Shown one piece after another: positions 1-38,292 of a DNA stretch of 38,292 bases. Origin of the DNA: Planctomycetaceae bacterium (GTDB lineage Bacteria > Planctomycetota > Phycisphaerae > Phycisphaerales > SM1A02). The notes under the pieces were generated by a model. That model was not told the DNA's origin, did not search any database, and saw nothing but the letters and a program-made list of their open reading frames with translations. The first letter of the stretch is position 1, and each line of letters opens with the position of its first letter. The stretch spans positions 18,064-56,355 of the forward strand of contig NYSY01000055.1 of NCBI GenBank assembly GCA_002683215.1, read 5' to 3'. Both the position numbers and the translations under genes were made by a program.

Positions 1-359
1 CCGACACCGATCATCAGGATGCCGACGGTGATGATCCCCGAGCCGGCGCCGACCGCACCGCCTCCGATCACGTCGACGACGTTGGGGACGTTCACCTTTT
101 CGGGGATGGCGAGGTTGCCCACGATCCGCAGGATGAAGAGGAAGAAGCTGAAGAGGGCGAGCAGGGACATGCCCCAGGCCCATTCCCGCATCCCCGAACC
201 GAGCATCGCGACGGCGAGCGGCTCCCAGAAGGCGAATGCGAGGGCGCCGCTGGCCAGCACGCAGGCGAGGTGGACGACGCCGCTGAAGAAGCCTTCCTTG
301 AAAGCGAACCAGTAGATCGCGAGGAGGCAGAAGAGCACGGCGAGGACGTTGATGATCAT
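1..359 (-). CDS. CvpA-like integral membrane protein (3' end outside window)
   Basis: The minus strand from the ATG at 359 reads through the window edge without a stop, so at least 119 residues are visible and the C-terminus is missing. The visible part has hydrophobic segments at about residues 1-22, 27-45, 55-80 and 95-119. The loop KVNVPNVVDVIGGGAVGAGS resembles the stretch before the last helix of CvpA/colicin V production proteins, where a Gly-rich turn precedes a helix. CvpA proteins are inner-membrane proteins whose biochemical role is poorly defined. The gene is last of three on the minus strand, 56 nt after the PilB-like gene, so it may be cotranscribed with it. No clear Shine-Dalgarno precedes the ATG. 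The family call is by pattern and could be wrong; a multi-pass membrane protein is secure. Confidence 0.55.
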   Translation of the reverse strand, partial: MIINVLAVLFCLLAIYWFAFKEGFFSGVVHLACVLASGALAFAFWEPLAVAMLGSGMREWAWGMSLLALFSFFLFILRIVGNLAIPEKVNVPNVVDVIGGGAVGAGSGIITVGILMIGV

Positions 360-415
360 GGGAGGCGGTCCTGGGTCGGAAGGACGTCGAATCGAAAAGG
401 GACGGGGCGGTCGGA

Positions 416-2137
416 TCAGCCGGTCGAACTCGCGGCCGGACGGCTCTTGGAGGCCTTGGGCTTTTCGGATGCGAGCACACGGCCCACCTCCTCGAGGCTG
501 GTCTCGCCACGGGCGACCTTTCGCAACGCGGCTTCCTGCATCATCATCATGCCGAGCGAGCGGCGGGCATGGGTGTAGGCGCCCTTGAAGTCGCTGGCGA
601 GCAGGAGCTTCCGGGCCTCCCGATCGATCGGCATCACTTCGAACGCGGCGGTCGTGCCGAGGAATCCGGTACCGCCGCAGGTGGGGCACTCCTCGATCTT
701 GTTCTTCACCTGGATCCGACCGCTCTGGCGGTAGAGCTGCACGTTCGCGGGATCCTTGATCCCCAGCTTCTTCGCCTGTTCCGCGTTCGGGCTGTAGGGC
801 GTTCGGCAGTTGGTGCAGAGGCGACGCATGACCCTACAGGTCACAGCGGCGACAAGCGGCGCGATCGCCTTCTTCGCGGCCTCCTGATCCTTCGGCTCCG
901 CAGCGGCGCGGAGCCAGTCCGTCACCACGCCGCGGATGCCGTCCTTGGAGGGCACGCCGACGTAGATCAGCGGGCCGTCCCGGCCGGGGAGCGACGCCTG
1001 AACGGCGGTCGCGGGATCCTTGAGGTCGCTGACCATCACGATGTCCGGCCCACGACGCAGGATCGACCGGAGCGTGGTCGGGAAGTCCTCATCCGCGGTC
1101 GCGGGATCGTACGCGAGGTGGTCGACGCCTTCGATGCCCCGTTGCACGTCCCGCTCCAGCGACTTGATGTTCGACGTGTACGCGTCGTGGCGCTGCATCA
1201 GGCCGTAGAGGGTCGACGTCTGTCCCTGGCCCGGCGCGGTGCCGACCAGGATGACGCCGTGCTGGCCTTCGGCGGTGCCGGACGGCGCGAGGATCTCGAG
1301 TTGCTCGGGTTCGAAGCCGAGGTCCTTGAAATCGCGATCGAGCTGCTGGTCGCGATTGACGTCGAGGCGGAACAGGATGCCCTGGGATCCGCCGCTGGTG
1401 GTCAGGTGCAGGTGGGTGCTCTTGGTGGCGTTCCTGATCCGGATGCCGAGCTCGCCTCGTTGCAGCTTGCGATTCTCCGCGACGTCGAGGCCGGCGGTCT
1501 GCTTCAGGTAGTCGATGATGCTCTTGGCGGTCTCGGTCGGAATCGGCTCCCGCTTGTAGCGCACGCTGTCGACGATCTGCGAGGCGGCCCCGCCGTTCTT
1601 GGTCAGCGCGATCTCGAGCCGGGAGGCGCGGGCGTCGATGGCGGGGAGGAGCAGGTCCTCCATCGCCATGTGGACCCCCTTCAGCGGATCCTCTTCGCCG
1701 GGAACCTGGACGTCGCCGTTCGGACCGGAGAGCACCGCGGCGGCGGAACGCTGCTCGTTTCGAGAACGCCTGGCGGCCATCCGGTCGGACATCGACATGT
1801 CCGCCAGGCTGAACTTCTGATTCTCGTCGACGATGTTGTCGTTGCGATACTTCCAGTACGCGAGGATCGGTGCGAGCAGGACCACGATCATCGCGGGCAG
1901 CCCCGCCCAGAAGATCGGAATCACCAGCACCACCACGATCGCGAGACAGGCGGTGACCAGGAAGATCGAGTTCCAGAGCCCGGCCTTCAGGTTGAAGTAC
2001 CGGAGGTCCTTCTCGAAGATCTGGCCGAGGACCCGGAGATAGACACCGAGTACCACCAGCATGAGGATCGGCTTGATGAAGTCGACCAGGTTGATGGCGG
2101 AGGCGGTCGCGGCGAAGGTCAGCATCGGTTCTTCCAT
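416..2137 (-). CDS. Membrane-anchored PilB/GspE-like protein with degenerate ATPase motifs
   Basis: A 573-residue protein with two hydrophobic segments at about residues 20-40 and 56-94, then a cytoplasmic part with the layout of type II secretion/type IV pilus assembly ATPases. The Walker A equivalent at 300-311 (TAPGQGQTSTLY against GPTGSGKTTTLY) has Gln306 in place of the essential Lys. The Walker B region reads GPDIVMVSDLKDPATA, so the usual G-E-I/V-R-D has become S-D-L-K-D. The C-terminal zinc-type pairs are kept: C441-x2-C444 and C484-x2-C487. Family members hydrolyse ATP to extend pili or drive secretion; this one probably cannot bind ATP normally and may be a structural or regulatory partner of the intact PilT encoded 28 nt upstream. 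The start at 2137 has no clear ribosome site. The ATG at 2125 follows GGAAG at good spacing and is a reasonable alternative. Confidence 0.8.
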   Translation of the reverse strand: MEEPMLTFAATASAINLVDFIKPILMLVVLGVYLRVLGQIFEKDLRYFNLKAGLWNSIFLVTACLAIVVVLVIPIFWAGLPAMIVVLLAPILAYWKYRNDNIVDENQKFSLADMSMSDRMAARRSRNEQRSAAAVLSGPNGDVQVPGEEDPLKGVHMAMEDLLLPAIDARASRLEIALTKNGGAASQIVDSVRYKREPIPTETAKSIIDYLKQTAGLDVAENRKLQRGELGIRIRNATKSTHLHLTTSGGSQGILFRLDVNRDQQLDRDFKDLGFEPEQLEILAPSGTAEGQHGVILVGTAPGQGQTSTLYGLMQRHDAYTSNIKSLERDVQRGIEGVDHLAYDPATADEDFPTTLRSILRRGPDIVMVSDLKDPATAVQASLPGRDGPLIYVGVPSKDGIRGVVTDWLRAAAEPKDQEAAKKAIAPLVAAVTCRVMRRLCTNCRTPYSPNAEQAKKLGIKDPANVQLYRQSGRIQVKNKIEECPTCGGTGFLGTTAAFEVMPIDREARKLLLASDFKGAYTHARRSLGMMMMQEAALRKVARGETSLEEVGRVLASEKPKASKSRPAASSTG

Positions 2138-2165
2138 GGCGTTGGGCGTTGGCCGGATGCGGGGA

Positions 2166-3299
2166 TCAGGAGATCCCCTTGAGGCGCATCTTGAGTTCTT
2201 CGGGCTTCGGGGTCGCCGCGAGGGCGACGTCCTGATGGATGTACTCCTGCTCGACGAGGCGGACGAGCGAGGTCGTGAAGTCGACCATGCCCTCTTCGTG
2301 GCTCTGCTTGATGATCTGCAGGAGCTCCCCTTCGCGGGCCTCCAGAATGTACTTCTGGACCGCCGGGGTGTTCAGCAGGATCTCGAGGGCCGGGATCCGG
2401 GCGATGTCCTTGTGGAGCGTCTTCAGGAGCTTCTGGTAGATGATCGCCCGGAGGTTGTACGCGAGGAGCTTTCGGAGCTGCTCGCGTTCGTTCTCGGGGA
2501 AGAGGTCGTAGATTCGGCCGAATGTCTGCCAGGCGCTCGAGGCGTGAATCGTTCCGAACACGAGGTGGCCCGTCTCGGCCGCGCGGATCGCGGCTTCGAA
2601 GGTCTCGTAGTCGCGCATCTCGCCGACCAGCACCACGTCGGGATTCTCCCGGACGAGGGCGCGAAGGGCATCGTTGAAGTTCAGGCAGTCGATCCCGATC
2701 TCACGCTGGTTGATCGTCGCCTTGTCGTCGTTGAAGATGTACTCGATCGGATCCTCGATCGTGACGATGTGCACCCGCTTCCGCTCGTTGACGTACTGGA
2801 GCATCGACGCGATCGAGGTCGACTTGCCCGAGCCCGTCACCCCCGAGAAGAGGATGAGGCCCTGCGCGGCCAGGGAGACGTCCCCGAGGATCTCGGGGAG
2901 GTAGAGGTCCTCGAACTTCATGATGTTCGAAGTGATCAGCCGGGCGGCGATCGCCGGCTTGCCGCGGGTCATGAACAGATTCACGCGGAAGCGGCAGCGG
3001 TCGTCATAGTCGTACGCGAAGTCGATCGAACCACGATTGCGGAAGTACTCGAACTGGTTCTCGTCGAGCACGTCCTTCGCGACCTGGAACATCAGGTCGA
3101 CGGTGAGTTCGTCGACCTGCATGCCCTTCAGCTCGCCGCGCAGCCGGAGCCGGGGCGACTGGCCGGTCTTCACGATCAGATCGCTCGCATCGAACTTGAT
3201 GCAGGCTTCGAGCCACTTCCGCCATGCCTTGAGGCCTTCGCCCTTGACCGTGCCGAGGCTCGGGTCGATGGGGGCCGCGATGAGCGTATCGCTGTGCAA
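2166..3299 (-). CDS. pilT: PilT-family twitching/retraction ATPase
   Basis: A 377-residue hexameric-type secretion ATPase, the usual length for PilT, which depolymerises type IV pili at the inner-membrane base. All key elements are intact: Walker A GVTGSGKS at 153-160, the Asp box around 181-187 (TIEDPIEY), Walker B DVVLVGEMRDYETFEAA at 221-237, and the PilT signature AIRAAETGHLV at 237-247 followed by the His box GTIHA. The open frame continues upstream to 3650, but that part is Arg/Pro/Ser-rich and unlike PilT. The TTG at 3297-3299 is preceded by AAAGGA at 6 nt and begins the conserved N-terminal domain, so I use it. The PilB-like gene follows 28 nt downstream, which suggests an operon. It could also be a PilU or a PilT-like accessory ATPase of a divergent pilus. 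Confidence 0.92.
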   Translation of the reverse strand: MHSDTLIAAPIDPSLGTVKGEGLKAWRKWLEACIKFDASDLIVKTGQSPRLRLRGELKGMQVDELTVDLMFQVAKDVLDENQFEYFRNRGSIDFAYDYDDRCRFRVNLFMTRGKPAIAARLITSNIMKFEDLYLPEILGDVSLAAQGLILFSGVTGSGKSTSIASMLQYVNERKRVHIVTIEDPIEYIFNDDKATINQREIGIDCLNFNDALRALVRENPDVVLVGEMRDYETFEAAIRAAETGHLVFGTIHASSAWQTFGRIYDLFPENEREQLRKLLAYNLRAIIYQKLLKTLHKDIARIPALEILLNTPAVQKYILEAREGELLQIIKQSHEEGMVDFTTSLVRLVEQEYIHQDVALAATPKPEELKMRLKGIS

Positions 3300-3305
3300 A
3301 TCTGG

Positions 3306-3311
3306 TCCTTT
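3306..3311 (-). promoter_or_regulatory. Shine-Dalgarno deciding the pilT TTG start
   Basis: The minus strand reads AAAGGA, then 6 nt, then TTG. No in-frame ATG of equal quality lies near the start of the conserved PilT domain, so this site supports the non-ATG start. Confidence 0.6.
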
Positions 3312-3562
3312 ACGCTGCCTGCTCGGTGCCGCATCCGGAGTCGGGTGGGGGCGACCCGTTTTCGGGATCGAGCTCGATGGGTTGAGTCGGCGGTCACCGC
3401 CGGAGGAGAAAACGTCGGAGGGTTGGACGATCCGAGGATCGTCGGGTTCACGGAGATCCGGATTTTCTCGCTTCCCGGGCCTCGACCGACGAAAAGATGA
3501 CCCGGCGTCGTGCCGTCGAGAACGGGGGAAGCGACCCCTGAGGGGCCGGATTCGAATCGCAC

Positions 3563-3568
3563 ATCCTA
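3563..3568 (-). promoter_or_regulatory. Possible -10 element (TAGGAT) for the pilT group
   Basis: The minus strand reads TAGGAT in the 424-nt region between the divergent pilT and guaB genes. It matches the TAGGCT/TAGGAT/TAGAAT hexamers seen upstream of several other genes in this window. No convincing -35 box accompanies it. If used, the pilT leader would be about 250 nt. The rest of 3300-3723 shows no gene, only GC-rich sequence with promoter potential for both genes. Confidence 0.3.
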
Positions 3569-3723
3569 CCAGACGGCGGCGGGATTCGGGAGCGCGCGGT
3601 CGCTCGACATCGGAGGTCCGGTCCGATCGGAATCGGTGGTTCGAGTCCACTCGACCGGGAAGCGGTCGATTCCCGGAACTCCGGTCGGTTGACGGGCGGG
3701 AACCTCGCGGGGATCATCCTCAG

Positions 3724-5205
3724 ATGGAACAGAAGATTCTTCAGGATGCGATCACCTTCGACGACGTGCTGTTGGTCCCCGCGTACAGCGAGATCACGCC
3801 CGAATCGGCCGACCCCTCGACCCGGCTGACCCGCCGGATCAACATCAACATTCCCCTGATTTCCGCGCCGATGGACACCGTGACGGAGTCCTCGCTCGCG
3901 ATCGCCCTCGCCCAGGAGGGCGGGCTCGGGATCATCCACAAGAACCTCTCGCCGTCGCTCCAGGCCCGCGAGGTCCAGAAGGTCAAGCGGAGCGAGAATG
4001 GCGTCATCACCGATCCCGTGACACTGGGGCCCGAAGACACCATCGACCGTGCCAACCAGCTGATGCGGGAGCAGGGCGTCAGCGGTTTTCCGGTCACCGA
4101 TTCCGGCCGAGGTGACGGCCGGCTCCTCGGGATTCTGACCCGCCGCGACATGAAGTTCCTCGACCCCTCTCGGTACGGCGAGAGCCGGGTCGACCATGTG
4201 ATGACCAGGCAGAACCTCGTGACCGCGGCGCCGGGAATCGATCCGTCCGCCGCGGAGGCCATTCTGAGCGAGGCCCGGGTGGAGAAGCTCCTGATCGTGG
4301 ACGAGTCGGGACGGCTTTCCGGCCTGATCACCATGCGGGACCTCGAGAACGTCCGCAAGCATCCGGCGGCGTGCCGTGACGAACGAGGCCGGCTCCGGGT
4401 GGGGGCCGCGACCGGGGTCCTCCAGTTCGATCGGATCCAGGCCCTCATCGACGCCGAGGTCGACGTCGTGGTGGTCGACACCGCCCACGGCCACAGCAAG
4501 AACGTCGTCGCGACGGTCCGGGAGATCAAGCAGAGCCATCCGGAGATCGACGTGATCGCGGGAAACATCGCTACGGCGGACGGGGCGCAGGCCCTGATGG
4601 ACGCGGGCGCCGACGCGGTCAAGGTCGGGATCGGGCCGGGGTCGATCTGCACCACCCGGATCGTGACCGGCGTCGGCGTGCCTCAGATCACCGCGGTCCG
4701 CAACGCCGTGTCGGTCTGCGAGCCCGCGGGGGTCCCGGTGATCGCCGACGGCGGCATCCGGCAGTCCGGCGACATCGCCAAGGCGATCGCGGCGGGCGCG
4801 AGCGTCGTGATGCTGGGAAGCCTCTTCGCCGGGATGGACGAGAGTCCGGGCGAGCTGGTCCTGCACGGGGGACGCCGGTTCAAGAGCTATCGAGGCATGG
4901 GCAGCGAAGGCGCGATGTCCGCGGGCAGCGCCGACCGGTATGGCCAGGCCGACTCCCGGAAGTTCGTCCCGGAAGGGGTCGAAGGCATGGTCGCGTATCG
5001 AGGCCCGCTGTCTGAATTCGTCTACCAGCTGGTGGGCGGCGTGAAGAGCGCCATGGGCTACTGCGGCTGCTCCACGCTCGAGGCCTTCCGCACCGACAGC
5101 CGATTCGTCCGAGTCACCGCGGCGAGCATGATCGAGAGCCATCCGCACGACATCACCATCACGCGGGAAGCGCCGAACTACATGAGCACCGCGAGCGGCT
5201 CCTGA
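3724..5205 (+). CDS. guaB: IMP dehydrogenase
   Basis: A 493-residue enzyme, normal length for bacterial GuaB, which oxidises IMP to XMP with NAD+, the committed step of GMP synthesis. The N-terminus has the family motif [16 protein letters not shown]. Two CBS domains occupy about residues 95-215 within the TIM barrel. The catalytic loop [17 protein letters not shown] carries Cys309, and the flap has [10 protein letters not shown] and DRYGQ with the catalytic Arg. The ATG at 3724 begins exactly at the conserved MEQKI start; a longer upstream frame is not homologous. The gene stands alone: it diverges from pilT and converges on the sulfatase gene with only 15 nt between stop codons. Identification is secure. 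Confidence 0.98.
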
Positions 5206-5220
5206 CCGGGCCACGGCACC

Positions 5221-6801
5221 TCACGCGTCGTACTGCCGGCGAAGTTCCTCCAGCCGGGCTTCCAGTCCGGCCTTGATCTCCGCGTGGCCGGGGTCATCCG
5301 CGAGGCTCTTGAGCTCGTCGGGATCGGCGTCGAGGTCGTAGAGCTCCCAGCAGCCGGGATCCGCGGGGCCGTCGCCGTCGGGGGCGACTTCCGGGAAGCG
5401 GATGAGTTTCCAGCGATCGGTGCGAACCCCGTCGTGCTTGGGCACGGTGTGCGGCCCTTCACTCTCGTAATAGCGGTAGTACACGGCGTCACGCCATTCC
5501 GCCGGCGTCTCCCGACCGCCGGATCGGAGGTGGTCCGCGAAGCTCTCGCCGTGCATTCGTTCCGGCGCGTCGATGCCTGCGAGATCGAGCAGGGTCGGGG
5601 CGAGATCGATGTTCTGGGCCAGCAGGTCACTGGTGGTCCCGCCATCGATCCGGTTCGGCCACCGGACGATGAACGGCGTGCGGAAGCTCTCTTCGTACAT
5701 CCACCGCTTGTCGTACCAGCCGTGCTCGCCGAGGTACCACCCCTGGTCGCTGGTGTAGATCACCAACGTGTCGTCCGCGATGCCGAGGTCGTCGAGCTCG
5801 TCGAGGATCCGTCCGACCCCTTCGTCGACGGCGGCGACGCATTCCAGGTAGTCCTTGACGTAGCGCTGGTATTTCGCCCGGGTGAGATCGTCTCCCGAGA
5901 GTTCACCCGACTCGACCGCCGCCCGGTATGCGGCGTTGACGTCGTCGTAGTACGCGTTCCACGCCAACGCCTGGGTCTCGTCGAGTTCCGGCGGTGGGAT
6001 CAGTTTCAGATCCCGCGGATCGAGATGCCGGGCGATGGTCATCGTCTGGAGCGTGCTCGCAGGACTTCGTCCGGCGTAATCGTCCAGCAGCGTCTCCGGC
6101 TCCGGGACCATGACGTCGTCGTAGAGCCGGAAGTGCCGAGGGTTCGGATCCCATCGTCGATGCGGGGCCTTGTGCTGGACGATCAGCGCGAACGGCCGCC
6201 CGTCCTCGTCCCGGCTCGCCGCGAACCGCCGCAGCGCGTCGACGCCCTGATCGGTGATCAGGTCGGTGGTGTATCCGGGGATCCTCACCCGGCCCTCCGG
6301 CGTGATCATGGGCGGGTTGTAGTAGGGCCCCTGGCCGATCAGGACCTTCCAGTCGTCGAAACCCACCGGATTGCTCTTGAGATGCCACTTCCCGAAGACC
6401 CCGGTTCGATAGCCCGAATCCCGGAGCATGGCGGGCCAGGTCGGCTGCGTGCCGTCGAAGACCTCGGCGTTGGTGGGCACCCCGTGCCGGGTCGAGAAAC
6501 AGCCGGTCAAGAAGGCCGCCCGGCTCGGAGCGCAGATCGAGTTTTCGACGAAGAACCGGTCGAATCGCATGCCTTCCGACGCGATGCGATCGATCGACGG
6601 GGTCTGGTTGACCCGGGTGCCGTCGGGCCGCCCGTAGGCACTGATCGCCTGCCAGGCGTGGTCGTCGCTCATGATGAAGAGGATGTTCGGCCTCGAGTCC
6701 GGTTCGCCGCCGGCGGGAGCGGAAGCGGGCGGGTCGCCGGGCAGCGGCGATGCGAGCATGCCGAGGACGATCACGAGCGGGAGGCGGGGGAGGTGCGGCA
6801 T
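5221..6801 (-). CDS. Secreted arylsulfatase-type sulfatase
   Basis: A 526-residue exported sulfatase of the alkaline phosphatase superfamily. Residues 1-20 form a short signal peptide, followed by a Pro/Ala-rich linker. The metal-binding start PNILFIMSDDHAW is at 38-50 with Asp46 and Asp47. The activation motif C90-A-P-S-R94 is the type converted to formylglycine by a sulfatase-modifying enzyme. Further conserved blocks include GKWHLK, TSDQGWYLGEHGWYDKR and a C-terminal WELYDLDADPDE. The layout fits planctomycete iduronate-2-sulfatase/heparan-type enzymes acting on sulfated polysaccharides, but the substrate cannot be told from sequence alone. AAGGA lies 10 nt before the ATG. It diverges from glycogen phosphorylase. 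No modifying enzyme is encoded in the window. Confidence 0.95.
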   Translation of the reverse strand: MPHLPRLPLVIVLGMLASPLPGDPPASAPAGGEPDSRPNILFIMSDDHAWQAISAYGRPDGTRVNQTPSIDRIASEGMRFDRFFVENSICAPSRAAFLTGCFSTRHGVPTNAEVFDGTQPTWPAMLRDSGYRTGVFGKWHLKSNPVGFDDWKVLIGQGPYYNPPMITPEGRVRIPGYTTDLITDQGVDALRRFAASRDEDGRPFALIVQHKAPHRRWDPNPRHFRLYDDVMVPEPETLLDDYAGRSPASTLQTMTIARHLDPRDLKLIPPPELDETQALAWNAYYDDVNAAYRAAVESGELSGDDLTRAKYQRYVKDYLECVAAVDEGVGRILDELDDLGIADDTLVIYTSDQGWYLGEHGWYDKRWMYEESFRTPFIVRWPNRIDGGTTSDLLAQNIDLAPTLLDLAGIDAPERMHGESFADHLRSGGRETPAEWRDAVYYRYYESEGPHTVPKHDGVRTDRWKLIRFPEVAPDGDGPADPGCWELYDLDADPDELKSLADDPGHAEIKAGLEARLEELRRQYDA

Positions 6802-6913
6802 GTGGCGATTCCTTCAGGATCAGGGGACTCGACGAACCGTATCGACTTCCGAGGTGATTGTCCGGTTTTCATCATCGAATTCCACTGCCGTGGAGGCCCT
6901 CGATCGGCCGATC

Positions 6914-6919
6914 TAGGAT
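6914..6919 (+). promoter_or_regulatory. Possible -10 element (TAGGAT) for glgP
   Basis: TAGGAT about 92 nt before the glgP start, in the 210-nt region shared with the divergent sulfatase gene. It is one of the recurring TAG-type hexamers of this window. No -35 box is evident. Confidence 0.3.
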
Positions 6920-7011
6920 GAGTGCGGGCCTTTTCGAGGATCCGCCCGGGTGATCCGGCTCACGTTCGCCGGATTCGCCACCTCCGTTTCCAGTCACCAG
7001 GACGAACTCGC

Positions 7012-9456
<2,445 letters not shown>

Positions 9457-9489
9457 CGGAGATCGTGGTTCAAGCCTGACGGGACCGCG

Positions 9490-10329
9490 ATGATCGACAC
9501 GCACCTTCATCTCTGGAATCCGGACACGATCCCGAGGGCCTGGCTCGCCGGGGTCCCGGATCTGGACCGGGCGATGCTTCTGGAGGACTATCGCCTCGTT
9601 TCGGCGCGGGCGGGTATCGGCACCGCGGTCCACGTCGAGACCGATGTGGATGACGAGGGCCTCGAGCGGGAGCTCGCTGAAGTGGCCACCGTCATGCGGG
9701 GGAACCCACTCGTCCGGGCGGCGGTGGTGGGTGGCCGACCCGGTCGCCCAGGATTCGAAGCATGGTTGGATGGCGTGGCCCATCTGCCCGGGGTCGTCGG
9801 GCTGCGGCGGGTGTTTCATGGTCTCGATGGCGAGCCGGAGGCCTTCCTCACGGCGTCGCTCGCCGAAGATCTCCGCCGCCTCGGCGAACAAGGCCTGCTC
9901 TTCGAGCTGTGTGTCCGCCCGGATCAGCTGCAGACGGCGATCCGACTCGTGGACGCATGCCCGGCGACCAACTTCGTGCTCGACCATCTCGGCAGACCCG
10001 ACGTCGCCGCAGGGGTGACGGCGGCGTGGTCGGATGGCTTGGGGCGGCTGGCGGATCGGAAGAACGTCGTCGCGAAGCTGTCAGGTCTCATCGAGTGTGC
10101 GGCCGGGGCCGACTGGAACACGGAGACGTTTCGTCCGTTCTTCGAACTGGCACTCGGACGATTCGGTCCCGATCGGCTGGTATGGGGCAGCAACTGGCCG
10201 GTCTGCGAGCTCGGGGGGTCGCTTGAGCGATGGGTGGTGGCGACCCGATCGCTGCTGGAAGGCCACTCGGAATCGGTTCGAAATGCGGTGCTGGAGGGGA
10301 ATGCCCGCCGGATCTACCGGTTGCATTGA
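9490..10329 (+). CDS. Amidohydrolase family 2, COG3618-type TIM-barrel hydrolase
   Basis: A 279-residue metal-dependent hydrolase similar to L-fucono/rhamnono-lactonases. It begins with the metal-binding T-H5-L-H7-LWN motif, continues with the barrel strand motif NFVLDHLGRPD in the second half, and ends with LVWGSNWPVCEL, the GSNWPVC signature common in COG3618 proteins. Such enzymes open sugar lactones in deoxysugar catabolism. That would suit an organism that degrades sulfated polysaccharides, though no fucose or rhamnose genes adjoin. It lies 33 nt after glgP and may be cotranscribed. The start at 9490 fits the family, where MIDTHxH is often the first segment. A strong inverted repeat lies just after its stop codon. 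The exact substrate is unknown. Confidence 0.85.
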   Translation: MIDTHLHLWNPDTIPRAWLAGVPDLDRAMLLEDYRLVSARAGIGTAVHVETDVDDEGLERELAEVATVMRGNPLVRAAVVGGRPGRPGFEAWLDGVAHLPGVVGLRRVFHGLDGEPEAFLTASLAEDLRRLGEQGLLFELCVRPDQLQTAIRLVDACPATNFVLDHLGRPDVAAGVTAAWSDGLGRLADRKNVVAKLSGLIECAAGADWNTETFRPFFELALGRFGPDRLVWGSNWPVCELGGSLERWVVATRSLLEGHSESVRNAVLEGNARRIYRLH

Positions 10330-10331
10330 CC

Positions 10332-10380
10332 CCGCGCGGCCGGGCGTTTTCGGCGATGATGTCCCCGGCCGGCCGCGCGG
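10332..10380 (+). repeat. Perfect 12-bp inverted repeat, possible stem-loop
   Basis: CCGCGCGGCCGG at 10332-10343 is exactly complementary to 10369-10380, with a 25-nt loop. It starts 3 nt after the amidohydrolase stop and ends about 20 nt before the ribosome site of the next gene. No U-tract follows, so it is not a canonical terminator. It could end the upstream transcript or act in the leader of the 10412-15396 cluster. Confidence 0.5.
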
Positions 10381-10411
10381 TGCGGACGGTCGTTGACGAC
10401 GAGGAGGTCGC

Positions 10412-11422
10412 GTGGACGAGCAGCCCGGACCAAGCCCTGAGACGGAGGCGTGGCGACGGATCGCCGCGGCGATCGTCGCCGGAACCGAGGACCAATCGGT
10501 CGCGGGGGCGTTCTGGGTGGCGGTCGAGGCAAGGATCTGGAGCATCGTTCTCTCCGGCCGCCGAGCCGATCCCGGAAGCCACCGGGTCCGCCCGAAATAC
10601 CGGGATCTCTTCTTCGAGGATACGGCCGCGGCGGAGGACTTCGTGTCCGAACTCGCAGCGCAGACCGATCGACGTCGGATCGCCGGGCTCTATCAGAAGC
10701 AGGAATTCCTCGGTCTCGAACGCGAGGAGATGCTTCAGCGGATCGCGGCGCGGTCGTTCGTCCGGCGACGTGCGGTGTCCTTCATTCGAAGTGCCGGCCG
10801 GGGTGGAATGGTCGGGCTTCCCGAAGGGGCGCGGGGCCCCGGTTCGTTCGACGCCGGGCCCGACGGCGGCTGGGGCGGAACGATCGAGGATCGAAACGAC
10901 GACGGATCAACGGCAGCGGAATTCGGCCTGCTGCATCGGCTGCTCGACCACGAGCCGGTCCTCCGTCTGGAGCTCCGAGGCAAGCGGCCGAACGCGGTCG
11001 AGATGACCGCGGCGTTGCACACCTGGCTCCTGCTCGATTCGGCGCTGGCGGATCGGGCGACGCTCCTCGAACGACTGCAGAATGATGTCGTCGGCGGAAT
11101 CGAAGCGGTGGAGACGGCGATCCGGGAAGGCTGGGACGAGGTCCGTCGGGAGCTCGTCGCCTGTGACGACGAGATCGCAGGTCATCCCGGCATGGAACAG
11201 AAGCGTCTGGAGGAGATCGATCGACGCCGGACCCAGCTTCATGCCCGGTGGATCTTCGAACCGCTCTCCAGCACGCGAGTCCGCGACCTCCTTGGACTTC
11301 CCTCTTTGAACGCGGGCGAAAAGCGGAATTCCAACTACCGTTCGGAGCGGACCATCCTGTTCCCGATGATCGGTGCGCTGTTGTCGAATCACCTTGCCGA
11401 ACCCGAGGCCTCCGACGAATGA
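10412..11422 (+). CDS. Unrecognised protein with weak sigma-70-like features (cluster gene 1)
   Basis: A 336-residue soluble protein with a GTG start preceded by a strong GAGGAGG ribosome site at 4 nt. I do not recognise a named family. Residues 35-132 resemble sigma-70 region 2 in layout: an acidic FEDTAAAEDFVSELAAQ (68-84) like the DAEDLVQE helix, then LQRIAARSFVRRRAVSFIRS (108-127) like the helix that contacts the -10 element. The C-terminal part around 288-327 (STRVRDLLGL, then YRSERTILFPMIGALL) could be a helix-turn-helix like region 4. This is pattern similarity only. The long middle part is acidic and helical. The stop codon overlaps the next ATG (ATGA), so translation of the two genes is coupled. 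Alternative: an unrelated helical DNA-binding or adaptor protein. Confidence 0.6.
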   Translation: MDEQPGPSPETEAWRRIAAAIVAGTEDQSVAGAFWVAVEARIWSIVLSGRRADPGSHRVRPKYRDLFFEDTAAAEDFVSELAAQTDRRRIAGLYQKQEFLGLEREEMLQRIAARSFVRRRAVSFIRSAGRGGMVGLPEGARGPGSFDAGPDGGWGGTIEDRNDDGSTAAEFGLLHRLLDHEPVLRLELRGKRPNAVEMTAALHTWLLLDSALADRATLLERLQNDVVGGIEAVETAIREGWDEVRRELVACDDEIAGHPGMEQKRLEEIDRRRTQLHARWIFEPLSSTRVRDLLGLPSLNAGEKRNSNYRSERTILFPMIGALLSNHLAEPEASDE

Positions 11423-12045
11423 CCATCGCGGATCCGCAGGCCCAACTCGCGTCGCTCCTCGCCCTCGAACAACCGGTCGAGCCCACGATCCCACTTCGCT
11501 TCGGGTCTCGACGCGGCCGGGACGAACATGTCCGAAAGCATGTGCTCGGAACTCGGGCGGAGCGATGGTGGGACCTGCTCGGGCAGGATGCGATCGATGC
11601 CGCCCGGCAGGCCGATCACGATTTCGGTGAGGGGCACCGGGATCCTCGATTCGAGCGGCTTGCCCGCGCTTACGAGTCGTTTCTTTCGGAGCGGCTGCTG
11701 GCCGCGGTCCAGACGGGTCTTCACCACGTCCACATCGTCACCTTCGAACTCGCAACGCCTCCCCCTGGCGTGACGGCGATGCTCGGGTATCGAGTGTCCC
11801 GCCGGGTCGTGGTCGCGTGGTCGCCCAAGGAGAAAATGCGAATCGTGGCTGGATTTCCGGTCAGGGACGGGGAATCCCCCGCGTACACCCTCTGGAGCGG
11901 TTTTCGGCACGACGTGAAGGCGTCGGCCGGGCGTTTCTCCCGAGGCATTCGAACCCGGATGCTCGATCGACATCGCCACCATCAGGAACGCCTCGTCGCC
12001 ATCCACGACGGCGAAGCGGACTGGGGTCCGGAGTCTGCAAAGTGA
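11419..12045 (+). CDS. Unrecognised 208-residue protein (cluster gene 2)
   Basis: A basic soluble protein that begins inside the stop codon of the preceding gene through a 4-nt ATGA overlap, so the two are very likely made together. No signal peptide or membrane segment is visible. The N-terminal half is helical and rich in charged residues (DEHVRKHVLGTRAERWWDLL, then ERLARAYESFLSERLLAAV). The C-terminal half has alternating hydrophobic segments that look like a beta sheet (HHVHIVTFELA, RRVVVAWSP, RIVAGFPV), then YTLWSGFRHDV and an Arg/His-rich tail. A small alpha+beta fold with an aromatic/His-rich end could be a nuclease- or toxin-like domain, but no catalytic motif can be assigned. Function unknown. 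Confidence 0.7.
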   Translation: MTIADPQAQLASLLALEQPVEPTIPLRFGSRRGRDEHVRKHVLGTRAERWWDLLGQDAIDAARQADHDFGEGHRDPRFERLARAYESFLSERLLAAVQTGLHHVHIVTFELATPPPGVTAMLGYRVSRRVVVAWSPKEKMRIVAGFPVRDGESPAYTLWSGFRHDVKASAGRFSRGIRTRMLDRHRHHQERLVAIHDGEADWGPESAK

Positions 12046-12075
12046 CCGTGCATCTTCCAGATCGATCGGTTCCGT

Positions 12076-12097
12076 CCACCCGCCCTTCGGCGGGTGG
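12076..12097 (+). repeat. 9-bp hairpin with TTC-type tetraloop between cluster genes 2 and 3
   Basis: CCACCCGCC and GGCGGGTGG flank a CTTC loop, giving a perfect and very stable hairpin 31 nt after the stop of gene 2. There is no U-run after it. It may stabilise the upstream mRNA end or lower expression of the downstream genes. Confidence 0.5.
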
Positions 12098-12183
12098 TCG
12101 TGCGGTCTCAATCCGGACACCGCCCTCGCTGGTGGCATCCAACTCACCTCCCGGTCTTCAAGGCCGCCGAGGAAAGACAATCC

Positions 12184-13140
12184 ATGACCAAACATTCGAC
12201 ATCGGATTCACCCACTCCGGACCCGAACGATTCCGCGGCTACCGCGGCGATGCTCGCTGACTTCCGTCACGAGCTCGACGCGGAGTCCGCGTGGTTCGAA
12301 CAACCCGTGGACTCGTCGGCCGAGGCGCCGGAACCACGTGACTTCATCGGCTGGCTGCTTCGGGCCGCCCGTCTCGCCGCCTGCGGCGACCCGGTTCCGT
12401 TTCAGGCATGGCCCCGGTTGGCGACGAAGCTCGGCATCCGGGTGGCCGATGCCATCGCGGAGACCGCGGAGGCTGGAATCGCCGTGCTCGACGAATCCTC
12501 GGGCATCCCGCTCGGCGAGGGGATCGGGGATGCGGAAGACGCCTCCTGCCTGATGGCGGTCGAAGGCGAGCTCACCGGGCTGTTGCAGGATTCCGCCGCC
12601 TGGGTGCGACTCTGGACGATGGCCGCCGAAGAGATTCCGCTGGACGACCTTGCCTTTGAAATCGTCGAACACCGCCGACTCACCTGGCCGATTCCGTCCG
12701 CCGCACGGCTCGCGATCGTGGCCACGCCCCTTCATGAAATCGATTTTCTCACCGCGGCGAAGGTGACGACGCCGGCGGTTCGACTGGCGCCGGTCTTCGA
12801 TTCGGCCCCGGAGCTCGCGCACTTTGATGGCGGGAGACCATCACCACGAATGCTCGATCGATTCAATTCCCGACACGGACGGGGGGTCACCCCCAGTGGT
12901 CTCGATCTCGAAGTTCGGGCGGTGCTCGACGAATGGTGGGGCGTCTTCATCCGCATCGAGGGAACCGCGGTGAAGGCGACTCGGCACGTCCGGCTTGGAA
13001 CGCTCGCGTTGAAGGAGGTCGCGGATCAACCGGGGCTGTGGACCGCGGCGATCGACCGAATGCCGCTCGAAGCGATCCTGCGAATCCTCAACGGCGACAT
13101 CGCCGTACGAACCGACGACGGCGGTCGTTTTCTCGTCTGA
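12184..13140 (+). CDS. Unrecognised 318-residue protein (cluster gene 3)
   Basis: A soluble, acidic protein with a clear ribosome site (GAGGAAAG, 7 nt before ATG). The first 45 residues are low in complexity and rich in Ser, Thr, Pro and Asp, probably disordered. Residues 50-170 are helical and Ala/Glu-rich (DFIGWLLRAARLAA, then ATKLGIRVADAIAETAEAGI). The C-terminal 170 residues alternate hydrophobic strands with charged loops and contain ARLAIVATPLHEIDFLTAAK and VLDEWWGVFIRIEG. No catalytic motif, signal peptide or membrane segment is seen. The gene follows gene 2 after 138 nt and precedes the Lon-like gene by 105 nt, all on one strand, so a shared process is likely. Function unknown. Confidence 0.7.
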   Translation: MTKHSTSDSPTPDPNDSAATAAMLADFRHELDAESAWFEQPVDSSAEAPEPRDFIGWLLRAARLAACGDPVPFQAWPRLATKLGIRVADAIAETAEAGIAVLDESSGIPLGEGIGDAEDASCLMAVEGELTGLLQDSAAWVRLWTMAAEEIPLDDLAFEIVEHRRLTWPIPSAARLAIVATPLHEIDFLTAAKVTTPAVRLAPVFDSAPELAHFDGGRPSPRMLDRFNSRHGRGVTPSGLDLEVRAVLDEWWGVFIRIEGTAVKATRHVRLGTLALKEVADQPGLWTAAIDRMPLEAILRILNGDIAVRTDDGGRFLV

Positions 13141-13171
13141 GCGATCGGGACGCCCCGGTGCCCGGTTTCGA

Positions 13172-13177
13172 TAGGCT
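13172..13177 (+). promoter_or_regulatory. Possible -10 element (TAGGCT) for the Lon-domain gene
   Basis: TAGGCT 68 nt before the ATG of cluster gene 4, in the same sequence class as other TAG-type hexamers in this window. It would give gene 4 its own promoter. No -35 box is seen. Confidence 0.3.
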
Positions 13178-13245
13178 GTGGACTCCTCGCGGGCGGCGGC
13201 AGTCCGCGGTCCGCCATTGTTCCGCCTCTGGGAAGATCACCCGAG

Positions 13246-15396
13246 ATGAACGAGCAGGGGTCCGCTCAGAACCTCGATGCGCCGACCACGGTGGTCGAAT
13301 CACCAGACGCGACCAGCGGCATAAGTTGGCGACGGGTCTACGAGTGTCCTTCGCCGGACGCCTTCCGGACCCGTCACCAGGCACGGCCTGAAGAACGCGG
13401 TTGGATCGCCCTCGATCGGACCTTCGCCGATCGGGTGGGATCCACACCGGCCTTCGAACCGGAGATCCACCCCGAGATCCGCGCGATCTCCCTCGCGGAT
13501 GCGACGGTGTTTCTTCTGGCGGCGACCCATACGGACCCACCCGGTCGAATCGGTCATGTCGCCGCTCGGACGGCAGCCCGCTTTTCGGGACACGCGACGG
13601 TCCGGATGGCCGGGGCGACCCTTCATGCGGGCGAACAGGTGATCGAGCGGGTGGTCGACCGGCTGATGGAGGTCCATCGAGTGCTGGCGCCCGAGGCGGC
13701 GCCGCCGGAATTCGAAATCGCGATCCCCCGCGAGGGCGTCGGTGACAGCCATGCCCTTGCGGCCGGAGTCGCCTGCGTCCTCGCGCTCTTCGGTTGCCGG
13801 TGTCGGACGTCGACCGCTGCGACCGGCGGCTACGACGCCGCCACGGGACGATTCCGACCGGTCCCGTCTGCGACGCTGGGGGCGAAACTCGCGGCGGCCG
13901 AACGTTGGAACATGCGTCGCGTCATGATCGTCGAAGGGCAGACCTTCGACGGCATCACCGGCGTCGCCCCGGCCTCCGCCGGGGATGCATCGCGATTCTG
14001 GCGCGGCATCGAACTGCTGGAGTTGCCCGCCGATCCGGCGGCCCTTCCGATTCGGGTGGTCGAAGAGATCGCGGACGCGCCGCGAGTCGACGCCCTTCGG
14101 CAGGCATTGGGACTCTATGACCGCCACGTGGCTCGAAATCTCACCACCACGTTGGAGGCCGTGCTCGAGGCGACCGCGCCGTTTCTTCCGCCGCGATTCG
14201 ACGCCGAAGTCGCACGCACCTGCGGCGGCGATGCTGGGGCGGACCGCCGGGAGTGCCTCGAAGAATCGACCGAGGGCTCGAACGAGGACGAGTGCATCGA
14301 CTCGATCCTCGCCCTCATGGCCGCCGACATCCGGAGTCGAAAGCATCTGCACGCCGGTCGTTCCGAAGAAGCTTCCGCCTGGTACGACATCGCGAATCGG
14401 TTTCGGGGGCTCGACGATCTGCCCGACGGCGTCCTTGGCGATCACCTCCTGTACGAACAGACGGCGCACCGGGCCGTGATCGCGATCGACCAGGGCGTGC
14501 TGGAAGACGATGGGCCCGTTTCGGGGCCCCACGCGGTGCTCGGGCGCCGAATCGCCGATCTGGATGAACGGTGGTGCACGACCAACCAGTCGATGCAGCG
14601 GATATTCCTTGCGAACACGCGGGCGAGGCAACGGTTGTATCTCGCCAGACTCGAACTCGACGTGGCGGGGGGCGAGGCGGCGCTCGGCGACTGCCTCGCC
14701 CACGAATCCCGCTGGGCGTCGCTGCTCGAGACGTATGCGGAACAACGCCTTCGACTCGGCAACACCAATCTCCGGCGACAGGAGAACTTCTGGATCGAGC
14801 ACCTCGTCACGTTCGCGATGCTTCAGGATCCCCGGGGTTTCGACCGACTGGCGTGGCGACCCGATCGCGGTCGTCTCAAGATTCTGCTGGAGGCTCGATT
14901 GCCCTGGATGGAGCGTGCCCCCGGGGACGTCTCGAAACACGGGGCGTACGACCTGCTCGCGCTGGTGCAGTGGCGATGGCTCGCGGACGGACCGGATCCG
15001 GATCTGCTCCGTGCCGCGGAACGACGCCTTCTGGAGATCGCCTCCGCGACGGGCTCGGGCGAACCCCCGCATCCACTCCCGTCGATCGCAGGATGGCTGC
15101 TTCGATCGGATGTCGACGGGGTGCTCGATCGCCCGGCGATCCAACGGATCCTGATCGCGGCGGTGAACGCGCACGGGGTGGTCCCTGACGCATCGCCGGA
15201 CCCGCGGGCGGGCAGCATCCAGCGGGTGCTGGCCCACCGGTCTGCACGGATCCTCGAGTTGGAAGGGGTTTCGGACGAACGCGGGGGCGCCTGGTCGCAA
15301 CGGATTTCGACCGCCCTTCGCCCTGATTCGCTCGCGCGATATCTGCACCGGATCATCGAGGATCCCGAGTTGATGCTCGCCCGCTGTCCCTACTGA
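13246..15396 (+). CDS. Lon-type (S16) Ser-Lys protease domain protein lacking AAA+ module (cluster gene 4)
   Basis: A 716-residue soluble protein. Residues about 75-235 match the proteolytic domain of Lon. A strand/helix pair GHATVRMAGATLHAGEQVIE corresponds to the Lon segment before the active site, FEIAIPREGVGDSHALAAG corresponds to the catalytic-serine loop and gives Ser168, TAATGGYD matches the Lon AMTGEI strand, and GAKLAAAERWNMRRVMIVEG matches the LKEKLLAA helix and gives Lys214. The Ser-Lys spacing of 46 residues is close to the 43 in Lon. No Walker A or B and no Lon substrate-binding domain is present. The N-terminal 70 residues are unrelated to Lon. Residues 240-716 are almost wholly helical and may be a TPR/HEAT-like scaffold. 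Substrate unknown; a protein from genes 1-3 is a natural candidate. The S16 assignment is by motif and spacing. Confidence 0.75.
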   Translation: MNEQGSAQNLDAPTTVVESPDATSGISWRRVYECPSPDAFRTRHQARPEERGWIALDRTFADRVGSTPAFEPEIHPEIRAISLADATVFLLAATHTDPPGRIGHVAARTAARFSGHATVRMAGATLHAGEQVIERVVDRLMEVHRVLAPEAAPPEFEIAIPREGVGDSHALAAGVACVLALFGCRCRTSTAATGGYDAATGRFRPVPSATLGAKLAAAERWNMRRVMIVEGQTFDGITGVAPASAGDASRFWRGIELLELPADPAALPIRVVEEIADAPRVDALRQALGLYDRHVARNLTTTLEAVLEATAPFLPPRFDAEVARTCGGDAGADRRECLEESTEGSNEDECIDSILALMAADIRSRKHLHAGRSEEASAWYDIANRFRGLDDLPDGVLGDHLLYEQTAHRAVIAIDQGVLEDDGPVSGPHAVLGRRIADLDERWCTTNQSMQRIFLANTRARQRLYLARLELDVAGGEAALGDCLAHESRWASLLETYAEQRLRLGNTNLRRQENFWIEHLVTFAMLQDPRGFDRLAWRPDRGRLKILLEARLPWMERAPGDVSKHGAYDLLALVQWRWLADGPDPDLLRAAERRLLEIASATGSGEPPHPLPSIAGWLLRSDVDGVLDRPAIQRILIAAVNAHGVVPDASPDPRAGSIQRVLAHRSARILELEGVSDERGGAWSQRISTALRPDSLARYLHRIIEDPELMLARCPY

Positions 15397-15438
15397 TCGC
15401 CGGTTGCGTGGGCGGCTCGCGTCGCCGAACATGGCGGC

Positions 15439-16209
15439 ATGCCTCGTGCCTCGGGAAAGACTCGTGCCAGGTCCAGGGTCGCGGATGCCGCGGAGGCGAT
15501 CTCGTCCCAGCTCTCCGCGGAGGTCGGGGCTTTGACGTTCGGCGAACCGGTCGATGTGGTCTACAACCCGCTCGACTACGCGTGGGCATCGCACCGGGAG
15601 TACCTTCGGCGATATGCGCGGCGCGGCATTCGCGCCCTGCTGCTGGGGATGAATCCCGGCCCGTGGGGCATGGCTCAGACCGGCGTGCCGTTCGGCGAGG
15701 TCGAGATGGTGCGGACCTTCCTGGGCATCGAGGCCCCGGTCGAGAAGCCGACGATCGAACATCCGAAGCGTCCGATCACCGGCTTCGCCTGTACCCGCCG
15801 CGAAGTGAGTGGAGCACGATTGTGGGGTTGGGTCGCCGAGCGTTTCACCGACGCAGATGCCTTCTTCGACGACTTCTTCGTCTGGAACGACTGTCCGCTC
15901 TCCTTCATGGAGGCGGGCGGCCGCAACCGCACTCCGGACAAACTGCCGATCGACGAACGCCGGCCCCTGGAAGCGGCGTGTGGACGAGGCCTGCGGGCGA
16001 TGGTCGATCTGCTGGAGCCGGAGATGGTGGTCGGCGTCGGCGGTCATGCGACGCGTCGGCTCGCGACCACCCTCGCGGATCGGGTCGAGGCGGGCATGCG
16101 GGTGGGAACGATCCTGCATCCGTCCCCCGCGAGCCCGGCCGCGAATCGAGGCTGGGCGCCGGTGGCCGAAGCGCAGATGGTCGAGATGGGCCTGTTGTCC
16201 CGGTCGTGA
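15439..16209 (+). CDS. SMUG1-type uracil-DNA glycosylase
   Basis: A 256-residue single-strand-selective monofunctional uracil-DNA glycosylase, which removes uracil and oxidised pyrimidines such as 5-hydroxymethyluracil in base excision repair. The match to animal SMUG1 is striking: LLGMNPGPWGMAQTGVPFGE at 69-87 carries the active-site Asn72, EHPKRP and EVSGARLWGW follow, then NDCPL and GRNRTPDKLP, and LHPSPASPAANRGW at 226-239 contains the second catalytic motif with His227. Length is close to that of SMUG1. The ATG at 15439 lies 42 nt after the Lon-domain gene on the same strand; an extended basic N-terminus (15 residues) precedes the core. It converges on the HEPN-like gene with 15 nt between. 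Identification is strong. Confidence 0.94.
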   Translation: MPRASGKTRARSRVADAAEAISSQLSAEVGALTFGEPVDVVYNPLDYAWASHREYLRRYARRGIRALLLGMNPGPWGMAQTGVPFGEVEMVRTFLGIEAPVEKPTIEHPKRPITGFACTRREVSGARLWGWVAERFTDADAFFDDFFVWNDCPLSFMEAGGRNRTPDKLPIDERRPLEAACGRGLRAMVDLLEPEMVVGVGGHATRRLATTLADRVEAGMRVGTILHPSPASPAANRGWAPVAEAQMVEMGLLSRS

Positions 16210-16224
16210 ACGGCTGATCCGTGA

Positions 16225-16920
16225 TCAGGCGTCGTCGGTGGGCGGGTACGGCACCGGCGTCCAACGAAGGTCGGCTTCGAGCCCGTCGTCGAGGACGAGT
16301 ACCTCGAGCGTGGTTCGGAGCAGTCGGTCGAGAAGGATCGCCGCGGGCTCGACGGTGGAGCGGTTGGTCTTGCCGCCATGCGTGGCGTTGCCGTGGATCA
16401 ACTGGCCTCGTAACAGCAGCAGTCGGTTCACCAGCTCCCGGAAGAGATGCTCGATTCGTCCCGCATCCAGCCACTCGTCGATCCGCCCCGCAATCTTGGT
16501 CTGGGAACCAAGCTGTTCCGCCCCGGGTTCCACCCACCAGTCTCGATGGAAGAACGGGCTGCCGTAGATCTCCATCAGGAGGTCCCGATCCCGGCGAAGG
16601 GCCGGCAGCATCCGGTCGCGGCGGAGGGCGTCGTGCGCCGCGAGATCCACCAGAAAACATCGCCACGCTTCGCTCTGACGCAGGTTCCTGCCGCCGTCGA
16701 CGTGGACCTGGCCCCACAAGGCGTTGAATGCGATCATGCGGAGGATGAAGGCGAGGTCCGCATCGTCGGCGTCGGCCGCCACCGCCGCCCGGTCCGCCCA
16801 GGACAGGGCGCGATAGAGCCGAAGGTGCACGCCGTCGGAAAACCGGCGACCGGCGCGATGCGCTTCGTTGAGCGGTTGCCAGGCGTCCCGGATCGCTTCG
16901 ATGCTCGAAATCGGTTCCAT
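16225..16920 (-). CDS. HEPN-like (Apea-type) protein
   Basis: A 231-residue, mainly helical soluble protein. Near the C-terminus the helix LVNRLLLLRGQLIHGNATHG contains R171-G-Q-L-I-H176, an R-x4-H motif as in HEPN domains, with the following Gly-Asn as in Apea-type members (typically R-N-x-L-x-H-G). A preceding helix (IAFNALWGQVHVDG, 64-76) and a WW-containing middle segment fit a helical bundle. HEPN proteins are often RNases in toxin-antitoxin or defence loci, or nucleotide-linked regulators. No nucleotidyltransferase antitoxin gene adjoins, so a standard HEPN-MNT pair is not present. It stands alone on the minus strand, between the glycosylase and the DUF3500 gene. RNase activity is inference. 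Confidence 0.65.
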   Translation of the reverse strand: MEPISSIEAIRDAWQPLNEAHRAGRRFSDGVHLRLYRALSWADRAAVAADADDADLAFILRMIAFNALWGQVHVDGGRNLRQSEAWRCFLVDLAAHDALRRDRMLPALRRDRDLLMEIYGSPFFHRDWWVEPGAEQLGSQTKIAGRIDEWLDAGRIEHLFRELVNRLLLLRGQLIHGNATHGGKTNRSTVEPAAILLDRLLRTTLEVLVLDDGLEADLRWTPVPYPPTDDA

Positions 16921-16994
16921 GGACGCATGGTCGTCGGTTCGGCCCGCGGATGCCAGTCGCGATCCGTCTTCCGCCGAACGCGTTCCATCGCCGG

Positions 16995-17000
16995 TAGGCT
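16995..17000 (+). promoter_or_regulatory. Possible -10 element (TAGGCT) for the DUF3500 gene
   Basis: TAGGCT 67 nt before the chosen ATG at 17068, in the divergent region with the HEPN-like gene. It is identical to the hexamers at 13172 and 35976. No -35 box is evident. Confidence 0.35.
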
Positions 17001-17067
17001 TTGCGGAACCTCAGATCTGGAGCACGACATGATGAGCGACTTCGCCGAAATCCACGAAGAAAGATCC

Positions 17068-18075
17068 ATGACCATGCGGGCGATGAATCACGTGCGGCGC
17101 TTGATCACGATCGTCTCGGCAGTCGTGCTCGCCTTGCCCGCCGCGGCGATGGCCGGGCCGCCGCCGGCATCTCCGCCCTCCGGGGCATCGATGCGAACGG
17201 CGATGATCGACTTCATCGAAACCCTCTCCGAGCCGCAACGGGCGATCGCGATCGCGCCGATCAACGCGCCGGATCGAGGTCGATGGACCTATCTGGCCGG
17301 GCCGCGGACCGGTCTGCGACTCGGTGATCTCGGGGATGACTCCCGGTCCGCGTTCGATCACTTCCTCGATCACGCCCTGAGCCCGATGGGGCGCGACCGC
17401 GTCCGGGAGGTCCTGCGGGTCGAACCGGTGGAGAATCGCGGGGGCGGGGTTCGGACCGGTCCCGGCGAGTACTGGATCCGGATCCACGGCGATCCGACGA
17501 CCGACGAGTCGGCCTGGGCGTGGCGACTCGAGGGCCATCATCTGGTGCTCAACACCGCGATCGTGGACGAACGGATCGTCTCGGTGACGCCGTTCTTCAT
17601 CGGCGCTTCGCCGGCGCGGCATCCGAAGTTCGGTGAGCCTCTGGCGATCGAGGATCAGGCGGCGACGATGTTCCTCGCATCGCTCGACCCCATGCAGGCG
17701 GCCACCGCGAAGGGGATCGGACCTGCACCGGGCGACATCCGAAGTGGCACCATGCCGGACGTCCGGGCGATGGAGGGAAGCGGGCTTCGTGGGGATCGCC
17801 TCACCGAAACCCAGCGGGCCGCCCTCGAGGCCATCGTCTTCGGATTGCTCGACTTCTGGCCGGAGCCCTCGACCGGGCATCTCCGCGGGCGATGGCGAGC
17901 GCAGGATCCCGCGAGGATCGATTTCGGTTGGGCGGGGGCGGGGAGCCGCTCGGGCCCGCACTACTGGCGGATCGATTCACCATCCCTCCTGATCGAATTC
18001 TCGAACACCTCGCCGTCGTTCGATCACGCCCATCTCGTCCTTCGAACCCCGGGCGGCGAGTTCCCGGGCCGCTGA
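17068..18075 (+). CDS. Secreted DUF3500-family protein
   Basis: A 335-residue exported protein. Residues 1-28 form a signal peptide (positive start, hydrophobic core VSAVVLALPAAAM, then A-G). The mature part has the DUF3500 pattern: a motif around WAWRLEGHHLVLNTAIVD (His-His-Leu), then SVTPFFIGASPA, and a C-terminal GPHYWRIDSPSLLIEFSNTS plus FDHAHLVLRTPGGEFP. DUF3500 proteins have no established activity; many are exported. The ATG at 17068 follows a purine-rich GAAGAAAG and gives a proper signal peptide. The in-frame ATG at 17029 would add a charged stretch in front and is less likely. The MFS gene starts 44 nt downstream on the same strand but has its own promoter-like hexamer. Confidence 0.82.
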   Translation: MTMRAMNHVRRLITIVSAVVLALPAAAMAGPPPASPPSGASMRTAMIDFIETLSEPQRAIAIAPINAPDRGRWTYLAGPRTGLRLGDLGDDSRSAFDHFLDHALSPMGRDRVREVLRVEPVENRGGGVRTGPGEYWIRIHGDPTTDESAWAWRLEGHHLVLNTAIVDERIVSVTPFFIGASPARHPKFGEPLAIEDQAATMFLASLDPMQAATAKGIGPAPGDIRSGTMPDVRAMEGSGLRGDRLTETQRAALEAIVFGLLDFWPEPSTGHLRGRWRAQDPARIDFGWAGAGSRSGPHYWRIDSPSLLIEFSNTSPSFDHAHLVLRTPGGEFPGR

Positions 18076-18107
18076 ACCCGATCCCGGCGATCTCCTGGCC
18101 GGAGTGG

Positions 18108-18113
18108 TAGCCT
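18108..18113 (+). promoter_or_regulatory. -10-like TAGCCT placed for a leaderless mRNA
   Basis: TAGCCT ends 6 nt before the ATG of the MFS gene at 18120. With a normal 6-7 nt spacing from -10 to start of transcription, the mRNA would begin at or next to the ATG. No Shine-Dalgarno precedes this ATG, which agrees with a leaderless start. Confidence 0.35.
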
Positions 18114-18119
18114 CCTGCG

Positions 18120-19451
18120 ATGCCGAACAACGATTCTGGACATTCCGAGCGTCCCTCGGCCGGGACCGGGAAACGGCTCTGGAGCCGGAACTTCACCGGC
18201 CTCGTGATCACTCAATTCGCGGGTGCGACCAACGACAACATTCTGAAGACGGTCTTGTTGCTGCAGTTTGCCAAAGGGCAGAAGTGGTTCGACACGCTTG
18301 GTGAGGGGGGCACGGGGATCGTGAACCTCCTGCTCACGGTGCCGTTCGTCCTGTTGCTGGGATTCGCCGGGCAACTCGCGGACCGGCGATCGAAGAACCG
18401 CATCATCACGGCGACGCGGCTGGCCGAAGTTCCGATCGCCGGCCTGGCACTCTACGGATTCTGGATCGACAGTCCCTGGATGGTTCTGGTCGCCTACACG
18501 TTGCTGGCGTCGGAGTCGGCGTTCTTCAGTCCGTCCAAGTACGGCTCGATCCGCGAGATCGTGGGCGATGATCGGCTGAACGAGGCCAACGGCATCGTCA
18601 ATCTGAGCACCAACATCGCGATCCTCTTCGGAATCGGAATCGGTGGCCCGTTGCTGCAGTGGTCCGAGCACGCGGTGGGCGTCGTCCTGCTCCTCTTCGC
18701 GTTGGTCGGGCTCGGCTCAAGCCTGATGATCCGCGGCCTCGTTCCGCAGCAGCCGGAATTGAGACGACGCCTGAATCCGTTCTCCCCGTACCTCGACGCG
18801 ATTCGTTCCATGCGTCCGGGGCTCATCTGGTCTGCGGCGCTGGCGTGGGCGTGGTTCTACGCGGGTGGGATCGTCGTCATCGCGGTGATCCCCGAGTATT
18901 CGACCCCGCTGGGATTCACGATGACGGAGAGCAGCCTTTTGCTCGCGAGCATGGGACTGGGCATCGGCATCGGTTGTCTGCTGGCAGGGCGGCTTTCGGG
19001 CTCGAGGATCCGAGGTGAGTTCGTGATCCGGGGTGGTTTCGTCTTCGGCGGGATCTTCCTCGTGCTGGGCGTCACGCCCATCACCATGCTCGGCCTTCCC
19101 TTGCTCGGGGCGGCCCTCTTCTCCGCCGGCGTCGCCGCGGGGTTCTACCTGATTCCACTTCAGGCGATCCAGCAGCTGTGTTCCGCGCCGGGCGAGCGGG
19201 CACGGGTCCTCGCGACCGCGAACGCGATCTCCTTCCTGCTCATGTCCCTCGCCTCGGCCGGTTACTGGGCCCTGGTGGCGAAGGCGGAGATGTCCCCGTT
19301 CCACGCCCTCGTGATCGTGGGTCTTCTGATGATCGGGATCTCAGGCTGGATTCGCTGGGGAGGGGGGCGGGGCATTCTCGCCGCGAACGAGTCGTTGACC
19401 GAACCCTCGGCGGAATGCGACCGACCGGACGGATCGACGGCTCGGGAATGA
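18120..19451 (+). CDS. LplT/Aas-type MFS transporter
   Basis: A 443-residue major facilitator protein with about 12 transmembrane segments and a cytoplasmic N-terminus of 25 residues. The first helix reads FTGLVITQFAGATNDNILKT, the FxGxxNDN pattern of lysophospholipid flippase LplT and of the transporter half of bacterial Aas fusions. The loop after helix 2 has GQLADRRSKNRII, the MFS D-R-x-x-K/R signature. The SPSKYGSIREIV segment and LNEANGIVNLSTNIAILFG also match the LplT group, which moves lysophospholipids across the inner membrane for re-acylation. No acyltransferase gene lies beside it, so this is the stand-alone form or a related exporter. Substrate is inferred from the family only. 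Confidence 0.85.
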   Translation: MPNNDSGHSERPSAGTGKRLWSRNFTGLVITQFAGATNDNILKTVLLLQFAKGQKWFDTLGEGGTGIVNLLLTVPFVLLLGFAGQLADRRSKNRIITATRLAEVPIAGLALYGFWIDSPWMVLVAYTLLASESAFFSPSKYGSIREIVGDDRLNEANGIVNLSTNIAILFGIGIGGPLLQWSEHAVGVVLLLFALVGLGSSLMIRGLVPQQPELRRRLNPFSPYLDAIRSMRPGLIWSAALAWAWFYAGGIVVIAVIPEYSTPLGFTMTESSLLLASMGLGIGIGCLLAGRLSGSRIRGEFVIRGGFVFGGIFLVLGVTPITMLGLPLLGAALFSAGVAAGFYLIPLQAIQQLCSAPGERARVLATANAISFLLMSLASAGYWALVAKAEMSPFHALVIVGLLMIGISGWIRWGGGRGILAANESLTEPSAECDRPDGSTARE

Positions 19452-19497
19452 TCGCTCGGATCGAGATCTTTCGACGGCCGAAAGCGCTGTGGATCGA

Positions 19498-19503
19498 TAG
19501 AAT
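19498..19503 (+). promoter_or_regulatory. -10 element (TAGAAT) of the tRNA-Leu gene
   Basis: TAGAAT ends 9 nt before the first base of the tRNA, a suitable distance for a stable RNA promoter. A good -35 box is not visible at 16-18 nt upstream. Confidence 0.45.
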
Positions 19504-19512
19504 GACGACCTC

Positions 19513-19596
19513 GCCGGAGTGGCGGAATTGGCAGACGCGACGGATTCAAAATCCGTTTCCCGCAAGGGAGTGTGGGTTCGAGTCCCACCTTCGGTA
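19513..19596 (+). tRNA. tRNA-Leu (anticodon CAA)
   Basis: An 84-nt class II tRNA. The acceptor arm GCCGGAG (19513-19519) pairs with CTTCGGT (19589-19595), including G-U pairs. The anticodon arm is ACGGA-TTCAAAA-TCCGT with anticodon CAA at 19547-19549, decoding UUG. A long variable arm (CCCGCAAGGG) follows, and the T arm is GTGGG-TTCGAGT-CCCAC. Discriminator A is at 19596, as required for leucine. The 3' CCA is not encoded. The D-arm carries GGCGGAATTGGCAGAC, typical of leucine tRNAs. Confidence 0.96.
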
Positions 19597-19673
19597 TTGG
19601 TATTGATGATCTCCCGGAGCGCGGGAGGTCGAGCACCCTCGGATCGCGGCCCTCGGGCCGAAGGAGTCAAGTC

Positions 19674-19778
19674 ATGGGTTACGTTCTGGGCATGTTCGCG
19701 GTGGTCACCATGCTCGCGATCGCACTGGGTGCGATCTACATGATCTTCAGCGATCCCAAGGTGCGCGAAGAGCACTGA
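19674..19778 (+). CDS. 34-residue single-pass membrane peptide
   Basis: A short gene starting at ATG 19674, preceded by AAGGAG at a 7-nt spacing, one of the best ribosome sites in the window. The product has one hydrophobic helix (residues 3-25: YVLGMFAVVTMLAIALGAIY within it) and a short charged tail DPKVREEH. Such small peptides often belong to respiratory or transport complexes, but I do not recognise this one. It lies 78 nt after the tRNA-Leu gene and 57 nt before the histidine kinase gene, so it may share a transcript with either. The strong ribosome site and clean membrane helix are the reasons to accept it. Confidence 0.65.
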   Translation: MGYVLGMFAVVTMLAIALGAIYMIFSDPKVREEH

Positions 19779-19835
19779 ATCCGTAAGTGAAGCTCGGTCC
19801 AACGGATCGAGCGGCGGCTGGCGAAAGGGGTGTCG

Positions 19836-22049
19836 GTGCACCGAAAAGATCGACTTGAAGTCTCGCGCGAGGCGATCTCGCGCCTCCCGCTCGTGGCTTG
19901 GGAGACCGATCTCGAAGGTGGGCTCCTCGAGCCCGCATCCGGAGGCGGCGTGCATTCCCGCGATTCCGGGGCGGGATCCCTCGTCGACTTCCTTGACGCC
20001 GACGGCCGCCTTCGGGAGGTGGTGAAGGGCGTGCTGGAAGGGGCGACGATCGCCTTCGAGCAGCAAGTCGATACCAACATCTACCGGGTCAGCATCGGTC
20101 CCCGTCACGACGACGACGGTCGAGTCATCGGCACCAGCGGAATCGGAATCGATGTCACGGCGGAACGAGCCGCGATCGATGCCGCGGAGGCACGGGACCA
20201 GCAGCTCCGCCTTCTGGTCGATACCGCGCTCGACGCGGTCATCACCTGCGATCCGGAGAGCCGGATCGTCGTCTGGAACACCGGGGCGGAGCGGCTGTTC
20301 GGCTGGTCGCGGGCGGAGGCGGTTGGAAAACGACTGACCGAGACGATCATCCCGGCCGAATTCGGCGAAGCCCACGAACGGGGGATGGCCCGCTTCATCG
20401 AAACGGGTGAAGGACCGGTCCTCGGAACCCGCATCGAGATCGAAGCGCAGGATCGCAACGGCCGTCGATTCCCCGTCGAACTCTCGATCAATCCGATTCC
20501 AACCGCCTCGGGCCTCTCCTTCAGCGGCTTCATCCGGGAAATCTCCGCCCGAAAGGCGAGCGAGCGGGCGGCTCGGGAGGACGAAGAGCGACTCTCACTG
20601 GCACTCGACGCGATCGATGCCGGGGCGTGGGACTACACCCTCGCGGCCGACGGTCGACTCGAAGCGTCGAGCGTCTCCTCGCGGACGAACGCGATTCTCG
20701 GGCCGGATGCGGAACGCACTCCGCCGGATCGAGCCTCCCTTCATCCGGAGGACCGATCGGGCGTCGGGGATCGTTGGGCGTCGATCTGCTCCGGCCGGGT
20801 GAAGGAGTTCACGGTCGAATATCGATTGAACGCCGAGGACGGACGTGAGATCTGGGTGAGCGAACATGGCCGTGCCTTCGAATCGGATGAGGAAGGCGCG
20901 GCGAGGCGCGTGGTCGGCGTGATCTCCGACATCTCGCGACGACGTGCGATGGAGGAGACGCTTCTCGCCACCCAGAAGACCGAAGCACTCGGCGCCATCG
21001 CCGGCGGTTTTGCGCATGATCTCAACAACGTCCTCGCGGCGATCCGTGGTCATGCGTCGCTCGCGAGCCTCGAGACGGAGATTCCTCCAAAGGTGGCGGA
21101 GTCGCTGGAGGTCATCCAGGCGGCGGTGACCCGCGGAAGATCGCTGACCCAGAACATGATGATGCTCGGGAGCCCCACCCGGATCCGCCGAACCGTCGTC
21201 GATGTCTCGAAGATCTGTCGGGAGACCCTCGCCCTGGTCCGGCCCGCGGTTCCGGCGAGCGTCTCGATCGGCGAGAACCTCCGGGCGGGCGATCACCGAA
21301 TCCTCGCCGACGGCAATCAGTTCCAGCAGGCCGTCCTGAATCTCGTCGTCAATGCTCGCGATGCGATATCGGGTTCGGGACGAATCGAGGTGTCGGTCGA
21401 TCGGACGTCGGCGGGTGCTGGTGAACCCTCACGGATCGTGATCGCGATTCGAGACGACGGGGCGGGCATGGACGATGAAGTCCGGAACCGGGCGATCGAA
21501 CCGTTCTACTCCACGAAGGGACGTTCGGGCAACGGGCTGGGACTCGCGATGGTCAAGAACTTCGTCGACGGCTGCAGAGGCGAGCTGAAGATCGAATCGA
21601 TCACCGGCACGGGGACCGTCGTGTCGATGATCTTGCCGGAGTCGGAGGCGGCGGACGCGACCGGTTCCGGGGCGAGGCCGGGCGGAACCGATCGGTCCGC
21701 GATCCGAGTGCTGCTGGCGGAGGATCACCCGCTGCTTCGACCGATGCTGCTCGAAGCGATGACGGTCGGCGGTTTCGAAGTCCGCGATGCCGCCGACGCC
21801 TCGACGGCCCTGGAAATCGCCGAAGCCTGGTCCCCGACCGTACTGGTGATGGATGTGAACCTTCCGGGGAAGACGGGCGACGTCATCGCCGCGACGATCC
21901 GTGAGCGGCGCGGGATGGACGTGCCGGTGGTCTTCATCACCGGCAACAACGAATTCGACGCGCCGGACTGGAAGGCGGTCAAACTTCTTCGAAAGCCGTT
22001 CGGTCTCGACGAACTGATGGCCGCGGTCGATCAACTGGTCGGAGCCTGA
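19836..22049 (+). CDS. Hybrid histidine kinase: PAS repeats, HisKA/HATPase, receiver
   Basis: A 737-residue soluble sensor kinase. In order: an N-terminal PAS-like segment (about 10-110), a clear PAS domain (about 120-240: LLVDTALDAVITCDPESRI, NTGAERLFGWSRAEAVG), a third PAS/PAC unit (about 250-370, ending VVGVISDISRRRAMEE), the phosphoacceptor segment GGFAHDLNNVLAAIRGHASL with His394, and an ATPase domain with N box NLVVNARDAI, DDGAGMD and GNGLGLAMVKNF. A C-terminal receiver domain (about 620-737) has DH at the acidic pocket, Asp673 as acceptor and the conserved Lys in LLRKPF. The HDLNN form is typical of PAS hybrid kinases that lack a DNA-binding partner on the same chain. No membrane segment, so the signal is cytoplasmic. 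The GTG at 19836 has AAAGGGG 5 nt upstream; the GTG at 19830 is the alternative. Confidence 0.92.
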   Translation: MHRKDRLEVSREAISRLPLVAWETDLEGGLLEPASGGGVHSRDSGAGSLVDFLDADGRLREVVKGVLEGATIAFEQQVDTNIYRVSIGPRHDDDGRVIGTSGIGIDVTAERAAIDAAEARDQQLRLLVDTALDAVITCDPESRIVVWNTGAERLFGWSRAEAVGKRLTETIIPAEFGEAHERGMARFIETGEGPVLGTRIEIEAQDRNGRRFPVELSINPIPTASGLSFSGFIREISARKASERAAREDEERLSLALDAIDAGAWDYTLAADGRLEASSVSSRTNAILGPDAERTPPDRASLHPEDRSGVGDRWASICSGRVKEFTVEYRLNAEDGREIWVSEHGRAFESDEEGAARRVVGVISDISRRRAMEETLLATQKTEALGAIAGGFAHDLNNVLAAIRGHASLASLETEIPPKVAESLEVIQAAVTRGRSLTQNMMMLGSPTRIRRTVVDVSKICRETLALVRPAVPASVSIGENLRAGDHRILADGNQFQQAVLNLVVNARDAISGSGRIEVSVDRTSAGAGEPSRIVIAIRDDGAGMDDEVRNRAIEPFYSTKGRSGNGLGLAMVKNFVDGCRGELKIESITGTGTVVSMILPESEAADATGSGARPGGTDRSAIRVLLAEDHPLLRPMLLEAMTVGGFEVRDAADASTALEIAEAWSPTVLVMDVNLPGKTGDVIAATIRERRGMDVPVVFITGNNEFDAPDWKAVKLLRKPFGLDELMAAVDQLVGA

Positions 22050-22069
22050 ACGCGATCGGCGAACGGCAG

Positions 22070-23707
22070 TCAGGGCGTACCGGGCTTCACCGGGGGCTCC
22101 GTGGCGTCGTTCCCCGTTTCAGCCCGCTTCTCGAACATCATCAGTCGCTGCCACGGCAGCCCCTCGACCCGGCTTTCGACGAGGCGGAATCCGGCGGCCT
22201 CGTACTCGAGTCGGGCCTGCGCCTCGGTCATGGTGTGGAGCGGCTTGATCGGAACGTCCGGGTCACCAGCGCGGTACTCGACCAGCGCGACGCGACCGCC
22301 CGGACGCAGGGCCCGATGCATCGAACGCGACATCTCCCAGGGATGGTCGAATTCGTGGTAGACGTCGACGAGCAGGATCAGGTCGACCGACTCCGGGGCG
22401 AGCCCGGTGTCATCGACCCGGCCGAGGACCGGTTCGACGTTGTCGATTCCCTCCCGGCGGAGTCCATCGCCGAGGATCTGCAGCATCTCCGGCTGGATGT
22501 CGGTCGCGTAGATCCGCCCGGCGGGGCCGACCTTCGGGGACATTCGACGGGTGAAATATCCGGAGCCGGCGCCGATGTCCGCCACCGCCATGCCCGGTCG
22601 GATGCCGAGCATGTCGACCAGCAGATCCGTGCGTTCCTCGCGCTCCCGTTCGGGGCGCTCGAGCCAGCCGGCGGCGAAATGCCCCATGACCTGGGCGATC
22701 TCTCGATCGAAGTAGGCGAGACCGATGCCGTCGCGGGTCGCCTTCATCGGTCGGTACACCGGGCCCCGGGACCGGGCATCCTCGGCGTCGATCGACTCGA
22801 GCCGGAGGAGCACCGCGACCACATCGTCCGAATTCTTCGGCGGATCGAGTTGGATCCGTCGACGACCGCCGTCAAGCTCCCGGATCTCCGCCTCGGCGAA
22901 AGGTCGGGCGATGATCGGCGAGAAGGATTCGGTGTTGATCGTCGCATCGACTTCGAAGCGAGATCCGCTTCGATCGCGGCGACGCCCCAGTGTTCGTTCC
23001 CGGGCACGCTCGAAGGCGATGCGGTATCGGCCTGCTTCTCCGTCGACGCTGGGGACGGACACGGTGAGTTTGAATTCCTCGCCGATCGGTCTTCCGGGGA
23101 GCGGCATGGCCGGTGATTCGATCGGGTTGTCGAAGCTCGGGCGATCCAGCACGGCGACGGCCGGCGATGATTCGAGCGTGGCAAGGGTCTCCGGGGAGAG
23201 CGGTCCGGCTTCGAGAACTTCGAGGATCGCTCGAGTGTCCGGGTGCGACCGGTCGATTTCGAGCACGATCGCCTGCACCCGCGCCGGTGGAACGACCGTA
23301 CCGATCAGCGCCGCATGCGCGGTCCGAACCGCGTCGATCGCCGCGGGCGTGCCTCGGGCGACGATCCAGTCGCGATGACGTTCGACGGTTCCGTTCCGTC
23401 CAGCCGCCTCGGCCAGGAGGAACAGGACGAGGTCGGCGGGATCGACTCCGGATGACGCCACCGCATCGGTGGGAAGGCGTCGAAGGTCGAACATCGCCAC
23501 CGCCTCCGGCACGATGGGGGCCGGATCGGAGGCGATGGGGGCCGGGGATGGAATCGACGGTGATGAAATCGGTGGCGTGATCTCCACTTCCGGGACGCCC
23601 GGCGGTGCGGCGAACGCACCGTTCAGGATTCCCGAGAAGAAGGTGCCGATCGCCATGGTTGAAGCGAGGAGGGGCGTCGGCCGAAGAAGTCTGGGCTGGA
23701 GATGCAT
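22070..23707 (-). CDS. Exported class I SAM methyltransferase with secretin-like N-terminal region
   Basis: A 545-residue protein. Residues 1-33 form a signal peptide (LLASTMAIGTFFSGILNG core, then AFAA), followed by a Pro/Ser/Ile linker to about 70. Residues 70-150 look like a secretin N-domain or similar ring-building fold: the segment HRDWIVARGTPAAIDAVRTA followed by strands VQAIVLEID resembles that domain in GspD/PilQ proteins. A beta-rich region to about 320 follows. Residues 335-545 form a SAM-dependent methyltransferase with motif I ADIGAGSGYF at 376-385, the acidic post-I DIQPEM, and LILLVDVYHEFDHP. Many planctomycete methyltransferases of this subgroup are exported. The start at 23707 has GGAG upstream; the ATG at 23722 is in frame and possible. 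The substrate and the source of SAM outside the cytoplasm are unknown. Confidence 0.8.
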   Translation of the reverse strand: MHLQPRLLRPTPLLASTMAIGTFFSGILNGAFAAPPGVPEVEITPPISSPSIPSPAPIASDPAPIVPEAVAMFDLRRLPTDAVASSGVDPADLVLFLLAEAAGRNGTVERHRDWIVARGTPAAIDAVRTAHAALIGTVVPPARVQAIVLEIDRSHPDTRAILEVLEAGPLSPETLATLESSPAVAVLDRPSFDNPIESPAMPLPGRPIGEEFKLTVSVPSVDGEAGRYRIAFERARERTLGRRRDRSGSRFEVDATINTESFSPIIARPFAEAEIRELDGGRRRIQLDPPKNSDDVVAVLLRLESIDAEDARSRGPVYRPMKATRDGIGLAYFDREIAQVMGHFAAGWLERPEREREERTDLLVDMLGIRPGMAVADIGAGSGYFTRRMSPKVGPAGRIYATDIQPEMLQILGDGLRREGIDNVEPVLGRVDDTGLAPESVDLILLVDVYHEFDHPWEMSRSMHRALRPGGRVALVEYRAGDPDVPIKPLHTMTEAQARLEYEAAGFRLVESRVEGLPWQRLMMFEKRAETGNDATEPPVKPGTP

Positions 23708-23812
23708 GATGGGGGGCTCCATCGATGGGAAGGCTGGACAGTCCCGTCCGATTCGATCACGGTATTAGTTTTCGAAACCCGGGTCGATTCGAGATCCGGT
23801 ACGGAGTGGCAC

Positions 23813-24532
23813 ATGTGTGGACGATACGCCCTCGATCTCGGCGGCGGTGAACTCGTGGATCTTCTCGGATGCCGTGGCGGGACGGGCGGTGTCTTCACGG
23901 CCCGTTGGAACATCGCGCCCTCCACCCTGGCGCCGATCATGGTGGCTTCCACTGGGGCGGCCCCACGCCTCGACCTGGCCCGATGGGGCATCGTGCCGGC
24001 GTGGCGGTCGGATGGGCGTTCCGGGCGACCACTGGCCAACGCCCGCGCGGAGACCGTCTTCGAAAAGCCGGCCTTCCGATCGGCGGCGGAATGCTCACGA
24101 TGCGTCGTGCCCGCCCGTGCCTTCTATGAATGGCGTCGATCCGGTCGGCGACGCGACCCATTCGCGATCGAACGAGGCGACGGAGCGTTGATGTGTTTCG
24201 CGGGCATTCTGGAGCGTGGCGGGCCGATGCCGGGGTTCGCGATCCTCACCACCAATGCGAATGCCACGCTCACGGAGATCCACGACCGGATGCCGGTTCT
24301 TCTGAACGAGACGGGCGTGGCCGACTGGCTCGCGCACCAAGGTGGAGACGCCGATGACGGCGTCCGGCTGGGGCGGCTTCTTCATCCGGCGCCCGCGGAC
24401 CTGCTGACGGCCCGACCGATCGGCGATCGCGTGAACGACGTGCGGCACGACGGACCAACGCTTCTGGATCCACCGGTGCGGGAGGATGGTCTTTTCGGGG
24501 CGAGCGGTTGCTCCGAGGATCCCGAACCATGA
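23813..24532 (+). CDS. SRAP (YedK/HMCES-type) abasic-site DNA-protein crosslinker
   Basis: A 239-residue SOS response-associated peptidase family protein. It protects abasic sites in single-stranded DNA by forming a thiazolidine crosslink through Cys2. After Met removal the N-terminus is C2-G-R-Y-A. Other conserved residues are Asn76 (NARAET), Glu106 (AFYEWRR) and His157 (IHDRMPVLL), which match the active site of E. coli YedK, and WGIVPAW occurs at 58-64. Length is normal. It is oriented away from the methyltransferase gene and lies 10 nt before a sulfotransferase gene. Together with the glycosylase at 15439 and the imuA-dnaE2 operon it forms part of the repair content of the window. Confidence 0.95.
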   Translation: MCGRYALDLGGGELVDLLGCRGGTGGVFTARWNIAPSTLAPIMVASTGAAPRLDLARWGIVPAWRSDGRSGRPLANARAETVFEKPAFRSAAECSRCVVPARAFYEWRRSGRRRDPFAIERGDGALMCFAGILERGGPMPGFAILTTNANATLTEIHDRMPVLLNETGVADWLAHQGGDADDGVRLGRLLHPAPADLLTARPIGDRVNDVRHDGPTLLDPPVREDGLFGASGCSEDPEP

Positions 24533-24542
24533 TGATGCACCG

Positions 24543-25535
24543 ATGACTGCGACTCCGGCGTCGACAATCTCGGATCCACCCCGCCTGGTCATGGGCATGC
24601 CACGGGGCGGAACGACGGCCATGATACGAGCCCTCAATGCGGATCCACGTGTCGCGGCCTACGGGGAATCGCTTTTCTGGGGACGCCACTGGGTCGCCCC
24701 CGACGATGCCGGGCGGCTGGGCGAAGACGAATTGACCCGCGCGGCGGAACTGCTTCAAAACAACATTCTGGTCCCGTACAACGGGCCGGGGGCGTTGGCG
24801 AGTGATCGCCATGATCTGCCCGAAGCGGGTGCGGCGGCGATTCGGAAATCTCCGGTCGGGAGCGAGCCCGCCACCGTCTTCAAGGCGATTGGCGAGGCGA
24901 TCGCTTGCCATGCGGGGCGTGAGATCTGGGTGGAGAAGACTCCACACCATCTTCAGCATCTGGATCGGATCTTCGATGCGATGCCGGAGTCGAGAGTACT
25001 GGTGATGGTTCGAGAACCCGAAGCATTTCTTCGCTCCTACAAGCACCAGGGCGATCGGAAATCATCCGAGATTCGCTCGCAATTCCACCGCCTGTATCAC
25101 CCGATGCTCGCGAGCCTGGTCTGTCGCCGCACGCTGCAGGAGGCGATGCAGGCCGCCGCCGGCTGGCCGGACTCCGTGATGCTGGTTCGGCTCGACGAGG
25201 TTCGGGCCGATCCTCCCGGAGTGATGGCTCGAATCCGCCGGCATCTCGAACTCCCCGATTTCGAAGATGCGGAATTCGAACGGTCCAATTCAAGTTTCGA
25301 AGGCGCCGCCACCCCTCCGAAGCCATTGGGAGCGGCCGAGATCATCTGGCTCCGTCTGTTGACGGGCCGGACCGCGAAGGCGATGGGGCTGCCGGTTCCC
25401 GCTCGGCGACTCGCACCGGTCCGATTCCTCGGTTCGGTGTTCGGATTGATCCCCTGGGCGATTCGAAACTGGAAGACCATCAATCGGCTCGACGAACGCG
25501 GAATTCGCGGCATGATCCGACGCTGGTTGCGATGA
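24543..25535 (+). CDS. PAPS-dependent sulfotransferase family protein
   Basis: A 330-residue cytoplasmic protein with the sulfotransferase fold. The phosphosulfate-binding loop is VMGMPRGGTTAMIRAL (about 16-31), with R-G-G-T-T in place of the P-loop. WVEKTPHHLQHLDRIF, near residue 140, and the 3'-phosphate-binding segment RVLVMVREPEAFLRSYKHQ, near 160, are both present. The family moves sulfate from PAPS to carbohydrates, lipids or proteins. A plausible link is surface polysaccharide sulfation, complementing the sulfatase at 5221, but the acceptor is unknown. It follows the SRAP gene after 10 nt, so the pair is probably one transcript. The ATG at 24543 has no strong ribosome site and could be read by coupling. 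Confidence 0.88.
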   Translation: MTATPASTISDPPRLVMGMPRGGTTAMIRALNADPRVAAYGESLFWGRHWVAPDDAGRLGEDELTRAAELLQNNILVPYNGPGALASDRHDLPEAGAAAIRKSPVGSEPATVFKAIGEAIACHAGREIWVEKTPHHLQHLDRIFDAMPESRVLVMVREPEAFLRSYKHQGDRKSSEIRSQFHRLYHPMLASLVCRRTLQEAMQAAAGWPDSVMLVRLDEVRADPPGVMARIRRHLELPDFEDAEFERSNSSFEGAATPPKPLGAAEIIWLRLLTGRTAKAMGLPVPARRLAPVRFLGSVFGLIPWAIRNWKTINRLDERGIRGMIRRWLR

Positions 25536-25584
25536 CCCGCGCGCGTGGCCCGGCGAAACCGGCCCATGAACCTCGATTTTCGGG

Positions 25585-25612
25585 TTGACACCGGTCGACC
25601 GAAAGATACCCT
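25585..25612 (+). promoter_or_regulatory. Promoter upstream of the repeat block and imuA
   Basis: TTGACA at 25585-25590 and TACCCT at 25607-25612 are separated by 16 nt. This is the best consensus -35 box seen in the window. It points toward the 17-bp repeat array and imuA; the leader would be about 365 nt. Between 25536 and 25982 I see no supportable gene. Confidence 0.5.
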
Positions 25613-25715
25613 AACAAAATCCGATCAGAAGCGGTCAGACGCTCGGATTCCGCCTGTTCTTCAGGCAGAAGCGGGGCTTCTGCAGTACGGGATCCTCGGG
25701 GACACCGGGCCTCCA

Positions 25716-25828
25716 AAGTCTTTGGGTTCAAGAAGTCTTTGGGTTCAAGAAGTCTTTGAGTTCAAGAAGTCTTCGAGTTCAAGAAGTCTTCGAGTTCAAG
25801 AAGTCTTCGAGTTCAAGAAGTCTTCGAG
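25716..25828 (+). repeat. 17-bp tandem repeat, 6.6 copies
   Basis: Six full units of 17 bp (AAGTCTTCGAGTTCAAG or with CTTTGG/CTTTGA) run from 25716 to 25817, with a partial unit to 25828. Copies differ only at two positions: the first two carry TTTGG, the third TTTGA, the last three TTCGA. The sequence is poorer in GC than its surroundings. Each junction holds the dyad GAAG-T-CTTC in the later copies. It lies between the promoter at 25585 and imuA. It is not a CRISPR, as there are no spacers. Confidence 0.95.
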
Positions 25829-25982
25829 GGCTTCCTCGGAGCTGATCGGATACCGCGCAACGGAGGCGCGACGGAGGCCCAGGAAGGCCATGTAACCAAA
25901 GGGTGCTCGGCATGTTCACTGCCAAGCAGAGACCGTTCAACGCGATGAATTTCGCGGGGCTGTGGTTGTGGAGCTGCATCGA

Positions 25983-27605
25983 ATGGCATCAAGCGAGTTC
26001 GGACGACAATACGAGCATGGTCGATTCCTGGAGCCACCCGGGATTGAACCGGATTCACCGAATCCACCGGATCATATGGATCATGTGGATCATGCGAATC
26101 AGAAGAGCGACGGCCGGCCGACCGAAACAGGAAGAGCCGAGCTCCAGCGAATTCAGGAAGCGATCGATCAGTTGGTCGTCGGAGGCGGAGGGCTCGAACG
26201 TCAGGATCGACTGCTCGCCCGATGGCGCATCAAGACGGCTTCCGACATCGACCAGGGGCATGATGACGTCGAACCCGAGGGGCGAGGCGCGGACGAGCCC
26301 ACCGATATCGAGATGGATGATGATTCGGCGCATCGGCGTCGCGATGGCCTTGAAGCTCCGGCGATCGAACTGGAACGAATTGCCACGGGCTGTGACGCGA
26401 TCGATGCCGGCGTCGGCGGTGGATTGATCCGCCATGGAATGCACGAATGGCTCGGGGACCCGTTCGCCGCTTCAGGTGACGTGTCGAGCCCCAGGATCAC
26501 GAGCGACTGGGTGCCGTGTCTTGGGCCGGTGATCGGGATGCTTCACCGCCTGCGAAATGAACACGACGATCGCGGCCGATCATCTCCCAACATCGCATGG
26601 ATCGGCCGCCGATGCCTGCCCGGGCCCTGGAATCTCGTCTCAAGACGTACGCCTGGGATGGCCGCGATCACCAACGCGCCGGTGCCGGAGCGTGGCGAAG
26701 ATGGGGCGCCGAACGCCCTTGGAGACACGCCATCCGACGCCGATGCCCGGTTGATCGATCGATCCATCTTCATCCTTCCGGACGAAGACGATCGGGCATC
26801 GAGACGCTGGTGCCTGGAGACCGCGATCCGAACGCCGGCGATCGATTCGGTGGTCGTCGACGGAAGCGCCTTCGATGCCCTCGACAGCCGACGCATCCAA
26901 CTGGGATTGCTCGAACGGCGCCGCCGCGGGGATTCGCCGCTGCTGGTGATGATGGTTCGCCCGCCGGGTGACGCCCGGATTCGATCCTCCGCGTCGACCC
27001 GATGGCTGATCGAGCCGGTACCGACCATGCGTCATCCGTCACCCGACGGTGTCACGCCCGTCCTCGATTCGAGGCGTTGGCGGCTCCGCCTCCTTCGATG
27101 CCGAATGCCACAGGCCGCTCCGGCCGAAGGCGAATGCCTCGAGGGGATCGTCTCCGACGACTGGCCGGCTGGGAACGCCACGCGACCGGATGCCGCCGAA
27201 ATCCGTACCCGGCCCACCGCCGATTCATCGATTGAAAAGGAAGCCGATGCTTCGAAGATTCGCCTCGATCAGACTGCCGAACCTGCCCACGGACCTTGCG
27301 AGGCGTCGACACCGACGCCGGTCGGGAAGAAGCTCGCCGGACTCTTTCCGGAACCGGAATCGCGGTCCGGCGATGAAGTTCGGCGATGGAACGCGAGAAC
27401 TCCAGGGAGACGCCGTCGGGCACGTGCTGGTGGTCGACCTGCGAAACAACGTGCAACGGGTGATCGACTGTTGTTCGAAGTCGGCGCAGGCGGGCGTTCG
27501 CCGGATGATGACGCTTGCGGAGGCGCGAGCCCTCATGGCCTCGAATCCGTCGAGCGGATTCCGTCCGGAGTCGACGCTGCAGTCGCCATCGACGCCTCGA
27601 CGTGA
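25983..27605 (+). CDS. imuA: ImuA-like RecA-fold mutasome protein
   Basis: A 540-residue protein by this reading; typical ImuA is about 250 residues. The conserved core runs from about residue 130 to 380: ELERIATGCDAIDAGVGGGL and RHGMHEWLGD match the ImuA start (TG...LD...GGL..G...E), then IDSVVVDGSAFDALDSRRIQ and the SSASTRWLIEP end, then WRLRLLRCR. No usable Walker A is seen, as in other ImuA. The gene is followed by imuB and dnaE2, the standard mutagenic repair cassette, where ImuA supports translesion synthesis. The last 359 nt overlap imuB in another frame, so the final 120 residues may be incidental. The ATG at 25983 follows GGAG at 9 nt; starts at 25962 (GTG) and 26076 are alternatives. 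The N-terminal region contains an imperfect DH repeat. Confidence 0.75.
   Translation: MASSEFGRQYEHGRFLEPPGIEPDSPNPPDHMDHVDHANQKSDGRPTETGRAELQRIQEAIDQLVVGGGGLERQDRLLARWRIKTASDIDQGHDDVEPEGRGADEPTDIEMDDDSAHRRRDGLEAPAIELERIATGCDAIDAGVGGGLIRHGMHEWLGDPFAASGDVSSPRITSDWVPCLGPVIGMLHRLRNEHDDRGRSSPNIAWIGRRCLPGPWNLVSRRTPGMAAITNAPVPERGEDGAPNALGDTPSDADARLIDRSIFILPDEDDRASRRWCLETAIRTPAIDSVVVDGSAFDALDSRRIQLGLLERRRRGDSPLLVMMVRPPGDARIRSSASTRWLIEPVPTMRHPSPDGVTPVLDSRRWRLRLLRCRMPQAAPAEGECLEGIVSDDWPAGNATRPDAAEIRTRPTADSSIEKEADASKIRLDQTAEPAHGPCEASTPTPVGKKLAGLFPEPESRSGDEVRRWNARTPGRRRRARAGGRPAKQRATGDRLLFEVGAGGRSPDDDACGGASPHGLESVERIPSGVDAAVAIDAST
26067..26093 (+). repeat. 9-bp direct repeat, three copies, within the imuA N-terminus
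   Basis: CCGGATCAT, ATGGATCAT and GTGGATCAT lie head to tail, encoding alternating Asp-His pairs in the imuA frame. A hairpin GGATTC-ACC-GAATCC at 26051-26065 precedes it. It suggests that the N-terminal region is recent or low in constraint. Confidence 0.75.
27235..27242 (+). promoter_or_regulatory. Shine-Dalgarno deciding the imuB start inside imuA
   Basis: AAAAGGAA ends 4 nt before the ATG at 27247. This strong site, together with the family-like N-terminus that follows, fixes the imuB start 359 nt before the imuA stop codon. Confidence 0.7.
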
Positions 27606-29037
27606 TCGCACGGATCTTCGTCGACTCACGATCGCGTGTCTCCGCTTTGCGCCGGTCGCCGTGGTGGATGGTGAAGCCGGAATCCTGCTCGATCTCTCGG
27701 GCTGTCGTCGGCTCCTGAGGAGAAAAGGGGGCGAGGTGGGACTGCTGGATCGAATGGAACGATGTTTCACGCGTCACGGTTTCACCTTTTCCATGGCCAT
27801 CGCGGACACCGCGGTGGCCGCGCGGGCCTGGGCCGGATACCGGAACGCCTGGCGACCGTTCGGCACGGATCACCACGCTCCCGAGCGACGCCCGAGGCAC
27901 GGACGGCCGGGCGAGGCGATCGATGCCCCGGCGCCGCCGGATCACCGGATCGTTCCTTCGGGTGAACACGCGAGCCGTCTGGAGGGGCTTCCGGTCGAGG
28001 CGATCGGCCTTGATTCCGGCACTCTGGAGGCATTGCGTGCGGTCAACGTGAGACTCGTGGGAGAGCTTCGTCGGCTCCCCCGAGCCGCCTTGCCGGCCCG
28101 ATACGGATCGGCCGTGCTTCATCGGCTGGATCAGGCGACGGGCCGGATCCCGACGATCATCGATCCGGTGCGTCCGCCGAACGCCGTCGCGGTACGACGC
28201 GAATTCGATGGGCCGGTTCGATCTCGAGAAGCGATCGAACTGGCGGTCGCGGATCTCCTCAAGGATCTCCGGCACCGACTTGAAACACTCGAATCCGGGG
28301 CGTGCGTCGTCCGGTTGAAGGCCGAACGACCGATGACCGGGGACTGGGTCGAGGTCGTGGAACCGCGGCGTCCGACCCGTCGTCGCGGACGCTTGTGGAC
28401 GATGCTTCAGCCGGTGATCGAGCGGCTGCCGCTCGATGACGGCGTCGACGCGATCGAGCTCGAAGTTCCGCGGCATCGGCGAATCGCCCATGAATCATCC
28501 CCCATGATCCATTCTCCGGGATCGCGTGAAGGCGGTGCGGGGATCGCCCCCGTCGAGATCGAAGTCACGGAATTCATCGAGGCCGTGCAGGCTCGTTTCG
28601 GTCCCAACACCGTCCGACGAATGTCCGCGTCGTCCGGCCACGTACCGGAGGACGAATCTCGAATCGTCTCCGTCGATGGAGCGACTTCGGAGGCGGATGG
28701 CGAGAAGGCGGACGGAACGGCCGCCGCGCTCGGGGATGAAGCGCGGCCGACGATCATCCACCGACCGCCGATTTCAATCGAGGTTCGATGCGACCGGGGG
28801 ATTCCCGCCTCGGTGTTTCACGAAGGCTCGCCGCATGCCGTGGGATTCGCTCGAGGGCCGGAACGCATCGGCGCCCCCTGGTGGCGATCGGCGGGACGCG
28901 ATGGCATTCGGGAAGACGAGCTTTCCTGCGAGTATCGCCGTGACTACTGGCGTCTCGAACTCGATTCCGGAACCTGGGTCTGGATCTTTCAGGCGTCGTC
29001 CGATCGACGATGGTTCCTGCACGGGACGTGGGCCTGA
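27247..29037 (+). CDS. imuB: ImuB-like Y-family polymerase-related protein
   Basis: A 596-residue protein related to Y-family DNA polymerases but without polymerase activity in known members; it couples DnaE2 to the replication clamp in induced mutagenesis. The N-terminus RRFASIRLPNLPTDLARRR matches ImuB (xLPxLPTDxxxRR). The palm-like part has GILLDLSGCRRLLRRKGG and FSMAIADTAVAARAWAGYRN, as in ImuB. The little-finger region follows (about 230-400), and the C-terminus ends with RDYWRLELDSGTWVWIF and WFLHGTWA, the usual ImuB ending. Residues 20-50 are Arg/Ser-rich, and this insertion falls in the region that overlaps imuA. The gene ends 4 nt before dnaE2. Acidic catalytic residues of a Y-family polymerase are not evident. 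Confidence 0.88.
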   Translation: MLRRFASIRLPNLPTDLARRRHRRRSGRSSPDSFRNRNRGPAMKFGDGTRELQGDAVGHVLVVDLRNNVQRVIDCCSKSAQAGVRRMMTLAEARALMASNPSSGFRPESTLQSPSTPRRDRTDLRRLTIACLRFAPVAVVDGEAGILLDLSGCRRLLRRKGGEVGLLDRMERCFTRHGFTFSMAIADTAVAARAWAGYRNAWRPFGTDHHAPERRPRHGRPGEAIDAPAPPDHRIVPSGEHASRLEGLPVEAIGLDSGTLEALRAVNVRLVGELRRLPRAALPARYGSAVLHRLDQATGRIPTIIDPVRPPNAVAVRREFDGPVRSREAIELAVADLLKDLRHRLETLESGACVVRLKAERPMTGDWVEVVEPRRPTRRRGRLWTMLQPVIERLPLDDGVDAIELEVPRHRRIAHESSPMIHSPGSREGGAGIAPVEIEVTEFIEAVQARFGPNTVRRMSASSGHVPEDESRIVSVDGATSEADGEKADGTAAALGDEARPTIIHRPPISIEVRCDRGIPASVFHEGSPHAVGFARGPERIGAPWWRSAGRDGIREDELSCEYRRDYWRLELDSGTWVWIFQASSDRRWFLHGTWA

Positions 29038-29041
29038 TCTC

Positions 29042-32000
29042 ATGCCCGACCAGCCGCCCGACAAGTTCCAGATGCATCCGTGGCGGCGACGTTCAAGGTC
29101 GACACCCGCGCCAGCCACCGCCGAGACCGCGGAAGGCGGTGCGGCTTTCGTCGACCTGGTGGTTTCGAGCAACTTCTCCTTTCTTCGCGGGGCGAGCCAT
29201 CCCGAGGAGCTCATCGCGCGGGCGGCCGCACTCGGCGCACCGGCCATGGGGCTCACCGATCGCCACACGGTCTCCGGCATGGTGCGCGCCCATCTCGCGG
29301 CACGTGAAGCGGGGATCCATCTCGTGCCCGGCGCCAGAGTCGAATTGTGGCGGGACCGGAAGGCCGGATCGGCGGGATTGGACTGGGAGCGACGCGATCC
29401 ACTCGCGCCGCCATCCGATCGGGTGGAGGTGGCGCTCCATGCGATGGACCTGGAGGGATGGCGGACGCTCTGCCGGCTGTTGACCATCGGGAAACGAGCC
29501 GCACCGAAGGGCCATTGTCTGCTGACCGTTCATGATCTTCTCCAGCACCATGTCGGCATCGCCGTCACCGTGCTCCCCACCCAGTCGATCGATCGATTTC
29601 GAATCGAAGTGGTGGAGGGCCTGGCGACGCTTGGTGATCTGCACCGACGAGACGCCCTCTCCCTCGGGGTGCAGCGACTCGGCGGTGACGACGACGATCT
29701 GCACGTCGAGCGGATCGCGGACCTGGGGCGACGACTGGAAGTTCCGTTGCTCGCCCAGAACGACGTCCACCTCCATGCCCGGGAGCGCCGGTCCGTCCAG
29801 GACGTCCTCACCTGCATCCGGATGGGGTGCGTCATCGAGACCGCGGGGCGACGGCTCTGGCCGAACGACGAACGCCGTCTTCGAAACGGCGCTTCGATGT
29901 CGGATCTTTTCTTCGATCATCCGGAAGCCGTCGCCCGATCGCTGGAGATCGTCGAACGAAGCCGGGCCTGCCGCCTGGACCGGCTTCGATACCAGTATCC
30001 CTCGGAGGTCGTGCCGAAGATGCGGACGCCGATGGAGCATCTTCGCGAGCTCGTCGAGCGTGGGGCGCGAACACGGTTCGGCCCGACCATTCCGACCTCG
30101 GTGCGGCGACAGCTCGAACACGAACTCGAACTCATCGATGAACTGGATTATCCCCGGTACTTTCTCACCGTCGAGGATCTCGTCCGGTTCGCCCGGTCGC
30201 GTTCGATTCTCTGTCAGGGGCGTGGTGCGGCGGCGAATTCCGCCGTGTGCTACTGCCTGGGGATCACCGCGGTGGATCCCACGCGGATCGACATGCTCTT
30301 CGAGCGATTCATCAGCCGCGAACGAGACGAGCCTCCGGACATCGACATCGATTTCGAGCACGAACGCCGGGAGGAGGTTCTCCAGTACGTCTACGAGAAG
30401 TACGGGCGGGATCGAGCAGCCCTCGTCGCGGAAGTGGTCACCTTCCGAGGGCGAAGCGCGATGCGGGAGGTCGCCATGGTCATGGGACTCTCCCGTGATC
30501 TGGTGGACCGGCTCGCCACCGACATCGAATGGTGGATCGACGGGGTCGCCGATCGGGGCCGGGTCCGCGAGCTCGGTATCGATCCCGAAGATCCCACCAT
30601 TCGCCGGATCTTCCTGATCGCGGAAGCCTTGCTCGGCTTTCCACGTCACCTGTCCCAGCACGTCGGCGGATTCGTCATCACCGACGGCCCGCTCTGGGAG
30701 ATGGTGCCGGTCGAGAACGCGGCGATGGCGGACCGGACCGTGATCGAATGGGACAAGGATGACATCGACGCGATGGGCATGCTCAAGATCGACTGCCTCT
30801 CGCTCGGGATGCTTTCCTGCATCCGGCGGACCATCGATCTGATCAACGAGGATCGTTCAGGGCGCGATGGAGACGAGATCCGCGGTGGGACCGGGACGGC
30901 TCGGCCTCCACTCCGATTCCACGAGATTCCCGCCGAGGATCCCGACGTCTACGAGATGTTCTCCCGGGCGGATACCGTCGGCGTGTTCCAGATCGAGTCG
31001 AGGGCCCAGATGTCGATGCTCCCGAGACTCCGGCCACGATGCTTCTACGATCTCGTCATCGAAGTCGCGATCGTCCGTCCGGGGCCGATCCAGGGAGACA
31101 TGGTGCATCCGTATCTCCGCCGCCGGGACGGGGAGGAGATACCCGCATACCCCGATCGCGCCGTGCGCCGGATTCTCGAGAAGACCCTCGGAGTTCCACT
31201 GTTTCAGGAACAGGCGATGGCCCTGGCCGTGGCCGCCGCGGGATTCACACCGGGCGAGGCCGACGAGCTTCGACGCGCCATCGCGGCCTGGAAGCGAAAG
31301 GGGGATGCGATCGCCGCCTTCGGAGAACGACTGCAGGCGGGAATGGCGGCCCGGGGTTATGACCGGAAGTTCGCCGAACAGGTGTTCACCCAGATCCGCG
31401 GATTCAGTGGGTACGGCTTCCCCGAATCCCACGCGGCCAGTTTCGCCCTGCTGGTATACGCCTCCGGATGGTTGAAGTGCCGAGCGCCTGCTGCATTCGC
31501 CGCGGCGCTGGTGAACAGTCAGCCGATGGGCTTCTACGCCCCGGCCCAGATCATTCGTGACGCCCGTGAGCATGGCGTCGAGATCAGACGGATCGACGTT
31601 CAGGCGTCCGACTGGGATTGCACGCTGGAACGTGGAACGGCAAACCCCTGGGACATCGTCGATTCCGGGGCCGGCGCCGCGCGGCCTTTCACACGACGTT
31701 CCGTCGCGGTCGACCAACCCGCGATCCGGCTGGGACTGCGCCTGGTTCGCGGCCTCGCCGAATCCGAGGCTCGAATGATCGTCGATGCGATTCGCCGTGA
31801 CGGTCCGTTTCAATGCCTTGATCTGCTTCGCCGCGCGAGCGGCGCCTCCGTGGGGGCGTTTCGCCGTCTCGCCCGTGCGGACGCGTTTCGATCCCTTGGG
31901 ATCGATCGCCAACAGGCCCTGTGGCGACTTCAGCGATGGGATGACGACGACCTTCCGCTCTTCGAGCAGGTATCCGACACCATGGGCTTCGATCGCGAAG

Positions 32001-32608
32001 GCGGTCAGGCCGAAGTCGATCCCGACAACCAAGGCAGGAACGAACCACAAACGACGGTGCGACGCGTCGGAAAGACGCCGCCGGATGGCGAGCCCCGCGA
32101 TCTCGCCGATGTGATTGGCCGGTCCGGCGGGGGAGGCATCGAGGAGCCACCGGCGGTCCTGCCGCCGACGACTCCGCTTCAATCGATCGTCGACGACTAC
32201 GCCTCGTCGGGATTGTCGGTGGATCGACATCCCCTCGCCTGCATGCGCCGCGAACTGGCGGCCCTCGGCGTGCGATTCGCATCGGAGATGACGGACGAAG
32301 GCAGCTGCCCGGGCGGGGCGAGGATCTCGGTGGCGGGCGTGGTGCTCGTACGACAACGTCCCTCGACCGCGGGCGGCATCGTCTTCCTCACCCTCGAAGA
32401 CGAGACCGGCATCGCGAACCTGATCGTCAAGCCCCGGGTGTACGCCCGGCATCGACGAACCATTCGACATGCCGGGATCCTGATCGCGGACGGTCGGATC
32501 GAGCGCCGTCACGACGTGGTCCACCTGGTGGTCTCCCGCACTCGCGAACATCGCCCCGGTGAGAACGCGATTCGGACCGCGGGGCTCCGGAGTCGTGATT
32601 TCCACTGA
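29042..32608 (+). CDS. dnaE2: Error-prone DNA polymerase III alpha-like subunit DnaE2
   Basis: A 1188-residue C-family polymerase, slightly longer than usual for DnaE2 (about 1050-1100). It performs translesion synthesis with ImuA and ImuB. The PHP domain starts with FVDLVVSSNFSFLRGASHPE and GLTDRHTVSGMVRAH. The polymerase core has GRGAAANSAVCYCLGIT and the catalytic PDIDIDFEHERREEV with Asp433, Asp435 and Asp437. FPESHAASFALLVYASGWLK is the tail-side motif common to DnaE2. Near the C-terminus RISVAGVVLVRQRPSTAGG and FLTLEDETGIANLIV form the OB fold. The C-terminal segment characteristic of replicative DnaE is absent, as expected. The ATG starts 4 nt after the imuB stop, with no strong ribosome site, so translational coupling is likely. 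Residues 1030-1070 hold an acidic, poorly conserved insertion. Confidence 0.96.
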   Translation: MPDQPPDKFQMHPWRRRSRSTPAPATAETAEGGAAFVDLVVSSNFSFLRGASHPEELIARAAALGAPAMGLTDRHTVSGMVRAHLAAREAGIHLVPGARVELWRDRKAGSAGLDWERRDPLAPPSDRVEVALHAMDLEGWRTLCRLLTIGKRAAPKGHCLLTVHDLLQHHVGIAVTVLPTQSIDRFRIEVVEGLATLGDLHRRDALSLGVQRLGGDDDDLHVERIADLGRRLEVPLLAQNDVHLHARERRSVQDVLTCIRMGCVIETAGRRLWPNDERRLRNGASMSDLFFDHPEAVARSLEIVERSRACRLDRLRYQYPSEVVPKMRTPMEHLRELVERGARTRFGPTIPTSVRRQLEHELELIDELDYPRYFLTVEDLVRFARSRSILCQGRGAAANSAVCYCLGITAVDPTRIDMLFERFISRERDEPPDIDIDFEHERREEVLQYVYEKYGRDRAALVAEVVTFRGRSAMREVAMVMGLSRDLVDRLATDIEWWIDGVADRGRVRELGIDPEDPTIRRIFLIAEALLGFPRHLSQHVGGFVITDGPLWEMVPVENAAMADRTVIEWDKDDIDAMGMLKIDCLSLGMLSCIRRTIDLINEDRSGRDGDEIRGGTGTARPPLRFHEIPAEDPDVYEMFSRADTVGVFQIESRAQMSMLPRLRPRCFYDLVIEVAIVRPGPIQGDMVHPYLRRRDGEEIPAYPDRAVRRILEKTLGVPLFQEQAMALAVAAAGFTPGEADELRRAIAAWKRKGDAIAAFGERLQAGMAARGYDRKFAEQVFTQIRGFSGYGFPESHAASFALLVYASGWLKCRAPAAFAAALVNSQPMGFYAPAQIIRDAREHGVEIRRIDVQASDWDCTLERGTANPWDIVDSGAGAARPFTRRSVAVDQPAIRLGLRLVRGLAESEARMIVDAIRRDGPFQCLDLLRRASGASVGAFRRLARADAFRSLGIDRQQALWRLQRWDDDDLPLFEQVSDTMGFDREGGQAEVDPDNQGRNEPQTTVRRVGKTPPDGEPRDLADVIGRSGGGGIEEPPAVLPPTTPLQSIVDDYASSGLSVDRHPLACMRRELAALGVRFASEMTDEGSCPGGARISVAGVVLVRQRPSTAGGIVFLTLEDETGIANLIVKPRVYARHRRTIRHAGILIADGRIERRHDVVHLVVSRTREHRPGENAIRTAGLRSRDFH

Positions 32609-32799
32609 TCAGGCCCGTCCCACCGTGCCGAAGGGGCCGATCGGTCACCGTCATGACCGGCATCACCGGACCAGACCGACCATGTCGCCTCGATCGGATT
32701 CGAAATCACTTGCCCCGCCCCCCGGCGAATTCGACGGTCGGAAGGACCGCGGTCCGACGACGGGCCGACGGACTTCGATTCAGGGGAGATGGGACGAAC

Positions 32800-33711
32800 A
32801 TGAAGGGTCTGTCAACCACATTCGCATGCATCACCCTCCTCTTCGGAGGACTTGCCTCGGTCGCGACGGCCGCCGGGAACGCCGGCGCGGATCCCACGGC
32901 TTCCGACCATCGAGCGATCGTCGAGATTCGCGTCGACGACGAAGCGCCGCGACGCCTCGTCGCCACCGGGACCATGATCAAGGGTGACCTGCGGTTCGTG
33001 GGGGAACACGAGGACCCCTCGGGCACCTTCAAGATCACCTGGAACTGGACCGCGGACCTTGACCCGACGGGGAACGCCCGACTCGACGGCAAGGCCTCGA
33101 TCCATAATCTCACCGGGGATCGACACGTATACGACATGCGGGCCGCGTTTCTGCTCGATCCCGTGATCTCCAACGCGTCGAAGCTTGGTGGCAGTGTTCG
33201 AGTGACGCTGGAGATGGACCAGGCTGGCGGGGTGGTCGACGTCCCCATGGGCGAATCGCTCTGGGAGATCAGGCTCGACGAAACCTCCGCGAGACGATTG
33301 CACACCGGCCCCTTCATGATGGGAGGCGGCGGTGCGGGAACCGCCGTCGCCGACGCTCATTTCGGAGCACCCTGGCCCGGATTCGACGCCCCCGCGATCG
33401 AACGCGGATTCACGATGCGGCATCACGGCCGGATCACTTCGGGCGACAAGGCGATCTTCGAGACCGAGCTCGTCATCGGAGGCGATCCGGAACACTTCGT
33501 TCAACGCCGGGACGTCGAATCGCCGGTTCGCGTCGACGGTACGGGGAGCGGCCGCCGGGTGATCGAACTCGGACGGACGAACTCCAGCCGCGACATCCGC
33601 AGCAACAGGCGGAATCGGAGTCGCGGCGAGGGGTCGCCTTCCAGAGGAATCAGTGTTTCGAAGACCGGCCGAAAGAGCGAGGCGTCCAGAAAGAACACGT
33701 CGCGCCCCTGA
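32800..33711 (+). CDS. Secreted protein of unknown function
   Basis: A 303-residue exported protein; residues 1-24 are a signal peptide (hydrophobic FACITLLFGGLASVA, then TAA). I do not recognise the family. The mature part is mostly beta strands (RAIVEIRVDD, RFVGEHEDPSGTFKITWNWT), with a repeated pattern of hydrophobic strands and Gly/Asp turns. A Gly-rich turn MMGGGGAGTA occurs at about residue 172. The last 55 residues are Arg/Ser/Asn-rich and basic. GGGAG lies 13 nt before the ATG at 32800, weakly supporting it. It follows dnaE2 by 191 nt, in which I see no gene, and ends ahead of a strong terminator, so it is probably an independent transcript. An exported surface protein is all that can be said. 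Confidence 0.75.
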   Translation: MKGLSTTFACITLLFGGLASVATAAGNAGADPTASDHRAIVEIRVDDEAPRRLVATGTMIKGDLRFVGEHEDPSGTFKITWNWTADLDPTGNARLDGKASIHNLTGDRHVYDMRAAFLLDPVISNASKLGGSVRVTLEMDQAGGVVDVPMGESLWEIRLDETSARRLHTGPFMMGGGGAGTAVADAHFGAPWPGFDAPAIERGFTMRHHGRITSGDKAIFETELVIGGDPEHFVQRRDVESPVRVDGTGSGRRVIELGRTNSSRDIRSNRRNRSRGEGSPSRGISVSKTGRKSEASRKNTSRP

Positions 33712-33763
33712 GATGATCCTGCGAATCACGGCTGGACCTGCCCGGCTCCAGCCTGCTCCCGAG

Positions 33764-33807
33764 GACCCGTCCCGATGCCCGTCCCGCATCGGGACGGGTC
33801 CGTTTTT
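33764..33807 (+). terminator. Strong rho-independent terminator
   Basis: A perfect 15-bp stem (33764-33778 with 33786-33800), a 7-nt loop and a run of five T at 33803-33807. It lies 52 nt after the plus-strand secreted-protein gene. The opposite orientation lacks a T-run, so it serves the plus strand. Confidence 0.92.
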
Positions 33808-33820
33808 GGGCACGTCCGGA

Positions 33821-35014
33821 TCAGGGCCGTACGGTGCCGCGGCCGATCATCTGGATCGAGGTGATCGGCAGGCCGAAGCCGACGATCGGATCGCTTGATT
33901 CGAGTCGATACACCCAGCCGGCGGGATAGCCCAGCACGCGACCGTGGTTGAAGGGCGCGAAGTCGTAGGCGATGCCGACCCGGCGGTTCATGCTCTTGAT
34001 GGTCCCGAACCACCGCCAGGGGCGGGCGATGTCGGCCTGGCGCAGTCCCTGCCCCCGCATTTCAAACGGGTCGAAGGGAACCCAGCCGGCACCCGGAAGA
34101 TGAAACTCGGCCCAGGAGCAGAAGGTACGACGTCCCTTGGGACGCTTCGAGTCCCCGGAGTCGCCGTCCCCAGAATGGATGCCGATCACCGGCCTTGCTG
34201 GAATCCCCGCCGCGCGAAGCACGGCGACGCAGACACAGACCATGTCCGCGGGCGTGACCTGCGTCGCGGAGGTCGCCGCGACGGCGCCCTGAAGTTGAAA
34301 TCCGACGATCCGCCCGTCGCCTTCGCGGTAGAGCGAACCACCCTCGACGTTTCTGAATTGCAGGATCGCGCTTCGGACGAGTTCCTTGGCCGCGATGTAG
34401 ATCGGGGTTCGTCGCAATCTTCCGTTGGTGGTCTTCTCGATGAACGCCTTGAAGATCTCATCTTCCGACTGGATGAGCTCGCTCGCGGCGAGATACGGAC
34501 GCACGGTTTCCGGCCATTCCCGAGGCCAGGTCACCCGTGCGGCCGCCGCCTCGTCGACCGCGACGTCGAACGCGATCGCGGGCCAGGTCACCCGGGTGGA
34601 GATGGCGGCCGTCGATTCCCCCTTGGGAAGGGTGAGCGTCACCCGCTGCTGCCCGCTCGCGGGATCACCCTCGATCTGAAGGCCGGGTGGCACCGGCGTT
34701 CCGTTGATTCGGACAAGGGCTTCGAGACCGCGAAGATCGGCGACCACGGTGGTATCGACCGTCGCGACGTCCATCGCGATCGCGCCACCCGCCATCAGGA
34801 ATCGTTCGGTGCCGAAATCCACCGAGAGCCCGACGGTGTAGCCTCGTGGGTTGCTGCGGTAGAGCGGCGGATTCGGGCGTCCCGGCCATGGGTCCTGAGC
34901 CTGCTGCACGGGGGTGGGCTCGGACGCTGAAACGGTGACTGGGGCACCGGGCATCGCCGGCCCGAGGAACACCACCGAGAGAATCAGGCCGATGAATCCG
35001 TGCATGCCAGCCAT
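33821..35014 (-). CDS. Exported transglutaminase-like protein with altered catalytic sites
   Basis: A 397-residue exported protein: a hydrophobic signal segment at about 6-24, then a beta-rich N-terminal domain to about 170. Residues 205-320 have the fold markers of transglutaminase-like (cysteine protease-type) proteins: VLRAAGIPARPVIG at 265-278 and CSWAEFHLPGAGWVPFDP at 299-316. The usual nucleophile Cys about 12 residues before LR is replaced (Pro255/Ala256), although Cys260 and Cys262 lie near. The His of the HaWvE motif is Cys299. The canonical triad therefore looks lost or rearranged. The family usually cleaves or crosslinks proteins outside the cell. The ATG at 35014 has GGGAG 8 nt upstream. 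It is 100 nt downstream of the MlaE-type gene on the same strand, so the two may be cotranscribed. Confidence 0.8.
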   Translation of the reverse strand: MAGMHGFIGLILSVVFLGPAMPGAPVTVSASEPTPVQQAQDPWPGRPNPPLYRSNPRGYTVGLSVDFGTERFLMAGGAIAMDVATVDTTVVADLRGLEALVRINGTPVPPGLQIEGDPASGQQRVTLTLPKGESTAAISTRVTWPAIAFDVAVDEAAAARVTWPREWPETVRPYLAASELIQSEDEIFKAFIEKTTNGRLRRTPIYIAAKELVRSAILQFRNVEGGSLYREGDGRIVGFQLQGAVAATSATQVTPADMVCVCVAVLRAAGIPARPVIGIHSGDGDSGDSKRPKGRRTFCSWAEFHLPGAGWVPFDPFEMRGQGLRQADIARPWRWFGTIKSMNRRVGIAYDFAPFNHGRVLGYPAGWVYRLESSDPIVGFGLPITSIQMIGRGTVRP

Positions 35015-35114
35015 TCGTGGGACTCCCTGGTCGTCGATCTGGTCGTCGGTACCGAATCAAGGGGTTGTTCGACCCAGTGCGTACCGCGGTTCCCTCCACG
35101 GGAACGACGACGCC

Positions 35115-35966
35115 TCAGCCAAGAACGGACCGGATTCCGGTCGGGAAGAAGACGTAGTAGAGCTCGTTCAGGAATTTCGCGAGCACGAGATTGATCACGA
35201 TGATCGCGAGGAAGCTCGTGACGAACGCGCTGGTGGCCGCACGCCCGACGCCGCTGGCACCGCCCACGCAGTTGAAGCCCCGCCAGCAGGAGACCAGACC
35301 GATCGCAGCGCCGAAAAAGACGCTCTTGAGAAGCCCCGCGGCGGGGTCCCACCAGTGGACCACGAGCCCCGTGTAGTACCAGTAGTCCGCGGTGTTCACG
35401 CCGAAGAGGCCGGTCAGGATCGCCCATGCGCCCCAGACGCCGAGGGCGTTCGAATACATGGTCAGAATCGGGGTCATCACCACGCAGGCCACGAATCGCG
35501 GCACGACCAGATTACGAACCGGATCCACGGACATCGCCTGCATCGCATCGAGCTGTTCGGTGACCCGCATGGTCCCGAGTTCCGCCGCGAGGGCGCCGCC
35601 GACGCGGCCCGCGACCATCACCGCGGCGAGCACGGGGCCGATCTGCTTGACGACGCTGGAATTGATGATCCCGCCCATGCGGTCCGCCATGCCCAGCGCA
35701 TTGAACTGGGCGAACCCCTCGAGGGCGAGAATCATGCCGATGAACATTCCGGTTGTCGCGACGACCGGGATGCTCGCGACGCCGACCGTGAAGATCGGGG
35801 GGGCGATCCGACGACGGCTCATCCAGGAGCGGGGGCTGGCGACGGTCCAGGCCAGGACCGCCAGGGAAAACCTGGTGAAATCGCCGACCGGTGCGAGCAG
35901 TCGGACGACCAGCGACCCGAGCCAGGCCGGCAGTATCAAGGCGAGTGGAAGCGGGGGATTCGTCAT
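35115..35966 (-). CDS. MlaE-family ABC transporter permease
   Basis: A 283-residue integral membrane protein with five to six hydrophobic segments. It matches the MlaE permease family, which moves phospholipids or other lipids between the inner and outer membrane with an ATPase (MlaF) and a substrate-binding MCE protein (MlaD). The conserved cytoplasmic motif is GRVGGALAAELGTMRVTEQL (about 120-139), followed by DAMQAMSVDPVRNLVVPRFV. TTGMFIGMILALEGFAQF corresponds to the first conserved helix. No MlaF or MlaD gene is in the window on the upstream side, so partners are elsewhere. It begins with ATG at 35966, right after a TAGGCT hexamer, and could be leaderless. The transglutaminase-like gene follows downstream. 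Confidence 0.93.
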   Translation of the reverse strand: MTNPPLPLALILPAWLGSLVVRLLAPVGDFTRFSLAVLAWTVASPRSWMSRRRIAPPIFTVGVASIPVVATTGMFIGMILALEGFAQFNALGMADRMGGIINSSVVKQIGPVLAAVMVAGRVGGALAAELGTMRVTEQLDAMQAMSVDPVRNLVVPRFVACVVMTPILTMYSNALGVWGAWAILTGLFGVNTADYWYYTGLVVHWWDPAAGLLKSVFFGAAIGLVSCWRGFNCVGGASGVGRAATSAFVTSFLAIIVINLVLAKFLNELYYVFFPTGIRSVLG

Positions 35967-35975
35967 GCGTCCTAG

Positions 35976-35981
35976 AGCCTA
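35976..35981 (-). promoter_or_regulatory. -10-like TAGGCT close to the MlaE gene start
   Basis: TAGGCT on the minus strand, 9 nt before the ATG at 35966, which would leave a leader of 2-3 nt or none. It is identical to the hexamers at 13172 and 16995. No -35 box is evident. Confidence 0.4.
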
Positions 35982-36025
35982 TGGCGGATCGCTCGGTTCG
36001 GGGGGCGGGTGATGCGGCATTCCCG

Positions 36026-36061
36026 TAATGAAACACGGGGCGGCCCGAAGGCCGCCCCGTG
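36026..36061 (-). terminator. Terminator after the large secreted protein gene
   Basis: A perfect 12-bp GC stem (36034-36045 with 36050-36061) and a tetraloop. On the minus strand it is followed by GTTTCATTA, a weak U-tract. It lies 27 nt after the stop of the minus-strand secreted-protein gene. Confidence 0.75.
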
Positions 36062-36088
36062 AAGTTCAGCGAAATCAATCCGACAGGA

Positions 36089-38068
36089 TCAGGGGCAGGG
36101 GCCCCAGACCGCGAGCAGGAGACCGACGTCGGCACCGTTGACGGTACCGTTGCCGTCCAGATCCTCGGGGCAACCCGGGCAGGGGCCCCAGGCGGCGAGG
36201 ATGAATCCGAAGTCCGCACCGTCGACGACACCGTCGCCGTTGAAGTCACCGGTGCAGTCGCTGCCGCCGCCGCACTCGAGGTCGGCTTCGACATCCACGA
36301 CCCAGTTGATATCGGGGAAGCCGATGTCGATCAGGTTCGTGAAGGTGGTGAGCCCACAGGAGGCACTGAGGATGTAGGTGCCGCTCGAGGAGGGGAGGTT
36401 GTTGCCACCGAAGGTCGCGAAACCGTCGGTGCTGGGCTCCATGCTCATCGAGACCACGAGCGTGGAGTCGGCCGGGACGCAGATCGGGGGATCGAAGGAG
36501 GCCCGCTGCAGGTTCGCACCGGTGACCGCCACGGTTTCCCGCGTGCCGATCAGCTCGAGGTCGACGCCGGGCTCGACCGGATCGCCACCGTCGGTGTCGA
36601 TCCAGAGCTGGACCGAGGCCGGAACCGCGGAGCCGCCGTTGTTCACGCCGAATTCGACGCAGGACACGGAGACGTCGGAACCGCCCGTGGTGCCGGTCGC
36701 GAGATCGAGCGTGACCGCCCAGGTGTTCTCGGTGGTGATGCCGCCCGCAGCACAGCTGATGCCGCCTGCAGTGAGCTCGAGACCGGTGTTGGGGGTGATG
36801 GACTCGGTTCCACCGGCACACTCGTCGAAACCGGGGCAGCCGTCGGTCGGCTCGGCTTCAAGCGAGGCGACATATTCCGGGAATTCGGGGAGATCGCAGG
36901 GAAGGTTTCCATCGACCACCGGGGCGACGAAGGCACGGTACGTTCCGGCTTCGAGGCAGGCGGTGTTGACGCTGGGGCATTCGCCACTGCCGACCGAGAC
37001 GATCGCGAGCAGGTCGTCGCACTGATCATTGATGATGAAGTTGTCGACGGCGACCCGGCTCCAGACGGTCCAGGTGACGATCGAACGTTCGTCGATCGTG
37101 AACTCGTACCAGTCGGTATCGCGGATCTCACTCGCCTCGTCGGCGAAGTAGGTGCCGGCGACCACGTCACCGACCGAGATCGACTCGAAGGCGGGGACCT
37201 TCATGTTGCAACCACCGTTGGTGTCCTCGCCGCAGGGCTCGGTCTCGGTGGAGGTCGCGGTCGGGAAGTCGCAGGGGAAGCCGGTCACGCCGCAGTAGGC
37301 TTCGGCGAGGGCGGCGCAGTTGTCGTCCCAGGTGACGTCGCAGCAGAACAGGTCGAACGAGCAGACCGTCGCGCTGCAGATGGGATCATCGCAGCCGGGC
37401 TCCTCGTGGGGCACGAAGCAGTCGCTGCCGGTGTAGCAGTCGCAGACCACGCCGTCGCAACCGGCCTCACCGATCAGCTGCTGCGCCCAGAACTGGGTTG
37501 GGAAGCCGATCGATTCGTAGGTGACGAACTCCGTCAGCCCGCAGTCGTCGGCGCGAATGAAGGTCTGGCTGTCCGGACCCACGTTGCCGGCGATCGAGGC
37601 GAAGCCGTCGGTCGCCTGCGGGATGCCCAGCTCCACGACGTAGGTGCCACCGGCGCCGAGGCACAGGGGCGGGTCGAAGGAAGCCTGAAGAAGCACGTTG
37701 CCGCTCGCACCCGCGAGTTCGATAGTCGTCGAGTCGATCAGTTCGAGATCGATCCCCGGGCCTCGCGGGTCACCACCATCGGTGTCCACGTAGACGCTGA
37801 TCGTCGATTCGAGGGCGGTGGTGTTCCCGTTGGTCGCACCGAACTCGATGCAGCTGAGTTCGAAGTCCTCTCCGGGGAGGAGCAGACCGAGGTCGTAGCT
37901 CTTCGCGAAGAAGTTGGCGGTGGTGACGCCGGTGTCAGCGCAGGAGACGCCACCCTGGGTCAGGTCGAGGCTGCCGGTGTTCAGCACGGTGTCGCAAGAC
38001 TGGCCGTGGACTCCGGCGGCGAGAATGAGGCTGGCACAGCCTCCGAGAAGTTCGGTTACGCGTCGCAT
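36089..38068 (-). CDS. Large secreted modular protein with duplicated domain and dockerin-like C-terminus
   Basis: A 659-residue exported protein with a signal peptide at about 1-22 (LLGGCASLILAAGVHG). Two copies of a beta-rich domain of about 165 residues lie at roughly 28-194 and 426-589; they share the pattern NTGxLxLTxGGxSCA, SCxEFGxxNG, DTDGGDPxxPGxDLELI, ASFDPPxC and CGLTxFxxxxxIGFP. Between them lie a Cys-rich stretch (204-265) with CSFDLFCCDVTWDDNC and a PPC-like beta domain (290-405) with DTDWYEFTI. The C-terminus has two EF-hand-like loops, DFNGDGVVDGAD (608-619) and DLDGNGTVNGAD (637-648), each followed by AAWGPC or AVWGPC, as in dockerin-like tails of planctomycete exported proteins. 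Probably a surface-bound or extracellular calcium-binding protein; no enzyme motif was found. The start at 38068 gives the signal peptide directly; an upstream extension to 38203 does not. Confidence 0.9.
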   Translation of the reverse strand: MRRVTELLGGCASLILAAGVHGQSCDTVLNTGSLDLTQGGVSCADTGVTTANFFAKSYDLGLLLPGEDFELSCIEFGATNGNTTALESTISVYVDTDGGDPRGPGIDLELIDSTTIELAGASGNVLLQASFDPPLCLGAGGTYVVELGIPQATDGFASIAGNVGPDSQTFIRADDCGLTEFVTYESIGFPTQFWAQQLIGEAGCDGVVCDCYTGSDCFVPHEEPGCDDPICSATVCSFDLFCCDVTWDDNCAALAEAYCGVTGFPCDFPTATSTETEPCGEDTNGGCNMKVPAFESISVGDVVAGTYFADEASEIRDTDWYEFTIDERSIVTWTVWSRVAVDNFIINDQCDDLLAIVSVGSGECPSVNTACLEAGTYRAFVAPVVDGNLPCDLPEFPEYVASLEAEPTDGCPGFDECAGGTESITPNTGLELTAGGISCAAGGITTENTWAVTLDLATGTTGGSDVSVSCVEFGVNNGGSAVPASVQLWIDTDGGDPVEPGVDLELIGTRETVAVTGANLQRASFDPPICVPADSTLVVSMSMEPSTDGFATFGGNNLPSSSGTYILSASCGLTTFTNLIDIGFPDINWVVDVEADLECGGGSDCTGDFNGDGVVDGADFGFILAAWGPCPGCPEDLDGNGTVNGADVGLLLAVWGPCP

Positions 38069-38121
38069 GTCTCTTTTACTCCGGGTTTGCAGAAAGAAGC
38101 GGTTACTCAAGTGTAAGGCGA

Positions 38122-38144
38122 TTTTTCGCAGGTTCCTGCAAAAA
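38122..38144 (-). promoter_or_regulatory. Palindrome upstream of the large secreted protein gene
   Basis: TTTTT-C-GCAGG-TT-CCTGC-AAAAA on the plus strand is a near-perfect palindrome 54 nt before the start codon. There is no T-run on the proper side for a terminator. It could be an operator. Confidence 0.4.
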
Positions 38145-38197
38145 GATCCCGATTGAGTCGCTTCGAACCCAAGAAAACGCCTGCTGAGTGACCCCGA

Positions 38198-38236
38198 TGA
38201 CAAAAAGCGAGCCGGACGATCCAGTGGATCGCCCGG
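38198..38236 (-). terminator. Terminator of a minus-strand gene beyond the window
   Basis: The minus strand forms a stem of about 15 bp with one mismatch (GCGAGCCGGGCGATCC with its partner GGATCGTCCGGCTCGC) around an ACT loop, followed by TTTTT. It sits upstream of the secreted-protein gene, so it should end a transcript coming from beyond position 38292. Nothing else is supportable in 38237-38292. Confidence 0.75.
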
Positions 38237-38292
38237 CTCGCGGTCGTTATCGGGTGGACGGTTCCAGCCCGTCGAACCGTTCCGGTCAGGGG

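Follow-up and report, generated by a model that had tools for sequence, protein, structure and literature searches.

Two CRISPR-linked proteases act through the release of a sigma factor. To our knowledge, it is an open question how such protease-sigma relays originated and how frequent they are outside CRISPR. CalpL, as described in PMC11417357 and PMC12751052, consists of a Lon domain followed by a C-terminal SAVED domain, and it cuts the anti-sigma protein CalpT, thereby freeing the ECF sigma factor CalpS. In type III-E CRISPR, according to the account in PMC10028731, Csx29 (TPR-CHAT) cuts Csx30, an inhibitor of CASP-sigma. Caspase systems in which an ECF sigma factor and a TPR protein occur as separate genes are described in PMC8195603. 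Among the Lon proteases themselves, LonC (e.g. MtaLonC, TTC1975) shows a LonB-like consensus at its active site (PMC3391209), and TPR goes unmentioned in the main text of a survey of Lon architectures (PMC2605481).

The stretch of DNA analysed here (the window; 38,292 nucleotides) carries four genes, A, B, C, and D (Table 1), that invite comparison with these systems. As in CalpL/CalpT/CalpS, a Lon-type domain is followed in D by a C-terminal sensor-like region, and a sigma-like protein and a third protein are encoded alongside. Unlike CalpL, D is predicted to have an alpha-solenoid instead of SAVED, its C-terminal region being all-helical with MalT-like matches; it may be noted that a fold missing from the VIA list, such as SAVED, is not thereby proven absent. 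Unlike the CalpL/CalpT/CalpS loci, the window locus showed no CRISPR genes (four neighbours tested). Among the 40 PDB matches listed for the D domain profile, there was no CalpL chain. B and C are likened to CalpT by role in the parts list and not by detected kinship, and membership of D in a module of the CalpL/CalpT/CalpS type is not claimed. With Csx29/Csx30/CASP-sigma, the locus shares a helical-repeat protease accompanied by a sigma factor and a third gene, the third product being, in that system, the inhibitor of the sigma factor. Unlike D, Csx29 has a caspase-like (CHAT) and not an S16 protease, and is driven by the RNA-guided Cas7-11; C and B are compared with Csx30 by place in the parts list, not by detected relation. 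LonC is like D in having an S16 Ser-Lys domain without ATPase activity. In LonC, degenerate AAA+ motifs are found in a large N-terminal fragment, whereas D has its solenoid, placed C-terminal to the protease domain. LonA and LonB share with D a homologous proteolytic domain with a Ser-Lys dyad, but D, which falls in a separate clade, lacks both an AAA+ module and any match to an ATPase family.

Table 1. Features of the four-gene operon, in positions of the window
Feature	Coordinates	Strand	Remarks
Gene A	10412..11422	+	336 aa; putative divergent ECF-sigma-like protein, from fold prediction and comparison of profiles
Gene B	11419..12045	+	208 aa; overlaps A stop by 4 nt
Gene C	12184..13140	+	318 aa; candidate sigma partner or anti-sigma
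Gene D	13246..15396	+	716 aa; predicted S16 domain plus alpha-solenoid
Lon (S16) proteolytic domain of D	13495..14082	+	residues ~84-279; VIA match to 6on2_D (Z 19.1), profile, hhalign
Ser168 of D	13747..13749	+	predicted nucleophile in G-x-S; aligns with Lon serine
Thr193-Gly194 of D	13822..13827	+	TG strand motif of Lon, by alignment
Lys214 of D	13885..13887	+	predicted general base, by alignment
C-terminal alpha-solenoid of D	14068..15393	+	residues 275-716; TPR-like, all-helical in model
R-x-P-Y tail of D	15382..15393	+	extreme C-terminus, by D alignment

The proteolytic domain and solenoid of D

An earlier note on this DNA had claimed that D keeps the catalytic serine and lysine of Lon in a protein otherwise unlike Lon, and had proposed superposing a predicted structure on the Lon protease domain. 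The AlphaFold2 model of D (mean pLDDT 85, pTM 0.86) bore this out, the predicted fold being that of S16. All the 50 Foldseek matches listed were Lon (best E 4.7e-6), and in VIA the region 84-279 was superposed on a Lon P domain, that of 6on2_D, with 172 residues aligned (Z 19.1, rmsd 2.7). BrxL (Z 18.2) and RadA (Z 16.8) were also close and have the same domain fold in VIA; we take the S16-like domain of ComM to be of this fold too. In BrxL, RadA, and ComM, the catalytic dyad has been lost and ATPase modules are present.

Profile comparisons gave a similar result. When an S16-domain profile of 21 homologues was run against the PDB by hmmsearch, the best match was the Lon protease of M. jannaschii (1xhk_A, 3.4e-10), and among the distinct sequences with E<=10, of which 40 were listed, 37 were Lon or Lon-like proteases. 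In the printed alignments, the serine and lysine of D fall on those of Lon. By hhalign, the domain profile matched that of eight LonA domains of the bacterial class to which the window belongs with a probability of 96.6 (E 5e-10), while 30 column-shuffled control profiles reached 1.2 at most; the probability against LonB was 68.8. As judged from predicted structure and profiles, the likeness of D to Lon is more than chance.

Searched singly, the window protein matches nothing in Pfam at E<=1, so this likeness escapes ordinary annotation. No match for it was found in NCBIfam, PADLOC, or PHROGs, nor in plasmids by tblastn, and phmmer against the PDB returned just one designed helical protein (E 0.08). 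No Pfam family covers the S16 domain at its cut-off. For Lon_C, three of the 21 family members gave matches, the best (E 0.0032) being below the cut-off, a shortfall that concerns detection by that model and not the fold.

The serine, the Thr-Gly pair, and the lysine are all coded within 13651-13950, the segment singled out by the earlier note. Ser168 and Lys214 are 46 residues apart, as against 43 for the dyad S679 and K722 of E. coli Lon, as given in PMC2605481; the spacing and the TG motif were thus as claimed. The other check named in the earlier note, on conservation of the dyad, also bore the claim out: Ser168 and Lys214 proved invariant in the alignment of 21 D homologues, at identities down to ~20%, and a row-by-row check found G-x-S, [TS]-G, and K in 21/21 each. 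The Gly of the TG motif is present in all 21, preceded by Thr in 19 and by Ser in the remaining two, while D, A, K, E, N, and S all occur as the middle residue of G-x-S. Over the whole 21-row alignment, in which identity to the window protein is as low as 19%, invariance holds in 11 columns, of which the S16 domain has six (G166, S168, L171, G194, V206, K214). By alignment and model, then, D is a member of peptidase S16 at the domain level, an assignment that, with the S16 fold and the dyad, is well supported, and it may well be an active protease.

On the N-terminal side of the S16 domain there are only 83 residues, of which ~24 have a pLDDT <50 in the model and are followed by short helices. 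No AAA+ module or ATPase family match was found (Pfam and model; 21 members). Since in LonA, LonB, and LonC the protease domain is preceded by an AAA+ module, which only LonC has in degenerate form, D is not a member of any of the three. The "own helical scaffold" of the earlier note is recognizable as the alpha-solenoid, whose best VIA match over residues 275-716 was domain III of MalT, 1hz4 (Z 17.4, rmsd 4.7, 315 aligned), a helical-repeat match and hence only moderately specific. R-x-P-Y forms the end of 20/20 aligned homologues with a stop of their own, the 21st (L056) being cut by the contig end. A distant relative, L058, terminates in LPY.

A scan of genome contigs for homologues of D gave three relatives, all from planctomycete metagenome-assembled genomes. 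Searches of whole genomes gave matches in 7/397 genomes of the class (single-protein query), 17/400 of the order, and 9/392 of the phylum, three of the last nine being weak (E 4e-6 to 9e-4). With the 21-row D profile, 35/387 genomes of the class were matched, seven with clear members (E below 1e-190). Thirteen loci were checked among the other class matches; a LonA gene with a P-loop and DGPSAG was present in eight, and motif search found no LonA in the remaining five. A D profile made without any Lon therefore detects LonA. Two weak partial matches (L059, L102) were excluded from every count, and a 96-aa ORF (L036, E 9.4e-4) was taken as a chance match.

A tree was built from 33 domains (21 D, 8 LonA, 4 LonB). 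A branch supported at 99/98 set all the D sequences apart from the rest, which supports the separate S16 lineage suggested earlier; this tree holds LonA and LonB only, ComM, RadA, and LonC having been left out. The branching order within D is uncertain, because long branches lead to several of the deep D sequences.

The operon and its sigma-like first gene

What the earlier note did not contain, and what is the more informative part, is the operon with a sigma-like gene in which D lies. The flanks of the D loci were searched with iterated profiles (23 sequences scanned, including L058 and L059). Counts refer to 20 distinct D loci (21 with a duplicate), since L042 shares its contig with L002 and L003 with G249:C53. 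The order and strand A-(B)-C-D were constant across these loci and across several bacterial families, with D last and on the same strand. C lies immediately 5' of D in 20/20, the match being partial in L052 and weak in L055. A was found in 18/20, 16 in the first scan plus L053 and L057 at E ~1e-3; of the other two, L055 has its contig end at C and in L052 none was found. Homologues of B occur in nine of the 20, two of them outside the family. The linkage of A, C, and D is maintained between bacterial families.

Within the genus of the window, 4 nt are shared by the stop of A and the start of B in 7/7 loci measured; the B-C gaps are 138-273 nt (six of seven loci) and the C-D gaps 61-105 nt. By eye, no conserved promoter-like motif was seen in the genus, either 5' of A or in the gaps between B and C and between C and D. 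The window operon is surrounded by housekeeping-type genes, and 0/4 neighbours tested gave a defence-model match. Directly 3' of D is a uracil-DNA glycosylase superfamily gene (15439-16209; PF03167, E 3.7e-9), and a gene of similar size occupies that position in several other D loci.

The model of A (pLDDT 80.6, pTM 0.50) shows a region-2-like domain at residues ~6-132, a low-confidence linker (129-166), and a helical C-terminal part. A conserved helix-turn-helix-like stretch is visible by eye near the C-terminus; none of the tools gave it a convincing alignment with region 4. The top 13 VIA rows were all sigma factors (Z 6.8-4.5; first non-sigma Z 3.9), with 5or5 at Z 6.2 and rmsd 3.0 over 93 of 95 residues, scores each of which alone could be chance. 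Sigma factors also made up five of the seven Foldseek matches, which were weak (E 4-8). When a 14-row A profile was compared by hhalign with seven ECF sigmas (six from the window's own genome, one from L058), the probability was 9.6 (p 0.0033), and four other profiles (A3-A6) and 30 shuffles all stayed <1. Adding three more distant rows raised it to 65.5 (E 5.9e-5, 88 columns; 30 shuffles <=0.6), and the five most divergent rows alone gave 7.2. Pfam Sigma70 was found in 0/14 members at E<=0.1, and no other Pfam family matched; the gene in the A position of L057 gave a weak Sigma70_r2 match (E 0.095), below the cut-off. The best match of the A profile against the PDB (0.047, ClpB) was not credible and was set aside. 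Taking the VIA and hhalign results together, we read A as a divergent sigma-like protein with a probable region 2 fold, a reading that is moderately supported by model and profiles with every single score modest; it may work as a sigma factor.

B and C are without a recognised fold, and an anti-sigma role is therefore put forward for them only as candidates. Pfam gave no match among nine B members, and the best PDB match of the B profile (0.2) was not credible. B homologues keep the motifs H..KHV..R..RW and Y.L...R, the shape of which may resemble that of BECR-fold RNases, a nuclease-like fold; this identity, for which there was no supporting Pfam match, is not claimed. For C, the profile had no match in the PDB, and Pfam had none for the window protein and a single chance-level one among 18 members.

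The N-terminal part of C also adjoins A in two loci without an S16 gene, where it is fused to a HEAT-repeat protein (L103, L104). The occurrence of A with the C N-terminus in the absence of S16 suggests that A and C are a core pair with an exchangeable sensor part. These versions of the module lie at 3841-9929 (L103) and 288-4225 (L104), the L103 copy behind an AAA ATPase gene.

A more distant operon, L058 (G853:C631), has an ECF sigma, a 341-aa protein, and an S16-solenoid gene (6755-9778), in this order. The sigma here is genuine (Sigma70_r4_2, 1.1e-9, and Sigma70_ECF, both over cut-off). The S16-solenoid protein has 1007 aa; CxxC motifs are visible by eye, and its match to Lon_C (E 0.001) narrowly misses the cut-off. 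The middle gene had no detectable relation to any of the profiles A2-A5, C included. This operon (region 2038-11947) is flanked by type I-G cas3/cas8 (cas8g) and Septu PtuA/PtuB. Both paralogous D loci of genome G755, L053 (703-2109) and L054 (17636-19050), are on contigs with a Csm3/Cas7-IIId-like gene, and with cas1-cas2. The cas-linked S16-solenoid loci are thus three, chosen by eye before the scan. PADLOC matches to 'PDC' and 'PD-T4-6' near L054, L055, and L057 were discounted as evidence of defence, since in appearance they are generic matches to kinase, AAA, and unknown domains.

A possible protease-sigma relay

We propose, with about even confidence, that D frees the divergent ECF-like sigma A by cutting its partner, C or B, when a signal reaches the solenoid. 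The relay is modelled on CalpL/CalpT/CalpS and Csx29/Csx30/CASP-sigma, because the parts list is alike, and the cleavage step, its substrate, and the signal are suggested by that analogy. D would be an ATP-independent Ser-Lys peptidase of S16 fold, with the solenoid in place of a motor and serving to sense a signal or bind a partner. In the resting cell, C (or B) would hold A; upon a signal at the solenoid, D would cut C (or B), and A would be released to redirect transcription. In favour of this reading are the fold and dyad of D, the fixed operon, the sigma-like fold of A, and the genuine ECF sigma ahead of the L058 S16-solenoid gene; against it are the modest sigma scores of A, the featureless folds of B and C, the L058 middle gene with no detectable relation to C, and the housekeeping-type surroundings of the window operon, with 0/4 neighbours matching defence models. 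No description of an S16-solenoid-sigma operon was found by title and abstract in the open-licence PMC literature.

D could instead be a constitutive motorless housekeeping peptidase, with a LonC-like function, in genomes where LonA is missing, its neighbours being co-transcribed and not its substrates. LonC proves that motorless Lon-like proteases exist (PMC3391209), and 31 genomes of the window's family (G000 and 30 others, many incomplete) gave no LonA-grade Lon_C match, the best having an E of 8.2e-12 and the one checked, L060, being of LonB type with AAA_32. However, D matches are listed for just three of these 31 genomes (G000, G182, G255), which means that D does not generally stand in for LonA, and a generalist would have no need of an A-C-D linkage held between bacterial families. 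We therefore consider a housekeeping role unlikely. The other Lon_C matches in the 31 genomes are 490-620 aa long, ComM-like by length only.

It is quite improbable that D is a pseudo-protease, with an S16 domain that is a mere scaffold as in BrxL, RadA, and ComM and an operon that acts by binding. The closeness of the domain to BrxL and RadA in VIA would agree with such a role, but a dyad invariant in all 21 sequences, even at ~20% identity, and the good hhalign alignment with the catalytic LonA both speak against it.

That D degrades A directly, as a proteolytic shut-off and not a release, would fit the A-C-D operon and is nevertheless very unlikely, as C is kept at least as strictly as A (20/20 against 18/20) and A-C pairs occur without D (L103, L104). 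From these same two observations, A would have C as its direct partner, and D would work on the A-C pair.

Returning to the release of A by D, it is possible, though in our view doubtful, that the operon represents an undescribed signalling module of planctomycetes, where a Lon-fold protease with no motor and under the control of a solenoid frees a divergent sigma by cutting an inhibitor, as a stand-alone counterpart of the protease-sigma branches of type III CRISPR, put to antiviral use outside the window's family (copies lie near cas and Septu genes).

D adds a lineage of putative Ser-Lys proteases that current family models miss, and the conserved sigma-like operon makes this finding more interesting. 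The operon is a compact chromosomal candidate for a protease-sigma relay with a defined active-site serine. As the serine is defined and the gene order is kept across families, a direct test of the idea would call for a single point mutant and the two candidate substrates. In these planctomycetes, the D operon may switch genes on by cutting an inhibitor.
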